Of a stretch of DNA of 64,000 nucleotides, positions 1-64,000 are shown in pieces. The stretch spans positions 5,881,001 to 5,945,000 of the forward strand of contig QLII01000001.1 in the NCBI GenBank assembly GCA_003259005.1, given 5' to 3'. Within the stretch, counting starts at the first letter, position 1. Every line of letters begins with the position of its first letter. The translations under genes and the position numbers were made by a program. The stretch comes from Spirosoma telluris (GTDB lineage Bacteria; Bacteroidota; Bacteroidia; Cytophagales; Spirosomataceae). The notes below the pieces were generated by a model, which was given only the letters and a program-made list of their open reading frames with translations, searched no databases and was not told the DNA's origin.

Positions 1-186
1 TGTTACTTCATTGGCTTTGCCCAATCCGTAACCAACGACACCGTTACCATCGCCGACGACGACAATCGCCGAGAAACTGAATCGGCGACCACCTTTTACC
101 ACCTTCGCTACGCGGTTGATGGCTACAACCTTTTCTTTGAGGTCGGCTTCGTTAAATTTTGTCGGTCTTGCTGAATTGATGTTCAT
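1..186 (-). CDS. rpsE: 30S ribosomal protein S5, N-terminal part (runs off the window)
   Basis: The minus-strand frame starts with ATG at 184-186 and stays open to base 1, giving 62 codons. The translation begins [20 protein letters not shown] and continues with the [21 protein letters not shown]-type RNA-binding start of S5 (dsRBD-like S5 N-domain) and [17 protein letters not shown], typical of the family. S5 is part of the small-subunit decoding region. The gene follows rplR with 3 bases between stop and start, the usual spc-operon order. The C-terminal two thirds lie outside the window. Confidence 0.95.
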
Positions 187-189
187 CGC

Positions 190-543
190 TTAGAACTTAA
201 GGCCACCCTCGCGGGCTGCATCGGCCAGTGCTTTTACTTTACCGTGATATAAGTAGCCATTGCGGTCGAACACAGCTGCGCTAATGTTCTTGGCAACTGC
301 TTTCTCAGCTAAACGCTGACCTACTTTCTTCGCTGTGTCGAGGGTGTTTCCTTCGATTTCGCTTTTCAACTCAACCGATGATGCGGCTGCCAGAGTGTGA
401 CCCGTTACATCATCAATAAGTTGTGCGTAAATGCCCGTATTAGAACGGAAAACGGATAGACGGGGACGTTCGGCTGTACCGGATACTTTCGCCCGGATAC
501 CAAACTTAATCCGCTGTCTTCTTTCTTGTTTTGTAGTTGCCAT
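190..543 (-). CDS. rplR: 50S ribosomal protein L18
   Basis: The 117-residue product has normal length for L18. It begins [20 protein letters not shown], contains the conserved RLSVFRSN segment that binds 5S rRNA, and ends with the family-typical [19 protein letters not shown]18 binds 5S rRNA and helps attach it to the large subunit. It lies between rplF and rpsE, as in other Bacteroidota. A palindromic repeat of about 108 bases separates it from rplF. No anomaly is seen in the reading frame. Confidence 0.97.
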
Positions 544-651
544 CTTATTTGATTCCGACCAAATAGGCGTTTAAATAGTTTGATGCCTGAAGTTTGAAGT
601 TTAAAGTTGGGCGTTTGAAAACGTCGAACCTCAAACTTCAAACGACAAACC
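544..651. repeat. Intergenic inverted repeat, AAGTTTGA family
   Basis: This gap between rplF and rplR is filled with short words of the type gaagtttgaagttta on one side and cctcaaacttcaaacgac on the other, so the RNA could fold into an imperfect hairpin. The same words recur at 5722-5806 between rpsS and rplV. It is absent from standard r-protein operons and looks like a dispersed intergenic element. Confidence 0.7.
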
Positions 652-1208
652 TTATTTTTTAGACGAAGATTTACCTGCTTTCCGGCGAACTTGCTCACCA
701 ATGAAGCGGATACCTTTGCCTTTGTAAGGCTCAACTTTACGGAGCGAACGGATCTTAGCCGCTACATCACCAAGAAGTTGTTTGTCTGAACCTTCCAGGT
801 ATACTTTCGGATTCTGACCTTTCTCCGTGACAGCCGTTACCTTGATTTCTTCTGGAACTGCCAAGTACACGTTGTGTGAGTAGCCAAGTTGCAATTCAAG
901 AACATTGTTGGCCACCGAAGCTTTATAACCCACCCGATAACTTCGAGGTTAAGTTTAAAGCCTTCACTTACACCCTGTACCATGTTGCTAACCAGCGAAC
1001 GATACAGACCATGCAGCGCTTTATGACGCTTCTGCTCTGTTGGACGGGATACTTGAATATGGCCGTCTTCGATTGCTACCGAAATGTCCGGGTCAACCGT
1101 TTGGTACAAGGTACCTTTAGGCCCTTTTACCGTTACGACGTTTTGAGCGTCGACCGACAACGTTACGTTGCTGGGTAGGGCGATGGGTTTCTTACCTATG
1201 CGTGACAT
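652..1208 (-). CDS. rplF: 50S ribosomal protein L6, frameshifted near 933-935
   Basis: The N-terminal part (MSRIGKKPIALPSNVTLSV, down to EGFKLNLEVIG) is read from 1208. The C-terminal part (GYKASVANNVLELQLGYSHN to KAGKSSSKK) is in the next frame and stops at 652. Adding one G to the GGG run opposite 933-935 restores VIGVGYKAS, which is exactly the L6 consensus at this point. The restored protein is about 186 residues, normal for L6, which binds 23S rRNA near the factor-binding site. L6 is essential, so the break is most probably a sequencing error. Confidence 0.93.
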
Positions 1209-1221
1209 CGTTCAGTTCGGA

Positions 1222-1620
1222 TTAATATACGTAACACAATACTTCTCCACCAACGTTCAGCGTCTTCGCTTCTTTATCGGTCATCACACCTTTAGAGGTA
1301 GAGATGATCGCTACACCCAACCCATTCAGGATACGTGGCAGGTTATCGGCTCCCCGATACTGACGTAGGCCTGGACGGCTGATCCGTTGCAGGTCAACGA
1401 TCGCATTTTGCTTCGTTGTTGGATTGTACTTCAGGGCGATTTTGATCGTGCCTTGTGGAGTGCTATCGTCGAACTTATAGTTCTGGATGAACCCTTTGTC
1501 GTACAAAACTTTGGTAATTTCTTTCTTTATGTTGGAAGCAGGGATCTCCACAACCCGGTGCTTGGCCCGGATGGCATTTCTAACGCGGGTTAGAAAATCT
1601 GCTATTGGATCTGTATTCAT
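1222..1620 (-). CDS. rpsH: 30S ribosomal protein S8
   Basis: The product is 132 residues with the S8 start [16 protein letters not shown], central [10 protein letters not shown] region and the conserved C-terminal [13 protein letters not shown] followed by [10 protein letters not shown]8 binds helix 21 of 16S rRNA and organises the central domain. It sits between rpsN and rplF with 13 bases to rplF. About 90 bases separate it from rpsN, and these contain no recognisable gene. Confidence 0.97.
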
Positions 1621-1710
1621 TCTTAGCGTTGCGTTACTTGCAAATCTCTCTTTTTGAGAAAGTTCGCAAAATTACGGAAACTGAATTACAAAGAGAAATG
1701 GAATCTGGAA

Positions 1711-1980
1711 TTACCAGCTTGCTTTAGTTACACCTGGAATTTTACCCGCTGATGCCATTTCCCGGAAGGTTACCCGCGAAATACCAAATTTGCGCATATA
1801 GCCCCGTGGACGACCTGTCAGTTTGCACCGATTGTGCAGACGAACGGGCGATGCGTTTTTAGGGAGCTTGTCCAGACCGATGTAATCACCGGCAGCTTTC
1901 AGAGCAGCCCGTTTCGTAGCATATTTGGCAACTAACGCTTCGCGTTTCCGTTCCCGTGCTTTGATTGATTCTTTTGCCAT
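1711..1980 (-). CDS. rpsN: 30S ribosomal protein S14 (89-residue, zinc-free type)
   Basis: [20 protein letters not shown] begins a standard 89-residue S14 and the product ends [20 protein letters not shown] plus VTKASW. There are no CxxC pairs, so this is the long C-minus form that does not need zinc. The [16 protein letters not shown] segment is the conserved core. S14 joins the small-subunit head. The rplE stop lies 23 bases upstream. Confidence 0.97.
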
Positions 1981-2003
1981 TGTTTTAGCCTTTGTGTCGG
2001 TTG

Positions 2004-2557
2004 TTATTTACCACTTTTAGCAAACGGCATGCCCATTGCTTTCAACAGCTCGTAGCTTTCGTTGTCGGTATCGGCGGTCGTCACGAAGGTGATGTCCATC
2101 CCCGAAATACGGGCTACTTTGTCAATGCTGATCTCTGGGAAGATAATCTGCTCCTGCACGCCAAACGTGTAGTTACCACGGCCATCGAACCCTTTATCGC
2201 TAATGCCTTTGAAGTCACGAACGCGGGCAATGATACAGTTGTCAGGCGATCCATGAATTCATACATTTTCTCACCACGTAAGGTCACTTTCGCACCGATG
2301 GGCATTTTCTCCCGCAGTTTGAAGTTAGAAACCGCCTTTTTCGACATCGTCGCAACGGCTTTCTGACCCGTGATGGTCGTCAATTCTTCGACACCTACGT
2401 CAACCAATTTCTTATCGGCGACTGCGGCTCCAATACCTTTGTTGATGACAATTTTGCTCAAGCGGGGTACTTGCATAACCGACTTGTACTGAAATTTGTC
2501 CTTCAACTGAGGTACGACTTCGCTTAAATATTTTTCTTTCAGTCTTGGCGTTGCCAT
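2004..2557 (-). CDS. rplE: 50S ribosomal protein L5, frameshifted near 2225-2227
   Basis: The start [20 protein letters not shown] through [10 protein letters not shown] is read from 2557. The rest ([36 protein letters not shown], then [20 protein letters not shown] to FAKSGK) lies in the neighbouring frame and stops at 2004-2006. One extra C in the CCC run at the junction joins them into a normal L5 of about 184 residues. L5 binds 5S rRNA and forms a bridge to the small subunit. The unrepaired frame runs to 2114 and yields a wrong C-terminus, so it should not be used. Confidence 0.93.
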
Positions 2558-2572
2558 TTTCTTAGACCTTTA

Positions 2573-2929
2573 TTATTTACGGACGTCAGGGATGAAGTTG
2601 CCGGTCTTTTTCGAGAACCGTTGCAGTTTACCCTTATCATTCAATTTACGGCCCGTGCGGGTAGGTTCGCCGGTGGCGGGGTCAACCAATTTCAGATTGC
2701 TGATATGGATTGAGCCTTCCGTCTTTTCCAGACTTCCCTGCGGGTTAGAAGCAGTAGGCTTCAAGTGTTTGGTAATCATAGCCACACCCTCAACACGGGC
2801 ACGATCTTTCTCTACGATTACTTCTTTCACTACACCGCGCTGCCCTTTCGAGTTACCACCAATCACGACGACCGTATCGCCCGTCTTGATGTGGAATTTG
2901 TGTGTCGGTAGCGTTATTTTCTTCTCCAT
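2573..2929 (-). CDS. rplX: 50S ribosomal protein L24
   Basis: The 118-residue protein carries the KOW motif typical of L24 near its start (KTGDTVVVIGGNSKGQRGVV) and the family segment ITKHLKPTASNPQGSLEKTE. L24 is an assembly initiator that binds the 5' end of 23S rRNA. It lies 15 bases before rplE and 3 bases after rplN, consistent with one transcript. The length is slightly above that of E. coli L24 and usual for Bacteroidota. Confidence 0.96.
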   Translation of the reverse strand: MEKKITLPTHKFHIKTGDTVVVIGGNSKGQRGVVKEVIVEKDRARVEGVAMITKHLKPTASNPQGSLEKTEGSIHISNLKLVDPATGEPTRTGRKLNDKGKLQRFSKKTGNFIPDVRK

Positions 2930-2932
2930 TGC

Positions 2933-3301
2933 TTACAATACCTCTGGGGCTAACGATACGATTTTCATAAACTGCTTCTCGCGCAATTCGCGGGCTACAG
3001 GACCGAAAATCCGAGTGCCACGCGGCTCATCGTTGTTGTTGAGCAACACAGCTGCGTTGTCTTCGAAACGGATGTACGAACCATCTTTCCGGCGTACTTC
3101 CTTTTTAGTCCGAACAACCACGGCTTTCGAAACCGTACCTTTTTTCATACTGCTGGACGACAGGGCTTGCTTCACTGTCACGACAATCTTGTCACCGACC
3201 GATGCATACCGTTTGCCCGTACCGCCCAGGACTCGGATAACCAGCACTTCTTTTGCGCCACTGTTATCGGCTACTCCTAATCTTGATTCTTGCTGTACCA
3301 T
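2933..3301 (-). CDS. rplN: 50S ribosomal protein L14
   Basis: The 122-residue product starts [20 protein letters not shown] and contains the strongly conserved [11 protein letters not shown] and [14 protein letters not shown] segments, ending [12 protein letters not shown]14 is part of an intersubunit bridge next to the sarcin-ricin loop. Spacing is 3 bases on both sides, so translational coupling is likely. Confidence 0.97.
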
Positions 3302-3304
3302 GGC

Positions 3305-3670
3305 TTACTTCGCTTTTTCGATGATTTCGACTAACCGCCAACGTTTATTTTTGCTCAATGGGCGGGTTTCCATAACACGAACTGTGTCGCCGATACCACA
3401 CTCATTTTTCTCGTCATGAACCGTCAGTTTTTTGGTCTTGTTCATGAACTTGCCATACATCGGGTGTTTCACTTTGCGATCAATCGCAACGGTGATGGTT
3501 TTTTGCATTTTATTGCTGGTAACCCGCCCAATACGCTCTTTCCGTGCGTTACGCTCCGATACCGATTTAACTGCGCTCGTTGCTGGAGCGGGTGCTGTCG
3601 GCTGTTCTGTTGCTGCTGCCACCGGGGTTGTTACTTCCTCCTGTGGTGCTGGTGCTTGTTGCTCTTCCAT
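3305..3670 (-). CDS. rpsQ: 30S ribosomal protein S17 with a Pro/Ala-rich N-terminal extension
   Basis: Residues from about 38 on are ordinary S17 ([20 protein letters not shown], then [20 protein letters not shown] and [14 protein letters not shown]). The first 37 residues are a low-complexity extension rich in Pro, Ala, Glu and Thr, making the protein 121 residues against roughly 85 for most S17. No in-frame ATG lies at the usual start: the frame from ATG 3668-3670 is the only ATG start upstream of the core. S17 binds 16S rRNA helices 7 and 11, and the extension is likely disordered. Function of the extension is unknown. Confidence 0.93.
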
Positions 3671-3682
3671 CGTCGTGTCTTA

Positions 3683-3877
3683 TTAGGCTTGCCGCGATTT
3701 AACCGTCAGTTCTGTATGCAGGCGAGCAATCCGTTTGCGGCTCTCGCGGATGCGCATGGGGTTCTCAATGGGAGATACAGCATGCGCAAACTTCAGTTTC
3801 AGCAGGCGATCCTGTTCCGCACCGATTTCGGTACGCAAGGCATCAGCCGACAATCCTTTCAAATCTTCTTTTTTCAT
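3683..3877 (-). CDS. rpmC: 50S ribosomal protein L29
   Basis: A 64-residue protein starting MKKEDLKGLSADALRTEIGA, with the conserved KLKFAHAVSPIENPMRIRES and a basic C-terminus, as expected for the two-helix L29 near the exit tunnel. It sits between rplP and rpsQ with 20 and 12 bases of spacing. Confidence 0.95.
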   Translation of the reverse strand: MKKEDLKGLSADALRTEIGAEQDRLLKLKFAHAVSPIENPMRIRESRKRIARLHTELTVKSRQA

Positions 3878-3897
3878 TTTGTTCGTCGCTTAGGGGA

Positions 3898-4328
3898 CTA
3901 TTCTTCACCTTGCTCCTGATAATCGCGCCGGACTACAAACTTCGTCCGAACGGGCAACTTCTGAGCGGCTAAGCGAAGGGCTTCCATACCCGTTGCTAGA
4001 TCAACGCCCGTTGCTTCGAACATAATCGTGCCGGGTTTCACTACGGCTACCCAGTATTCGGGAGCACCTTTACCTTTACCCATCCGAACTTCAGCCGGTT
4101 TCTTTGTAATCGGCTTGTCTGGGAAAATACGAATCCACACCTGGCCTTCACGTTTCATGGCCGGGTTACGGAAATACGAGCGGCTTCAATCTGGCGGGCG
4201 GTAATCCGACCTGGTTCCAGTGATTTGATCGCGAACGTACCGAAAGAAATCTCATGGCCGCGCGATGCGATACCTGGAATCCTTCCTTTATGCTGTTTAC
4301 GGAATTTTGTTCTTTTTGGCTGTAACAT
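3898..4328 (-). CDS. rplP: 50S ribosomal protein L16, frameshifted near 4161-4162
   Basis: The N-terminus ([20 protein letters not shown] to EAARISVTR) is read from ATG 4326-4328. The C-terminus ([20 protein letters not shown] to [10 protein letters not shown]) is in another frame. One extra G in the CCCGG(G)CC junction restores TRAMKREG, the invariant L16 sequence. The restored length is about 144 residues, normal. L16 organises the A-site region of the peptidyl transferase centre and is essential, so this is judged a sequencing error. The upstream half is easily missed because its frame closes at the break. Confidence 0.92.
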
Positions 4329-4339
4329 AGCTCTAAAAG

Positions 4340-4407
4340 TTGGAGTCGATAGTGGTTAGCCGATAGTCGCTGGAATTACTGACGACTGCTGACTGACAAC
4401 TGGCGAC
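4340..4407. repeat. Intergenic inverted repeat, gactgac/tagtcgct family
   Basis: Between rpsC and rplP lies a stretch with words gtcgatagtggttagccgat on one side and gactgctgactgacaactgg on the other, able to form a loose hairpin. The same word set (tagtcgct, agttgtcagt, gactgacaact) recurs at 20604-20680 and 36844-36929. It has no coding capacity and interrupts an otherwise tight operon. Confidence 0.65.
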
Positions 4408-4412
4408 TAAGT

Positions 4413-5318
4413 TTATCGTCTTGGTCCACCACCGCCACCACCACGGTTGCCACCTTGGCCACCGCCACGGTTACCGCCCTGGCCGCCACCACGGTTAGCA
4501 CCTGGAGCGCCACCGCGATTGCCACCCTGACCGCCCCGATCATTACCACCGCGTTCACCACGGCCACGACCACCCCGATCGTTACCATCACGGTCGCCAC
4601 GTGGGCCGCGACGATCACCCCGATCGTTCGAAGATGCTGTACGTTCACCGGCTTGTGCCTGGCTCATCATAGCTGATGGGGACAGATCACGTTTGCCATA
4701 GACTTCGCCTTTGAAAATCCACACTTTGATGCCGATTTTACCGTAAACGGTTTGGGCTTCAGAGATAGCATAGTCGATGTCGGCGCGGAGTGTATGAAGA
4801 GGTACACGACCTTCTTTATATTGCTCTGAGCGGGCAATTTCAGCACCACCTAAACGACCCGATACCTTTACTTTGATACCTTGGGCACCTACGCGGAGAG
4901 CTGACTGGATAGCCTGCTTCATGGCACGACGGAACGAAATACGAGCCTGTAATTGCTGAGCGATTGCTTCGCCAACCAGTTTAGCATCGATTTCAGGCCG
5001 TTTGATTTCGAAGATATTGATCTGGACATCTTTGCCCGTGATCTTTTTTAATTCTTCTTTGATCTTATCGACCTCACCACCGCCCTTACCGATTACGATA
5101 CCCGGACGGGCTGTGTGAATCGTTAAAGTAACCCGCTTTAGAGTACGCTCGATAACTACCCGAGCAATAGCTCCTTTCGGAATACGGGCTGCAACGTATT
5201 TGCGGATTTTCTCGTCTTCAACGAGTTTATCTGCAAACTCTTTGCCGCCGTACCAGCTTGATTCCCAGCCCCGAACAATACCAAGTCGCAGGCCAATTGG
5301 ATTTATTTTTTGTCCCAT
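4413..5318 (-). CDS. rpsC: 30S ribosomal protein S3 with RGG-rich C-terminal tail
   Basis: Residues 1 to about 220 are normal S3: [20 protein letters not shown], a type II KH domain with [16 protein letters not shown], and [21 protein letters not shown]3 forms part of the mRNA entry channel. The last roughly 78 residues are almost only Gly, Arg, Asn, Asp and Gln with about seven RGG units, ending GGGGGGPRR. Total length is 301 against about 230 for E. coli S3. The tail is encoded by imperfect direct repeats around 4413-4640. RGG boxes bind RNA in other proteins; that role here is inference. Confidence 0.95.
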
Positions 5319-5325
5319 TTCCTAA

Positions 5326-5718
5326 TTATTGTTCGTTTTCAGGGGTTTCTGCTTCTGCCGATGTCAACGCTGATTGCGCTGCGCTATCAACCACAATCGT
5401 GATGTGGTTTGACCGCTTCCGAATCCGGTGACCACGACCTTGTGGCGCTGGACGAAGACGCTTCAGCATCGGACCTCCATCAACAAAAATCGTTTTTACA
5501 TAAAGATCAGCGTCTTCGATGCGCTCATCTTCATTTTTCTGCTGCCAGTTGGCAACGGCCGATAAAAGCACTTTCTGCAATACATCGGCACCAGCCTGTG
5601 GCTGATATTTTAACAGACCCAACGCCCGGCTAACGCGCTGACCACGAATGAGGTCAGCGATTATCCGCATCTTACGGGGCGACGTGGGCACATCTTTAAG
5701 TCTTGCTACTGCTTCCAT
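5326..5718 (-). CDS. rplV: 50S ribosomal protein L22
   Basis: A 130-residue L22 beginning [20 protein letters not shown], with conserved [20 protein letters not shown] and the tunnel-hairpin region [21 protein letters not shown]22 lines the nascent-peptide exit tunnel. The C-terminus has a short acidic extension ([11 protein letters not shown]) beyond the usual end. It is followed by rpsC after 7 bases and separated from rpsS by a 93-base repeat-bearing gap. Confidence 0.96.
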
Positions 5719-5721
5719 GTT

Positions 5722-5806
5722 AAGATTTGAAGTTTGTCGTTTGAGGTTTGAAGTGTCAACAACCGCACCGGCGGTCCGGGTCGAACTGTAGACCTCAAAC
5801 TTCAGA
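5722..5806. repeat. Intergenic inverted repeat, AAGTTTGA family, second copy
   Basis: The gap between rpsS and rplV holds gaagtttgtcgtttgaggtt on one side and acctcaaacttcagac on the other around a GC-rich centre (ccgcaccggcgg). It shares its words with the repeat at 544-651. It contains no gene. Confidence 0.68.
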
Positions 5807-5811
5807 CTATT

Positions 5812-6090
5812 TTATCGTTTGCCCTTGTCTTTCTTTGCGGTGTGCCCCCGGAAGTTACGCGTTGGCGAGAATTCGCCGAGCTTATGACCTACCATGTTCT
5901 CCGTTACATAAACCGGGATAAACTTGTTGCCATTGTGAACGGCGAAGGTGTGGCCTACGAAATCCGGCGAAATCATCGAACGACGCGACCAGGTTTTGAT
6001 GACCGATTTCTTGCCCGAGTCATTCTGAGTCTGAACTTTATTGTCCAGGCGGAAATCAATATAGGGGCCTTTTTTGAGTGAACGTGCCAT
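5812..6090 (-). CDS. rpsS: 30S ribosomal protein S19
   Basis: The 92-residue protein begins [20 protein letters not shown] and has the invariant [20 protein letters not shown] and [17 protein letters not shown] segments, ending KKDKGKR. S19 sits in the small-subunit head and contacts tRNA and S13. Spacing to rplB is 9 bases. Confidence 0.97.
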
Positions 6091-6099
6091 TGTTATCTG

Positions 6100-6924
6100 T
6101 TACTTTTTGCGTCGGCTAATAATCATGCTTTCAGATGCCTTGTTCTTGTTACGGGTCTTCTGACCTTTGGCGAACTGGCCATTGCGTGAACGTGGGTGAC
6201 CACCGGATGCCCGGCCTTCACCACCACCCATTGGGTGATCGACAGGGTTCATCACCACCGCACGAACGCGTGGACGACGACCAAGCCAACGGCTCCGACC
6301 TGCTTTCCCTACGACAACGTTCATATGGTCGGGGTTAGATACCGAACCAACCGTTGCCATACCAGCACTTAATACCCGGCGAGTTTCGCCTGAAGGAAGA
6401 CGCAGGATAGCGTACTTGTCTTCACGACCAACTAGCTGTGCATAAGTACCAGCCGAACGAGCCATTGCACCACCTTTACCGGGTGTCAACTCAATGTTGT
6501 GAACGATGGTACCAATTGGCATCAGAGCCAGTGGCAACGCGTTACCAACATCTGGTGTCGACCCTTCGCCCGACTGGATCGTCTGGCCTACGGTGATACC
6601 TTGTGGGGCGATGATGTAGCGTTTTTCGCCGTCTGTATATTGCACCAAAGCGATGCGAGCAGTACGGTTTGGATCGTATTCTACAGTCAAAACTTCGGCA
6701 GGTTGGCCGACTTTATCGCGCTTGAAGTCAATAATACGGTATTGCCGTTTGTGACCTCCTCCAATGTAGCGCATAGTGCGGTGACCTTCGTTATTACGGC
6801 CACCGGTTCTCTTAATGGGCTCCAGCAGACTTTTTTCTGGCTTGGAGGCTGTTATTTCCGCAAAGTCGGGTGCCACGCGAAAACGTGTACTCGGCGTTAT
6901 TGGTCTTAGTTTTTTAACTCCCAT
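6100..6924 (-). CDS. rplB: 50S ribosomal protein L2
   Basis: A complete 274-residue L2: [17 protein letters not shown] start, [20 protein letters not shown] in the N-terminal OB-fold region, [20 protein letters not shown], and the near-invariant [17 protein letters not shown] loop around the His important for peptidyl transferase centre assembly. It sits between rplW and rpsS. No anomaly is seen. Confidence 0.98.
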
Positions 6925-6954
6925 GACTGATTAATTGGTAGAGCAAGGCTCGGT

Positions 6955-7242
6955 TTACAGGTCAGCGTAGATATCAATTACTTCGCCTTCTGCCACCGTA
7001 ACAATTGCTTTCTTAGTGGTTGGGGTCTTACCCGATACAACACGTCCGTTGATGTTCTTGCTACGTTTCTTTCCATAAACCCGGAAAGTATTCACAGCTT
7101 CAACGTTTACGCCATACATTTTCTCGATGGCTTTACCAATTTCGAGTTTGTTGGCTTTTAGTTCAACCTCAAAAGCATACTTCCCTTGCTTGTTAAGGCC
7201 CGTCATTTTTTCAGTGACGATTGGTCGTTTTAGTACGCTCAT
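6955..7242 (-). CDS. rplW: 50S ribosomal protein L23
   Basis: A 95-residue L23 starting MSVLKRPIVTEKMTGLNKQG and containing the conserved NKLEIGKAIEKMYGVNVEAV segment. L23 lies at the tunnel exit and docks trigger factor and SRP. It is 2 bases downstream of rplD and 30 bases upstream of rplB. Confidence 0.96.
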   Translation of the reverse strand: MSVLKRPIVTEKMTGLNKQGKYAFEVELKANKLEIGKAIEKMYGVNVEAVNTFRVYGKKRSKNINGRVVSGKTPTTKKAIVTVAEGEVIDIYADL

Positions 7243-7244
7243 GA

Positions 7245-7873
7245 TTATTTTTCGAACAACGTTTGGATGGTTGACAGCGCTTCTTCGCTGATGAGCAGTT
7301 GGTCGGCATTCATCAGATCGTAGGTATTAACCTGCGAAGCTGTGGTCACTTTCGCTTTCTGCACGTTACGGCTCGACAAAACAACGTTAATGTTCGTGTC
7401 GGGCAGAATCAGCAGTGTTTTGCGCCCCGTCAGATTCAGATCATTCAGGAATTGAATATAATCCTTAGTGCGGGGTGCTTCAAGTGCGATGCTGTCGATA
7501 ACTGAAATCTTCTCAGCTTTTGCTTTTACTGCGTAGGCTGACTGGCGAGCCAGTGCTTTTACTTTTTTGTTCAGTTTGAAGCTGTAATCACGGGGGCGAG
7601 GTCCGAAAATTGTACCACCACCCACGAACACAGGTGATTTGGCACTACCAGCGCGGCACCGCCCGTACCTTTTTGCTTCTTCAGTTTGCGGGTTGAGTGC
7701 GCATTTTCAGCACGCTCTTTCGCTTTGTGCGTTCCCTGACGCTGATTAGCCAGGTATTGTTTCACGTCGAGGTAAATCGCGTGTTGGTTTGGCTCGATAC
7801 CAAAAACCTCCTCCGGAAGGGTGACCTTTTTGCCTGTGTCTACGCCCTTGCTGTTATATACGATTACTTCCAT
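7245..7873 (-). CDS. rplD: 50S ribosomal protein L4, frameshifted near 7655-7656
   Basis: The N-terminal part ([20 protein letters not shown] to KQKGTGGA) reads from 7873. The C-terminal part ([20 protein letters not shown] to [11 protein letters not shown]) reads in another frame and stops at 7245. Restoring one C in the GCC(C)GCGC junction gives [19 protein letters not shown], the conserved L4 tunnel loop. The repaired protein is about 209 residues, normal. L4 lines the exit tunnel and in some bacteria represses its own operon. Essential, so a sequencing error is the likely cause. Confidence 0.93.
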
Positions 7874-7876
7874 GGC

Positions 7877-8497
7877 CTATTTCTCAATAATAACGTATGA
7901 ATTTTTGGCTCCGGGAATCGAACCGCTAACAACGAGCAGGTTTTGCTCAGGCAGAACACGCAATACGCGCAGGTTTTGCACCTTAACGCGGTTACCGCCC
8001 ATCCGTCCAGCCATACGAAGACCTTTGAACACGCGCGATGGGAATGAACAGGCACCGATCGAACCTGGGTGACGACCCCGGTTATGCTGACCGTGCGTTT
8101 GACCGCCAACCCCAGCGAATCCATGACGTTTCACAACGCCCTGGAAACCACGACCTTTTGCTGTTCCAACTACGTCAACGAAGTCGGATTCAGAAAATAC
8201 GTCGGCTACCGTAAGAGTTTCACCCAGGTTAAGCTCTTTTTCGAATTCTTTGAACTCGACCAGTTTGCGCTTAGGTGTAGTGCCCGCTTTTTTAAAGTGG
8301 CCCATCTCCGGCTTGTTAGTGTGCTTTTCTTTTTTGTCGCCATAACCCAGCTGCACAGCTGTGTAGCCATCTTTCTCGACGCTACGAACTTGGGTTACAA
8401 CACAGGGACCCGTCTCAATCACTGTACATGCCAGAGCCTGCCCGTCCGCATTGTACACGCTGGTCATCCCGATTTTCTTGCCAATTAAACCAGACAT
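7877..8497 (-). CDS. rplC: 50S ribosomal protein L3
   Basis: A 206-residue L3 with [20 protein letters not shown] at the start, the conserved [20 protein letters not shown] segment with its Gln-methylation-site context, and [20 protein letters not shown] near the end. L3 is an early assembly protein near the peptidyl transferase centre. It is the first r-protein gene of the run here; rpsJ, which commonly precedes it, is not found in the roughly 1.2 kb upstream. Confidence 0.97.
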
Positions 8498-8570
8498 TTG
8501 TGTTTGTTTAAAGTAAGCAGGTAAAAAACTAGGTACTACATTTCCCGTTCGGGCCTTCCGAATCGGGCCG

Positions 8571-8578
8571 CAAAGGTA
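8571..8578 (-). promoter_or_regulatory. Candidate -7 promoter box for the r-protein operon
   Basis: The minus strand reads TACCTTTG here, matching the Bacteroidota -7 consensus TAnnTTTG about 75 bases upstream of rplC. No clean -33 TTG is seen at the ideal spacing, so this rests on the -7 box and its position only. Confidence 0.45.
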
Positions 8579-8633
8579 GTTAAATAATTGAACGAATCCT
8601 ATATCTACCTAACAATCAGGCCCAGAAAAGACA

Positions 8634-8665
8634 TAAAAAAAGGTCGGGCGCGCTGCACCTGACCT
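8634..8665 (-). terminator. Rho-independent terminator of the candidate RNA
   Basis: On the minus strand AGGTCAGG and CCCGACCT pair (one A-C mismatch) around a short loop and are followed by a run of seven T. It ends the candidate RNA about 135 bases before the rplC start. Confidence 0.7.
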
Positions 8666-8780
8666 TAAGCGGCAGACAAAACCAGGCCATGCAAGGTTTG
8701 TTTGCCAAAAAGTCAGATGTGGTTTCCTTGCGGACCTTCACCCTCGTATGTCGTTAGACTCGATGTTCCGAGTTTGGGAG
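8634..8780 (-). ncRNA. Candidate structured small RNA or attenuated leader upstream of rplC
   Basis: Reading the minus strand from about 8780, I see a hairpin ACTCG-gaacat-CGAGT, a hairpin around GGTCCGCAAGGAAACC with a GCAA tetraloop, a longer imperfect stem beginning GGCAAACAAACC and closing GGTTTTGTCTGCC, and a final GC-rich terminator hairpin with a T run. A TACTTTTG -7 box lies just upstream at 8783-8790. No open frame of note is present. It could be a free-standing RNA or an r-protein leader ended by attenuation. I could not match it to a known family; the GCAA hairpin faintly recalls SRP RNA, but the conserved AGCA internal loop is missing. Confidence 0.45.
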
Positions 8781-8782
8781 TG

Positions 8783-8790
8783 CAAAAGTA
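8783..8790 (-). promoter_or_regulatory. Candidate -7 promoter box of the small RNA
   Basis: The minus strand reads TACTTTTG, fitting TAnnTTTG, directly upstream of the first hairpin of the candidate RNA. A T-rich stretch lies about 20 bases further upstream in place of a clear -33 TTG. Confidence 0.4.
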
Positions 8791-8873
8791 TGAAATAGTT
8801 AGGAGAAATAGAAAATTTATTTTAAAGAAAGTTTTGAGAGGTGTTTCAGACTGTGTTTGTTAGTAACTTGTTC

Positions 8874-9057
8874 GGTCGCTATGCGACCATAGAATAGGAG
8901 ACGGGTTAATTTATACAAACATATCGTCGCTAACGCGACTAAACTACATATGTTTAATAGCCAAAATTCATAGTGTAAAATTGGTGTTAGGTCGCGTTAG
9001 CGACCTAATGTTTGTAGAAAAAGCATTACCTCGCCCCTCTATCGTCGCGTAGCGACG
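8874..9057. repeat. REP hairpin cluster on the 3' side of the RAYT gene
   Basis: Four short palindromes built on GTCGC/GCGAC occur at 8874-8888 (loop TAT), 8926-8939 (loop TAAC), 8990-9005 (loop GTTA) and 9043-9057 (loop GTA). The first two, with their roughly 40-base spacer, are repeated almost identically on the other side of the transposase at 9556-9622. This arrangement is the BIME/REP architecture known for RAYT genes. Confidence 0.88.
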
Positions 9058-9066
9058 GAATGAGAC

Positions 9067-9528
9067 TTATTCTAGCAGCTTGAATATGTACCGCTCGTCA
9101 TAGGGCACATTAAACTTCTGCAAAAAGGCTATATATTCTTCTGCAAATGTTCGTTTTCGATGATGCTCTTCCTGATTCCTAATGTACTGGACAACTGCAT
9201 TAATTTGAGAGTGGCTATAAGAGAAAGCTCCATAACCTGTTTGCCATTCGAAGTGACCATTTATCAACCGCTTATCGTTAATCCATTTCGACGAATCTCC
9301 TTTCAAATCCTGCATTAATTCAGAAATGGATTGTTTGGGATTAATACCAATGAATGCGTGGATATGATCAGGCATTCCGTTAATGGCCAGCATTTTGTGG
9401 CCTTGGTTTTGCACGATGCCCGTTATGTAGCGATGCAATTCTTCTTTCCAGGCTGGTTGAATCAATCCATAGCGATGTTTAACTGCAAAAACGGTGTGTA
9501 AGTAGATTTGGGTATAGGTGTTTGGCAT
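9067..9528 (-). mobile_element. REP-associated tyrosine transposase (IS200/Y1 family, RAYT)
   Basis: The 153-residue protein is a Y1 transposase: an IYLHTVFAVKHRYGLI first strand, an HUH motif in MPDHIHAFIG for metal binding, and a catalytic-helix region QTGYGAFSYSHSQINAVVQY with candidate nucleophile Tyr. Known relatives cut and rejoin single-stranded DNA at hairpins. The gene has hairpins of one sequence family on both sides rather than the single left and right ends of an insertion sequence, so it is more likely a domesticated RAYT that acts on REP elements than an autonomous IS. The frame is intact and starts at ATG 9526-9528. Confidence 0.88.
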
Positions 9529-9555
9529 GAGCCTTAGACGGCAGAGTTTGGGTTC

Positions 9556-9622
9556 GGTCGCTATGCGACCAGCGAAATTGTGAGATGTTCAATTGCTACA
9601 AGCATATCGTCGCTAACGCGAC
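9556..9622. repeat. REP hairpin pair on the 5' side of the RAYT gene
   Basis: Two palindromes, GGTCGC-TAT-GCGACC at 9556-9570 and GTCGC-TAAC-GCGAC at 9609-9622, form the same ordered pair, in the same orientation, as 8874-8939. The two pairs are thus a direct repeat enclosing the gene. Confidence 0.88.
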
Positions 9623-9746
9623 TAATTCAGATGGATACTTGGGAGAATCTGTTGATTTGAGGATTGCGGGAAGTTAGTAAACAGTAGGTTTCCTCTTTTT
9701 TCTCATTTACTATATTATCGTAAACCGATCGAATCCGTTACCGTTC

Positions 9747-10691
9747 ATGTCTCAATCTATAACTCGTCGTCAAACGCTGGCGGCCCTGACTGCCTCTGTA
9801 GGCGCATCTCTCTCGCCAAATTCGCTGGAAGCTATGCCTGCTCCAACTGCACAGCCATCCTTTACGCTTTGCCTGAATATGAGCACGATTCGTGGGCATA
9901 AACTCGGATTCGTGAAGGAACTGGAAGTGGCCTCAAAGGCGGGATTTCGGTCGGTTGAAATATGGGTTGAGACGTTACAGACCTATTTGAAAACGGGAGC
10001 TACTACCGCTGATGCTCGTAAAGTCTTGAGCGACAATGGGATAAAAATTGAGAACGCTATCGGATTTGCGCCCTGGATTATCGATGATGAAGCGGCTCGT
10101 GCTAAAGGCGTTGCCCAGCTCAAGAGTGAAATGGAGATGTTGGCCGAAGTGGGCTGTAAGCGGGTAGCGACTCCACCCATCGGTGCTCAATCGCCGGGGA
10201 GCCCTAAAATTGATTTGTATAAAGCGGCCGAACGCTATCGTACCATTTTGGAAGTCGGCGATAAAACGGGTGTTGTGCCTCAGCTGGAATTATGGGGATT
10301 CTCACCCAATCTGAGTCGACTAGGTGAAGTAATGTTCGTAGCAATTGAAAGCGGGCATCCGTCGGCACGGGTACTACTGGATATTTATCACCTCTTCAAA
10401 GGGGGCTCCGGTAATGTAAGTTTACCTTTGGTTGGTAAACCAGCCATTGAAGTTTTCCATGTCAATGATTATACCGCCGATTTTACACGGGAAAAAATTA
10501 CCGATGCCGACCGGGTGTTTCCGGGAGATGGTGTTGCACCCATTAAGGAAACGCTGAAACTTATCAAGCGTTCTGATCGACCAATTGTACTGTCGCTGGA
10601 AGTGTTTAATAAACTATACTACGCGCAGGAAGCTCAGGTCGTAGCCAATACAGCCATGGCAAAAATGAAAGCCATGGTGGCTGGCGTTTGA
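9747..10691 (+). CDS. Exported sugar-phosphate isomerase/epimerase-like TIM-barrel protein
   Basis: The 314-residue protein starts with a twin-arginine-type signal (SITRRQTLAALTASVGAS) and then has the AP-endonuclease-2/xylose-isomerase-like TIM barrel: EVASKAGFRSVEIWVE early, EVGCKRVATPPIG in the middle, and LLDIYHLFKGG, EVFHVNDYTADF, RVFPGDG and VLSLEVFN towards the end. These hold the His, Asp and Glu that usually bind a divalent metal in this superfamily (hydroxypyruvate isomerase, inosose epimerase relatives). The substrate cannot be assigned. It stands alone between the RAYT island and a palindrome. Confidence 0.85.
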   Translation: MSQSITRRQTLAALTASVGASLSPNSLEAMPAPTAQPSFTLCLNMSTIRGHKLGFVKELEVASKAGFRSVEIWVETLQTYLKTGATTADARKVLSDNGIKIENAIGFAPWIIDDEAARAKGVAQLKSEMEMLAEVGCKRVATPPIGAQSPGSPKIDLYKAAERYRTILEVGDKTGVVPQLELWGFSPNLSRLGEVMFVAIESGHPSARVLLDIYHLFKGGSGNVSLPLVGKPAIEVFHVNDYTADFTREKITDADRVFPGDGVAPIKETLKLIKRSDRPIVLSLEVFNKLYYAQEAQVVANTAMAKMKAMVAGV

Positions 10692-10758
10692 GGCTAGTTA
10701 TTAGTTATTCGTTGAAGCTGTTTAAACTTTCTTCTTTAAAGAAAAACCTAGGTTGATT

Positions 10759-10838
10759 TTTGTCATCCCGACCTTAGGAGGGATCTCAAGCTTGACTAAT
10801 ATGGAGTTTGAGATCCCTCCTAAGGTCGGGATGACAAA
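10759..10838. repeat. Perfect 31-bp inverted repeat, TTTGTCATCCCGACC family
   Basis: The arms 10759-10789 and 10808-10838 are exact reverse complements around an 18-base loop. The sequence starts tttgtcatcccgacc and ends with the aggagggatctcaa block. Related words (gtcat...agga...gatctc) occur at 37613-37712 and 47034-47108. It lies 3' of the TIM-barrel gene and 3' of the opposite-strand SDR gene, so it may act as a bidirectional terminator. Confidence 0.85.
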
Positions 10839-10943
10839 CAAAAAAGGCAAAGCATTGCTAGAAAATGAAAGTTTAAACAGCTTCGTTATCAGGCAGTTCA
10901 TCGCAATAACGAATAACTCAATAATCAATAACTTAATAACCAA

Positions 10944-11717
10944 TCAATACGCCCAGGCCATCAAACCGCCATCTGCCGAAATCGTTTGACCGGTTACGTA
11001 GCTGGACGCAGGCATACACAGAAAGGAAACAACTGACGCAATTTCTTCGGGTTCGCCCACTCGGTTCATCGGAGTACGTCTCAGGATACCTGATAACTTT
11101 TCGGGATTGGTGAGCACGGGCGTTGCTAATGGAGTCTTTATGTACCAGGGCGCTACAGCATTTACCCGAATACCATCGGGAGCCCACTCAACAGCCAGGT
11201 TTCGGGTAAGCTGAAGCATAGCTGCTTTGGACATTCCGTACAGTGAGCCACTACTTGTATGAGCTAAACCTGATACGGACGAAATCATCACGATCTTCCC
11301 GCCAATACCAGACGCTTTTAGAAGTGGATACGCTGCCTGACTCAGTTCATAAGCGGAACGCTGGTTTGTATTCAGGACATGCTCATAATCGGCAGGACTA
11401 TAGTCGGCAGTGGCTTTACGGATATTGGTGCCTGCATTGTTGACCAGAATGTCCAGACTTCCCCACTTCTCCTTAATCGTGTCCATAACCTGAGCCGCAC
11501 TGCCTGGCTTGCTCATGTCAACAGCTAAACCATCAACCAGATGGCCTTGTTGGCGATAGTCGGTTAGCTGCTGCTGAAGTAAGTCATTGTCCCGAGCAAC
11601 AATAAATACGGATGCGCCGAGGTCCAGAAATTGCTGAACGATAGCTTCGCCGATTCCTTTGGTTCCGCCTGTTATGAGAGCACGTTGGCCGCTAAGCGAC
11701 CAGAGCGATGGGGTCAT
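10944..11717 (-). CDS. SDR family NAD(P)-dependent oxidoreductase (tropinone-reductase-like)
   Basis: A 257-residue classical short-chain dehydrogenase: cofactor motif [15 protein letters not shown] (TGxxxGIG) near the start, [10 protein letters not shown] (NNAG) about residue 90, catalytic Ser in [16 protein letters not shown] (YxxxK) about residue 160, and [10 protein letters not shown] at the end. Size and motifs fit tropinone-reductase-like or gluconate-5-dehydrogenase-like SDRs. The substrate is not inferable. Monocistronic on the minus strand. Confidence 0.9.
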
Positions 11718-11778
11718 GTAGCTATGTAGTTCTTGGTTGCGCCATAAAACTACGCATCAGGAGCTATAAACCATAAAA

Positions 11779-12312
11779 TTAACGTGCATCACGATTGGGT
11801 ACTGGCTCCCAACGTTCCTGTTGTAGGAAATACATAACTACGGCTCCTGCAACGATTCCCACACCAATGATCCAGACCATTCCCCAGGGACTCCAATAAG
11901 TCCAGTTTTTTTGACTAATCAGATGTAGTAAAGCGATCATCATCAGCCCAAGTCCTAATGCTCCGGAAAGTGCATAGGCTAATGTTTTCTGATAGGATTG
12001 CCGTAGCGAATACGCTCCATAGGACTTATTGCGAAACTGAAACAGGATATCATCCAGACTGGCTTCGGCAAGCTGGGCATCCGAAAAAGCTAATTCTTGC
12101 TGATAAAGCTTGCGAAGTTTTTGAACCGAATCGGCATTGGCGTCCATCAGGGTTTTTTCCAGGGCTGATTCAAAGGGAAGGCCGATCCACAAGTAATGTT
12201 CAACTTCACAGACAAGATGGTCGAGCAGTTCATTCAGCAGTTCGTTAGAGAGACCGCTTTGGAGCAGGTAGTTGTGGATACGGTCTATTTGTTGGGGAGT
12301 TAGCTTTTCCAT
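11779..12312 (-). CDS. Two-TM membrane protein paired with a PadR regulator
   Basis: The 177-residue protein has a helical N-terminal half (LLNELLDHLVCEVEHYL, resembling DUF1700-like partners of PadR regulators) and two C-terminal membrane segments around residues 110-130 and 140-160. Between them and the N-domain lies LDDILFQFRNKSYGAYSLRQ, which resembles the cytosolic start of Bacteroidota TonB energy transducers (RNKAYGAYxLR). It follows the PadR gene directly. A membrane sensor or modifier controlled by PadR is plausible; the function is unknown. Confidence 0.75.
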   Translation of the reverse strand: MEKLTPQQIDRIHNYLLQSGLSNELLNELLDHLVCEVEHYLWIGLPFESALEKTLMDANADSVQKLRKLYQQELAFSDAQLAEASLDDILFQFRNKSYGAYSLRQSYQKTLAYALSGALGLGLMMIALLHLISQKNWTYWSPWGMVWIIGVGIVAGAVVMYFLQQERWEPVPNRDAR

Positions 12313-12682
12313 AAACGTACAGGATTAAGTCAATTGCCATAAGCCAGATTTGGGGTGTTTGAAATAACTGCTGCATATAGTCGACAAATCGCTCAAATTC
12401 AGAGATTTTCTGAATGGCCATCTGGGTGCCACTGTCTGTTAGGGAATAATATTTTCGTAATCGGCCATCCACTTCAATGGACTCGTTTATCAGTAAACCT
12501 TCCTGCTCCAACTTGTGAAGAACTGGATAAAGCGCTCCAAAGGTCAGCGTCAGTTCACCATGGGTTCGTTCTTTAACGGCCTGGGTTATCTGGTAACCAT
12601 ACATTTTATCTTGCTCGGAGAGTAGTTTCAAGACAATCGTCTTCAAGGTTCCCCGTAAAAACTCACTACTGACTGGTTCCAT
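12245..12682 (-). CDS. PadR family transcriptional regulator (3' end probably frameshifted)
   Basis: The N-terminal winged-helix domain is typical PadR: FLRGTLKTIVLKLLSEQDKM, YGYQITQAVKERT, LTFGALYPVLHKLEQEGLL, then RKYYSLTDSGTQ. The literal frame gives 145 residues and overlaps the next gene by 68 bases. Adding one base at the GGGG run at 12352-12355 ends it at 12330-12332 as a 117-residue protein, 17 bases before the downstream ATG. That matches the usual PadR size and spacing, so I prefer the shorter form. Confidence 0.85.
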   Translation of the reverse strand: MEPVSSEFLRGTLKTIVLKLLSEQDKMYGYQITQAVKERTHGELTLTFGALYPVLHKLEQEGLLINESIEVDGRLRKYYSLTDSGTQMAIQKISEFERFVDYMQQLFQTPQIWLMAIDLILYVYGKANSPTNRPYPQLPAPKRSL

Positions 12683-12885
12683 ACATGTTGCCCTGTTTTG
12701 TAGTACGAATATATATAAGAAAATTAAATATACAAGTAAATAGTTTTATTTTTTCAATTTCTGGCGCCCTCAGAGAGCAACATAGAGTGTTTGAAACTTG
12801 TCTATTAACCAAATGCCATTGCTCCCTTTTTTGGCAATGCCCTATTTCGCCAGTAATTTTAGATTTCCCAATTAAAACTACACTC

Positions 12886-14228
12886 ATGAACAAACGAATC
12901 GGGCTGCTAGTCGGGTTGACGCTCGCGACGGGCATTGTACTGGCGCAGAACAAGCCAAAACCGGAGGATGTCCAGACATTCACCCTCAAAAACGGCATGA
13001 AATTCATGGTCCTCGAAGACCACTCAATCCCCAATGCCAATTTCTATTCATTCTGGAAAGTCGGCTCCCGTAACGAAGTACATGGCATAACAGGACTGTC
13101 GCACTTTTTTGAACACATGATGTTCAACGGAGCTAAAAAATACGGTCCTAAACAGTTTGACCGTGTCATGGAAGCCAACGGCGGTTCGAACAATGCCTAC
13201 ACAACCGAGAATAATACGGTCTATACCGATTGGTTTCAGAGTGGTGCGCTCGAAACAATTTTCGACCTCGAAGCTGACCGTATCCGTGACCTGGCGATTG
13301 ATCCTAAAATGGTGGAGAGCGAACGGGGGTTGTCTTATCGGAACGGAGTACCGGGCTGGAAAATAGTAACTACCGCGTTATTAATGAATTGGTACAATCG
13401 GTGGCGTTTGTTGAGCACCCGTATATGTTTCCGGTAATTGGCTTTGAGTCGGACATTAAAAAGTGGACCCAGGCGGATCTGGAAAAGTATTTCAAGACCT
13501 ACTACTCGCCCAATAATGCCGTTGCCGTGGTGGTTGGTGATGTATCAGCCGCTCAGGTCAAGAAACTAGCTGAGCAGTATATCGAACCGATTCCCGCACA
13601 AAAACTACCGGATAGTCTGCGGACCGTAGAACCTCCCCAGAATGGCGAACGGCGGGCAACTACCTACAAAGACGTAGCAACGCCCAATATTTTGCTGGCT
13701 TATCACACCCCCGCCACTCGACACCCTGATTATTATGCGCTCGATTTGCTGAGTGGTGTGCTGAGTTCGGGAAATTCATCGCGCTTAGTGAAGTCACTCG
13801 TGCTGGATTCGACCATTGCGTCACGAGTGTTTACCAATATGGATCAGTCGTTCGATCCGAGTTTGTTTTCGATTTATGCCATTGCAGCCAGTAATATATC
13901 CGCTGAGCAATTGGAACGTTCGGTGCTTCATCAGATTGATAAGGTAATTAACGAGGGAATTTCGGATGTAGAACTGCAAAAGCTGAAAAATCAGAAATTG
14001 ATGGAGTTCTATCACACAATGGAGTCGATCAACGGAAAGGCGAATTCATTGGGGACGTACGAACTGTTTTTTGGCGATTATAAAAAGCTGTATGAAGCTC
14101 CGGCCTTGTATGAGAAAGTAACTAAAGAAGATGTGCAGCGCGTAGCCAAAACGTATCTGACCAGCCGCAATCGCACCGTTGGTTATCTCTTGCCAGAGCC
14201 GAAGGCTAACCCAGTAAAAAACAATTAA
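12886..14228 (+). CDS. M16 family zinc metallopeptidase, catalytic subunit, frameshifted near 13325-13329
   Basis: A signal peptide (MNKRIGLLVGLTLATGIVLA) is followed by an insulinase-type domain with the inverted zinc motif HFFEH (HxxEH) in GLSHFFEHMMFNGA and downstream acidic residues in FDLEADRIRDLAI. The C-terminal M16 domain ends VGYLLPEPKANPVKNN. The frame breaks in the GGGGG run at 13325-13329; one extra G gives ERGVVLSERSTGLENSNYRV, and the protein becomes about 447 residues. The product is periplasmic or outer-membrane attached. The next gene encodes the likely non-catalytic partner. Confidence 0.9.
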
Positions 14229-14296
14229 TTTCTACCACAGAGGCACAGGAAATAGCCTGTTGTTTAGGTGCTATCGTGGCTAAATAAGACGCTCAA

Positions 14297-15673
14297 ATGA
14301 AATACATATTCACTCTTTTTATTGCACTTATTGTAACGGGTGCGTCGCTGGCGCAGACGTTTAAGGTGCCACCTTATCAGAAATTCAAGCTCAAAAATGG
14401 GCTGACCGTTTATTTGATGGAGCAACATGAAGTGCCACTCATCAATATTTCGGCTGTTTTCGATGCCGGTGCTGTACAAGATGGGAGCCGCTATGGTATA
14501 GCCAACATGACGGCTGAGGCTCTGCTGTTTGGGAGTTCCAAATACACGAAGTCGCAACTGGAAGAAAAGATAGAATACGTTGGCGCTACGGTGGATACCT
14601 ATGCCGGCAAGGAAGTGGCTAAACTGACCGCTTCGTTTGCCGTGAAGGACCAGGATTTGTTGTTCGACATTATTCAGGATGTGATGACGAAGCCAACCTT
14701 CGATCAGGCCGAATTCGATAAATATAAACAGCGGCAATTACTTCAGCTGACGCAGCAAAAAGAAAGTCCGCGTGGGGTTGTGAATTCCTATTTCAACCGA
14801 TTTGTGTACGAAGGTCATCCCTATGCCAACCCACTGACGGGGACGCCAACCTCCGTTTCGGCGGTTTCAGCAACCGATGCCCGGCAGTTTTACCAAAAGA
14901 ACTACACTACCGACCGGGCTGCTATTGCTATTGTGGGCGATTTCAACACGGCGGACATGAAAAAACGCGTAACCGATTTATTCGGAAGCTGGAAAACGGC
15001 ATCATCAACGTCTCCCGTTCTGGCGGAGCCTACCTTCTCGTTTGATAAAAACCGGGTGCTATTAGTCAATAAAGATGATGCCCGTGAAACAACGTTTCTG
15101 ATTGGGGGTAAAGGCATTACCCAGAACAACCCCGATTTTATTCCCGTAACCGTTGTCAATACGATTCTGGGTGGACGATTTACCTCCTGGCTAAACGATG
15201 CGCTACGCGTCAATTCAGGATTGACCTATGGGGCGAGTAGCCGGTTTGGTACCTATCGCAAGAGTGGCACATTTGCTATTTCGACCTTTACCAAAGTGAG
15301 CACGACTACACAGGCTATCGATATGGCGTTGCAAGTGCTTGATAGCCTGCATAAAACGGGAATTGACGAAAAGACACTCGCATCGGCTAAAAACTACGTT
15401 AAAGCCGACTTTCCTCCGAAATATGAATCGGCTAGTGAATTAGCAAATCTGTTGACGGATATGTTCAGTATGGGCTTCGATGAGTCGTTTATCAATAATT
15501 TCCAGAAGAATGTCGACGGCCTGACCGTGGCAAAAACGCGCCAGATCATTGACCAGTATTTCCCGAAAAATAGCCTCCAGTTTGTCTTGATTGGCAAAGC
15601 CGAAACCATTCGGGATAAAGTAAAAAAATACGGAACCATTACAGAGAAAGAAATCAAAGCCGACGGGTTTTAG
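14297..15673 (+). CDS. M16 family peptidase-like protein, non-catalytic partner
   Basis: This 458-residue protein has a signal peptide (MKYIFTLFIALIVTGASLA) and two M16 domains. At the position of HxxEH it reads YGIANMTAEALLFG, so the zinc site is missing. The C-terminal domain keeps the Arg/Tyr pair in ALRVNSGLTYGA, used for substrate binding in M16 beta subunits. It follows the catalytic M16 gene after 68 bases. A heterodimer like other bacterial M16B pairs is inferred. Confidence 0.9.
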   Translation: MKYIFTLFIALIVTGASLAQTFKVPPYQKFKLKNGLTVYLMEQHEVPLINISAVFDAGAVQDGSRYGIANMTAEALLFGSSKYTKSQLEEKIEYVGATVDTYAGKEVAKLTASFAVKDQDLLFDIIQDVMTKPTFDQAEFDKYKQRQLLQLTQQKESPRGVVNSYFNRFVYEGHPYANPLTGTPTSVSAVSATDARQFYQKNYTTDRAAIAIVGDFNTADMKKRVTDLFGSWKTASSTSPVLAEPTFSFDKNRVLLVNKDDARETTFLIGGKGITQNNPDFIPVTVVNTILGGRFTSWLNDALRVNSGLTYGASSRFGTYRKSGTFAISTFTKVSTTTQAIDMALQVLDSLHKTGIDEKTLASAKNYVKADFPPKYESASELANLLTDMFSMGFDESFINNFQKNVDGLTVAKTRQIIDQYFPKNSLQFVLIGKAETIRDKVKKYGTITEKEIKADGF

Positions 15674-15679
15674 ATATGA

Positions 15680-15705
15680 GTAGCGCGGGTGGAAACCCGC
15701 GCTAC
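15680..15705. terminator. GC-rich hairpin after the M16 pair
   Basis: GTAGCGCGGGT and ACCCGCGCTAC are exact 11-base complements around GGAA. No long T run follows, so it may be a repeat hairpin or a weak terminator separating the M16 genes from the cobalamin unit. Confidence 0.55.
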
Positions 15706-15724
15706 ATAAATCCAGAAATTCTTC

Positions 15725-15732
15725 TACCTTTG
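15725..15732 (+). promoter_or_regulatory. Candidate -7 promoter box of the cobalamin operon
   Basis: TACCTTTG matches TAnnTTTG and lies immediately before the riboswitch, with transcription expected to start about 15739. No clear -33 box is seen. Confidence 0.5.
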
Positions 15733-15740
15733 CCCTGAGT

Positions 15741-15930
15741 TTTCGGTGCCTGATGCTGCTTCGTGGCAGCTTTCAAGGCTTAAAAGGGAAGTTGGTGTAA
15801 AGCCAATGCTGTCCCCGCAACTGTAAGTCTTTTACAAAATCGGTTCAATCTACATAGCCACTGCGCTGATAACCAGCGTGGGAAGGTCAGACCCGACAAG
15901 ACGAGCCAGGAGACCTGCCAAAAACCATCC
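15741..15930 (+). promoter_or_regulatory. Cobalamin (B12) riboswitch
   Basis: The conserved blocks of the cobalamin aptamer occur in order: ggtgcc with a paired side arm, aaaagggaagttggtgtaaa, gccaatgctgtccccgcaac plus tgtaag, gccactg, gtgggaaggtcaga, and the closing gagccaggagacctgcc. The spacing is normal for this class. It precedes a BtuB-type receptor gene by about 95 bases and should switch off the operon when B12 is abundant. Confidence 0.95.
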
Positions 15931-16026
15931 GTTGTTCTGGTGTTCGGAGGAAACGCCCCAACCGCGTGCTAACAGTCCGACTTTTTGGCGGTCTGTCGTT
16001 ACGATGCACATACTTGAACTATAATC

Positions 16027-17962
16027 GTGGGAACACAAGCCCTTCGCTGGTGGCTTATTGGTCTTTCTGTTAGCGTGCTAGCTGGACAGAATAGTTTCGC
16101 GCAAACCGATTCGTTGGTGAGGGCCAGTAATATAGTGTCTTTATCGGCGGTAACCGTGCGGGCTATTGCACCCGAACGTTTCCTGGCAGGGCAGAAACTA
16201 CAGCGAATCGACTCAACCACACTGCTTCAATTTCGGTTTGGCTCGCTGACCGATCTATTGGCATTAAATACGCCGATGGCATTCAAAAATTATGGCCCAG
16301 GCCAGTTAGCAACGGTTGCTTTTCGGGGTACATCGGCCAATCATACGGCAGTGCTTTGGAACGGGATCAATATCAACCAGCCTAATCTTGGCCTGACCGA
16401 TTTTTCAACCCTACCCGTTGCTGGCTTTGATCGATTATCCATTCAGTATGGTTCATCGGCCAGTGCCGTGGGTTCCGATGCAGTAGGAGGGAGTATCCTG
16501 CTTGGGAGTAACCCTGGCTGGAAACCGGGTTTACACGTTTCACTTGGGGGGCAGATCGCTAGTTTTCGAAATACACAGGGGCAGCTAGGGCTACGGTATG
16601 CGTTGGGTCTGGGGCAAAACTGGAAGCTATCGGGAAGACAGTTGCCTACCGAAATCAGTTCAACAACGCCTACCCCTACGCCGAACGGCAGCATTATTTT
16701 ATGGAACCGTCGACAACGGCACAGCGCGGCTTTATCCAGGATCTTTATTTTCTGCACAAAAATGGGCATCAGGTTTCTGTTAATGCCTGGCTGACCGATA
16801 ATGATTTAATTGTTACACCGCAGGATACCATCGCTCGTGAGCGCACCCGAACACAGTCGGCGCGGCTATTGGCTACCTATGAAGCCAATCGAATGACGTT
16901 TCGGGTAGGCTGGATTCGGGATGTATTAGACTATGCAAAAGGAAATTTCGACACCCCAAGTCATACTGAAACAGAGCGACTTATTAGCCGTGCTGAGCGT
17001 GAGTTTTTGCTTCTGTCGGGTACTAATCGGCAACTGAACCTGCGTGTTGGGGCGAGTGGTCGCATTATCGCACCCGAACCGATGGCTATGGTGACCAGTT
17101 GATTCAGGAAGACCGGGGGGATGTATACGCACTATTGCGTTTCCAAACAATGCGCTGGCTCGTATCAGCTAACATTCGCCAAGCCTTTGTAACGCGCTTT
17201 AATCCACCCCTCACGCCGTCGCTTGGTGCTGAATACCAGCTTGTTCAGCGTAGCCGGTTTAAGCTGACTACTAAAGGATCGGTGAGTCGAAACTACCGGG
17301 TGCCTACCTTAAACGAACGTTACTGGATTGACTTAGGGAACCCTAACCTTTTGCCCGAAAGTGGCCTGAATTTCGAGGCTGGGTTGGCAGCAGCTATGCC
17401 CTTATCGGATCAGGTTAACCTAACGGCTGAACTGACAGGGTATCATAATCGGGTTGATAATTGGACCTATTGGAACCCAGCAATCAATTACCACGTCGAA
17501 AATCTGCAATTGGTAATCGCTCGCGGGGCCGAATTTACTACCAACTTGACCTACGCGCAGACTAGCTGGCGTGCCGGTATGCGACTCGGTTATGCACTAA
17601 CTCGTTCCTCACAAGAGCGCGCTTATGATACTTACTCGCAGGATGTTATTGGGAAGCAACTGGTGTATGTACCCATGCATACGGGTACCCTCAATACATA
17701 TCTTCAGTATAAACAAACTCGCTTAAGTGTACAAATGCAGGCCAATTCGCGCCGGTACATCACTTTCGATAATACCCAGTTTTTTAAAGGGGCTTTGCTG
17801 ACCAACGTGTTGTTGGAACATACGCTCAAATGGGGCTCTATGCCTTTTCGGGTGCAGGGGCAAATAAACAATGTATTCGACGCGCTGGTCATCGGAGTGA
17901 AGCGAAACGCGCTTCCGGGCCGAAACTGGGCAATTAATGTGCTTATCAATTTCCCTCAATAA
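16027..17962 (+). CDS. btuB: BtuB-like TonB-dependent cobalamin receptor, two frameshifts
   Basis: Start is GTG at 16027, followed by a signal peptide ending NSFAQ. The plug domain contains LTDLLALNTPMAFKNYGPGQ, VAFRGTSANHTAVLWNGINI and GGSILLGS. The barrel ends with NNVFDALVIGVKRNALPGRN and the terminal aromatic-rich strand INVLINFPQ. Frame breaks occur near 16632-16634 (GGG run; restored reading GKTVAYRNQFNNAYPYAERQ) and near 17071-17082. With two bases added the protein is about 645 residues, normal for this family. The B12 riboswitch upstream supports cobalamin or cobinamide as ligand. Confidence 0.9.
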
Positions 17963-17965
17963 TTC

Positions 17966-19018
17966 ATGAAAAATCAATTGACTAAATCAATTGCAATTGG
18001 GCTGGTAGCCCTCAGTGTCTGGAACTGTAAAACCTCTGATCCGGAACCAACTCCCTATGAGTCAGGTGTATTTATTCTGAATGCCGGTAATTTTTTCAGC
18101 AATAATGGTACAGTTTCGTTTCTGGCCCGTAACAGCCAAACAGTAGCAACCAATATTTTTCAGGCAGCAAACCCCTCATTAGTGTCGAGCGGTGGCGTAC
18201 AGGGGTATACGGAAGTTAATGGTAAAGGGCTAATTCTGGTTGATAATAGCACAACTGGACAGGATAAAGTGGAAATCGTTGAAGCGGGTACCTTTGTATC
18301 GCGTGCTACGCTAAAAACGCCAGATATTGAAAACCCACGCCAGGTTATTCAGGTTGGCCCTAACAAAGCCTATATTAGTTGCTGGGACGTTTCGGGTTCT
18401 GGTAGTGCGTTTTACAAAGATCCTGGTTATATCGCCGTGGTGGATTTGAACACTAACACCGTTTCGAAAAAAATACCTGCTGTAAAAGGGGCTGAAAAAA
18501 TGGTCGTTTCCGGGACGGAAGCGTTTATCGGAAGTAACACCTACAGTGGTGACCAAACGCTGTTGATTGTTGATGTAAATACGGACACAGAAAAACAACG
18601 TATTGCTTTCGGATCAACGCCTGAGCCAATTGCGCTCGATGCAAATGGAAAATTGTGGATACAGGCGGGTAAAGATCTGGTTCAGCTAGACCCATTGACC
18701 CGGATTGTCGCTAAACGGTTGACTTTTCCTGCGGCCCCCGGTTCTGTAACTATTAGTACCGATAAAAAGTCATTCTACTATACGTTAAGCGGGAAAACCT
18801 ATAATTTGCCAATTGATGCCACCGCAGCATCGGGCAGTATCGTGATAGCCCGGTCATTTAGTACGCTGGCCATCGACCCACAAACTAAACGAATTTATGG
18901 TAGTCAGAGTCCGCTTCTTTATACACAGGCAGGCTATGTAATTCGTTACGAATCCACAGGTACACTGGTTGACTCGGTTAAGGCCGAGATTGCGCCCTCT
19001 GGATTTTATTTCCGATGA
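17966..19018 (+). CDS. BtuG-like surface lipoprotein (YncE/DUF5074-type beta-propeller)
   Basis: The 350-residue protein has an N-terminal lipoprotein signal with Cys21 in LSVWNC followed by TSDPEPTP, then repeated propeller blades of the type PGYIAVVDLNTNTVSKKIPA, QTLLIVDVNTDTEKQRIAFG and LVQLDPLTRIVAKRLTF. It starts 3 bases after btuB. In gut Bacteroides, BtuG propeller lipoproteins on the cell surface bind B12 very tightly and hand it to BtuB; the position and fold make that the best guess here. The lipobox is not canonical at -1 and -3. Confidence 0.82.
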   Translation: MKNQLTKSIAIGLVALSVWNCKTSDPEPTPYESGVFILNAGNFFSNNGTVSFLARNSQTVATNIFQAANPSLVSSGGVQGYTEVNGKGLILVDNSTTGQDKVEIVEAGTFVSRATLKTPDIENPRQVIQVGPNKAYISCWDVSGSGSAFYKDPGYIAVVDLNTNTVSKKIPAVKGAEKMVVSGTEAFIGSNTYSGDQTLLIVDVNTDTEKQRIAFGSTPEPIALDANGKLWIQAGKDLVQLDPLTRIVAKRLTFPAAPGSVTISTDKKSFYYTLSGKTYNLPIDATAASGSIVIARSFSTLAIDPQTKRIYGSQSPLLYTQAGYVIRYESTGTLVDSVKAEIAPSGFYFR

Positions 19019-19746
19019 GTCGTCAACGGGCAATCATGAACTGGAGCGGGGGCAAAGATTCAGCCCTGGCGCTGTATCATAGTCTCCGGTCGCAGCGATG
19101 GGATATACATAAGCTACTGACATCGATAAATGACCAACATGGCCGCATCAGTATGCACGGTGTTCGAACCGATTTGTTAATCGCTCAGGCCGATCGTTTG
19201 GGACTGCCTTTGCAGCTGTTACGGTTGGCAGGCGATGTGTCAATGGAGACCTACAACGCTCAAATGCAGGAGACGCTACAGTTGGTTCGGGAGCAAGGCA
19301 TCACCCATTCGATTTTCGGAGATATTTTTCTGGAGGACCTTCGACAATACCGCGAAAGCCAATTGAAACGGGTAAACCTGACGGGTGAATTTCCGCTCTG
19401 GCAGCGAAATACAACCGAGTTACTTCATGAGTTTGTCGATTTAGGGTTCCGGGCGGTGCTTGTTTGTGTTAATGAGAAACAGCTAGGTGCTGAGTTTGTA
19501 GGACGAGAACTGGATCTGGATTTATTGAAAGAGCTGCCTAAAACGGTTGATCCTTGTGGCGAAAATGGCGAATACCACTCGTTTGTGTATGACGGCCCTA
19601 TTTTCTCCAGTCCCATCCGATTTACCAAAGGAGACATAGTCCGACGAACCTACACGCCATCAGGTGGCACAGATTGCCACGTGGATGACACTGACCGAAG
19701 TTGGGATACAGGTTTCTGGTATCAGGATTTGCTTTTACAGGAATGA
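19015..19746 (+). CDS. DUF71/COG2102 ATP-pyrophosphatase, B12-associated group
   Basis: A 243-residue PP-loop protein with the ATP-binding motif MNWSGGKDSALALYHSL at the start, GRISMHGVRTDLL, IFGDIFLEDLRQYRE and the C-terminal DPCGENGEYHSFVYDGPIF typical of Dph6-like enzymes. Its ATG overlaps the preceding stop by 4 bases, so it is translationally coupled to the lipoprotein gene. Archaeal and eukaryotic members make diphthamide, which bacteria lack. Comparative genomics has placed a bacterial subgroup in B12 salvage, and the riboswitch operon fits that. Reaction unknown. Confidence 0.85.
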   Translation: MSRQRAIMNWSGGKDSALALYHSLRSQRWDIHKLLTSINDQHGRISMHGVRTDLLIAQADRLGLPLQLLRLAGDVSMETYNAQMQETLQLVREQGITHSIFGDIFLEDLRQYRESQLKRVNLTGEFPLWQRNTTELLHEFVDLGFRAVLVCVNEKQLGAEFVGRELDLDLLKELPKTVDPCGENGEYHSFVYDGPIFSSPIRFTKGDIVRRTYTPSGGTDCHVDDTDRSWDTGFWYQDLLLQE

Positions 19747-19771
19747 TGAAATAATCAGGAACTCTCTCGTC

Positions 19772-19828
19772 AAAAAGGCAGAAAGCCGGGTTGGGATTTG
19801 AAATCCTGGTCCGGCTTTTGCCTTTTTT
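19772..19828 (+). terminator. Rho-independent terminator of the cobalamin operon
   Basis: AAAAAGGCAGAAAGCCGG pairs with CCGGCTTTTGCCTTTTTT around a loop that itself can pair (GGGATTTGAAATCC). The T run ends at about 19828, 82 bases after the last gene. Confidence 0.85.
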
Positions 19829-19904
19829 ATGGAGGTGTTATTTCTTTAAAAAGTAACTCGTATTTTCGCCAGTTAACGTTAATCTTTGGTGATAAACAAT
19901 TAGG

Positions 19905-20005
19905 CAAATTTAGATTCTGTGGATTCTTATTGGTTCCATTGGCCTGATAATCAGCTCAAAAAGAATCGCCAGAAGCCATAAGAATCTATAGAATCAAATT
20001 TGGTC
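19905..20005. repeat. Intergenic inverted repeat, AAATTTGATTCT family
   Basis: aaatttagattctgtggatt on the left mirrors aatctatagaatcaaatttg on the right, with a TTATTGG...CTGATAATCAG middle. Similar words appear at 35236-35335 and about 39455-39600. No gene is present. Confidence 0.65.
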
Positions 20006-20068
20006 AACTACTTATAAGGATATTTTACCCTTTACACCCTTTTACCCCTAACCAATACTCACATATCT

Positions 20069-20599
20069 ATGAAACGTAGAGAAGCCTTGCAACAAGCGGC
20101 TCTGATGATGGGCGGCATATTGTCGGCCCCCACATTGGCGGGCGCTATGGGGCGTATTACCAACACGGGGCCAAGCATTGCTGTTTCGGCCGATCAGGAG
20201 AGTCTGCTAGCTGAGGTGGCTGATGTGATTATTCCAACAACCAGCACACCCGGAGCCAAAGCCGCTGGGGCCGAGAAATTCATTGTTCGGGTTATGCGCG
20301 ATTGTTATCCGAAAGCCGATCAGGAGAAGTTTTATGCCGGGCTGGCTAAGCTGGACGCCGATAGCAAAACCAAATTTGGCAAGGAATTCGTGGCCTTAGA
20401 TCCCGCTCAGAAAAACGAGATGGTGAAGCAAACCATGACCGAGGATAAGCCCTTCTTCCTGCGCATGAAAGAACTAACGACAACAGGCTACTTTACGTCC
20501 GAAATCGGAGCGACAAAAGCCCTGGAATACCTGCCTGTACCGGGTCAGTTTAATGGATGTATGCCGCTCAAACCCGGCCAGAAAACCTGGGCGCTTTAA
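20069..20599 (+). CDS. Gluconate 2-dehydrogenase subunit 3 family protein (Tat signal)
   Basis: The 176-residue protein starts MKRREALQQAALMMGGILSA, a twin-arginine signal, followed by LAEVADVIIPTTSTPGAKAA and FIVRVMRDCY, the pattern of the small subunit of membrane-bound gluconate/alcohol-type dehydrogenases. The large flavoprotein is encoded 85 bases downstream. The subunit probably carries the folded complex across the membrane by Tat. No cytochrome c subunit is present nearby. Confidence 0.88.
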   Translation: MKRREALQQAALMMGGILSAPTLAGAMGRITNTGPSIAVSADQESLLAEVADVIIPTTSTPGAKAAGAEKFIVRVMRDCYPKADQEKFYAGLAKLDADSKTKFGKEFVALDPAQKNEMVKQTMTEDKPFFLRMKELTTTGYFTSEIGATKALEYLPVPGQFNGCMPLKPGQKTWAL

Positions 20600-20603
20600 T
20601 GTA

Positions 20604-20680
20604 GTCGACAGTCAATAGTCGTCAGTAATGGTATGCTGGCACTTATCCCTATTGACTGATGACTCGTAACTAACGACTAT
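20604..20680. repeat. Intergenic inverted repeat, gactgac/tagtcgct family
   Basis: tcgacagtcaatagtcgtca on the left and tattgactgatgactcgtaa with actaacgacta on the right share the word set seen at 4340-4407 and 36844-36929. It sits inside the dehydrogenase operon, between the two subunit genes. Confidence 0.6.
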
Positions 20681-20684
20681 CAGC

Positions 20685-22396
20685 ATGAACCTCAATATTG
20701 ATTCGATAAAAGAACAGACCTACGATGCCATTGTGATTGGCTCGGGTATTACGGGTGGATGGGCTTCTAAGGAGCTGACCGAGAAAGGCTTACGGGTGTT
20801 AATGCTCGAAAAAGGCCATCAGCTTGAGCACGTATCGGGCTATGTAAATGCTACGAAAGATCCCTGGCAGACCAAGTATAATGGCCGGCTGACGATGGCG
20901 CAAAAGGAATCGCACCCGAAACTGGCCCGCGATTACCCTTATAATGAAATGACAGAAACCTACTGGATGAAAGATACCGACTCGCTGTATAAAGAAGACA
21001 AGCGGTTCGACTGGTATCGTCCAAATATCGTTGGGGGTAAGTCAATCATGTGGGGCGGCAATCCTATCGGCTGAGCGATATTGATTTCGAAGCCAACGCC
21101 AAAGAAGGAGTCGCCATTGACTGGCCCATTCGCTATAAAGACGTGGCTCCCTGGTATTCCTACGTTGAGAAATTCGTGGGAATTTCGGGGGAGAAACTGA
21201 ACCTGCCGCAATTGCCCGACAGTGAATTCCTGCCACCAATGGAGATGTATTGTGTGGAGAAAGAAGTTCGGAAGCGTATCGAAAAGAACTTCCCTGGCCG
21301 GGTTATGACCATTGGTCGGGTTGCTAACCTCTCAAAAGCCGGTGAAGCCCAGTTGGGCGTTGGCCGCGCTCCCTGTCAGTATAGAAACAAATGCTCGCTT
21401 GGGTGTCCCTACGGTGCTTATTTTAGCACGCAGTCCTGTACGTTGCCGCCAGCCGCTAAAACCGGACGCCTGACGCTACGGCCCGATTCGGTAGTAACGG
21501 AGATACTATACGACGAAAACAAAAAACGGGCAACGGGTGTCCGCATTGTCGATGCGGTTACCCTTCAACCCAAGGAGTACTTCGCGAAAATTGTTTTTGT
21601 GTGCGGTAGTGCGCTCGGATCGACGGCTATTCTACTAAATTCAAAATCTAACCGTTTTCCTAATGGCTTCGGCAATGATTCGGGTGAGTTAGGGCACAAT
21701 CTAATGGATCACCACTTCCGCACGGGCGCATCGGGTGTCTGGGAAGGTGATCTGGACAAGTATTATATTGGTCGACGAGCAAATGGTATTTACGTACCCC
21801 GTTACCGGAATATCGGTACCGATAAGCGGGATTACCTACGCGGTTTTGGTTATCAGGGTGGAGGAAGCCGAACCGGATGGCAGCGTAACATTGCCGAAAT
21901 GAGTTTTGGTGCTGATTATAAAGATGAACTAACCAAACCCGGACCCTGGACAATGGGATTAGGCGGTTTTGGAGAGACATTACCCTATCACGAAAACCGC
22001 ATGTACCTCGATAAGAACGAAAAAGATAAGTGGGGCATGCCACTCGTTGTATTCGACGCTGAGTTGAAGGAGAACGAGAAAAAAATGCGTATAGATATGA
22101 TGAACGATGCCAAAGAAATGCTGGAAGCATCGGGCCTGAAAAACGTCAGATCTTATGATAACGGCTCCTACTTAGGTATGGCGATTCATGAAATGGGAAC
22201 GGCCCGGATGGGACGCGACCCCAAAACGTCGGTGCTGAATGCCAACAATCAGGTTCACGGCGTTAAGAACGTATTCGTAACAGACGGTGCCTGTATGGTC
22301 TCGACTTCGTGCGTAAATCCATCATTAACCTACATGGCGCTTACAGCACGTGCTGCAGATTTTGCTGTCAAAGAAATGAAGAGACAGAATATATAA
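20685..22396 (+). CDS. GMC-family oxidoreductase (gluconate-dehydrogenase-type large subunit), frameshifted near 21052-21055
   Basis: The N-terminus binds FAD (DAIVIGSGITGGWASKEL, then RVLMLEKG). The C-terminus has AIHEMGTARMGRDPKTSVL with the catalytic His region, NVFVTDGACMV and NPSLTYMALTARAADFAVKE, all GMC hallmarks. A four-Cys stretch RNKCSLGCPYGAYFSTQSC is present. The frame breaks in the GGGG run at 21052-21055; one added base gives SIMWGRQSYRLSDIDFEA and a protein of about 570 residues. It oxidises a sugar or alcohol; the exact substrate is unknown. Confidence 0.9.
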
Positions 22397-22409
22397 ACAA
22401 TTGACTACG

Positions 22410-22447
22410 ATCCCCGCTTTACCGAACGATTGGGCATAGCGGGGGAT
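22410..22447 (+). terminator. Hairpin after the GMC gene
   Basis: ATCCCCGCT pairs with AGCGGGGGAT (one bulged G) 14 bases after the GMC stop codon. The T run is weak, so this is a possible terminator only. Confidence 0.5.
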
Positions 22448-22496
22448 TGTTTGTTAACTAAAGTGAAGTACGCGTTGATACTGAATTAAGTGTCTA

Positions 22497-23048
22497 TCAG
22501 ATAGGATATTGCTGTAAGCAAAACTGGTATACTTTCTCCCGTCCGCGTTTAAGTCGCATTTTAACCGCACTGAGTTTAAGATTGTGCAATTTCGCAATCT
22601 CCTCAATACTCATTCCCCCCTCATATTTGAGATCAAGTACTGTGCGTTCATTAGCCGACAGGGTGTTTAATCCCTGCTTGACTAGCTGTAGGGTTTCTTC
22701 ATGCCGTCGGGCTTCTTGCGATTCACTTATGCACTGCTCAAGATTTGCGCTAATTGAAATGGTATTAAATCGCTTAGATAACCGTAATTGATCCGAGCAG
22801 TAGTTGTAGGCGATGGCATGAAGCCAGGTAGAAAAACTAGATCGTTCCTGAAAGGCATCCAACTTATCGAACGCTTTTAGGAAAATATCATGGGTAAAGT
22901 CTTCAGCTTTGTCAGAATCTTTTGTCATAGACAAACATCGACGATATATCTTATTAACGTATCGGTTGTAAATTATTTCAAAACATTGGTTTGGCTTACT
23001 AAGAAGATACTGACGAATCATCTCTTCGTCTGTTAAGGTGGCGTTCAT
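22497..23048 (-). CDS. ECF-type RNA polymerase sigma factor
   Basis: The 183-residue protein has sigma region 2 (FEIIYNRYVNKIYRRCLSMT, DFTHDIFLKAFDKLDAF, RSSFSTWLHAIAYNYCSDQL) and region 4 (LSANERTVLDLKYEGGMSIE, EIAKLHNLKLSAVKMRLKRG). No anti-sigma gene lies next to it on either side, which is unusual for the SusCD-linked ECF factors of this phylum but common for the orphan group. Transcribed towards the GMC gene, with which it converges. Confidence 0.92.
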   Translation of the reverse strand: MNATLTDEEMIRQYLLSKPNQCFEIIYNRYVNKIYRRCLSMTKDSDKAEDFTHDIFLKAFDKLDAFQERSSFSTWLHAIAYNYCSDQLRLSKRFNTISISANLEQCISESQEARRHEETLQLVKQGLNTLSANERTVLDLKYEGGMSIEEIAKLHNLKLSAVKMRLKRGREKVYQFCLQQYPI

Positions 23049-23259
23049 GGTGGAAGTGACAAGTTAAAGTACGGTATTGTAAACGAAAATTGAAATGTTT
23101 TTTTTATATTGTTTTCGTAAGCTCTAAAGTAGTTAATTAAACTGATGAAGATGTAAGTAATAGTAGTTTATAACACTAAATGGTAATTTAAGGCGCTGAC
23201 TGAGTGATTTAAATTACTGAATGCTTTATTGAGTTTATCGTATTTCAACGAGCATCGCA

Positions 23260-23532
23260 CTATTTTGCTAAATCCAGACTCATATGTTTAGCAATTAGTT
23301 GCAAAGAATGAGCCTGTTTATCGGGTGTTCGCACATCAAAAGCTAGCTTTTCAATAGCAGCCAGCGGAAAGATCCAGCCTTGTTGTTTGGGATCCCACTC
23401 CGTGGAACAGTGGATAGCCTCTTCAAATTCAGCTTCAGTCCACTTAGCTAGTGCATTCAATTCATTAAGACGCTTTTTTTGACGATGCAAGATTGAGGCA
23501 ACTTCGGTAGGTACTGACTGTTTCGTTTTCAT
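23260..23532 (-). CDS. Small hypothetical protein (90 residues)
   Basis: The first ATG gives MKTKQSVPTEVASILHRQKK; a longer frame would need TTG at 23557-23559. The product is mixed helical and charged (NELNALAKWTEAEFEEAIHC, KQQGWIFPLAAIEKLAFDVR), with no signal peptide or membrane segment. I do not recognise the family. Its codon use looks like that of its neighbours, which favours a real gene. It is in the same direction as the sigma factor gene but 211 bases upstream. Confidence 0.5.
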   Translation of the reverse strand: MKTKQSVPTEVASILHRQKKRLNELNALAKWTEAEFEEAIHCSTEWDPKQQGWIFPLAAIEKLAFDVRTPDKQAHSLQLIAKHMSLDLAK

Positions 23533-23559
23533 AAAGCTTACCTGGTTTGTCTTATGCAA

Positions 23560-24170
23560 ACGATAGCAAAACCAGAGCCAAACTGTAGCCGGTTAATCTG
23601 ACCAATTATCAAGTATCAAAGCTTGGATAGACTACAAATGGGCTTAACCATTGGATTTTACTAAATGGGTTAGACTAATAATTATGAAAAAGTAACATGT
23701 CAATTAAGCACTTAGCTATTGCTAGTAATGTATTGTCTTTTGTTGTTAAATATTTGATATTGAGGTAATTACCTGATGGGCGGCAATGGCTGCTTCAACA
23801 GTAGCTTGTAACTACTGACTATCTATTTAATAAAAGATTTATGTAGTAAAAAAGTAGGCGATCCGTCTCTTTAGAGCGATCTTAAGTCACCGGCTCCGCC
23901 TTTTGGACCTACTATCGAGAAAGCGTATAATAGTGTCTGTACTTCCATAGAAAATAAATTAGCTTAAGCCTTCCTTCTGGTATACTAGATAATCATGATC
24001 GCCTGCCATTGTCAGTATAATTAACGTCTGGCTTAATCATGGCATTTAGTACAAGTACAAGAATTAAAGCACCGATTATCGCTCGAATCCTACTTATTGT
24101 TCATTCTGACTAGCTTTCCGCGAAATGACAAACCAATTTGGTGGCCTAAACACATAATAACTGTTGGCCA
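23560..24170. other. Long AT-rich intergenic region without a recognised gene
   Basis: No open frame longer than a few tens of codons, no clear hairpin repeat and no recognisable RNA were seen on either strand. It separates the orphan sigma/hypothetical pair from a small membrane protein gene on the other strand, so divergent promoters are expected here. Confidence 0.5.
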
Positions 24171-24395
24171 ATGGTATCTGAACGAGTAAGTCGGTTGAGT
24201 ATCTCACTTTTCCTTGTTGCAGGCTTTTTAACCGGCTTTATAATTTATTGCGCGGCTCTAATTCACTGTGTAAAAACAATTTCGGGAGGCAATTTTAGCC
24301 AGGCTATCTGGGAGACGGCTATTGTGTTACTTTACACGATTCTGGGTATTCGCTTCGGCCACAGAAAAATGATGAATAAGTCATTTAAAATGTAA
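24171..24395 (+). CDS. Small two-TM membrane protein (74 residues)
   Basis: MVSERVSRLSISLFLVAGFL starts a protein with two hydrophobic segments (about residues 9-32 and 46-60) and a basic tail (RFGHRKMMNKSFKM). A convincing terminator follows about 100 bases later, which supports transcription. The family is not recognised. Confidence 0.5.
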   Translation: MVSERVSRLSISLFLVAGFLTGFIIYCAALIHCVKTISGGNFSQAIWETAIVLLYTILGIRFGHRKMMNKSFKM

Positions 24396-24496
24396 TGGAT
24401 ATAAACGCTGGCAAGGTTGTATCTACCAGCGTATTAAATAAGATTGTTAATATATAAATTGCTGAGAAGCGCTTGATTTTCTCGTATACTCTGGTA

Positions 24497-24523
24497 AACT
24501 CCGCCAACTGGCGGAGTTTTTTT
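24497..24523 (+). terminator. Rho-independent terminator
   Basis: AAACTCCGCC and GGCGGAGTTT pair around AACT, followed by a run of T. It lies upstream of the ABC transporter genes and probably ends the transcript of the small membrane protein. Confidence 0.85.
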
Positions 24524-24635
24524 GTGCCTTTTAGGCTTAATACGAACCGTCTGCGAAAGTTTGGCTATAGTTTTTAGTTACTTTTATCATATTCGTCTTT
24601 TTATCTTTTGAACCAAATAGTTCACCCTTTTCTCT

Positions 24636-25550
24636 ATGCAACTCGAAATAAAAGAACTTTCCAAGACCTACTCCAACGGCGTTCGGGCGTTGAAGGGTGT
24701 TTCACTCACAATCAGGCAAGGCATGTTCGGTTTGCTGGGCCCGAATGGCGCAGGCAAGTCTTCTCTTATGCGCACCATTGCCACCCTACAGGAAGCCGAT
24801 AGTGGTAGTGTACAACTCACAGGTTTACCGGAAGGCACCTCTATGCCGGGAGATCTGGACATATTGACCCAGAAAGACGCTGTGCGTCGGGTTCTGGGCT
24901 ATTTGCCACAGGAGTTTGGTGTATATCCACGCGTAACAGCAGAGGCAATGCTCGATCATATTGCGTCGCTTAAAGGCATTGCCAATGGTCGAGAACGGAA
25001 AGAAATTGTGCAGGGACTATTGCAGAAAGTGAATCTGTACGATGTTCGGAAGAAAAACCTTGGCACGTATTCGGGCGGTATGAAACAACGTTTTGGCATT
25101 GCTCAGGCACTTATTGGTAGCCCAAGACTAATTATCGTCGATGAACCCACGGCTGGCCTGGACCCCGCTGAACGAAACCGTTTCCATAACCTGCTCTCTG
25201 AAATCGGCGAAAACACAATCGTTATTCTGTCAACACACATTGTAGAAGACGTTACAAATCTCTGCTCCGACATGGCTATTATTTGTCTCGGTGAAGTGGT
25301 AGCAACGGGTAATCCAAATGATCTGGTGAAGGACCTGACTGGGAAAGTCTGGCAGAAATTTGTCGAAAAATCAGAGATTGATACCTACCGGAAAACACAC
25401 CGGGTTATTTCGACCCAACTTAAAGGGGGTAAAACCCGGATTCATGCGTATAGCGAGGTTCCGCTAACAGACTTCGACGCGGTAACGCCCGATCTGGAAG
25501 ATTTGTACTTCGCGAAGATTACCGAGAAAATGGAAGTAACCACCGTCTAA
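24636..25550 (+). CDS. ABC transporter ATP-binding protein
   Basis: A 304-residue ABC-2-type ATPase with Walker A LLGPNGAGKSSLMR, signature YSGGMKQRFGIAQAL, Walker B LIIVDEPTAGLDP and switch His in ILSTHIVEDV. The last 80 or so residues form the accessory domain common in exporters (CcmA/NatA-like). It is 11 bases upstream of the permease-peptidase gene and should supply its energy. Confidence 0.93.
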   Translation: MQLEIKELSKTYSNGVRALKGVSLTIRQGMFGLLGPNGAGKSSLMRTIATLQEADSGSVQLTGLPEGTSMPGDLDILTQKDAVRRVLGYLPQEFGVYPRVTAEAMLDHIASLKGIANGRERKEIVQGLLQKVNLYDVRKKNLGTYSGGMKQRFGIAQALIGSPRLIIVDEPTAGLDPAERNRFHNLLSEIGENTIVILSTHIVEDVTNLCSDMAIICLGEVVATGNPNDLVKDLTGKVWQKFVEKSEIDTYRKTHRVISTQLKGGKTRIHAYSEVPLTDFDAVTPDLEDLYFAKITEKMEVTTV

Positions 25551-25561
25551 CTACGCAGACA

Positions 25562-28500
25562 ATGTTTGGAGAAATTTTCAAATTTGAGCTAGCGTATCGG
25601 CTAAAACGCCCAGCTACCTACCTCTATGCCCTAATTCTATTCCTGTTTACGTTTCTCTTCGTCATTTACGGCAGTGGTCCGGCATCGGAGAAAACGAACA
25701 TCAACTCGCCCTACGCTATTAGCCAGTTTGTGGTCGTACTGACCATTTTCGGGATGCTCGTGGCATCGGCCATAATGGGTGTGCCTATCTACCGTGACAT
25801 TGAACATAACACTAAAAACTACTATTTTAGCTTTCCTATTACGGAACGTGGCTACGTGCTGGGCCGGTACTTTGGGTCGTTTGTCATACTGTTGGGTATT
25901 ATGGCCGTTGGGATGCTGGCATCGTGATTGGTTCGCTACTAGGGCCAATTTTTAACTTAGCTGACAATACCGAGCGCTTCGGACCGATTCGTTTTCGTGA
26001 CTACGCCTACCCGTTTCTGATGTTTGTTGTGCCGAACATGTTTCTGGTCGGCAGCATTTTCTTTGGGTTAGTGGCTTTCTCAAAACAGGTGTTCACGACC
26101 TACGCGGGTAGTATTCTGCTGTTTATCGCCTATTTGCTGGGGTCTACACTATCCCAGGATCTGGAGAATAAGCAACTGGTAAACCTGCTCGACCCTTTTG
26201 GTTCCTACGCTTATGATACCGCGACCAAATACTGGTCGCCAGTGGAACAAAATACGCTACTGGCACCGCTGGAAGGTGATTTGCTGACCAACCGGCTCAT
26301 TTGGTTAGGTGTGGCACTTCTGGTTTTTGCCTTTACGGTGCTTCGATTTAGTTTTCCTCGCTTCCTGGCTATTAAACTCGGCAAGAAAGCGAAAGACGAA
26401 ACTATGTCTGAAAAAGCGCCAACGCTGGCGAGCTTACCTACGCCAACGCCTGTATTTAAGGTTGGAACATACGTTCGGCAGATGTTTCAGCAGGCTGGGC
26501 TGGAGTTTCGGAGCATTGTACGTGACCCCTATTTCATCGCTATTCTATTGGGGGCAGTGTTGTTCCTGTTTTTAGATGGCTGGTTTGGATCAGAAACCTA
26601 CGGTACACCCTCACTGCCAACGACCTACGCCATGCTCGAAGCGCGCAATGGCACGTTTTTCTTTTTTGTGCTCATTGTCCTGATTTTCTATACGGGAGAG
26701 GTAGTTCACCGGGATAAAGTTGTTCACTATGACACTATCGCCGATGCCCTGCCCGTGCCTGACTGGATGAACTACGGGGCCAAATTACTGTCGATGACCT
26801 ATGTCTGCCTGCTGCTGAGTACGTTGATTATGGTCTCTGGCGTATTGAATCAGACCGTTAAGGGCTATTTTAACTATGAGTTTCCGCTCTACTTCCGGGA
26901 TATTTACGGGATTGCCTTCACGCAGTATTTCCAATTGGTGATGCTGGCGTTTTTCGTACATACGATGGTCAACCAGAAGTTTGTGGGCCATATCGTTACG
27001 CTGGCCACTTATATCGTTATCTGGGCCGTGCCTCAGTTCGCTGAGTTCAACTACCGGCTGGCCATTCCTTTCTCGGGTGGAACGGTGCAGATTTCCGATA
27101 TGAATGGATTTGGTCATTATCTGGCGGCCCTGGCTTCGTTCCGGCTGTACTGGTACGCGTTTGGCGGCATGTTGTTGGTACTAGCTCTCTGGTTCTGGAA
27201 TCGGGGTGCCGACACGGGCTTTAAAGCTCGCTGGCAACTGGCCCGTCAACGCATGGGCCGCCTATCGATGGTTTTGTTTGCGCTTGCGCTGGTTGTGTTT
27301 GTGAGTATGGGGGCCTGGATTTACACCAATGTGAGCGTGAAAAATCATTACCTATCGGCCGATCAGCAGCGGGAATTACAGGCAACATTTGAGAAAACGT
27401 ATCACAAATATGCCAACGTTCTGCAACCTAAAATTACGAGCGCCAAACTCAATGTAGATATCTATCCCGACGATTTTAAGGCGGTGGCATCGGGCGTGTT
27501 TATGATCGTCAACAAGGGTGATCAACCTATCGACTCATTGCATCTGACTATGCCTGCCGACAATTTTCATCGGCAACTGACGAAATTCCTGATCGGTAAT
27601 GAAGCCCCAAAAATGATTCTGAAGGATGAGGATTTAGGCTATTACATTTATCGACTTCCCAAGCGACTCAATCCCGGCGATTCGGCTCAAATGGATATGA
27701 CGGTAATGGGGCAATATGTTGGCTTTAGCAATGCGGGTGATAGTCGGGATGTTGTTTCAAACGGGACATTTTTCAATGTGGGTATTTTCCCTGGTTTTGG
27801 GTATAACGAGGGTCAGGAATTGGGTAGCGACAAATACCGAAAAAAATACGGCTTACCAATCAAACAATGGACGGCTCCAGCCCAGAACGATCCGCGTGGT
27901 CTACGCGACTTTCTGTTCACTGACGATGCCGACTGGGTAACCTTCGAAGGGACCATCTCGACAACTCCCGATCAGACAGCTATTATGCCGGGTGAATTGC
28001 TAAAAACCTGGACAGCAAATGGCCCAGATGGAAAACCGCGCAACTATTTCCAATACAAACTTCCCGGCTTCTCCGATTACTTTTTCAGCATGTGTTCGGC
28101 CAAATACGGTGTGAAACGGGATAAATGGACAGGGCCTGATGGAAAAACGGTAGCGTTGGAAGTCTATCACCACCCCGGACATGACCGTAATCTTGACCGA
28201 TTTATGGCCAGTATGAAGGCGTCCCTGAGTTACTACACGAAGAACTACGCGCCGTTTCCCTATCCGGTGTTGCGCGTGCTTGAGTTCCCCCGCTATGCCG
28301 CTTTCGCGCAGTCGTTCCCTACAACGGTGCCCTATTCGGAGGAGTTTGGCTGGGTCGGTGATTTCCACGATCCAAACAAAACGGATTATGCCTATTATGT
28401 GACGGCCCACGAGGTTGCTCACCAGTGGTGGGGGCACCAGATTATGCCCAGCCGCACGCGGGGGCTAATCAAATTTCGGAGACAATGGCCGAATATTCGG

Positions 28501-29207
28501 CGCTGATGGTGCTTAAGCAACGCTACGGTGCCGATGCCATGCCTAAGTTTTTGAAGTATAGCCTGGATCGCTACCTGCGTGGCAGGGCGAACGAAGATAA
28601 ATTCGAGGCTAATATGCTCGATAACGACACGCGGTCTTATGTATGGTATCAGAAAGGATCAATGCTCATGTATGCCTTACAGGATTATATTGGCGAAGCG
28701 CGCGTCAACCAGGCCATGAACGACTATATGAAAGCAGCTCGATTCCGCCAGAAAGCACCGTTTACAACCTCGCTGGAATGGTATAGTTTTCTAAAAGCCG
28801 CCACACCTGATTCGCTGAAACCCTGGTTAACGGATAATTTCGAAAAACTGACGCTTTACGATAACCGCATCACCAAAGCTGAAGCGAAGTCAATCGGCAA
28901 CGGGAAATATAGCGTGAAACTTTATGTTCGCACAGCAACCGAGTATTACGACAAAACCGGTAAAGAACTGGAAAAAGGAAAAGGGCCAGTTATTGCCGAT
29001 ATTGCCGTATTAACTGACGATGGTAAAAACAAAGATGGCCTGACCACCAAAGTGCCACTCCTAATGCAGAAACGCAGCCTGACACCCGGTGAGCACATTA
29101 TTGAAGTAACCGTGAAGGGCAAGCCTGTAAAAGCGGGCATTGACCCATATAATAAGCTGATAGACCGCGTTTCGGATGATAATTTAGTGAAGGTAGATAT
29201 GCTGTAA
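25562..29207 (+). CDS. ABC-2 permease fused to M1 aminopeptidase, two frameshifts
   Basis: The restored protein is about 1215 residues. The first roughly 580 residues hold about a dozen membrane segments in two ABC-2-like halves (start MFGEIFKFELAYRLKRPATY). The rest is a periplasm-facing M1 gluzincin domain with HEVAHQWWGHQ and the third zinc ligand in SETMAEYSALM 19-20 residues later. Breaks lie near 25918-25919 (GG) and 28460-28464 (GGGGG); one base at each restores GMLGIVIGSLLG and SRTRGANQISETM. The fusion is known in Bacteroidota, but its substrate is not established. The neighbouring ATPase completes the transporter. Confidence 0.9.
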
Positions 29208-29210
29208 ATC

Positions 29211-30281
29211 ATGAAGATAAATTTGTTTAAACTGTTTACTCGATTTCACCTCACCCCCAGCCCCTCTCCTAAAACTAGGAGAGGGGAGCAGATTCGCCTG
29301 TTTTTTAGCCCCTCCCCTTATTTCAAGGGGAGGAGTTGGGGTGGGGTAAAATGTGGTAGTCTGTTTACTAGATTCGCAGTCCTTACTTGCCTAACTTTTG
29401 TAAGCTCCTTACTCGCGCTAACACCGCCAACCTACTGGCGTCCACCCGCCGATAGCCGAATTCCAGCCGGTGAGCTTGGGAAGCAAATCCGCTATGGTCG
29501 CGAGTTGATCGCCCATACGGCTAAATACCTGGGTCCAACGGGTTCGGTGAAACACCTGTCGAATGGCATGAACTGCCAGAACTGTCACCTTGATGCAGGC
29601 ACAAAAGTGCTGGGTAACAATTACTCGGGCGTATTTTCCACTTATCCTAAGTTTCGTGACCGTTCAGGAGCTGTCGAAACTATTGTGAAGCGCGTATCCG
29701 ACTGTTTTGAACGTAGCCTGGCCGGTAAAGCGCCTGATAGCACGAGCCGCGAGATGAAAGCCATTGTAGCGTATATTCAGTGGCTTGGCACCGATGTTCC
29801 CAAAGGTGAACGGCCTGAGGGCGTCGGACTGGCCAAACTGGCGTATCTGGACCGGGCGGCTGATTCAACGAAAGGCCGACTGATCTATATGGCTAAATGT
29901 CAGGTCTGCCACGGCCTAAAAGGCGAAGGCATGAAGGCAGCAGGTGCAAAAGAGTATGTATATCCGCCTATGTGGGGGCCAAACAGCTATAATGATGGAG
30001 CCGGATTGTTCCGACTGTCGGGCTTTGCGGGGTATGTGAAAAACAACATGCCCTTTGGGGCGACCTATGCCAGTCCGCAGTTAAGCGACGAAGAGGCCTG
30101 GGATGTAGCCGCCTTTATCAATTCAATGCCCCGGCCCCACAAAGACCAAAGCAGTGACTGGCCTAAGATCGCCAGCAAGCCCGTTGATTTTCCATTTGGC
30201 CCCTACGCTGATTCATTCAGCGAACGTCAACATAAGTTTGGACCGTATCAGCCAATTGCCGATGCACGAAAAGCAAAGTAA
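29211..30281 (+). CDS. Diheme cytochrome c, thiosulfate-dehydrogenase (TsdA)-like
   Basis: Two class I heme motifs are present: CQNCH (residues 122-126) and CQVCH (230-234). NGMNCQNCHLDAG, YPKFRDRSGAVETIVKRVSD and Cys165 in RVSDCFERS match the TsdA group, where a Cys is the distal ligand of heme 1. TsdA oxidises thiosulfate to tetrathionate or the reverse, in the periplasm. A repeat element sits inside the 5' end in frame: residues 1-12 and 51 onward together would make a normal signal peptide. A DsrE-like gene and a LysR gene follow. Confidence 0.85.
   Translation: MKINLFKLFTRFHLTPSPSPKTRRGEQIRLFFSPSPYFKGRSWGGVKCGSLFTRFAVLTCLTFVSSLLALTPPTYWRPPADSRIPAGELGKQIRYGRELIAHTAKYLGPTGSVKHLSNGMNCQNCHLDAGTKVLGNNYSGVFSTYPKFRDRSGAVETIVKRVSDCFERSLAGKAPDSTSREMKAIVAYIQWLGTDVPKGERPEGVGLAKLAYLDRAADSTKGRLIYMAKCQVCHGLKGEGMKAAGAKEYVYPPMWGPNSYNDGAGLFRLSGFAGYVKNNMPFGATYASPQLSDEEAWDVAAFINSMPRPHKDQSSDWPKIASKPVDFPFGPYADSFSERQHKFGPYQPIADARKAK
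29232..29369. repeat. In-frame intergenic-type repeat inserted in a signal-peptide region
   Basis: ctgtttact at 29232-29240 recurs at 29361-29369, and 14 of 15 bases match if extended. Between them lies a GC-rich palindrome (cacccccagcccctctcc... ...aaggggaggagttggggtgg), a type of repeat often found between genes. The offset is 129 bases, exactly 43 codons, so the reading frame is kept and encodes TPSPSPKTRRGE and SPYFKGRSWGGVK. Confidence 0.8.
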
Positions 30282-30309
30282 CTTTACTCAAAATCAAAAA
30301 CTAAAACTC

Positions 30310-30768
30310 ATGAAGAATTTCCCCTACCTGTTCTTGTTGGCTTTCCTGACCGCTCTAGTACCAGCTATGGCGCAAACAAATGAAACGGGCACGTTTCACG
30401 GTGCGCAACCTACCAAAGAACGATACCATGCCGTTTATCAACTCAATACCGGTGATACGTCTGTTATTCGACATGCGCTGGCTAACATTCAGAATTCCCT
30501 AAACGACCCACGCTTAAAGGGAAAACTCGATATTGAATTAGTCGTCTACAGTGGCGCGTTCGTAACCTATCAAAAAGGCAAAGCCTATTTTGAGAAGGAA
30601 CTCCAAAATCTTCAGAAACAGGGTGTTATTCTGGCTATGTGCGAAAACACCATGAAGATGCGGAAACTCAGCCGCGATGAGATGTACCCCTTCATTAGCT
30701 ACGTACCCACCGCCAACGGCGAACTCATTATCCGCCAGCAGGAAGGCTGGGCCATTATTCGTCCGTAA
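30310..30768 (+). CDS. Secreted DsrE/DsrF-like protein
   Basis: I choose ATG 30310 because it opens a clear signal peptide (MKNFPYLFLLAFLTALVPAM, then AQ); upstream in-frame starts lie inside the cytochrome gene. The mature part (YHAVYQLNTGDTSVIRHALA, KLDIELVVYSGAFVTYQKGK, GVILAMCENTMKMR) has the DsrE fold with a conserved Cys in AMCENTM. DsrE-family proteins bind or carry reactive sulfur. It lies 28 bases after the TsdA-like cytochrome, supporting a shared sulfur role. Confidence 0.87.
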   Translation: MKNFPYLFLLAFLTALVPAMAQTNETGTFHGAQPTKERYHAVYQLNTGDTSVIRHALANIQNSLNDPRLKGKLDIELVVYSGAFVTYQKGKAYFEKELQNLQKQGVILAMCENTMKMRKLSRDEMYPFISYVPTANGELIIRQQEGWAIIRP

Positions 30769-30777
30769 CTTTGCTCC

Positions 30778-31674
30778 ATGCTCGCTTTTCGCCTGAATGT
30801 TTTTTATACCGTTGCCAAGCGGCTTAGTTTTACGAAAGCGGCTGCTGAATTGTATGTGACGCAACCTGCCGTCACGAAGCATATTCAGGAACTCGAACAT
30901 CACTTTGGTACGGCCCTCTTCGATCGGCGGGGCAATCAAATCAGTCTGACAGCTGCCGGTAATTTGCTGCTGAGTCATGCCGAAACCATCATGGCGACTT
31001 ACCGCCAACTGGAGTTCGATATGAACGCACTCAAGGGCAAACCGGCGGGTGCGCTTCGGGTAGGCGCGAGTACGACCGTAGCTCAATATGTGATTCCGCC
31101 CGTGCTGGCTCGTTTCCATGAGCAATCGGCCGATGTGGCTATCTCCCTGTTGAATGGGAATACTGAGCAAATTGAACAGGCACTACTCAACAATGATATT
31201 GAGTTAGGCCTGGTGGAGGGTCGAACGCATCACAGCGACATTCGCTATACGTCCTTTGTAAAAGACGAACTGGTGCTCATTTGCCGTGCTGACCACCCAC
31301 TCGCCGATCGCGACGAGATTACACTCGATGAATTGCGCACCGTACCGATTGTCCTGCGTGAACGCGGCTCGGGCTCATTGGAAGTAATTGAACACGCGCT
31401 TCGGGGTGTTGGGCTGCGACTTACCGATCTGACTATTGAAATGCAGTTAGGGAGTACCGAAAGTATCAAATCGTATCTCGGCAGTTCGCGCTGTATGGCG
31501 TTTGTTTCGGTCTTTGCGGTTCAGCATGAATTACAGGCGGGTACGCTGAAAGTCCTTGATGTACAGGGCCTTTCCATTCAGCGAGATTTATACTCCATTC
31601 AATTGCAGGGCGTTAGCGAAGGCCTGGCCGATACCTTCATGCGCTTCGCCCGACAGCATTATAAGCGAGGGTAA
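30778..31674 (+). CDS. LysR family transcriptional regulator
   Basis: The 298-residue protein has the LysR winged helix at the N-terminus (FYTVAKRLSFTKAAAELYVT, QPAVTKHIQELEHHFGTALF) and a type 2 periplasmic-binding effector domain (ALRVGASTTVAQYVIPPVLA). It is closest in look to the CysL/CbbR-like group that often controls sulfur or anion metabolism. It begins 9 bases after the DsrE gene in the same direction, so it may be in the operon it controls. Confidence 0.92.
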   Translation: MLAFRLNVFYTVAKRLSFTKAAAELYVTQPAVTKHIQELEHHFGTALFDRRGNQISLTAAGNLLLSHAETIMATYRQLEFDMNALKGKPAGALRVGASTTVAQYVIPPVLARFHEQSADVAISLLNGNTEQIEQALLNNDIELGLVEGRTHHSDIRYTSFVKDELVLICRADHPLADRDEITLDELRTVPIVLRERGSGSLEVIEHALRGVGLRLTDLTIEMQLGSTESIKSYLGSSRCMAFVSVFAVQHELQAGTLKVLDVQGLSIQRDLYSIQLQGVSEGLADTFMRFARQHYKRG

Positions 31675-31676
31675 TT

Positions 31677-31775
31677 GGTGGAGTGAGTGGAGTAGTGAAG
31701 TAAGTGGAGTAGTGGAGTAGGTGCAGTGAGTACGTTAATTAAGCAACTGACTACACTTACTTTACCTACTCCACT
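31677..31775. repeat. Intergenic inverted repeat, gtggagtag family
   Basis: Left: repeated gtggagtgagtggagtag words; right: ctacacttactttacctact and ccac. The same word set occurs at 57090-57200. The right edge overlaps the 3' end of the membrane-protein gene, whose last codons and TAG stop are made of this repeat. Confidence 0.7.
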
Positions 31776-33535
31776 TTATATAACCAGATGCGCCAATAAC
31801 TTTCCGGTTCATCGAATACCTTTTCCAAACGAAGACGATTGGCTGCGGCATTGTCGATAGGTACGGCCGAAATCACGTATTGGCCGTTTAGTGCGACTAG
31901 CGCATCGGTGTTTAGTTGCAGATGATAGACGGACCTGTTCTGCGCTTTCCCGAACAGATAATTCATACCCAACTCGGCTGTGTAGAGATAAACACGGCAG
32001 GCATAGGCGTCATAATAAACCCGCATTTGTCGAGTGCCCTTAGCCAGTTCGGTTGCAATGATTTTTCGGAAAGCGTATTTATAGGGGAGAGGGTAATTGT
32101 TCTGGTAGCTATCCAGCGTATAGAAGCCGTTGAACTGCGCAACAGATGGGTGCATCCCCAGACAGATAACCCGGTAATCGGCTTGCGGTTTGCCAATATA
32201 ATCGCGGATTTGAGCAAACTGCTTTTCGGCGAAAAACGCCCGAAACGACGGTTGTTCGGCTTCCGTAATGTAGCCCGTCATCTTCCCGATATTGATACGC
32301 CATTCTTTATTGGCAAAAATCATCAATACCAATTGTACGCTTAAAAACAGCCGATTCCAGCTCGAATTTGCCCGAAACTGCCGCAAAGACAGCGCGAAGA
32401 GAAAGAACCAGAGCGTCGGGAGCAGGAAATAGAACCGATCGAATTGAAAAACACGGAATTTCAACCCCAACGAACTGTCACCCAGCCAAACAACCAGATA
32501 GTGGTAACATCCGTGAATCAGACAGAAGATGGCTGCCAGAATTGGTAAACCAATAAGCCAACGAACAGCCAGAAAATCCCGTCGTTGGTAGGCTCGCCAC
32601 GCCCCTAGACCAGCTACCATTAAAATTCCTGCCGTCAGAAAGGCGCCCGTATTAAACATTGGCCAAACGAATAAATCAGCACTTCGGCGCAGACTGTCCA
32701 CGAGCTTCATGGAGCGCAACTGGCTGTAATCGAACTCGGTACGCTGGGAGATGTATGTTTGGTTAATAAATCCATAAATCAATTCCCATTCACTGGCTAG
32801 ATATAATAACGCGAGCAGAAGTAAGCCGTTGATATAGCCCAAATTGATTTGCCGGAGACGAATCATGCTCCATAAGCCAATCATACCCAATGCGACACAA
32901 ATGAATAAACCGGCCCAAACGAAAAAGGAATAAAATGGAAACAGCCCAATAATGAGCCAATCATACCAGTGCGAACGTTTTTGCAACAGGTTTAGAAAAG
33001 CAACTAATAAGAGTGGCTGCCCAGTTACCGATGCTCCATGGACAATGTAACAAGGCACTAGCGCAAACAAAAAAGCCAGCGCAACACGTGTGAATGCCCA
33101 GTTAGGTTCGGGTAAAACGTGCTTTTTGAGTAGCAAATACATGCCTACGAATCCAATACCATGTACAGCCGCGAAGTTGAACACCTGTGCTGCATAAGGA
33201 GGAAGAAGCCAAAACGAGAGTACTTCGAAATTTAACCCGGTCCGAAAGGCTGAACGTGGAATACCTGTGAAGGATGGTGCGGCATTCCGACCGTCACTCA
33301 TCATATTCGGAATCACCGTTTTTAAGTCAAAATCAAAAGCAGTTCTGGTGAGCTTAAGTAGATACAGATATAGAAAATCGCTATCTAAATTGTCGTGGAT
33401 GGTCAAATGCGCACCTTCGCCCAGCCAGATATAGGGGAAAACGTAAAGAACTAAAAGCCCGATAGCAAGCAGCAGATACGCTTTTTCGGAAGAGGAAGGG
33501 GTGCGTAACGAACGAGGAGACATAAGAAAGACCAA
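31766..33535 (-). CDS. Polytopic membrane protein, possibly DUF6044/YkoS-like
   Basis: The 589-residue protein has about a dozen hydrophobic segments up to roughly residue 400 and a soluble C-terminal domain of about 180 residues (EAEQPSFRAFFAEKQFAQIR, DSYQNNYPLPYKYAFRKII). A luminal-type loop after TM1 carries HLTIHDNLDSDFLYLYLL, reminiscent of GT-C glycosyltransferase-like proteins with an acidic first loop. I recall DUF6044 proteins with this layout, but the assignment is tentative and no activity can be given. The stop codon lies in a repeat. The gene is convergent with the LysR gene. Confidence 0.7.
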   Translation of the reverse strand: MVFLMSPRSLRTPSSSEKAYLLLAIGLLVLYVFPYIWLGEGAHLTIHDNLDSDFLYLYLLKLTRTAFDFDLKTVIPNMMSDGRNAAPSFTGIPRSAFRTGLNFEVLSFWLLPPYAAQVFNFAAVHGIGFVGMYLLLKKHVLPEPNWAFTRVALAFLFALVPCYIVHGASVTGQPLLLVAFLNLLQKRSHWYDWLIIGLFPFYSFFVWAGLFICVALGMIGLWSMIRLRQINLGYINGLLLLALLYLASEWELIYGFINQTYISQRTEFDYSQLRSMKLVDSLRRSADLFVWPMFNTGAFLTAGILMVAGLGAWRAYQRRDFLAVRWLIGLPILAAIFCLIHGCYHYLVVWLGDSSLGLKFRVFQFDRFYFLLPTLWFFLFALSLRQFRANSSWNRLFLSVQLVLMIFANKEWRINIGKMTGYITEAEQPSFRAFFAEKQFAQIRDYIGKPQADYRVICLGMHPSVAQFNGFYTLDSYQNNYPLPYKYAFRKIIATELAKGTRQMRVYYDAYACRVYLYTAELGMNYLFGKAQNRSVYHLQLNTDALVALNGQYVISAVPIDNAAANRLRLEKVFDEPESYWRIWLYKVE

Positions 33536-33670
33536 ACCTTATAACCAGGCCGCTGATGCGGTTTTTTAACCTAAAAGGTTACCACAAAAGTACTCAAATT
33601 CGACCAAATGACTGGACGATGGGGTGAGCCGCTGGTTTTTTGTACTTTTACACACAGACTCCCAATCATC

Positions 33671-35227
33671 ATGCAAACTTCGTCTATATTACATGTATTG
33701 GTCACGATTGCCCTGACCGCGACTTCGGTACAGGCACAAAATCGACCAGTTAAAGATGTTTCTTCGGCCGCAAAAAAAGCGGTTACTGTTTCAAAATTGC
33801 CAGAATGGGCTATTTCCCGCGCTGAAGTCGAAGCGCATACCCGATTTCTGGCATCTGACGAATTACAAGGACGCCGAACAGGTGAACCAGGCAACTGGAC
33901 GGCAGCTCGCTACATTGCCGAGCAATTTCGTCAACTTGGCCTAAAACCGGCCGTAACGACTGATAGTCAGCAAGATTATTTTCAGCGTATTAATTTGGAA
34001 AAAGTGAAACCGGCTACGTCAGCAACGATGCTTCTTGGCAAAGATACACTTCAACTTGGCAAACAGCTGATTGTCATGGCTGGTAATGCAACGACTAGTT
34101 CGGGCGAGGTTGTCTATGTTGGTTATGGACTCAACGATGGAGATGAAGGTTATAAAGGGCGCGACGTGAAAGGGCGAATTGTGGTGGCCCAGGGTGGTTC
34201 GCCAGATGCGAAAAGCCCACGTGAAATCTTTAACGCATCGGCAGCGAAGCGCAAACTAGCGGGCGAAAAAGGAGCAACCGCCCTGATCGAACTCTACAAT
34301 GAAGCGACACCCTGGGGGCTGGTAAGTCAGTATTTCAACCGGGAGCAGATGACTGTATCAGCGCCTTCCGATGATAAGACTCCGCTAACGCACGTCTGGG
34401 TAAACAACGCAAACAATCAGTATAAACAACTGAAAGAGGCAGGTCAAACCATTACCCTTCGCACATCGGGTCGCCCATTAACATTTTCGTCAACGGCTAA
34501 TGTTGCCGGAATTATTGAAGGTACCGACCCCGTGTTGAAAAATGAATACGTTATCTTATCGGCCCACTTCGACCACATTGGCGCTGGTCGGCAAGCAGGC
34601 ACCCCTTATCAACCTGGCGACAGCATTTTCAACGGGGCACGGGATAATGCCATTGGGACAGTTGCTCTGCTTGAATCGGCAAAAGTTCTGATGCAGCAGC
34701 GTCCCAAACGATCGGTGCTGGTACTGGCCCTTACCGGCGAAGAGGTTGGTTTGGTAGGAAGTCGCTATTATGGCGAGCACCCATTAGTGCCGTTTAAACA
34801 AACGATTTTCGATCTCAACAGCGATGGTGCAGGTTATAACGATACAACCATTGTATCCGTTATTGGGCTGGAACGAACAGGGGCGAAAACTGAAATTGAA
34901 ACGGCAGCCAAAGCCTTCGGGTTAAGTGTGTTTGCCGAACCTGCTCCGGAACAAGGTCTTTTTGACCGCTCGGATAATGTTAGCTTTGCGGCTAAAGGCA
35001 TACCCGCCCCAACGTTTTCGGCTGGGTTCAAAACCTTCGATCAGGCCATTGGTAAATATTACCATCAAGCTATTGATAACCCCGAATCGCTGGATTTTAC
35101 GTACGTGCAACGCTTTTGTCAGGCATATGCCTACGCTGCCCGTCTGATTGCTGATCGTGTAACCCGTCCGCAATGGTCGGCAGGTGATAAGTATGAAGCA
35201 GCAGCGAAAGCCTTGTATGGGTACTAG
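33671..35227 (+). CDS. M28 family zinc peptidase with PA domain
   Basis: ATG 33671 opens a signal peptide (MQTSSILHVLVTIALTATSV, QAQ); an upstream in-frame ATG at 33608 would add 21 unlikely residues. The 518-residue protein has a PA insert (about 110-260) and the M28 zinc ligands in LSAHFDHIG, GARDNAIGTVALLE, LALTGEEVGLVGS and FDLNSDGAGYND. This resembles secreted bacterial aminopeptidases. Periplasmic or extracellular peptide degradation is expected. Confidence 0.92.
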   Translation: MQTSSILHVLVTIALTATSVQAQNRPVKDVSSAAKKAVTVSKLPEWAISRAEVEAHTRFLASDELQGRRTGEPGNWTAARYIAEQFRQLGLKPAVTTDSQQDYFQRINLEKVKPATSATMLLGKDTLQLGKQLIVMAGNATTSSGEVVYVGYGLNDGDEGYKGRDVKGRIVVAQGGSPDAKSPREIFNASAAKRKLAGEKGATALIELYNEATPWGLVSQYFNREQMTVSAPSDDKTPLTHVWVNNANNQYKQLKEAGQTITLRTSGRPLTFSSTANVAGIIEGTDPVLKNEYVILSAHFDHIGAGRQAGTPYQPGDSIFNGARDNAIGTVALLESAKVLMQQRPKRSVLVLALTGEEVGLVGSRYYGEHPLVPFKQTIFDLNSDGAGYNDTTIVSVIGLERTGAKTEIETAAKAFGLSVFAEPAPEQGLFDRSDNVSFAAKGIPAPTFSAGFKTFDQAIGKYYHQAIDNPESLDFTYVQRFCQAYAYAARLIADRVTRPQWSAGDKYEAAAKALYGY

Positions 35228-35235
35228 TGCTTTTT

Positions 35236-35335
35236 CAATTTAGAATCGATAGAATCCAAAGAATCTATCGATTCTGATAATCAGGCATCTAGTATCAAAA
35301 GAATCAATTAGGGTCTATAGGATCTATTTTGGAAG
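35236..35335. repeat. Intergenic inverted repeat, gaatc family
   Basis: agaatcgatagaatccaaag is mirrored by aatctatcgattct, with further gaatc and ggatct words to the right. It resembles 19905-20005. No gene is present between the M28 gene and DUF4834. Confidence 0.6.
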
Positions 35336-35473
35336 AGTACTAGTAGAGTTTGTCGCAAGGTGCTTTTACCTAATAAAATACGCTCTCCGATCAACCCGGA
35401 TAAAAACCGTCTGACAAAAGAGAAAACTAAACGTCGCTAGCCAACGTTTATTGACTACTAACGATACGCTGAC

Positions 35474-35707
35474 ATGTTGCTCAAATATTTGTTTATCATC
35501 ACTCTCATTATTCTGTTTGTACCGCCAGTGCGCCGATTTGTGTTTTACCTGTTGGTTGGCCGACAATTAGTGAAGCAACAGAAACAGCAGGCAGCTGGTC
35601 GAGGAGGTCGTCGTGAAGGTGAAATACGGGTGGAAAATCGTCCTGGGAAAAAGAATGGTCCTCGTTACAAAGGAGGGGAATATGTTGATTATGAAGAGGT
35701 AAAGTAG
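35474..35707 (+). CDS. DUF4834 family small membrane protein
   Basis: A 77-residue protein: one N-terminal membrane segment (LLKYLFIITLIILFVPPVRR), a short amphipathic stretch (FVFYLLVGRQLVKQQ) and a basic tail ending GGEYVDYEEVK, the conserved acidic-aromatic end of DUF4834. The family is restricted to Bacteroidota and has no assigned function. A strong palindromic terminator follows. Confidence 0.85.
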   Translation: MLLKYLFIITLIILFVPPVRRFVFYLLVGRQLVKQQKQQAAGRGGRREGEIRVENRPGKKNGPRYKGGEYVDYEEVK

Positions 35708-35756
35708 AGCCTATAAATAGATTCTAGTGATTTCTGGATTGGATGCTAGAGGTCAT

Positions 35757-35808
35757 GCGAACTAAAACTGCCCGTTAAACCGAGGTTTAACGGGCAGTTT
35801 TAGTTCGC
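35757..35808. terminator. Perfect 25-bp palindrome, bidirectional terminator
   Basis: Arms 35757-35781 and 35784-35808 are exact complements around GA. It has T-rich flanks on both sides (ttttagtt). It lies between convergent genes, and its right half overlaps the last codons and the TAA stop of the lipoprotein gene. Confidence 0.88.
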
Positions 35809-36225
35809 GGTCGTCTCCATTTCTTTTTTATACTTAACGGCTACACCCGTCATTACATAGCCGTTATCGGTGGTCGAGGTGTAGTATGTATACTTGACGG
35901 CTACCAGGGCATCGGCACCCAGTTTCTTGGCTTGCATTGTCAGGCGGGCCAGCATCAATTCTTTCTGCTGCATATCATTTCCCCGACTCAACATGCGTTG
36001 ATTGCCCGATTGGCGCTGAGTAAGCGGTACTTCACCTTTTACTTCCAGATCCTGGATGGGCGCAAAGGGGCGATCGGGTCGCTGGTTGTCATAGAAAACG
36101 TCAACCGGATAATGGGTCTTGTTATTCAGGTAGACGATAGGCTGAAAGCAGCCTGTTACGCACAGCATAATAACAGCGAACAATAATCTTCCCATCATTA
36201 CTTGTTTTGTAGTGTCATTCATCAC
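35800..36225 (-). CDS. Lipoprotein with YbjQ-like domain
   Basis: The 141-residue protein has a lipoprotein signal with Cys26 in LCVTGCFQP. The C-terminal part (ARLTMQAKKLGADALVAVKY, DNGYVMTGVAVKYKKE) resembles YbjQ/DUF74-type domains (LGADAVVGVRY... GTAV). Function is unknown. Its ATG overlaps the purN stop by 4 bases, so the two are translationally coupled. The stop codon lies within a terminator palindrome. A later ATG (residue 11) is also possible. Confidence 0.75.
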   Translation of the reverse strand: MMNDTTKQVMMGRLLFAVIMLCVTGCFQPIVYLNNKTHYPVDVFYDNQRPDRPFAPIQDLEVKGEVPLTQRQSGNQRMLSRGNDMQQKELMLARLTMQAKKLGADALVAVKYTYYTSTTDNGYVMTGVAVKYKKEMETTAN

Positions 36226-36821
36226 TGGTTCGCCAGCCCGGTCATCATTAACATTTCGGCCACAACTCTCGGATAGTGTTCATGCTCCAGCACTTGTACG
36301 TTCCGGGCTACGTCGTCGGGCGTATCAGTGGTGGCAACTGGGCAGCGAGCCTGGAAAATAATCTGCCCTTCGTCGTAATGCTCGTTTACATAGTGAATTG
36401 TGATGCCTGATTCCGTCTCTCTGGCTGCCACGACGGCTTCATGAACGAAGTGTCCGTACATGCCTTTCCCACCAAATTTAGGTAATAAAGCCGGGTGAAT
36501 GTTAATAATTTTATTCGGGAAAGCCCGCACCAATTCGCTGGGCATTAGCCACATAAAGCCAGCTAATACAATCAGGTCAATGTTTTGGTTAAGAAGAAGT
36601 TGTGTAATGCGACTGGTATTATAAAACGTTGTTCGGTCAAACAGTAAAACTGGGATATGTAAACGCTGTCCGAATCCACGGCGGGCGCGCTCAATAACGC
36701 CCGCCTTTGGGTTGTTTGAAACGATCAGCGAAATCTCAACGTCGGTGTTATCCGCGAAGTACTCAGCAATTTTTTCGGCATTCGAGCCAGAACCAGAAGC
36801 AAACAGGACGATACGTTTCAA
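36222..36821 (-). CDS. purN: Phosphoribosylglycinamide formyltransferase (GART)
   Basis: The 199-residue enzyme has the formyltransferase start RIVLFASGSGSNAEKIAEYF, the catalytic-region INIHPALLPKFGGKGMYG with conserved His, and SGITIHYVNEHYDEGQIIFQ with the catalytic Asp. It transfers formyl from 10-formyl-THF to GAR in step 3 of purine synthesis, in the cytosol. Length is normal. It is followed by a coupled lipoprotein gene, an unusual partner. Confidence 0.95.
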   Translation of the reverse strand: MKRIVLFASGSGSNAEKIAEYFADNTDVEISLIVSNNPKAGVIERARRGFGQRLHIPVLLFDRTTFYNTSRITQLLLNQNIDLIVLAGFMWLMPSELVRAFPNKIINIHPALLPKFGGKGMYGHFVHEAVVAARETESGITIHYVNEHYDEGQIIFQARCPVATTDTPDDVARNVQVLEHEHYPRVVAEMLMMTGLANQ

Positions 36822-36843
36822 GGTAGGTAGAAGTCGTTAGTTG

Positions 36844-36929
36844 TTAGTCGCTAGTTGTCAGTTCATAACAGATTGATAGTTGCTTATCTTGCAACTACTA
36901 TTGACTGAAGACTGACAACTAGCGACTAA
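36844..36929. repeat. Inverted repeat, gactgac/tagtcgct family (19-bp perfect core)
   Basis: TTAGTCGCTAGTTGTCAGT at 36844-36862 is the exact complement of 36911-36929, with partly paired sequence between. It fills the gap between the divergent purN and LolD-like genes, so their promoters must lie in or next to it. Confidence 0.8.
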
Positions 36930-36982
36930 TACCGCCAAAATTACAACTTTTGCCTATTTTTGTGGATACTCGCCTGAATCTG

Positions 36983-37609
36983 ATGCTGGCAACGAACCAA
37001 ATCACGTTTGAATATGGCCCTGCGAAACAGTTCTCGTTTCCTGATGTCCACTGTGCTAATCGCGAAGCTCTTCTGATTTTAGGAAGATCTGGTACTGGCA
37101 AAACTACCTTTCTGCATTTGCTGGCCCTGCTGCTGAAACCTAAAAGCGGCTCGGTTGTCATTGACAAAACCGACCTGACCAAACTTAGCGTGGCCGAGAC
37201 GGCTGCGTTCCGGGCTAAACACGTAGGTATTGTCTACCAGAAGCCGCACTTCGTCAGTGCGTTATCCGTGATGGATAACCTGCTGATGGCAAATTATTTA
37301 GCAAATAAGCCGCAGGATAAAAACCGGGCTCGGGAGCTGGCTACGCAACTGGGCTTCAGTGAGCAACTGAATAAGAAAACTAATCAGCTTAGCCAGGGCG
37401 AACAGCAACGGGTTAGTATCGCACGTGCCGTTATGAACCAGCCTGATGTCATTCTGGCTGATGAGCCTACTTCCAGTCTCGACGATGAAAATACCAGCCG
37501 GGTTGTGCAACTCCTTCGCGAACAGTCGGAACAAATTGGAGCCAGCCTGATTGTTGTTACCCATGATCAACGCCTGAAAGACGCGTTTCAGAATAGGGTT
37601 ATACTGTAA
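36983..37609 (+). CDS. ABC transporter ATP-binding protein, LolD/MacB-like
   Basis: The chosen ATG at 36983 gives MLATNQITFEYGPAKQFSFP, 208 residues; an earlier in-frame ATG at 36950 adds 11. Walker A is LGRSGTGKTTFLHLLALL, signature LSQGEQQRVSIARA, Walker B VILADEPTSSLDD. This is the MacB/LolD type that works with a separate FtsX-like permease, which is not found here. The next gene is a cyclophilin. Confidence 0.88.
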   Translation: MLATNQITFEYGPAKQFSFPDVHCANREALLILGRSGTGKTTFLHLLALLLKPKSGSVVIDKTDLTKLSVAETAAFRAKHVGIVYQKPHFVSALSVMDNLLMANYLANKPQDKNRARELATQLGFSEQLNKKTNQLSQGEQQRVSIARAVMNQPDVILADEPTSSLDDENTSRVVQLLREQSEQIGASLIVVTHDQRLKDAFQNRVIL

Positions 37610-37612
37610 TTT

Positions 37613-37712
37613 TTTGTCATGCTGACGAAGGAAGCATCTTCGTTGGACCGCCGGCTGGTAGAGAAAAAATAGTCGCTTGTAGCGAAGATGCTTCCTTCGT
37701 CAGCATGACAAA
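37613..37712. repeat. Perfect 30-bp inverted repeat filling the gap before the cyclophilin gene
   Basis: Arms 37613-37642 and 37683-37712 are exact complements. They start tttgtcatgctgacgaagga and contain agcatcttcg. The element begins 3 bases after one stop codon and ends 2 bases before the next ATG. It shares the tttgtcat start with the 10759 and 47034 elements. Confidence 0.85.
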
Positions 37713-37714
37713 CT

Positions 37715-38418
37715 ATGCGCAAATTTATACTCCTGCTGTTATTCGTCCCCTGCCTCTCGATTGCTCAAAATCGGAAGAAGAAGGATTACCTTGTGTCGCT
37801 CAATACAACTTATGGCACCATGCGGCTTGTGCTGTATGAACAAACCCCGCAGCATAAAGAAAACTTCATAAAACTGGTCAATCAGAAATTTTATGACAGC
37901 CTGTTGTTTCACCGGATTATTCCCCTGTTTATGATTCAGGGGGCGATCCAAAATCGCGAAAAGCGCAGGCTGACCAGCCCCTTGGAAATGGAGATGTAGG
38001 GTATAAAATTCCGGCAGAATTTGTTCCGGCCTACTTTCATAAAAAAGGTGCCCTGGCCGCTGCCCGCGACGGTAATCCTGAAAAAGCATCGAGTGGTTGC
38101 CAGTTTTACATCGTTCAGGGGCGCGTTTGGGATGATGCTGGCTTGCAAAAGCAACTGGATCGTATCCAGACAATGAAGGGCCGTATACCAACCGATGAGC
38201 AGAAACAGGTTTACAAAACCCTGGGCGGGGCTCCGCATCTCGACGGGAACTACACCGTTTTTGGCGAGGTGATTGATGGACTTGCTATTGTTGACAGTAT
38301 TGCCAAACAACCTCGTAATGAAATGGATCGACCGGATAAGGATGTCCGCATGACGATGTCGGGCGAGTGGATAAAGAAAAAGAAAATCACAAAGAAATAC
38401 GGATATAAATTTTTATGA
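37715..38418 (+). CDS. Secreted cyclophilin-type peptidyl-prolyl isomerase, frameshifted near 37939-37943
   Basis: Signal peptide MRKFILLLLFVPCLSIAQ, then LNTTYGTMRLVLYEQTPQHK and LLFHRIIPLFMIQGG, the cyclophilin core. After the GGGGG run at 37939-37943 the frame shifts; one added G gives QGGDPKSRKAQADQPLGNGD, GCQFYIVQGRVWDD and YTVFGEVIDGLAIVDSIAK. The restored protein is about 234 residues and acts on prolines in the periplasm. Because a strong hairpin abuts the ATG, translation initiation could be affected. Confidence 0.9.
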
Positions 38419-38420
38419 TC

Positions 38421-38473
38421 AAACAGCCTCTGGCTGTTTATTGACTTGTAATACAAACAGCCAGAGGCTGTTT
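38421..38473. repeat. Nested palindrome, AAACAGCCTCTGGCTGTTT
   Basis: The 19-base unit at 38421-38439 is itself a palindrome and is present in inverted form at 38455-38473 (16-bp or longer pairing either way). A related copy with the same core lies at 61393-61470. Confidence 0.75.
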
Positions 38474-38485
38474 AAGCCACCACTT

Positions 38486-39400
38486 ATGAAAAAAATACTT
38501 ATCACTGGTGCCAACGGGCTACTGGGCCAGAAATTAGTTGACTTGCTGACAAAGCAACCAAACGTTGAGTTGATTGCGACAGCACGAGGTGACAATCGTT
38601 TGCCGTTTTCAGAAGGCTATACCTATCAGTCAATGGACATCACCGACCGGCAGCAGGTACTAGATGTGATTGGAAAAGCCAAGCCCGACGTAGTTATCCA
38701 CGGGGCGGCCATGACGGATGTGGATAAGTGTGAACTTCAGAAAGATGCCTGCTGGGCGCAGAACGTATCGGCCGTTGAATACATCATTGACGCCTGCCGG
38801 GCGGTAGATGCTTTCCTGGTTCATGTTTCGACCGACTTCATTTTCGATGGAGCCAATGGTCCTTATGATGAAACCGCCGAAGCGAACCCAATTAGTTTTT
38901 ACGGCTGGAGCAAGCAGGCAGGGGAGTCAGCCGTGAAACATGCTGAACGGTCCGGCGCTCCGGTACGATGGGCTATTGCCCGAACCGTACTTGTGTATGG
39001 CATTGCCCATGATATGAGTCGTAGCAACATCATCCTGTGGGTAAAAAAGTCGCTTGAAGAGGGTAAGACGATCAAGGTCGTCACCGACCAGTGGCGCAGC
39101 CCAACGCTTGCCGAAGATCTCGCTATGGGCTGCTACCTCATCGCCGATCAGGAAGCCCAGGGCATTTTTAATATTTCGGGAAAAGAAGTCCTGACGCCCT
39201 ATGATATGGCCATTAAAACAGCCGATTATTTTGGTCTCGATAAATCGCTAATTACCCAGGCCGATGCATCGACGTTTACGCAGGTAGCTCGTCGACCTCC
39301 GCGCACAGGGTTTATTTTAGATAAAGCTCGCACCGTGCTTGGTTATGATCCACACTCTTTTGAGGAAGGAATTGCCGTGCTGGCTAGTCAGCTTAAGTAG
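38486..39400 (+). CDS. RmlD-like sugar-nucleotide reductase (dTDP-4-dehydrorhamnose reductase family)
   Basis: From ATG 38486 the 304-residue protein shows the extended-SDR motif KILITGANGLLGQKLVDLL, DVVIHGAAMTDVDKCE, VHVSTDFIFDG and the catalytic pair in SFYGWSKQAGE (YxxxK). This matches RmlD, which makes dTDP-L-rhamnose. No other rml genes are close, so the exact sugar is uncertain. An ATG further upstream lies inside the palindrome and is unlikely. Confidence 0.85.
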   Translation: MKKILITGANGLLGQKLVDLLTKQPNVELIATARGDNRLPFSEGYTYQSMDITDRQQVLDVIGKAKPDVVIHGAAMTDVDKCELQKDACWAQNVSAVEYIIDACRAVDAFLVHVSTDFIFDGANGPYDETAEANPISFYGWSKQAGESAVKHAERSGAPVRWAIARTVLVYGIAHDMSRSNIILWVKKSLEEGKTIKVVTDQWRSPTLAEDLAMGCYLIADQEAQGIFNISGKEVLTPYDMAIKTADYFGLDKSLITQADASTFTQVARRPPRTGFILDKARTVLGYDPHSFEEGIAVLASQLK

Positions 39401-39621
39401 GTTTTGGATACAGAGTTATAAGTTAAGCGTAACTATATTGTTACTAAGTATTTGGCCAAATTTGATTCTCGGGGCGGCATCGGCCGTCCGACGCCCGTTC
39501 GGTAGATTCTTTCGATTCTATCGTTGATAATCATCTGATTTATAGGCAATAGACGCTAAGGAATCCCTAGAATCAAAATACAAACAATTCTGTCTTAGTA
39601 CTTAACAACGAATCAATAGAA
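39401..39621. other. Intergenic region with gaatc-type repeat words
   Basis: It contains aaatttgattctcgg, a GC-rich patch (cggggcggcatcggccgtcc), gattctttcgattctatcg and gaatccctagaatc, related to the repeats at 19905-20005 and 35236-35335. No gene is recognised. Confidence 0.5.
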
Positions 39622-40011
39622 GTGAGCCAGGTTAAAATTTATGGTGTTCGGGAGCATCTGCTGCCCATCCGGAATCAGCTTTCGGATGTAATTCATACCT
39701 GCGTGGTGGAGGCACTACAGTTTCCTGCCGACAAACGGGCTCACCGCTTTTTCTATCTTGAGAACGACGACTTCTTCAGACCTGGCACGGCTTCAGATCA
39801 CTATGTTATTCTGGAGTTTATAATGATCGAAGGTCGCACGATAGAGACTAAAAAGAAATTAATCCATTTGCTCTACGAGCGCATTGGCGATCAGGTTGGT
39901 TTGGCCGTTACTGACCTTGAAATCTGTATTCTGGAAAGCCCAGCGCATAATTGGGGCTTCCGGGGTATGACCGGCGATGAAATTAAACTAAGTTATAAGG
40001 TCAACATGTAG
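39622..40011 (+). CDS. Tautomerase family protein
   Basis: Start is GTG at 39622. The 129-residue product (VKIYGVREHLLPIRNQLSDV, HRFFYLENDDFFRP, IEGRTIETKKKLIHLLYERI, LEICILESPAHNWGFRGMTG) matches the tautomerase/4-OT-like group with two fused beta-alpha-beta units. The usual catalytic Pro1 is not directly after the start, so activity is uncertain. It is 5 bases from the next gene. Confidence 0.85.
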   Translation: MSQVKIYGVREHLLPIRNQLSDVIHTCVVEALQFPADKRAHRFFYLENDDFFRPGTASDHYVILEFIMIEGRTIETKKKLIHLLYERIGDQVGLAVTDLEICILESPAHNWGFRGMTGDEIKLSYKVNM

Positions 40012-40016
40012 TCATT

Positions 40017-40277
40017 GTGGTACTTCATCTGAAAGTGAAACCCGGTAGCAAAGTAGATCAACTGTTCTACGATGCTGCCGGGCAGCTTATGGCTAAAATT
40101 AAGGCACCCGCTCAGGACGGGAAAGCCAATGCTTATCTGATTGAATTTCTGGCGAAACAATTAGGAACAGCCAAATCGAACGTGACGATTGTGGCTGGTT
40201 TTACCAATCCGCATAAACGGTTGGAAGTTGATGTATCTCCGGAAGACTACGAGCGGTTTTTAAGGGAAATAGCATAA
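40017..40277 (+). CDS. DUF167/YggU family protein
   Basis: A start at GTG 40017 gives 86 residues: LHLKVKPGSKVDQLFYD, KIKAPAQDGKANAYLIEFLA and KQLGTAKSNVTIVAGFTN, the DUF167 signature. The family is widespread, small and of unknown function. The gene follows the tautomerase gene after 5 bases, suggesting one transcript. Confidence 0.9.
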   Translation: MVLHLKVKPGSKVDQLFYDAAGQLMAKIKAPAQDGKANAYLIEFLAKQLGTAKSNVTIVAGFTNPHKRLEVDVSPEDYERFLREIA

Positions 40278-40361
40278 ACTCGCTTCGAAGGCACGCTGGA
40301 TTATTTCTATATAATCGTAGAAATCTCATGCTAGTGACTTTTGGATGTAGCTTAGAAAACT

Positions 40362-40856
40362 ATGCCCATGCATTATTTACGATTACTTATTCTGTTCTTC
40401 ATCACTCACGTAGCTATTGCTCAACCAGACAGTCCTGCACTGAGCCAGGACCCTGTTTTTACAACCATTTTAAAGCGTCGGCTTAAATTTCCCCGCCAGG
40501 CTGAGTGGGCAAGTCGTTACAATCGGATTTTCGCTGAATTTACAGTTGACGATAAAGGGCGTGTTCAGGCTATTTCGATTCTGAACCACAGTGTCGAAGG
40601 GGATTATGTTGGCTTCGAGTCGACGATCATAGCTGCCCTAAAAAAGTTACCCTCGCTGAATCTGCGGTATACAGGCAGCTATATTTTACCGGTTGCGTTT
40701 ATTCTTGTGGATTACCGCCAAAAGGACAAACAGTTTATTCCCGAAGAAAAGCTATACGTCCAGGACCTGGCAGGCCGAGTGGTATTGGATGAAATTAAAG
40801 TCTTCGGTAATAATGTAAATAGTAGAGAGCGGATACAGTCGGCTGAGGCTTATTGA
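40362..40856 (+). CDS. Secreted protein with TonB C-terminal-like domain
   Basis: The 164-residue product has a signal peptide (YLRLLILFFITHVAIAQ) and a domain reading LKRRLKFPRQAEWASRYNRI, FAEFTVDDKGRVQAISIL, ALKKLPSL, which is the TonB_C pattern. Unlike true TonB it lacks the inner-membrane anchor with proline-rich linker. Function is unknown; it may bind partner barrels in the periplasm. Confidence 0.75.
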   Translation: MPMHYLRLLILFFITHVAIAQPDSPALSQDPVFTTILKRRLKFPRQAEWASRYNRIFAEFTVDDKGRVQAISILNHSVEGDYVGFESTIIAALKKLPSLNLRYTGSYILPVAFILVDYRQKDKQFIPEEKLYVQDLAGRVVLDEIKVFGNNVNSRERIQSAEAY

Positions 40857-40923
40857 TGCCGAGGGCTACTGGAAAGTAAATAGGTAACGGATGATCGTAA
40901 GAAAAGTGATAAAAGATTAATAA

Positions 40924-41055
40924 TCAGTATATGAGGATAGGCATATTGTCTATATTCTGATTCTGCAATGAATCGCTTTTTTCCTTCACTGAATTTTGTT
41001 GGGCAAAACTTGCTGTTACAACTAGCAAGCATAGCAAGGTTGCTAATATTTTCAT
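40924..41055 (-). CDS. Short secreted peptide (43 residues)
   Basis: ATG at 41053-41055 opens MKILATLLCLLVVTASFAQQ, a near-ideal signal peptide, followed by a 23-residue charged tail (NSVKEKSDSLQNQN...PILIY) and a TGA at 40924-40926. The mature part would be tiny. It could be a real small exported protein or the remains of a longer one. The next gene upstream on the same strand also encodes a small secreted protein. Confidence 0.55.
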   Translation of the reverse strand: MKILATLLCLLVVTASFAQQNSVKEKSDSLQNQNIDNMPILIY

Positions 41056-41183
41056 AGTCAGTTGTTTATGCGTTTATATATAGACCCGTCTTTTACCTTT
41101 AAGGTTGTTGTACAAGTGCAATTATATAAAGGAATTATTTCCTGGTGCTGTATTTCTATCTTATTATACAGATCCTTAACTAG

Positions 41184-41642
41184 TTAATCAAGCGGAAGAT
41201 TATAGATAAGCTTGTTCTTTAGTGAGACTTGTTCGCCTGTTTTGCGCTGAGCAACAAGGGTTAATTCCAGTTCATAACGGTCTCCTGGCTGAGCCATCGT
41301 ATAAAAAAGGTTCATTGGCTCTGGCCCACCTCGTTGCCAGATAGTGAAAGCAGTATATTTCTTATAGCGAAATAGGGTAACCTTTGCTTGACTGATGATC
41401 AGATCGGAGTCGTACTCCTTTGCGCTACTAGCTGTTGTATCGAAAGCAACCGAAAAGTCTCTGAGCTTAATATCCCTTCTTACTCCGGACCAATCAGTTA
41501 TCAATTTGTGATCGGCAAAAACTTGGACATTGTTTAATTCGTTAAGTGTCGCTATAGTCTCCTCAATAGTATTCTGTGCCATACTATTGCTGACTAATAA
41601 GCAAAAGCCAATCATTCGAAGTAGAGTAATGTAGTACTTCAT
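41184..41642 (-). CDS. Small secreted hypothetical protein (152 residues)
   Basis: A signal peptide (MKYYITLLRMIGFCLLVSNS, MAQ) precedes a beta-rich domain (LITDWSGVRRDIKLRDFSVA, LIISQAKVTLFRYKKYTAFT, PGDRYELELTLVAQRKTGEQ). I do not recognise the family. It lies 91 bases from the DPM1-like gene on the same strand and 128 bases before the tiny secreted peptide gene. Confidence 0.7.
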   Translation of the reverse strand: MKYYITLLRMIGFCLLVSNSMAQNTIEETIATLNELNNVQVFADHKLITDWSGVRRDIKLRDFSVAFDTTASSAKEYDSDLIISQAKVTLFRYKKYTAFTIWQRGGPEPMNLFYTMAQPGDRYELELTLVAQRKTGEQVSLKNKLIYNLPLD

Positions 41643-41733
41643 TGCTGTTGTATAAGTGCAAACATGTTAAATGAGGTATTGTATCAGGGTTAAATTTGCC
41701 CTTGCCATCTCTATCTGATAAGTAATCGAAGTC

Positions 41734-42546
41734 TTACACCCCAATCGGCTCTTCTACTTTCTTTACTGAGTCACGGCGGGGGATGTAGTGCCGGAAAAAG
41801 CTGCTGATTTTCATCTGGAGCACGCCAAAGACCGCTTCCTTAAAAATCTTGGACGACATTTTAGAAACACCCCGTGTGCGGTCGGTGAAAATAATGGGCA
41901 CTTCGCGGATGCGGAAACCATATTTCCAGCAGGTAAATTTCATTTCGATCTGGAACGCGTAACCCACAAATTTGATAGGATTATGCAGGATCACTTCCAG
42001 CACTTCGGCCCGGTAGCAGACGAAGCCCGCTGTTGGGTCCATAATCGACATGCCCGTAATGAACCGGACATATACCCCCGCAAAATAGGACATCAACACC
42101 CGCCCCATCGGCCAGTTCACCACGTTGACACCCCGGATGTAACGCGAACCAACGGCTACGTCGGCACGGTCAGGGCCTTCTTCGGCACAGACGCGATAAA
42201 GCTTAATCAGGTCTTCGGGGTTGTGCGAGAAGTCGGCATCCATCTCAAACAAATACTGGTAACCTCTCGATAAAGCCCATTTAAATCCGTCGATGTAGGC
42301 AGTACCTAAACCTAATTTACCCCGGCGTTCGAGCAGGTGTAGCCGAGGTAACGAAGCCCGTACCGAAGAGCCGGTAGCCGGAAATTCTTCCTGTAAGTCG
42401 CGGACGCGTTGGGCGGTCCCGTCAGGCGAGCTGTCGTCCACAATGAGTACATCGAATGGCTCCGGCAGGCTAAACACCTTCCGAATAATGGCCTCGATGT
42501 TCTCGATTTCATTGTATGTCGGAATAACGACTAAACGCTCTTTCAC
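41734..42546 (-). CDS. Polyprenol-phosphate mannosyltransferase-like GT2 (DPM1-type)
   Basis: The 270-residue protein has LVVIPTYNEIENIEAIIRKV, the DxD-type LIVDDSSPDGTAQRV, and FEMDADFSHNPEDLIKLYRV followed by VGSRYIRGVNVVNWPM, as in dolichol-phosphate mannose synthase and its bacterial homologues. No C-terminal membrane segments are present. It probably loads a sugar on polyprenyl phosphate for periplasmic glycosylation. Confidence 0.92.
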   Translation of the reverse strand: MKERLVVIPTYNEIENIEAIIRKVFSLPEPFDVLIVDDSSPDGTAQRVRDLQEEFPATGSSVRASLPRLHLLERRGKLGLGTAYIDGFKWALSRGYQYLFEMDADFSHNPEDLIKLYRVCAEEGPDRADVAVGSRYIRGVNVVNWPMGRVLMSYFAGVYVRFITGMSIMDPTAGFVCYRAEVLEVILHNPIKFVGYAFQIEMKFTCWKYGFRIREVPIIFTDRTRGVSKMSSKIFKEAVFGVLQMKISSFFRHYIPRRDSVKKVEEPIGV

Positions 42547-42885
42547 AGGTACGAGTAGGTTAGTAAGTTGGGATTATTTGTACAACACGAAAACAGGCAG
42601 TTTTTGTACAAGATAATCATTAAAAATTGTTAATCTATCAGGCGCAAATCAATTGTCGAACTAGTTTCTGTGCTTTCCGGATGCAGTCGGGCAAAGATAC
42701 CCCGCCGGATCAATTAGCACGCGAATAATTGATCTGCTTCAGTTGGCTTTTAGGCTTCTTACTACTAAAATAGGTTGCCACTTCCTGATGAACACTTTCC
42801 TTTAGTACGTTATTAGGCAGCCGAGTGTTGCTGACTACCGTTTGTTTGCCGATCCTTATTGTACATCGTCAACAAATACCAATCG
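42547..42885. other. Intergenic region with a candidate promoter and hairpin
   Basis: On the minus strand TATCTTTG (42692-42699) fits the -7 consensus about 145 bases before the GT2 start. Upstream of it GATCAATTA and TAATTGATC (42708-42734) form a 9-bp hairpin that could be an operator. Otherwise no gene is seen. Confidence 0.4.
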
Positions 42886-43269
42886 TTATGAACGCTTCGC
42901 CTGGCCCTTGTTTTTCGCGTCGATCTTTTTCTGTAAATTTTCAGTAACCCGCTTATAAATGATTTCCATATCCTGAGGGTGGGAGGAGTAGAAAATGTAA
43001 CTCGTTCGATAGGCCGCCGTGTCGACGCCAAATTTCTTGAATATACCGGCTTCCAGATGTTTATAGGCCATGTTCGACGAGTCGATCGAGCCTAACCCCA
43101 ATCTGCTCACCCGCGATTCGGCCATATGGACTTCGGTCAGAATATCGGCCATTTGATCGGTTGGCACCAGCCGTTCTGGTTTTTCATCTTCCGGAGCTGT
43201 ACAGGCCAAAACCAACCAGCCACTCAGGAGCAGACTATACAGATGGGCGTAAAATCGGTTTAGATGCAT
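42886..43269 (-). CDS. DUF4296 lipoprotein
   Basis: Starting at ATG 43267-43269 gives 127 residues with a lipoprotein signal (LLLSGWLVLACTAP, Cys23). The DUF4296 core follows: LVPTDQMADILTEVHMAESR, YKHLEAGIFKKFGVDTAAYR and SYIFYSSHPQDMEIIYKRV. The family is limited to Bacteroidota and its role is unknown. Divergent from the DUF58 gene, with 84 bases between starts. Confidence 0.88.
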   Translation of the reverse strand: MHLNRFYAHLYSLLLSGWLVLACTAPEDEKPERLVPTDQMADILTEVHMAESRVSRLGLGSIDSSNMAYKHLEAGIFKKFGVDTAAYRTSYIFYSSHPQDMEIIYKRVTENLQKKIDAKNKGQAKRS

Positions 43270-43353
43270 ACGTTTAAATGAATAGCTTTGTAAGCTAGTC
43301 TCTACCGACAAAGTTCGGGATTGGTTGTTAAAATAGTATAACGCTTGTTTCAT

Positions 43354-44214
43354 ATGGACGAGTTCTTGGCCAGGCTTCGTAATTTCGATATTCGCATCCG
43401 TAAGGCGGTCAACTCGCAGATGCGCGGAAGTTTTCGGTCTGTCTTTAAGGGTACTGGGTTAGAGTTCAGTGACTTGCGTACCTATCAGTATGGGGATGAC
43501 GTGCGGGCTATCGATTGGAACGTTTCCTCCAAAGGCCACGGTACGTTCGTAAAGGTATTTCGGGAAGAGAAAGATCAGACCGTTTTTTTTATCGTGGACG
43601 TTAGTGCCTCACAGCAGGTAGGACCACGCCACCGCGACAAGCTGGCGGCTACCAAAGAGATTTGTGGGGTGCTGGCACTGTCGGCTATTCGAGAGGCCAG
43701 CCACGTTGGGATGTATTGTTTTTCGGATCAGAAAGAGCGCTACATAAAGCCTGCTAATGGTATGAAAACAGGCTATCAATTGATTATGAGTCTGTATAAA
43801 CTACAGCCAGAATCGGCCCGGACGAGTATTGCCGATGCACTCCTGTTCACCCTTAATGCGCTCAAACGCCGAAGTGTTGTAATTCTGCTCTCCGATTTTA
43901 TTGACCTTAATTACGAACATAATCTTAAGGCATTAGCCAAAAAACACGACCTGGTCGTTATTCATCTATATGATCAGCGGGAGGTGAAGCTTCCCCGACT
44001 GGGCATCATCCCTGTGCATGATACCGAGTCGGGCCGAACAGTTTGGGTGAATACATCGTCGATTGCGTTTCGGAATGGGTTGCAGGATACATTTCGCCAG
44101 AATCAGGCTCGGCTGGAACGGCTTTGTCGGCAGTATAACGCCAATTACCTCGCGCTCGATTCGCAGGAGGACTTTGTACCAAAACTTGTCGAATTGTTCA
44201 GAGTAAGAAAGTAA
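43354..44214 (+). CDS. DUF58 domain protein (BatA operon)
   Basis: ATG 43354 gives a 286-residue protein with GTGLEFSDLRTYQYGDDVRA, IDWNVSSKGHGTFVKVFREE and FFIVDVSASQQ, the DUF58 signature with a vWA-like fold. In the Bat (aerotolerance) cluster DUF58 normally follows a MoxR AAA+ ATPase; no moxR is seen directly upstream here. The next two genes complete the cluster. Confidence 0.92.
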   Translation: MDEFLARLRNFDIRIRKAVNSQMRGSFRSVFKGTGLEFSDLRTYQYGDDVRAIDWNVSSKGHGTFVKVFREEKDQTVFFIVDVSASQQVGPRHRDKLAATKEICGVLALSAIREASHVGMYCFSDQKERYIKPANGMKTGYQLIMSLYKLQPESARTSIADALLFTLNALKRRSVVILLSDFIDLNYEHNLKALAKKHDLVVIHLYDQREVKLPRLGIIPVHDTESGRTVWVNTSSIAFRNGLQDTFRQNQARLERLCRQYNANYLALDSQEDFVPKLVELFRVRK

Positions 44215-44220
44215 CCTGTT

Positions 44221-45249
44221 GTGACATACGCCCTTCGCCTTCGGTTTTTCCTGTTGTTGGTGTCGCTCTCGGTTGGGGCGCAGCAGCCAGCGCAACCTGT
44301 TGTGAAGTCATCTCCATTGCCACAACGGGAACTGCGGCAACTTCCGTTGCGGGGGTATTTTCTGACGGATAGTATCGAAATTGGGCGGCCATTTCAGTAT
44401 TCATTGACTTACCGGCACGCGCCCACAATCGACGTGCTATTTCCAGATACGTCCCGGCATTTTGCTCCCTATCGCGTAGAAAAAGTAGCCGTTTTTGCTA
44501 CCGAAACTACAGGCATTGGATCGGCTGCTAGCAGTCGCGATAGTGCTGTGTATACATTGGTGTCATTTGACACAAAGCCTTTCCAGCTATTAACAGTACC
44601 CGTCCGGATTATTAATGAGGCAGATTGTACGGCACAGTGGTCGCAGATCGATACCGTGTTTCTGCGGTCGAAATTGGCACTAGCCAAACGAGGCTCGTCG
44701 CGTTCTGTAATCCCAAAACTAGCGACTGAAACCAGCCTGGCGACGCTACAGCAGCAATTTAATTACCTGGCACTGGCGTTTGGGTTCCTGTCTGTTGCAG
44801 TAGTTGCCTTTCTGCTTTATGGATTATTTGGACGAACGATCAGGCGACAGTGGCGGCTATATAAATTAAAACGCCAACATCTCTCCTTCCAGAATGACTA
44901 CAATCGTCTTACCCGAACAATTAATTCATATACAGCTGCCGACATTGCCAACCAGGCCGTTATTAGCTGGAAATCCTATTTGGAACAGCTTGATAAACAG
45001 CCTTATACATCCTTAACCACACCGGAGTTGGCCGCGCGCATGAACGACGAGCGTATTGCAAATGCCTTGCGTGAAGCCGATTTGATGATTTACAGGGCCA
45101 CCTATTCGCCCGAATCATTGCCAGCCCTGCGGTTGCTGGGTGAAGTGGCTACAAACGCTTACCATCGTCGTCGGGCCAGTATGCAAGAAATAGAAGATCC
45201 GATTACCTCATCCATAAGCCAGGAGGCTGAATCAACATCTATTCCCTGA
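44221..45249 (+). CDS. Membrane-anchored Bat-cluster protein of unknown function
   Basis: Start GTG 44221 opens a signal peptide (RLRFFLLLVSLSVGAQ). Then comes a periplasmic beta-rich domain of about 150 residues, one membrane segment (about residues 180-203, FLSVAVVAFLLYGLFG) and a cytosolic helical tail. The position between DUF58 and BatA is that of the DUF4381/BatD-type partner in other species, but I cannot assign the family. It is 6 bases after DUF58 and 4 bases before BatA. Confidence 0.8.
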   Translation: MTYALRLRFFLLLVSLSVGAQQPAQPVVKSSPLPQRELRQLPLRGYFLTDSIEIGRPFQYSLTYRHAPTIDVLFPDTSRHFAPYRVEKVAVFATETTGIGSAASSRDSAVYTLVSFDTKPFQLLTVPVRIINEADCTAQWSQIDTVFLRSKLALAKRGSSRSVIPKLATETSLATLQQQFNYLALAFGFLSVAVVAFLLYGLFGRTIRRQWRLYKLKRQHLSFQNDYNRLTRTINSYTAADIANQAVISWKSYLEQLDKQPYTSLTTPELAARMNDERIANALREADLMIYRATYSPESLPALRLLGEVATNAYHRRRASMQEIEDPITSSISQEAESTSIP

Positions 45250-45253
45250 AGAA

Positions 45254-46318
45254 ATGGAGCCCTGGTATTCACCTCACTGGCTAAGTCCGGCCCTATGGAA
45301 GCAGTTTCATGTGGTCTATCCACTGGCTTTATCGTTAATCCCGGCTGTTCCAGTCTTATTTTTAATTCGGTATTATCTGAATCGAAAGGCGCAGCAACGA
45401 CTCAATATATCGACTGGCCAGCTTTATGCGCAGGCTGGTAGTCCTCGCGTTCAGTTAAGACGGTCATGGCTTAGTTTATTGCGGTATTTGTTGCCAGTTA
45501 GTGTATTCATCGGTATTGGGTTTCTATTGGCGGCTCTGGCCCGCCCGCAAATTGTACGGACGCAACGCGATGAACAATCGGAGGGGATTGATATTATGCT
45601 GGCAATCGATGTATCGGAGTCGATGAGTGAAACGGACTTGCCACCTAATCGACTGGTAGCGGCCCGGAAGGTGGCTCAGTTATTTGTGAATAGTCGAAAA
45701 AATGATCGAATTGGTTTAGTGGTTTTTGCGGGCGAAGCCTTCTCCCTCTGCCCGCTGACAACCGACTATGGACTGCTGAAACAATATCTCAATGACCTGA
45801 ACAGTCAAATGATTCGCACGTCTGGCACGGCCATTGGCGATGCCCTGGCTCGCTGTATCAATCGCATGCGAGACCGGATACCGTCGTCAACAGACACGGC
45901 GCATATTGAAAATCAGGAGCGGACTAAGGTGATTATTTTACTGAGCGATGGCGATAATACAGCTGGTAATCTTGACCCGATTACGGCTGCCCGACTGGCC
46001 AGGGCATTTGGTATTCGGATTTATACGATTGCCGTTGGGCGCCCGGTGGCCTCTTCAGTGCAGGCGGTTACAGTAGATGAAGGTATTCTGAAAACAATTG
46101 CTACGACAGGCAATGGGAGTTTTTTTAGGGCTACCGATACCCGACGGCTGCAATCTATATTTGCGGAGATTAATCGCCTGGAGAAATCACCAATTCGGGT
46201 GCGGATTTACGAAGATATACAGGATTTTTATCGCGTTTATCTTTATTGGGGCATTGCTTTTCTCCTTCTTGCCTTACTCTTAAAGAACACAATTTTTGGT
46301 AATGTCCTGGAGGATTGA
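45254..46318 (+). CDS. batA: BatA-type VWA domain membrane protein
   Basis: A 354-residue protein with two N-terminal membrane segments (LALSLIPAVPVLFLIRYYL and PVSVFIGIGFLLAALA), a vWA domain with intact MIDAS (AIDVSESMSE, TSGTAIGDAL, ILLSDGDNTAG) and a C-terminal membrane segment (LYWGIAFLLLALLL). This is the BatA layout of the aerotolerance operon. BatB and later genes are absent; rnhB follows after a palindrome. Confidence 0.9.
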   Translation: MEPWYSPHWLSPALWKQFHVVYPLALSLIPAVPVLFLIRYYLNRKAQQRLNISTGQLYAQAGSPRVQLRRSWLSLLRYLLPVSVFIGIGFLLAALARPQIVRTQRDEQSEGIDIMLAIDVSESMSETDLPPNRLVAARKVAQLFVNSRKNDRIGLVVFAGEAFSLCPLTTDYGLLKQYLNDLNSQMIRTSGTAIGDALARCINRMRDRIPSSTDTAHIENQERTKVIILLSDGDNTAGNLDPITAARLARAFGIRIYTIAVGRPVASSVQAVTVDEGILKTIATTGNGSFFRATDTRRLQSIFAEINRLEKSPIRVRIYEDIQDFYRVYLYWGIAFLLLALLLKNTIFGNVLED

Positions 46319-46327
46319 CAGTGTTAG

Positions 46328-46406
46328 GGTTTATGGTATTCGGTTTAGCGTGGGCTGACAAAAGCAATAATAAGGCGTCAGCGCGCTCTAAATCGAATAC
46401 CATAAA
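46328..46406. repeat. Inverted repeat, ggtttatggtattcg (20 of 21 paired)
   Basis: 46328-46348 is complementary to 46386-46406 with one mismatch. It fills most of the gap between BatA and rnhB and may terminate the Bat operon. Confidence 0.75.
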
Positions 46407-46427
46407 CCGTGAACCAAAAACATACAC

Positions 46428-47003
46428 ATGCTACATTCCTATTACAACGCCGAAGTCATCGAAGCGGGATTGGATGAAGTGGGGCGGGGTTGCCTGGCTG
46501 GGCCGGTTGTTGCAGCTGCAGTTATTCTGCCCAAAAACTACACACACCCAATTCTAAACGATTCGAAGCAGCTATCCCATCGGCAGCGGGAAACGCTGAA
46601 AAAAGATATTGAACAGGATGCGCTGGCCTGGGCTGTGGCTGAGGTTTCGCATACCGATATTGATCAAATCAATATTCTGAAAGCCAGTTTTCTGGCCATG
46701 CACCGGGCCATCGATGCGTTGACGATCAGGCCGGAACATCTGTTGGTGGACGGGAACCGGTTTGTGCCCTACCCGATGATTCCGCATACCTGTATTATCA
46801 AAGGTGATGCCCATTATTTATCTATTGCGGCAGCGTCGATACTGGCAAAAACCTATCGGGATGACCTGATGACTCAACTTGGACAGGAGTTCCCGGCCTA
46901 TGGCTGGGCCCAGAATGTGGGCTATCCGACCCTTATTCACCGGGAGGCCATCCGGCAATTCGGCCCCACAAAGTATCACCGGATGAGTTTTCGACTGTTG
47001 TGA
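46428..47003 (+). CDS. rnhB: Ribonuclease HII
   Basis: The 191-residue enzyme shows [20 protein letters not shown] with the catalytic Asp-Glu pair, [11 protein letters not shown] with the third Asp and [20 protein letters not shown] with the fourth, then [20 protein letters not shown]. It removes RNA primers and single ribonucleotides from DNA in the cytosol. Length and motifs are complete. Confidence 0.95.
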
Positions 47004-47033
47004 ATAGGATTAGGATTTTCTCTTCTTTTTTCA

Positions 47034-47108
47034 GTCATCTCAACGTTAGGATAGATCTCAAAGTAGCTTATCTGTCAAGTCCGAGATCTCTCCTAACGTT
47101 GAGATGAC
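47034..47108. repeat. Inverted repeat, GTCATCTCAACGTTAGGA family (25 of 26 paired)
   Basis: 47034-47059 pairs with 47083-47108 with one mismatch. It lies between convergent rnhB and the NTF2-like gene. Same layout as 10759-10838 with different inner bases. Confidence 0.8.
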
Positions 47109-47123
47109 AGAGGCCGTGAACTT

Positions 47124-47645
47124 TTACTTCAGCCAGAAATTGTCTTCCTGAGCTACATCGGCGGAGTATACTTTAGCTTTCACAATCTGACCGTTTTCTA
47201 CGGTATATACGTCAATGTTATCGACATCAAGTATGCCTCCATTAGGCTGTACCGCTTTCCAATGGATCAGGCATGCCACGCTATTGCCATTGGCTGTCAG
47301 AAGGTTGATATCGGTTAATGCCAGACTGTTGTCGGTTGCCTGAAACATGCCACCTACCATTTGAAAGACTTCTGTACTTGACTTCTTCGTTCCCGAAAAT
47401 CGATTGTTTCCCGGCTGACTCCACTCAATGGAAGGATGAATTAGCGAAGCCAATTTGGCTTGATCTCCCTGTTGAACAGCAGTTAAAAAAGTACGAACTA
47501 CCTGCATTGATTGCGTTTCCATCGTGTTTGTGTTAAGTTGTTTATGTAATTGCGGATACAATACTGTAGGCTGATTGTCAATGAGTACCGGTTTTTCTGC
47601 CGATTGGCTCAAGGCCAGCATGAGGGGGATGATGATTGTTTTCAT
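47124..47645 (-). CDS. SnoaL/NTF2-like protein with possible signal peptide
   Basis: I choose ATG 47643-47645 (MKTIIIPLMLALSQSAEKPV), which gives 173 residues; a frame open up to 47801 would add 52 residues that run into a palindrome. The domain reads VVRTFLTAVQQGDQAKLASL, SIEWSQPGNNRFSGTKK and VDVYT-like NIDVYTVENGQIVKAKVYS, matching SnoaL-type NTF2 folds that bind small ligands. Function is unknown. Confidence 0.8.
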   Translation of the reverse strand: MKTIIIPLMLALSQSAEKPVLIDNQPTVLYPQLHKQLNTNTMETQSMQVVRTFLTAVQQGDQAKLASLIHPSIEWSQPGNNRFSGTKKSSTEVFQMVGGMFQATDNSLALTDINLLTANGNSVACLIHWKAVQPNGGILDVDNIDVYTVENGQIVKAKVYSADVAQEDNFWLK

Positions 47646-47747
47646 GGCGTTTTTTTTACAAAAGTACTGGGCATAAGGCGGCTGGATTTTACCCTCAACC
47701 GCCACACAATTACCATTTGGTGCCACTAAAGGAAGATAAGCGTTCTC

Positions 47748-47830
47748 GTATAGCAGACAAGTAGACACAAACAGACATGCCATATCTCCAAGATATGGCA
47801 TGTCTGTTTGTGTCTACTTGTCTGCTATAC
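47748..47830. repeat. 83-bp perfect palindrome (two 40-bp arms, 3-base loop)
   Basis: 47748-47787 and 47791-47830 are exact reverse complements around CCA, beginning gtatagcagacaagtagaca. It lies 3' of the response regulator and 5' of the NTF2-like gene on the minus strand. A perfect arm of this length suggests recent insertion or active maintenance; it could also terminate the two-component operon. Confidence 0.92.
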
Positions 47831-47873
47831 CGGTTGATTATGAGGTGATAAATTAGGCGAAACCCCAATTTGC

Positions 47874-48551
47874 TCAAACAATCAGCTTATAGCCAATGCC
47901 CCGAATATTAATGATTTGTATCTGGGTATCCTCGCGCAAATGCCGCCGAAGCTTGGTAATGAACACATCCAGACTCCGGCCATTGAAAAACGAGTCGTCG
48001 CCCCAAAGCTCCGTCAACACGACACTTCGTTCGAGGACTTGATTGCGTTGTTCGTAAAGGCGTCGGAGCAGTTCGGCCTCCCGGTGCGAGAGGAGTACAG
48101 TCTGTCCGCCCAGCATAAGTTTTTGTTTCGATGGGTCAAACTGATAGTGTCCGATGGGCAGCAAAGCAGTGGTTGTTGGTTGAGAGGTAGGTTTTCGGCG
48201 TAGTAAGGCATTAATCCGAACGATCAACTCATCCAGGCTAAAGGGTTTTTTTAGGTAATCGTTGCCGCCTAGTTCAAAGCCCCGCACGACATCGGCGGTT
48301 TGCGAACGAGCGGTCAGGAACATGATGGGTACATCAGGGTCATCCTGACGAATATGCTCGGCCAGGGTGAATCCATCCATCTGGGGCATCATGACGTCGG
48401 CTACGACGATGTCGGGCTGGTGCTGTCGGAACAGAGCCAGCCCCTCGTTGCCTTCGCTGGCGTAGAGTACCGTGAAGCCGCGAACTTCGAGGCTATCACG
48501 CACAATCATCCCCAGGGCCGGTTCATCTTCAATCAGCAAAACAGTCGACAT
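47874..48551 (-). CDS. OmpR/PhoB-type response regulator
   Basis: The 225-residue protein has a receiver domain (TVLLIEDEPALGMIVRDSLE, phospho-Asp in PDIVVADVMMPQMDGF, FLTARSQTADVVRG, YLKKPFSLDELIVRINALLR) and a C-terminal winged helix (LSHREAELLRRLYEQRNQVL, SLDVFITKLRRHLREDTQ). Its ATG is 3 bases after the kinase stop. It probably regulates the divergent GLPGLI/outer-membrane-barrel operon. Confidence 0.95.
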   Translation of the reverse strand: MSTVLLIEDEPALGMIVRDSLEVRGFTVLYASEGNEGLALFRQHQPDIVVADVMMPQMDGFTLAEHIRQDDPDVPIMFLTARSQTADVVRGFELGGNDYLKKPFSLDELIVRINALLRRKPTSQPTTTALLPIGHYQFDPSKQKLMLGGQTVLLSHREAELLRRLYEQRNQVLERSVVLTELWGDDSFFNGRSLDVFITKLRRHLREDTQIQIINIRGIGYKLIV

Positions 48552-48554
48552 AGC

Positions 48555-50067
48555 TCAAAAGTCTAGAATAAATTCACTGCCTTTTCCGGATTCGCTATGC
48601 ACCGTTATACGCCCCCATGTCGTTCGATCACCTGCTTAACGTAGGCCAGGCCCAGACCAAATCCTTTTACGGGATGAAGATCGCCAGTGGGCACCCGGAA
48701 AAAGCGGTCAAAAATGGCGGACTGATATGCTTTCGGAATACCAATACCGTTGTCGGCCACGGTCAGTTTCCAGCCGTTGGGCTGTTGAAGAAACGTCAGA
48801 CTAATAGCAACCTGCTCGTGTGAATAGTTAATCGCGTTATCGATCAGGTTATTCAGTGCATTACTAAAGTGGACTCGATCAACCGAAACAGTAGCTTCTG
48901 GGGGAATATGCAGACCAAACTGGATTGCTTGGGGGCACGGAGCTGGTGATTGGTAATCAGGTCAGTTACCAGATCGACAAGTTTGACAGGCTCAGGGCGT
49001 AGCACTAGATCGCGTTTTTCTTCGATCGCCAGATTCAACACTTTTTCGACCAGATCCGACAGCCGTTGCAGGTTATTTTGCGAAATGGTCAGGTAGGTCT
49101 GGGTTTTCTTCGGGTCGTTCAGCACCCCGAAATTCTGGAGCGCTTCAACAGCCGCGGTTACGGTTGCGATGGGCGTTTTTAGCTCATGCGTCATGTTGTT
49201 GATAAAGTCATTTTTAACTTCCGACAGCTTCTTCTGGCGCAGAATGGTCGCGAGCATAAACAGGAAACAGCTAGTAGTCAGGATCAGTAAAAAGGCCGAA
49301 CTACCGAGCAACCAGCCCATTCGACGAAGCAGGTAAAACGTTGGCGTGCTGAAAGACGCCTGTACAAACAGATTTTTGATGGGATTCAGTGGTTCCGGGC
49401 TTGTGCGCAGCACGTTGTCATTTTTTGCCACCTGAGGTGCCGACAACTTACGAACGAAAAAGACATTATCCTGGGACTGCTGCTGGGTTTGCTGAGATCG
49501 GATGGTGAGCGTGTCAAGCTTAAAATCGGCGTCAATGGAACGTCGACGAAGTTCTTTCCCGTAGGCCAGCGTCAATTTATTTAAATTGACGTTAGACCCA
49601 TCTGCCCAATCCAATAAAACCAGTTTTGAAATTCGGCGGGCGAGCGTATCGGCAGGTAGGGGTGCCAGTTTGGTGGCTGGGCGGACGGTGTTGTAGGTGA
49701 CAATTATTCGCTCAGATTGTCCGCCAGCGGGTGGGCTATCCGAACGTTTATTGAAAAAAACGCGCGTCTCTCCCCTCGACGTTGTGCCTGGCGTATTGAA
49801 ACGGCGCACAATGATCTGCGAATGAGTGCCTGACGTTGCCAGCACATGGGTTCCGGTAGAGTCATTCGAAAACTGCTTGTTCATTAACTGTTTCGCAGCC
49901 GCTACCTGTTGACGTTCCAATATCTGAAACAGGGCCTCCTGAACCGCACGGGCAAATTGCTCTCGGTTGAGCTGGTAGGTCGTCCAGAGCCAATAGCCCT
50001 GAAAGGCATTGATGCCCACAATGCAGGCGGTCATTAACCAGAAAATAGAACGTATGCGCCGGTTCAT
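48555..50067 (-). CDS. Sensor histidine kinase, frameshifted near 48931-48935 and 48612-48616
   Basis: From MNRRIRSIFWLMTACIVGIN (ATG 50065-50067): TM1, a roughly 230-residue periplasmic domain, TM2 (LLGSSAFLLILTTSCFLFML), then HisKA with the phospho-His in NMTHELKTPIATVTAA. Frameshifts in two G/C runs split the ATPase domain; adding one base at each restores IPPEATVSVDRVHFSNALNN, ADNGIGIP, GFGLGLAYV and ITVHSESGKGSEFILDF ending at 48555. The repaired kinase is about 504 residues. It is co-transcribed with the response regulator. Confidence 0.9.
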
Positions 50068-50190
50068 GTACAAATCTACGTTGCCTTGATGGCCTTTGGG
50101 CACCCGTTAACACTGTTTAACACTATATAGCAGTACGTTACAAAGCATCGCCTGACCTTTGAGGAGTCAAATCAAACCAAGCGATTTTGT

Positions 50191-50988
50191 ATGAAAACGC
50201 ATAGTATTTTAGCCCTTCTTCTTTCACTTCTTTTAGCCGCAGCTCGTCCTGTGCTAGCGCAGCCATCCGGACAAATCACGTATGAGGCTGTCCGAAAAGT
50301 AGATCTGTCGGCAATGCGTATCGTCATCAATGGTGAACAAATAAAGCCTGGAGATCCCAATTTTCCAGCTGATATTCCTGACACGCGCACCTTTGGTCAG
50401 AAGGTCATGTTTGCCGATAACTACGCGAAAGAGAGCCGGGATGAGCAAAATGTAGTGGTGCGAATGGTGGGCGGGTCAGGTGGACCGGGCGGTGGTGGTG
50501 CTCCTCCACGAAGTACGAATTTTGGCCGTCCATTTGACGAGAAGTTATTTGTGGATCTGGCCAATCAGAAAACAGTTACCCTGCTTACGGTTGGAAAAGA
50601 TAAAGAGGCCAAAACGTACCGCGCCGAAGCCCCTATTCAACGCGCAACAAACTGGCAACTGACCGACCAGACGAAAAAGATTGCGGGATATACCTGCCGA
50701 AAAGCCACCGTGCCCTTCAAAAAGGAAACCTACACCGTCTGGTTTACCACCGAATTACCCATTACGTACTCGCCCGTTCGCGAACTGACACCCGAATCGG
50801 GCGTAGCGCTGCTGATCGAAAGTAGCCGGGAGCAATTCCGGGCTACAAAAGTGAATCTGTCAGCTGTCGATGCTAAAGATGTACAGCCGCCACAGGCGCA
50901 AACCGTTACTCCTGAGCAGTTAGCTGACCTCCGCCAAAAGGCCATGGCTGATTTCCAGCAGCAAATAATGATGGGCGAACAAAACTGA
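50191..50988 (+). CDS. GLPGLI family secreted protein
   Basis: A signal peptide (MKTHSILALLLSLLLAAARP, VLAQ) precedes the GLPGLI pattern: GQITYEAVRKVDLSAM, KIAGYTCRKATVPFKKETYT, VWFTTELPITYSPV. The classical GLPGLI motif itself is degenerate here. A Gly-rich loop (GGSGGPGGGGAPP) lies in the middle. GLPGLI proteins are common in Bacteroidota next to outer-membrane barrels and have no known activity. It is 36 bases before the barrel gene. Confidence 0.88.
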   Translation: MKTHSILALLLSLLLAAARPVLAQPSGQITYEAVRKVDLSAMRIVINGEQIKPGDPNFPADIPDTRTFGQKVMFADNYAKESRDEQNVVVRMVGGSGGPGGGGAPPRSTNFGRPFDEKLFVDLANQKTVTLLTVGKDKEAKTYRAEAPIQRATNWQLTDQTKKIAGYTCRKATVPFKKETYTVWFTTELPITYSPVRELTPESGVALLIESSREQFRATKVNLSAVDAKDVQPPQAQTVTPEQLADLRQKAMADFQQQIMMGEQN

Positions 50989-51024
50989 TGCTGTCAGAAA
51001 GTCCGTCCATATTCTGAATACAAC

Positions 51025-53759
51025 ATGAAATTCTTCTCTCTTTTTATCCTCCTTCTATTAGCCTGGAACAGCTCCTTGCTTGCCCAAAAAGCGCCTGGCA
51101 AATCCGAAATTGTCGGTTCCGTGGTCGATTCGGTGAGTGGCAAACCGCTACGACTAGCCTCTGTTTCGCTACTCACCGATCGTGATTCAGCTTATGTAGA
51201 TGCCACGATCACGAATGGCGATGGTCAGTTTCGACTACGCAACGTGGGTGCAGGCCGCTTCCGGTTATTAGTAACCTTTTTAGGCTATCAAAATGCCTCT
51301 TCCTTAGTAACGGTTAGTCGGGAAACGCCAGTTGATGTTGGCGTATTGCGAATGACCGAGCAGGCCAATACGCTCAACGAAGTGGTTGTAAAGCAGGAAC
51401 GGGCTCCTGTCGCCGTCAAGGGAGATACGGTGGAATTCAACGCGGGTTCATTTAAAACCCAGCCCAATGCACAGGTAGAAGAACTGCTTCGTAAACTACC
51501 TGGCGTAGAGGTGGCCCGCGATGGCACTATAAAAGCGCAGGGGCAGGCGGTGAGCCGGGTGCTGGTGGATGGAAAACCTTTTTTCGGAAATGACCCTAAA
51601 ATGGCTACCCGAAACCTCCCCGCCGACATTGTCGATAAGGTGCAACTTTACGATCAGTCGTCGGACCAGTCGCAGTTTTCGGGTATCGACGATGGTAACC
51701 GCGAACGGACAATTAATCTCACGATTAAGCGGGACAAGCGGAAAGGTTATTTCGGACAGAATTCGTTAGGGGCCGGTACGGATACGCGCTATCTGGGAAG
51801 ACTGAATGTGAATCGGTTCAACAATGGTCGTCAAATTTCCCTGATTGGCCAGGCTAACAACCTTAATCAACAGAACTTTACGTTGGGTGCTGGTACTGTC
51901 GGACCCGTAGTTGTTGGTGGGCCGGGAGGAATTGAATCGACTGCGAACCAGTCTCCTACAAACATCATTGAGGTGAAAGCGGGCGGGCTTAATTATCGGA
52001 ATAAGATCGGCAAGCGGGCTGAACTGTCGTCGAGTTATTTCCTGAATCAGGCCATCACCACCACTGACCAGCAAAGTCGACGGGAAAATGTACTTCCTGA
52101 CCGATCGTTTCTGACCGATCAGGCTAACTATTCGCAGAACCGACAGACGATGAATCGCTTCAACGCCCGGCTCGACTGGCAACTTGATTCGCTCACGAGT
52201 CTGCGTTTAACCCCGAACATTTCCTGGCAAACTACGGGCTACGACAGCCGAGTCACTAGCAGATCCTATCTCCCGGCCGGGCAATCCCTCAACGATGGCG
52301 ATACTCGCTACCGCTCAACCAGCGATGGGTTGAATGGCTACAACAACCTATTGCTGATGCGGAAATTTCGCCGGGAAGGGCGGACGCTGTCACTGAATCT
52401 GAATACAATCCTGACGAATGGACTGACCAATGCGCTCAACCAGTCGACCAATCTGTTTTACGATTCAACTGGTACGAATCCGTTAAGCACTACCCGACTC
52501 AATCAACGAAATCGACAGGATAGTTATTCGCTCCAGAATACACTGACGCTATCGTTTACGGAACAGTTGTCGCTTACTCAAAAGCTGGAACTTCGGTACG
52601 CCTACGCAACGAACAGCAACCGCGCCGAGCGGGATGTGGTCGATGCGACCGAAGCAACCGGTTTGTATGACCGCCCGAATCCAGTACTCAGTAATCATTT
52701 CGGTAGCTTGTTCGCGACGCACCGTGTGGGTACGACCCTTCAAACCCGTCGATTGCGGTATAGCTATGCCCTGGGTTTCGATCTGCAACAGGCCGATCTG
52801 CGGGTCAATAATCGGTCTGTTGATACTAGTATGAGCCGCCGTTACCTGAACATATTTCCCAATGCCCTCTTCAGTTATACGTTTTCGAGAAACCGCAGCC
52901 TTCGGTTGCAGTACCGAACCCGGCTAAGCCCACCCTCGATAACGCAGTTGCAGCCCGTTGTGGACAATACGAATCCGCTGACTATTCGCCTTGGCAACCC
53001 CGCACTTCGGCCTGAGTATTACAATACGATTACGCTCACTTACAACAGTTCCAGCGGAGCTGGGGGCAAAAGCCTGTTCCTGTTTGCCAGCCTGAACCAG
53101 AGCGATAACCGCATTAGTACGACAACAACCGTTAACAACGCTGGCGCACAGAGAATACAACCCATTAATGCCGGTGGGTACGTATCGGTCAATGGATCGC
53201 TATCGATCAGTCGAACGCTTCAACCAACCAAGTTGGGCCTTAGCGTAAGCACGAATGCCAGCTTCAGTCGATCCATCAGCCTGATCAACGACCAGACGAA
53301 CGAAGCCCGAAACGTCATTCTGGGGCAGGTGGTACGCTTGCAGTCAGCGTATAATGGCAAACTGGATTATGGTATTAGCGGCACAGTTAGTTATCAGACG
53401 GCTACTTACTCGCTCTTAGCGAAACAGAATACAGCTTACTGGTCGCAATACGCGACGGCCGATGTACACTGGCAACTCCCATTCAACTTTGTACTCACCA
53501 GCGACCTGACCTATACGGCTACAACGGGCCGGACAGCCGGATACAATCAGCAGTTTACTCTCTGGAACGCAGCCGTGGCCTGGCAGTTTTTGAAAGCAAA
53601 ACAGGGGAATTCCGTATGCAGGCGTTCGATTTGCTGAATCAAAACCGGAGCGTGATTCGAAACACAGGCGATTCATACGTAGAAGACGTGCAGAGCCGGG
53701 TCTTGACGCGCTACTTTCTGGTTAGTTTCGTTTATAACCTTCGGAAATTTGGGGTGTGA
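51025..53759 (+). CDS. Outer membrane beta-barrel protein with carboxypeptidase-like N-domain, frameshifted near 53604-53607
   Basis: Signal peptide (SLFILLLLAWNSSLLAQ), then a CarboxypepD_reg domain (GSVVDSVSGKPLRLASVSLL), a plug-like region (VVVKQERAPVAVKGDTVEFN, KLPGVEVARDGTIKAQGQAV) and a long barrel. The last part is in another frame after the GGGG run at 53604-53607; one added G gives KQGEFRMQAFDLLNQNRSVI ending VYNLRKFGV at 53759, about 911 residues. This is the outer-membrane-barrel family often paired with GLPGLI proteins. The cargo is unknown. Confidence 0.9.
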
Positions 53760-53837
53760 TTTTGTCTTCAGCTGCCAACGTATTACCATTTCACGACATA
53801 GGAAATATAGGATGTGATAGTTTTGTAACTTTACTTT

Positions 53838-54860
53838 ATGCAGGATTATCAAAAACGACTGGCGCTGAATTTACTGGCTTACGCTGTCCAGAGGAATGTC
53901 GATCTGGCGCAGTTATGCAGGCTTTCGGGCGTTGAGTTGACGGAGCTAAAAAGTGAATCAAGCCCGGGTCTGACAACGCAACAGATCAATGCGTTATGGG
54001 CAAATGCGACTGAATTAAGCAGCGATCCATTGTTTGGTCTTCATTTTGGCGAATCATTGCAGGTAGCTGCACTGGGTGTTGTGGGCGAACTCATCCGACA
54101 TAGCCGCACGATTGGCGAGGCTATTACCCATGCTGCGGCCTTTGCTCATTTGATTACAGATGTACTGACGATGGAGGTGAATCGAACGGGCCAATCGTTC
54201 AAGATCCAGTTCGTTCCTTCGATGGCCAGTCAGGAAGGATCATCGCTGGTATTTCGGCAACTAATGGACTTTTTCATGGCGTTTACCCTGCACGAAGTGG
54301 ATGGGCTTATCCTGCAAAAAATACAGCCTACGGCGGTTATGCTTCCTGTTGAGCAGGTAAATTTGCCCGAATACGAACGGGTATTGCGGTGTTCAACCAT
54401 TCAGAATGCTACCGATTACCTACTGGAATTTGACAGTCGATACTGGGATGAGCCTATTCTGACCGCCGATTATGACTTGCAGGCCGTGTTATTAAGGAAG
54501 GTGAGCGTTTTGGATGAGGCTTACAGTAACGCTAAACCGTTAAGCGAACGGATTACTAATTTTCTACTGGCCAATGCCTATCTGGGCGTTCCTACCCTAG
54601 ATACTATTGCGGCTAATCTGAATGTGAGTAGTCGTAGTTTACAACGGAAGTTGCAGGAGGAAGGCGTAACCTATCAGCAGTTGACGGATTCCATTCGGAA
54701 ATCATTAGCGTTGCATTACCTGCAAGCTGGCCAATATCCAGTCAAAGAAGTGTCCTATATTCTTGGCTATAATGAGCTAAGTGCGTTCAATCGAGCCTTC
54801 CGGCGCTGGACGGGTACTACGCCAGTGAGTTATCAGAAAGGATACTATTTAACCAGATAA
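53838..54860 (+). CDS. AraC family regulator with arabinose-binding-like N-domain
   Basis: The 340-residue protein has an N-terminal Arabinose_bd-type domain (DPLFGLHFGESLQVAALGVV, GELIRHSRTIGEAITHAAAF) as in OruR/ArgR-like regulators, and a C-terminal double HTH (LDTIAANLNVSSRSLQRKLQ, VKEVSYILGYNELSAFNRAF, RRWTGTTPVSY). It is convergent with the beta-oxidation genes, across a strong hairpin. A TAGTTTTG box at 53818-53825 lies only 12 bases before its ATG, so it may not be its promoter. Confidence 0.92.
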   Translation: MQDYQKRLALNLLAYAVQRNVDLAQLCRLSGVELTELKSESSPGLTTQQINALWANATELSSDPLFGLHFGESLQVAALGVVGELIRHSRTIGEAITHAAAFAHLITDVLTMEVNRTGQSFKIQFVPSMASQEGSSLVFRQLMDFFMAFTLHEVDGLILQKIQPTAVMLPVEQVNLPEYERVLRCSTIQNATDYLLEFDSRYWDEPILTADYDLQAVLLRKVSVLDEAYSNAKPLSERITNFLLANAYLGVPTLDTIAANLNVSSRSLQRKLQEEGVTYQQLTDSIRKSLALHYLQAGQYPVKEVSYILGYNELSAFNRAFRRWTGTTPVSYQKGYYLTR

Positions 54861-54867
54861 AGTGCTC

Positions 54868-54900
54868 TTCAAATCATAAAGTATTACTTTATGATTTGAA
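54868..54900. terminator. 33-bp perfect palindrome between convergent genes
   Basis: TTCAAATCATAAAGTA and TACTTTATGATTTGAA are exact complements around a single T. The position between convergent stops supports a bidirectional terminator. Confidence 0.8.
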
Positions 54901-54914
54901 TAACTACTATTGAT

Positions 54915-57080
54915 CTATACAAACTCTTTCCTAACCCGCTCCCGCAGTTTCTCCGTGGGCCGAAAACGTTCGCCGTATTGATCGGCGAGTCGGTCGCAGG
55001 TGCTGACGAAGGTTTCGAGGCCTACAAAATCGACAAATGACAAGGCTCCGCCTGTGTAGGCCGGAAATCCCCAAGCCAGAATCGAGCCTAAATCAGCGTC
55101 TAACTTTGTGCGTACTACGTTTTCTTCAAAACAACGTACCGCTTCGATGGCTTGCCGGTACAGCAAACGCGTTTTAACCTCATCGAGCGTGGGTTGCTGG
55201 GTCGCCAGAGGAAACAAATCGTGCAGACCCGGCCAAAGCTTTTTGTTCCGATCATCGCTGTACTCATAGAAACCAGCTTTCGATTTCTTCCCGAGCCGCC
55301 CGAGTTCAACGAATTGTTTGGCGACCTGATAACTGGTATCATCCTCTCGAACGGCTCCGTCTTTAATGCCCTGTCCGGCAATTTTATAGACCAGATCCAG
55401 GGCTACTTCGTCGGTTGCAGCCAGTGGCCCGACTGGCATTCCAGCATCTTTTCCACCATTTTCAATCAGAATCGGGTTTACTCCTTCTTTCAGTAACTCC
55501 ATACCCTCGGCCGAATACGTACCGAAACAGCGCGAGGTGTAGAAGCCGCGTGAGTCGTTGACCACAATGGGTGTTTTCCGAATCTTGCGGGTAAAATCAA
55601 TGGCGACGGCCAGAGCATAGTCCGACGTTTGTTTGCCCATAATTAATTCCACCAGCATCATCTTGTCGACAGGCGAGAAGAAGTGGATGCCAATGAAGTT
55701 TTCGGGTTTGGCCGATGTCTGCGCCAGTCCGCTGATGGGTAGGGTAGAGGTGTTGGAGCCGAAAACGTTCAGACCTTCGGGGGCCAGCATGGGTTCCGCT
55801 TCTCGCGTGACCTGAGCTTTCAGTTCGCGATTTTCGAATACAGCTTCAATAATCAGGTCGCAGCCTGTCAAATCCTGATTAGTGGCGGTGGGTTTTATTA
55901 AGTTCAGAATGCCCTCTACCTTCCGGGGGTCAACTTTACCGCGCTCAACGCCTTTCTGAAGTAGCTGCCGCGAGTACTCCTTTCCTTTTTCGGCCGCTTC
56001 GACTGATACATCTTTTAAAATAACCTCAATACCGGCCTGAGCCGATACGTACGCAATGCCTGCGCCCATGAGGCCAGCACCCAGCACCCCGAGTTTCTTA
56101 ACATCGGTTTTAGGGTGATCCTTTGGGCGGCTGGCTCCTTTATTGGCTTCGTTCATTCCCAGAAACATGGTCTGGATCAGATTTTTAGCCACTTTTGAGG
56201 TAGCCACTTTCGCAAAATGACGGGCTTCAATAACCAGACCCCGATCAATATTGACCTGTAATCCTTCATACACACAAGCCATAACTTCAAGTGGAGCGGG
56301 GTAGTTGCCTTTGGTTTTGTCCATCAGCATAGCCGTTCCAGCCCCGAAAGTTTGCGCGCCCACCACACTCTGAATATTGCCACCCGGAACCTTGAAATTA
56401 TCCTTACCAACAATCTTTCCGGTTTTGCGGTCAACTTCATCCCAGGGTTTAAGGGGGGTTGGTCGGGCGGAGGTTCCGTTGGCGGCAATCCAGGCACGGG
56501 CTTTGTCCATCATCTCATCGGGACTATCGGCAATGTCATCGATCATGCCCAGATTTTTTGCTTCCTGAACGCTCACTTTCTTCCCTTCCAGAATAAGCGG
56601 GAGAGCTGCCTGAATGCCAATCATACGGGGTAACCGCTGCGTGCCACCTGCTCCCGGCAACAGGCCGATGGTTACTTCGACCAGACCAATTAATGTCTTC
56701 GGATTGTTGAGCGCCACCCGATGATGGCAGGCCAGGCAGATTTCATAGCCGCCACCAAGCGCCGTGCCGTTAATCGCTGCTACCGTTGGCTTCCCCGATG
56801 TTTCGATTGTTCGGAATACACGATTCAATTCCGACGAAACCTTCATCATCTCGGCTGGATCTTTATCATTGTTACGCAGAATCATTTTCAGATCGGCACC
56901 GGCCACAAACTCGGGCTTGGCAGACGTAATAATCAGCCCTTTCACCGACTCATCCGTAAAAGCCCGTTGTAAAGCCGCTTCAAACTGAGGGATGGATTCG
57001 TCGTTAAGGACATTCATGGGTGCCGATGTCATCTCCCAGGAAATGACGGCTATAGCTTGGTCAACGCTGTAGTTTATCAT
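54915..57080 (-). CDS. Bifunctional enoyl-CoA hydratase/3-hydroxyacyl-CoA dehydrogenase (FadB/FadJ-like)
   Basis: The 721-residue protein has an N-terminal crotonase domain (FVAGADLKMI, NGTALGGGYEICLACHHRVA, GLVEVTIGLLPGAGGTQRLP with catalytic Glu) and a C-terminal dehydrogenase with NAD motif LGVLGAGLMGAGIAYVSAQA and GIHFFSPVDKMMLVELI. It carries out two steps of fatty-acid beta-oxidation in the cytosol. The thiolase gene lies 125 bases upstream on the same strand, separated by a repeat. Confidence 0.95.
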   Translation of the reverse strand: MINYSVDQAIAVISWEMTSAPMNVLNDESIPQFEAALQRAFTDESVKGLIITSAKPEFVAGADLKMILRNNDKDPAEMMKVSSELNRVFRTIETSGKPTVAAINGTALGGGYEICLACHHRVALNNPKTLIGLVEVTIGLLPGAGGTQRLPRMIGIQAALPLILEGKKVSVQEAKNLGMIDDIADSPDEMMDKARAWIAANGTSARPTPLKPWDEVDRKTGKIVGKDNFKVPGGNIQSVVGAQTFGAGTAMLMDKTKGNYPAPLEVMACVYEGLQVNIDRGLVIEARHFAKVATSKVAKNLIQTMFLGMNEANKGASRPKDHPKTDVKKLGVLGAGLMGAGIAYVSAQAGIEVILKDVSVEAAEKGKEYSRQLLQKGVERGKVDPRKVEGILNLIKPTATNQDLTGCDLIIEAVFENRELKAQVTREAEPMLAPEGLNVFGSNTSTLPISGLAQTSAKPENFIGIHFFSPVDKMMLVELIMGKQTSDYALAVAIDFTRKIRKTPIVVNDSRGFYTSRCFGTYSAEGMELLKEGVNPILIENGGKDAGMPVGPLAATDEVALDLVYKIAGQGIKDGAVREDDTSYQVAKQFVELGRLGKKSKAGFYEYSDDRNKKLWPGLHDLFPLATQQPTLDEVKTRLLYRQAIEAVRCFEENVVRTKLDADLGSILAWGFPAYTGGALSFVDFVGLETFVSTCDRLADQYGERFRPTEKLRERVRKEFV

Positions 57081-57089
57081 GTTGTTAAT

Positions 57090-57200
57090 GGCGTAAGTGA
57101 AGTAGGTTGAGTGGGTGAAGTGATTGACTAACTATGTAAGTGGAACAGGTTGATAGACTGCACGCTCGTCACTTACTCCACCTACTTCACTCGTCACTTA
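57090..57200. repeat. Intergenic inverted repeat, gtggagtag/gaagtga family
   Basis: aagtgaagtaggttgagtgg on the left mirrors cacttactccacctacttca on the right. Related words occur at 31677-31775. It lies between thiolase and FadB-like genes. Confidence 0.7.
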
Positions 57201-57205
57201 TTTGC

Positions 57206-58412
57206 CTAATTTACCCGTTCGAAAATAGTCGCGATGCCCATGCCGCCCCCGATGCAGAGGGTTGAGAGGCCGAATTGTTTGCCGGTACGTTCGAGTTCAT
57301 CAATGAGGGTGGCTGAAATAATGGCCCCCGTTGCGCCCAGTGGGTGGCCCAGCGCAATAGCTCCTCCATTGACATTCAGTTTACCGTGATCTACGCCAAA
57401 CTCATCCATAAAAAGCATTGGGATAGCCGCAAAGGCTTCGTTCACTTCAAATAAATCAATGTCGCTGATGCTCATGCCTGCCCGTTTGAGTACTTTGCGG
57501 GTAGCTGGAATAGGACCGGTCAACATAATGGTTGGTTCTGAACCGACAATGGCAAAGGCTTTAATGCGGACGCGTGGCTTCAGCCCGGTTTTTTCTCCAA
57601 ATTCTTTACTGCCTACTAACACACCAGCCGCACCATCGACAATTTGCGACGAATTACCCGCATGGTGAACGTGGTTGATTTTATCAAATTCGGCATATTT
57701 AAGCAAGGCGAGCGCATCTAATCCCAGCTGGCCCAAACTCTCAAAAGCTGGTTTGAGTTTGCTTAAGCTTTCGGCTGTTGTGCCGGGTCGAACGCCCTCA
57801 TCGTGGTTGAGCAGTGTTACCCAATGTCGTCTTTGAGCGGTACGAGGGTTTTTGCAAACCGATTGGCGGCCTGTGCCTCCACCGCCCGGCGGTAGGATTC
57901 GGCGGCAAAGCTGTCTACATCCGAACGGGAATAGCCGTATTTAGTCGCAATCAAATCGGCCGAAATGCCTTGTGGTACAATGTTGTGACGAGCTACAATC
58001 TGTGGATTCATAAACAATGCACCCCCATCAGACCCCATCGGCACCCGCGACATCGACTCAACCCCACCGGCTACAATCGCATCGACCTGACCCGACATTA
58101 CGTAGGCCCCGGCCATGTTGATGGCTTCTAACCCAGAGGAGCAAAATCGGTTCAGTTGTACACCCGCCACCGATTCGTCATAGCCTGCTTCGAGGGCGGC
58201 AGTACGGGCGATGTCGCCCCTTGCTCACCAATAGGCGTTACGCATCCCATAATCACATCATCGACCAGCGATGTGTCGAGCTGATTACGGTCGCGGAGTT
58301 CGCGTAGAACGCTGGTGAGGAGTTGAATGGGCTGCACATCATGCAGCGAACCGTCGCTTTTACCTCGTCCACGAGGTGTTCTTACGGCATCATAAATGAA
58401 GGCTTCAGCCAT
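57206..58412 (-). CDS. fadA: Acetyl-CoA C-acyltransferase (thiolase), frameshifted near 58217-58220 and 57820-57822
   Basis: Three segments in different frames join into one thiolase of about 402 residues: [20 protein letters not shown] to PIGEQGA; then [20 protein letters not shown] (nucleophilic Cys) and [20 protein letters not shown]; then [16 protein letters not shown] (catalytic His) and [13 protein letters not shown] (second Cys). One base added in each C run (plus strand) restores [12 protein letters not shown] and [14 protein letters not shown]. It cleaves 3-ketoacyl-CoA and works with the neighbouring FadB-like enzyme. Confidence 0.92.
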
Positions 58413-58505
58413 GATTTTGTTATTGAGAAATTAGTATGCGTGCATACGGGTTTCGGTCAAACAAAAGTACGGGCAAAAGCTGAATGGGGCAATGGGGTAG
58501 CATGT

Positions 58506-58537
58506 AAAACGGCACTTGAATGAACAAGTGCCGTTTT
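58506..58537 (-). terminator. Rho-independent terminator of the LytTR gene
   Basis: AAAACGGCACTTG and CAAGTGCCGTTTT pair perfectly around AATGAA, with T runs on both strands. It lies between the LytTR gene stop and the thiolase start on the minus strand. Confidence 0.8.
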
Positions 58538-58572
58538 ATTGAACGATCCTATGGGTTGTGGTACAATGCGAA

Positions 58573-58917
58573 TCAACTAAGCAGGCCGATTTGAACGGAT
58601 TCAAGTGCCTGACGAACATCGGGTACGCGCCGTCGGGCAATTTCTAACTGAGTTTCATCCGCCATGGTGATATAATTCGTTGCGGTGGACTTGCCGCCTG
58701 GCTGGAAGGCCATTAGGTAATCCAGATTAACAAGTGCCTTTTTGTGGACGCGAAGAAAATGAGGCCACCGTTGGCTAAACCATTTCAAGGTTCGGCAAGA
58801 CAAAATGACCTCATTATTGGCCATGTACAGATAACAATAATTAATATTCCCAATCAGATAGAGTACCTGCTGGGGATCATACTCGTGTTGAGCGCGTTTG
58901 GTGGTAAGTCGTCTCAT
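58573..58917 (-). CDS. Stand-alone LytTR DNA-binding protein
   Basis: From ATG 58915-58917 the product is 114 residues and consists almost only of a LytTR domain: QQVLYLIGNINYCYLYMANN, LKWFSQRWPHFLRVHKKALV, NLDYLMAFQPGG. There is no receiver or membrane domain. Such orphan LytTR proteins bind DNA; the target is unknown. A TTG start at 58957-58959 would add 14 residues. Confidence 0.88.
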   Translation of the reverse strand: MRRLTTKRAQHEYDPQQVLYLIGNINYCYLYMANNEVILSCRTLKWFSQRWPHFLRVHKKALVNLDYLMAFQPGGKSTATNYITMADETQLEIARRRVPDVRQALESVQIGLLS

Positions 58918-59082
58918 AGATTGGGTACATAGATTTCCTGTCTGGCGGGGTTCAGCCAAAGAGGTCGCCAGAACTGTCGGTCGCCGATCTGGTCCTGAGC
59001 GTTGGTTTAACTACAGTAGTTGGTGGATTTATGCGTAGAGTGATTTTATAAGCATCGACTACTCAACCATACGTTCAATGAG

Positions 59083-59223
59083 TTATTCCTCAGTTCGATA
59101 GTGCTGATTTTGAAGGCGTATATAGCGCAACTGGAGTTGGCTGGCCCGTTGGTGTGGGCGTAGAAGCCCGTGCGTAGTAATCAGGGCCACTAGTTTCGTT
59201 AAGGTTAATGTCAATTTTTTCAT
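59083..59223 (-). CDS. Possible small protein (46 residues)
   Basis: ATG 59221-59223 starts MKKLTLTLTKLVALITTHGL, then an Arg/Gln-rich tail (RPHQRASQLQLRYIRLQNQH) and TAA at 59083-59085. There is no clear signal peptide cleavage site. It has no recognised relatives and may be chance. Confidence 0.25.
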   Translation of the reverse strand: MKKLTLTLTKLVALITTHGLLRPHQRASQLQLRYIRLQNQHYRTEE

Positions 59224-59601
59224 GAAGTTACGGAGGGTACTAAATTAAGAAGTTACGAAGGGTACTGACAAAAAGACTAACCAGCTAACATAAGTGTATG
59301 CGAAAATGAAGGCAGGAAGTACCTGCCAACGGATAGTTTATTTAGTTTACCGCTTAAACCGCTGATTAGCAACGGAAAAATTGGTTTATATGGGGATCTG
59401 AGGAGAAAAAACGTTAATAAAAATTGAGAGTTTGTTATATTCGTCTACACTTATGAGTCATTTTGTAACTCAAAACTCATTAAGTTGAATGAAAATGGCA
59501 AGAAGGAAATAAGAGAGTTGATAAACGGGCGTAATATGTAAGTAAACCCACTCAATTCATCCACAAAAAATAATGTCCCACCATTTATTTATGAATTGTA
59601 C
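59224..59601. other. Intergenic region between LytTR regulators
   Basis: AT-rich, with a near-duplicate agttacggagggtactaaat / agttacgaagggtactgaca at about 59225-59270. No gene, hairpin repeat or consensus promoter is clear. The two LytTR regulators transcribe away from it, so regulatory sites are expected. Confidence 0.4.
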
Positions 59602-60317
59602 ATGAAAATTAATACGCTTATTATCGACGATGATGCTAGCTGGCGGATGATTATTAGCAAACTTGTGCAGATGAACCCCTATTGACATTGGTGGGTACCT
59701 GCGTTTCTGCTATGGAGGCCTACGCCGTACTTGCCGAGACGGAGGTCGACTTACTCATTTGCGATATTGAGATGCCTGAGCTATCGGGAATAAGTTTTTT
59801 AAAGAGTCTACGCTCGGCACCCCTTGTGATTTTTGTATCGGCTCACCGTGATTATGCACTGGACTGTTATGAAGTTTCGCCTGTTGATTTTCTTCTGAAG
59901 CCCCTTGATCCTGAGCGTTTTTTGAAAAGTATTGAAAAGGTACGACAACGGCTTCTGGCGCCCCCTGAAACGGCTGTGGTGGAACCATACTTCTTTGTTC
60001 GTGAGAATCTTAGCTATGTGCAAATTGCCTATAGCGAAGTACTTTATATAAAAGCACAGGAAAACTTTATTCAAATTGTTACGCAGCGCCAAACGTATAT
60101 GCCTACCATATCAATTACGAAAATGGAGGAGCAACTCAAAGGTGACGTTTTTTTGCGTGTCCATCGTTCTTATCTGGTCCATCGGTCGTCTATCCGCCAA
60201 ATCACTAAGAATGATATTGTCCTAACCAATGAAGAGACGATCCCGATTGGCGATCAATACCGAACCCAGATCACGCGTAAGCATATAGAGGGGAAGGTTA
60301 TCAGCCGAAATATGTAG
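59602..60317 (+). CDS. LytTR-type response regulator, frameshifted near 59676-59679
   Basis: MKINTLIIDDDASWRMIISK reads from ATG 59602 and hits a stop after MNPY. One C added to the CCCC run at 59676-59679 gives MNPLLTLVGTCVSAMEAYAV and continues through the phospho-Asp in LLICDIEMPELSGISFLKSL, DFLLKPLDPERFLKSIEKVR and a LytTR domain (YSEVLYIKAQENFIQIVTQR, FLRVHRSYLVHRSSIRQITK). The repaired protein is about 238 residues. Its sensor kinase is not in the window. Confidence 0.9.
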
Positions 60318-60324
60318 CTTCTGC

Positions 60325-60366
60325 CACTAAAAAGCCTCGCCTGTACACAGGCGAGGCTTTTTAGTG
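60325..60366. terminator. Bidirectional terminator
   Basis: CACTAAAAAGCCTCGCCTG and CAGGCGAGGCTTTTTAGTG pair perfectly around TACA, with A and T runs built in. It lies between the convergent response regulator and Hint-protein genes. Confidence 0.9.
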
Positions 60367-60378
60367 CGGGTCCAGCAA

Positions 60379-61383
60379 TTACTTATCCAGTACTACTGTT
60401 TCGCCAACTAAATAAGCGCCCGATTCTGTCACCAGATTATACACATCCTTCACTGATCGAACAGCTTTTTCGGCCCGAACGACTTTATAAGCGACAACGC
60501 TATTTGTCGTAGCCTCATAACGATAGAGTACTTCACCCGTTTTCACTTCGCCCAATGCCTTACGGCCGCTAGCTGTCAATACAGGGTGATTTGCGGTTGC
60601 TTCCACTAAGATTGGAGCTGTGAGGGCGTTACGATTATCAGCAGTTAGTTCGTTGACCGAAGTGATCCATACACCTGTCAGGCTGAAGTCACCAGTCCGG
60701 TGCGCATCTACGCGCGTAACGTGTGTGGGCGTCAGTGTCTTCGTTTTTGCATTGTAGCCTAGCACAACATCACCTGCTGCTACGTTGCTAATGGCTTTCG
60801 ATGAACCATCGGCCATCGTCACCGGGGCATCAGGGGCGAAACAGAAGTTGTATTCTTCCTTTTTCTTACCACTGCCTTCTTCCGTTTTGGCACCCCCACC
60901 CGACATCAGGCTGGCCATTTCACGCGACAGTACGAAGGTCAGGGTCGACATTAGGCCGGGTTCTTTTTCGCCAACGTACTTGAGATCGTCGATGTACGCG
61001 TCCCAGGCTTTCCGGTCGGCCGATGCGCCAGGGATTACGAATGGTTTCACCTCATTCGTTTTGGTATTCTGATAAATGGCCAGTAAGCCAAGGTCTTTCG
61101 TGTCTTCGGCGGTGAACACTTTATAGAGATAAATCTTCCGCGTAATCCCATCACTGTAGGTGAATACATAAGCGGGACGTTCTTCGTAGCGGTCGAGAAT
61201 AAAGCCTCCCGATTTGAAATAAGTGTCCTTGTCGAGGTTGGCAATTTTAATGGCCTTAACGGCTTTCAGTTGCTCCAGGGTCATGCTGGCCGAGGCCGTC
61301 TGAGCCCAAACACGTTGACTAAGTAACTGGGTTGTAACTGCGCAAACGAGGAAAATTAAGAGGGAAAGCAGGTTGTTTTTCAT
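60379..61383 (-). CDS. Secreted protein with C-terminal Hint (hedgehog/intein) domain
   Basis: The 334-residue protein has a signal peptide (LLIFLVCAVTTQLLSQRVWA, Q), an N-terminal domain of about 150 residues (YFKSGGFILDRYEERPAYVF, DGITRKIYLYKVFTAEDTKD) and a Hint domain from Cys181: CFAPDAPVTMADGSSKAI (block A), GDVVLGYN, and TANHPVLTASGRKAL with Thr263 and His266 (block B). The C-terminus (YNLVTESGAYLVGETVVLDK) lacks the His-Asn that inteins need for splicing. This fits N-S acyl shift and cleavage at Cys181 without splicing, as in hedgehog-type domains. The role of the N-domain is unknown. Confidence 0.88.
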   Translation of the reverse strand: MKNNLLSLLIFLVCAVTTQLLSQRVWAQTASASMTLEQLKAVKAIKIANLDKDTYFKSGGFILDRYEERPAYVFTYSDGITRKIYLYKVFTAEDTKDLGLLAIYQNTKTNEVKPFVIPGASADRKAWDAYIDDLKYVGEKEPGLMSTLTFVLSREMASLMSGGGAKTEEGSGKKKEEYNFCFAPDAPVTMADGSSKAISNVAAGDVVLGYNAKTKTLTPTHVTRVDAHRTGDFSLTGVWITSVNELTADNRNALTAPILVEATANHPVLTASGRKALGEVKTGEVLYRYEATTNSVVAYKVVRAEKAVRSVKDVYNLVTESGAYLVGETVVLDK

Positions 61384-61392
61384 GATATTTAT

Positions 61393-61470
61393 GGCTTCAA
61401 CAGGCTCTGGCTGTTGCTGTTAAATCAATACGCTATTCTGTTAGGGCAACAGCCGGAGCCTGTTGCAGCC
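61393..61470. repeat. Inverted repeat with ACAGGCTCTGGCTGTT core (22 of 24 paired)
   Basis: 61393-61416 pairs with 61447-61470. The core resembles the nested palindrome at 38421-38473. It lies between the amine oxidase stop and the Hint gene start. Confidence 0.75.
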
Positions 61471-61471
61471 A

Positions 61472-63044
<1,573 letters not shown>

Positions 63045-63049
63045 TCAGT

Positions 63050-63139
63050 TAATGAATAATGTACAATGAATAATGTACAATGAACCAGCCAGGATAGGAT
63101 CAAAATCATTATCCATTATTCATTGTACATTATTTATTA
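63050..63139. repeat. Inverted repeat, AATAATGTACAATGAAT family (25 of 26 paired)
   Basis: 63050-63075 is complementary to 63114-63139 with one mismatch. The left arm also contains a tandem aatgaataatgtac repeat. It separates the aminotransferase gene from the amine oxidase gene on the same strand. Confidence 0.8.
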
Positions 63140-63141
63140 TC

Positions 63142-64000
63142 CTACCCTACTACTTTTTTAAATCCATCCATGAAGATGGCCATTTCGTCCATCGTGCCAA
63201 CGCTAACGCGGCAGTAGGGCTGGCCATTGAAGTCGCGGGTCTGGATACCAATGCCCTGTCCGAACATTTGGCCCTCAAACGTTTTGGTTTTCATCCGAAT
63301 CGGGAACAGGATGAAGTTCGTGGCCGAAGGAATTACCTCGTAGCCCAAATCGGCCAGCGCTTTGGTCGTATAGGCACGGGCTTTGGCGTTTTCGGCGCGG
63401 CAATGGTTCTGCCATTCGATGTCTTTATAACTAGCGATACCGGCCATTAACGTTGTAATGCTCACCGCAAAGTCGCCATTGGTATAGGCGTGCAGGATTT
63501 TTAGCATATCGGGCTGAGCGATGGCATAACCCAGGCGCAGTCCGGCAAAACCGTGAATTTTAGAGAACGTCCGGGCCAGAATGACATTCATACCTTCTGC
63601 CACCAGTTTACCCAGTTTAGGACGATCGGCAGGCTCGTAGAAGTCGATATAAGCTTCGTCGATGAATACGGGCACTTTGGGGGACACCTCCCGGATGAAT
63701 GCTTCCAGTTCGGGTGTTGGGATGATGGTGCCGGTTGGATTATTTGGATTGACGATATAGACCAGTTTCACATCGGGCGTAATGCTTGCTTTGATGGCGT
63801 TGAGGTCAAATTTATACTCTTTCGTCATGGGTAGCGCCTTGATCTTTGCACCAAACTTTTCGGCCCGCTGGAGCAGGTCGTCGTAGGTCATGGTGCTGGT
63901 CAGGATGGTACCGCCACCTTTGGCAAAGTGATCGGCAGCGGCCATCAGAATATCCGACGAACCCGGTGCCATCATGATGTTAGCCGGTTTTACACCGTCA
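63142..64000 (-). CDS. Histidinol-phosphate aminotransferase-like PLP enzyme (N-terminus outside window)
   Basis: The frame is open to the end of the window, giving 286 codons. It shows the fold-type I aminotransferase pattern: MMAPGSSDILMAAADHFAKG, VNPNNPTGTIIPTPELEAFI, VFIDEAYIDFYEP and the PLP lysine in RTFSKIHGFAGLRLGYAIAQ, ending FMDGFKKVVG. Similar stand-alone proteins are annotated as HisC-like. There are no his genes near it, so a role outside histidine synthesis is possible; it may act with the neighbouring amine oxidase. Confidence 0.9.
   Translation of the reverse strand, partial: DGVKPANIMMAPGSSDILMAAADHFAKGGGTILTSTMTYDDLLQRAEKFGAKIKALPMTKEYKFDLNAIKASITPDVKLVYIVNPNNPTGTIIPTPELEAFIREVSPKVPVFIDEAYIDFYEPADRPKLGKLVAEGMNVILARTFSKIHGFAGLRLGYAIAQPDMLKILHAYTNGDFAVSITTLMAGIASYKDIEWQNHCRAENAKARAYTTKALADLGYEVIPSATNFILFPIRMKTKTFEGQMFGQGIGIQTRDFNGQPYCRVSVGTMDEMAIFMDGFKKVVG

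Follow-up and report, generated by a model that had tools for sequence, protein, structure and literature searches.

The gene run at positions 15,725 to 19,828 of the Spirosoma telluris DNA analysed here (a stretch of 64,000 nucleotides, hereafter the window) is best explained, with a probability that we put at roughly 0.7, as a B12-repressible uptake operon whose last gene encodes a DUF71 enzyme that acts on complete, imported cobamide. Amide formation is the likeliest chemistry for that enzyme, although as a claim by itself it is speculative and less likely than not. The anatomy of the operon, the homology of its products, their conservation, and the finding of no CobS or CbiB match in the genome are results of computation. 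The features are as follows.

15725..15732, + strand: possible Bacteroidota-type -7 promoter element TACCTTTG (exact match, weak)
15747..15936, + strand: complete cobalamin riboswitch aptamer RF00174 (102.6 bits, E 1.5e-24, model positions 1-189 of 189)
16027..17962, + strand: btuB-like TonB-dependent receptor, spread over three frames (ORFs; Pfam, NCBIfam; relatives)
17966..19018, + strand: btuG-like lipoprotein, DUF5074 beta-propeller (PF16819, 70.3 bits; profile; fold model)
19015..19746, + strand: DUF71/COG2102 (Diphthami_syn_2) N-type ATP pyrophosphatase with ENGEYH motif (PF01902, 125 bits)
about 19772..19828, + strand: intrinsic terminator, long hairpin then T-run (-32.4 kcal/mol, z -4.46)

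Organization of the operon

A preliminary description of this DNA had placed a complete B12 riboswitch at the head of the gene run, and the Rfam search bears this out: the full model is matched at a score far above the gathering cut-off of 31.5 bits, and neither the rest of the window nor the rest of the S. telluris genome yielded a second RF00174 match. Through this riboswitch the operon would be repressible by B12. The 99 bases from 15932, where the expression platform would lie, fold no more stably than shuffled sequences (z 0.72). Upstream, TACCTTTG is an exact match to what we take to be the -7 box consensus of the Bacteroidota type, a motif that occurs in the window at chance frequency (39 seen, 46 expected); in several relatives the riboswitch match opens with CTTTG.

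The run had been described as three genes with spacings of 3 and minus 4 bases. Both spacings stand, with 3 bases separating the last btuB stop from btuG and a 4-base overlap (ATGA) joining btuG to the DUF71 gene, but btuB itself lies in three frames and not in one ORF. The btuG-like and DUF71 ORFs are both intact, and their overlap, as ATGA or GTGA, is kept in 10 of the 10 type-1 Spirosoma junctions listed (the window and L185-L193); the two genes are probably translationally coupled. The terminator attributed to the run is likewise present, its hairpin being matched in stability by none of 200 shuffles; it also appears in a window-wide scan, whose total of 5 sites shows no excess over the shuffle mean of 5.9. 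With G014 and S. arboris (L192) as comparators, a simple counting script puts dN/dS at 0.04-0.08 for btuG and DUF71; the values are rough because dS exceeds 1 and is infinite against G011.

The btuB-like receptor and its frameshifts

The receptor is divided into ORFs at 16027-16794, 16701-17102 and 17099-17962 by a first frameshift at about 16634 and a second at about 17048. The frameshifts are likely sequencing indels, since btuB is a single ORF of 645-685 amino acids in the five type-1 relatives listed and two neighbouring genes, for an M16 peptidase and a GMC protein, are likewise broken here but unbroken in relatives. Decay of the operon in this strain, with btuB a true pseudogene, as the break of that gene into three frames could suggest, is scarcely credible given those neighbours, the low (if rough) dN/dS kept by btuG and DUF71, and an assembly completeness of 94.65%, which is under that of most relatives.

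Searched as separate frames, the pieces match the Pfam models Plug (49.3 bits) and TonB_dep_Rec_b-barrel (90.1 bits); the intact btuB of one relative (L020) itself matches Plug at no better than E 0.001. The best NCBIfam model is TIGR01779 (TonB-B12), at 54.2 and 51.6 bits for the pieces and 97.4 bits for an intact relative, against an equivalog cut-off of 599.7 bits that none of them reaches; because this model is still the top-scoring one despite scores so far under its cut-off, the protein is called BtuB-like. Receptors in other genomes were sought with profiles, since tblastn missed divergent ones.

The propeller lipoprotein is a BtuG homologue

The middle gene, previously taken for a beta-propeller lipoprotein of BtuG type, does encode a BtuG homologue. 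A profile search retrieves the sequences of nine BtuG structures from Bacteroides at E 1.6e-31 to 3.9e-30, and E. coli YncE is absent from its matches at E up to 0.01. The comparison of predicted structure with BtuG that had been proposed gives the same answer: with a model (pLDDT 79.1) built on an alignment of nine sequences, the 16 best Foldseek rows are all BtuG (TM 0.72-0.76, E 1e-18), the nearest others being an archaeal propeller at 2.1e-12 and BtuK1 at 3.7e-12, with E. coli YncE ranked at 1.8e-8. Cys21, preceded by SVWN, is the probable lipoprotein cysteine, and every one of 44 BtuG-related sequences has a cysteine somewhere in residues 1-40, although the test is crude and for a few of them selects an earlier cysteine.

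The propeller is predicted to bind corrinoids. In the alignment its loop N39-T49, NAGNFFSNNGT, lies opposite NEGNFQYGNAT of BtuG3 and, by numbering that we transferred, may be equated with Asn54-Thr64, the ligand-gripping loop of BtuG2 (PMC10404256). A loop pattern of our own is found in 32 of 44 homologues, and all 12 misses come from Dyadobacter loci. Binding of another ligand by a general YncE-type propeller might be read from weak NCBIfam matches to PQQ and YVTN propellers and from Trp194 of the BtuG2 pocket, which has no apparent conservation in the BtuG alignment; it is a very improbable reading in view of the large gap between BtuG and YncE in both searches and of the btuB-like match found ahead of the propeller gene at 47 of the 51 BtuG-related loci.

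A riboswitch precedes 39 of these 51 loci by our own pattern. Three patterns were used in turn, the first too strict, the second looser and the third final; the last recovers 14 of 14 Rfam riboswitches upstream of DUF71 in L020-L035 and misses one, in G212, that the first had caught, so that riboswitch counts are lower bounds. Loci of btuB and btuG with the riboswitch pattern upstream occur in Spirosoma, Dyadobacter, Larkinella, Rudanella and others, which upholds the earlier suggestion of a BtuG-type device in an environmental relative, outside gut Bacteroides. The BtuB2G2 and BtuB3G3 systems of Bacteroides thetaiotaomicron, as described in PMC10404256 and PMC6143338, likewise combine a riboswitch with a TonB receptor beside a BtuG-type propeller lipoprotein. 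Homology to BtuG extends over propeller and fold (~21% identity in the fold alignment) and the ligand-loop pattern is kept; unlike there, btuG in the window is overlapped by a DUF71 gene. PF01902 has no match in B. ihuae, the sole Bacteroides among the control genomes.

The DUF71 protein and its place in the family

The last product carries ENGEYH, the motif (ENGEF/YH replacing EGGE/DxE) published for the DUF71-B12 subgroup of COG2102, and resembles that subgroup (PMC3541065) in its PP-loop residues and B12 operon context as well. The motif was dropped as proof of the B12 subgroup: E.GE[FY]H is present in 114 of the 117 DUF71 rows examined and so does not discriminate. Since, in addition, neither a riboswitch nor btuB nor btuG was detected in the neighbourhood of 68 of the 99 rows in the window's DUF71 clade (by our own pattern and small profiles, on contigs some of which are short), motif and family alone do not prove a B12 role for the window protein.

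These 68 rows, a few of which do have other B12 genes nearby (for example G127 and G035), and five loci of family f12 that by eye have unrelated neighbours, favour a general function unrelated to B12, with the downstream position accidental. This is nonetheless unlikely. DUF71 adjoins btuG in 18 of 117 rows, belonging to several lineages (families f1, f19 and f5) from separate parts of the DUF71 tree; the 4-base overlap persists at every type-1 junction listed; one genus has three genomes with DUF6580 and DUF71 immediately after a riboswitch (the DUF6580 matches, from a query that began at a wrong start and contained a stop, being a rough guide); and in G190 the order is btuB-btuG-CobU-DUF71-CobT-CobS-CobC. 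Larkinella soli likewise has DUF71 next to btuG, and so does a Bacteroidales MAG, where the DUF71 ORF is partial.

On a tree of 114 rows the fewest label changes are 12 for presence in a B12 operon and 7 for BtuG adjacency, figures given without a shuffle control. The tree was drawn within the order; it excludes the motif-less rows G087, G058 and G104, which are counted in the clade and operon tallies, and five distant sequences were tallied as 'far'. It is a quick tree whose long branches join at the base, so that its deep split is provisional. The window's clade is set by a long branch away from the DUF71 proteins beside CobU/CobT/CobS in G034 and G022.

The invariance of the ATP-binding PP-loop residues GGKDS in the DUF71 alignment, the final position of the gene in an uptake operon and the riboswitch-DUF6580-DUF71 order would also suit another B12 step, in which DUF71, as an ATP-dependent corrinoid enzyme not recognised before, handles or adenosylates the corrinoid after import. 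Known adenosyl transfer, however, releases triphosphate, whereas the N-type ATP pyrophosphatase fold is expected to adenylate, and inspection by eye showed a PduO-like gene in a Spirosoma that lacks DUF71 (G003, L078); we consider this step improbable.

The chemistry that we favour, speculatively and by analogy, is ATP-dependent amidation of side chains as in Dph6. With Dph6 (PF0828, 3RK0/3RK1) the window protein shares the sequence family, the PP-loop and the C-terminal GE.GE motif, and the motif glutamate of PF0828 (E188, in EGGE/DxE) is replaced by His at the aligned place. Bacteria lack diphthamide (PMC3541065).

B12-assembly genes and the published proposal

Bacterial DUF71 function has been a matter of prediction since 2012 (PMC3541065); among the matches listed from the open-licence literature, no paper testing it was found. 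In the proposal made there, DUF71-B12 takes the place of bacterial CbiZ and cleaves pseudo-B12, and CbiB, the next enzyme, would rebuild the resulting adenosylcobyric acid. The paper reports clustering with btuCDF and cbiB and a strict anti-correlation with CbiZ in bacteria; 'another route' by which it would have pseudo-B12 salvaged stays compatible with the results below. Although the ENGEF/YH motif and the riboswitch operon context of the window protein agree with the CbiZ idea, the genome tables do not. Neither CobS nor CbiB has a match in the S. telluris genome, as assembled to 94.65% completeness, and in this it differs from the proposal, so CbiZ substitution with CbiB next cannot work here as stated. 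CbiB has no match in 15 of 15 DUF71-bearing Spirosoma genomes. Of 241 genomes sampled across the order, 24 have CbiB, and 16 of these have neither DUF71 nor CbiZ; CbiB is missing from 87 of the 95 with DUF71, the other 8 all belonging to one genus. Where DUF71 lies in a detected B12 operon (33 genomes), CbiB is found in none and CobS is missing from 21. CbiZ itself has no match in any of the 241, the sample to which that search was confined, nine extra Spirosoma genomes lying outside it. The assignment of DUF71 to B12 salvage, a prediction that the preliminary description had cited, thus does not fit here in its main published form, and the CbiZ idea has become hardly tenable.

None of the 7 type-1 Spirosoma genomes has a CobS match, whereas all 12 other genomes in the set for the genus do; three of the type-1 relatives without it (G004, G011, G014) are single-contig assemblies, 99-100% complete. 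A type-1 genome on a short contig, G012, is included in the Spirosoma counts of CobS and CbiB and stands outside the 68-of-99 and 33-genome counts. A wider correlation between DUF71 and CobS was tried and dropped. Order-wide, DUF71 has no association with either CobS (Fisher p 0.33) or CbiB (0.66), and on the BtuG tree a tree-aware test of DUF71 beside BtuG against lack of CobS runs in a single direction (0 pairs changing the same way, 2-3 the opposite way) with too few independent pairs (4; median p 0.25). That test counted as adjacent two loci, both with CobS, in which DUF71 precedes btuG. CobS was searched at 43 of the 51 BtuG loci, leaving out L226 and L228-L234, and 7 of the 18 genomes with BtuG-adjacent DUF71 have it (six of type 2, and G212).

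Proposed mechanism and its meaning

When cobamide is scarce, the riboswitch would allow expression of the BtuB-like receptor and the BtuG-like lipoprotein, and in Spirosoma these may catch corrinoids at the cell surface as a lid-and-pore pair, as in Bacteroides. The cytoplasmic DUF71 enzyme, whose gene overlaps btuG and is probably coupled to it, would then work on cobamide that arrives complete. The lack of a CobS or CbiB match in the genome would place this enzyme outside nucleotide-loop assembly, and its substrates are probably intact imported corrinoids; like its relative Dph6 it could form amides at the expense of ATP, for example by restoring them on corrin side chains that have been hydrolysed.

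For a sample of one order, the genome tables argue against the leading proposal for DUF71, and they point to genomes in which DUF71 must work with no recognisable CobS or CbiB, so that its substrate is directly testable. A bolder conjecture, which is doubtful as yet, is that the large DUF71 clade to which the window protein belongs represents an unrecognised cobamide-maintenance ligase, ATP-dependent, that re-amidates or repairs whole corrinoids delivered by BtuB-BtuG. If this were true, damaged environmental B12 would be usable by bacteria unable to build or rebuild the nucleotide loop.

The cobalamin locus and its frame breaks

The window genome (9.09 Mb in 4 contigs, completeness 94.65%) contains one match to RF00174, a full cobalamin aptamer, which is followed on its 3' side by genes for a TonB receptor, a DUF5074 lipoprotein and a DUF71 protein, with a strong terminator at the end, so that the run described in the preliminary description, headed by a full riboswitch and closed by its own terminator, is borne out. 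The nearest named match to the lipoprotein, here called BtuG, is from Spirosoma arboris (90%), placed by NCBI in Cytophagales, Bacteroidota.

12685-14228, M16 gene, frame-split in the window, whole in relatives
15747-15936, cobalamin aptamer, full, 102.6 bits
17966-19018, btuG-like gene
19015-19746, DUF71 gene
20685-22396, GMC oxidoreductase gene, frame-split in the window, whole in relatives

Spirosoma B12 loci have two layouts: type 1, that of the window (riboswitch, btuB, btuG, DUF71), and type 2, in which the riboswitch leads a different btuB, then DUF6580, usually a gene for a periplasmic binding protein, a CobU match, DUF71 and, in most cases, btuG. The receptor gene did not prove to be the one intact gene first described; it is spread over three reading frames in the window assembly and is a single ORF in five type-1 relatives (645-685 aa, the longest possibly with its start set too far upstream). 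The split M16 peptidase and GMC genes suggest that the assembly is indel-prone, and because four frame breaks hit three genes (btuB, M16 peptidase and GMC) within about 10 kb, the breaks point to sequencing indels; that btuB is truly decaying in the window strain is possible but unlikely.

The type-1 genomes of the genus set are the window's and six others, one of them fragmentary; a second RF00174 match is present in 5 of these six, and in four of the five (G014, G011, G009, G004) it precedes metE, recognised by eye. By the same visual recognition metE lies 3' of a second cobalamin riboswitch at Spirosoma loci L067, L068, L069, L071, L074 and L075, followed in L067, L071, L074 and L075 by a thioesterase-like gene; a similar gene stands directly 5' of DUF71 in L096, L100 and L135. 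Long AT-rich insertions extend the aptamers of loci L020 (4642-4926) and L025 (4595-4930) to 285 and 336 bases, compared with about 190-230 in the others printed.

The lipoprotein as a BtuG-like propeller

A profile built from nine sequences of the genus Spirosoma hits nine distinct BtuG-type PDB sequences over the propeller (E 1.6e-31 to 3.9e-30) and three BtuG1-type sequences at about 1e-7 to 1e-6. When the AlphaFold model of the window protein (pLDDT 79.1; residues 1-28 under 50) was compared by Foldseek, the 16 best rows were all BtuG structures (E 1.4e-18 to 3.0e-13, TM 0.72-0.76, rmsd about 3-4 A), with E. coli YncE at 1.8e-8. Profile, model and structural matches thus uphold the initial assignment of the middle gene. 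In BtuG2 simulations cobalamin is reported to be held by loop Asn54-Thr64 (PMC10404256), which by alignment would correspond to N39-T49 of the window protein, with the numbering carried over to BtuG3 by us; BtuG2 Trp194 is apparently not conserved.

Distribution of BtuG loci

According to Wexler et al. (PMC6143338), BtuG was confined to Bacteroidetes among the 313 human gut genomes searched. One scan of GTDB genomes with a BtuG profile found 51 loci, with a btuB-like match upstream in 47 and a riboswitch in 39, as judged by our own profiles and pattern; the loci lacking btuB are L229, with just 371 bases available upstream, and L232, L233 and L234, whose BtuG matches are weak or partial. DUF71 lies directly 3' of BtuG in nine Spirosoma loci, Larkinella soli and one Bacteroidales MAG (partial ORF), and elsewhere in the stretch at six further loci. 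The same M16 gene pair precedes the locus in several genomes of both types (the window, L020, L021 and L024; L027, L030, L031, L033 and L034), and is not found before L023, L025, L028 and L029. In the BtuG tree L201 (Flavobacterium sp. SUN052) pairs with a Rudanella MAG (support 100/100), reflecting either horizontal transfer or a mislabelled record.

DUF71 and the corrinoid genes of its genomes

DUF71-B12 has been proposed to perform the job of bacterial CbiZ, with CbiB acting next, or to serve another route of pseudo-B12 salvage (PMC3541065). Within the genus set, CobS matches occur in 0/7 type-1 genomes, in 8/8 with DUF71 of the type-2 kind (including G015, whose DUF71 sits outside any B12 operon) and in 4/4 without DUF71, and CbiB in 0/15 genomes with DUF71 and 2/4 without. 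Among 241 Cytophagales genomes, 95 have DUF71, 24 CbiB, 84 CobS and none CbiZ, by a search whose control was positive in 5 of 14 named genomes. The 95 comprise 58 without CobS and CbiB, 29 with CobS only and 8, all of one genus, with both; across the sample DUF71 shows no association with CobS or CbiB (Fisher p 0.33 and 0.66). Where DUF71 has a riboswitch pattern upstream or btuG adjacent (36 rows, 33 genomes), CbiB is never found and CobS is absent in 21, and 16 of the 24 CbiB-containing genomes have neither DUF71 nor CbiZ. Because these counts do not fit it, the CbiZ-substitute idea, and with it that form of the salvage role first suggested for the window's DUF71, fails for this sample, as judged by known gene families; DUF71 may still serve another salvage route.

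CobS was found in 24 of the 43 BtuG-locus genomes covered by its search (out of 51; two matches, L197 and L214, weak or partial): 0/11 with DUF71 directly after BtuG (nine type-1 Spirosoma, L200 and L227; L188, L190 and L193 overlap genomes searched earlier), 4/6 with it elsewhere in the stretch and 20/26 with none there. These 43 genomes are related to one another, and on a tree of 47 BtuG sequences the contrast, drawn from no more than 4 independent pairs (median p 0.25), runs in one direction. Six type-2 genomes, and G212, have both CobS and a DUF71 adjacent to BtuG.

The window DUF71 has the motif ENGEYH, in which His replaces the glutamate of Dph6; E.GE[FY]H occurs in 114 of 117 DUF71 rows. 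In a quick-method tree of 114 rows, a clade of 99 includes both Spirosoma types and a clade of 10 has six rows with riboswitch and receptor and two with CobU, CobT and CobS adjoining; eight genomes have one DUF71 from each. Near 68 of the 99 large-clade rows no riboswitch, btuB or btuG was detected, although a few of these 68 have other B12 genes close by; this weighs most against a strict B12 role, and unclustered genes may be the cause. Tandem DUF71 pairs occur at L156 and L209 (Pseudarcicella hirudinis); the L156 pair, the one included in the tree, has a member in each clade, an arrangement that suggests the two copies serve different functions in a single pathway. At L087, L154 and L158 (three genomes of one genus, same family) a riboswitch is followed directly by a DUF6580 membrane protein and then DUF71, with no receptor between; CobS and CbiB were not found in these genomes, and a biotin synthase look-alike, recognised by eye, lies closely downstream in L087. 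DUF6580 turns up repeatedly in B12 operons and is a possible corrinoid transporter; its name was not found in the openly licensed literature searched.

Proposed function

The component parts of the window operon are already known; further Bacteroides binders (PMC12751083) and the use of BtuG as a soil-corrinoid reagent (PMC11287211) are reported, and in PMC5481537 and PMC8305020 DUF71 appears in the reference list only, as the 2012 prediction paper. Neither the btuG/DUF71 overlap in genomes that match neither CobS nor CbiB nor a genome-wide test against the CbiZ model was found in the openly licensed literature searched. The best reading is that corrinoid would be taken up via BtuB-BtuG and that DUF71 would then work on the intact corrinoid, with ATP-dependent amidation a speculative candidate chemistry, favoured only by analogy to Dph6. 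Spirosoma endophyticum (L184), in which riboswitch, btuB and btuG are close kin of the window's, no DUF71 lies within 6 kb downstream of btuB-btuG and CobS is present in the genome, offers a natural comparison for the window locus.
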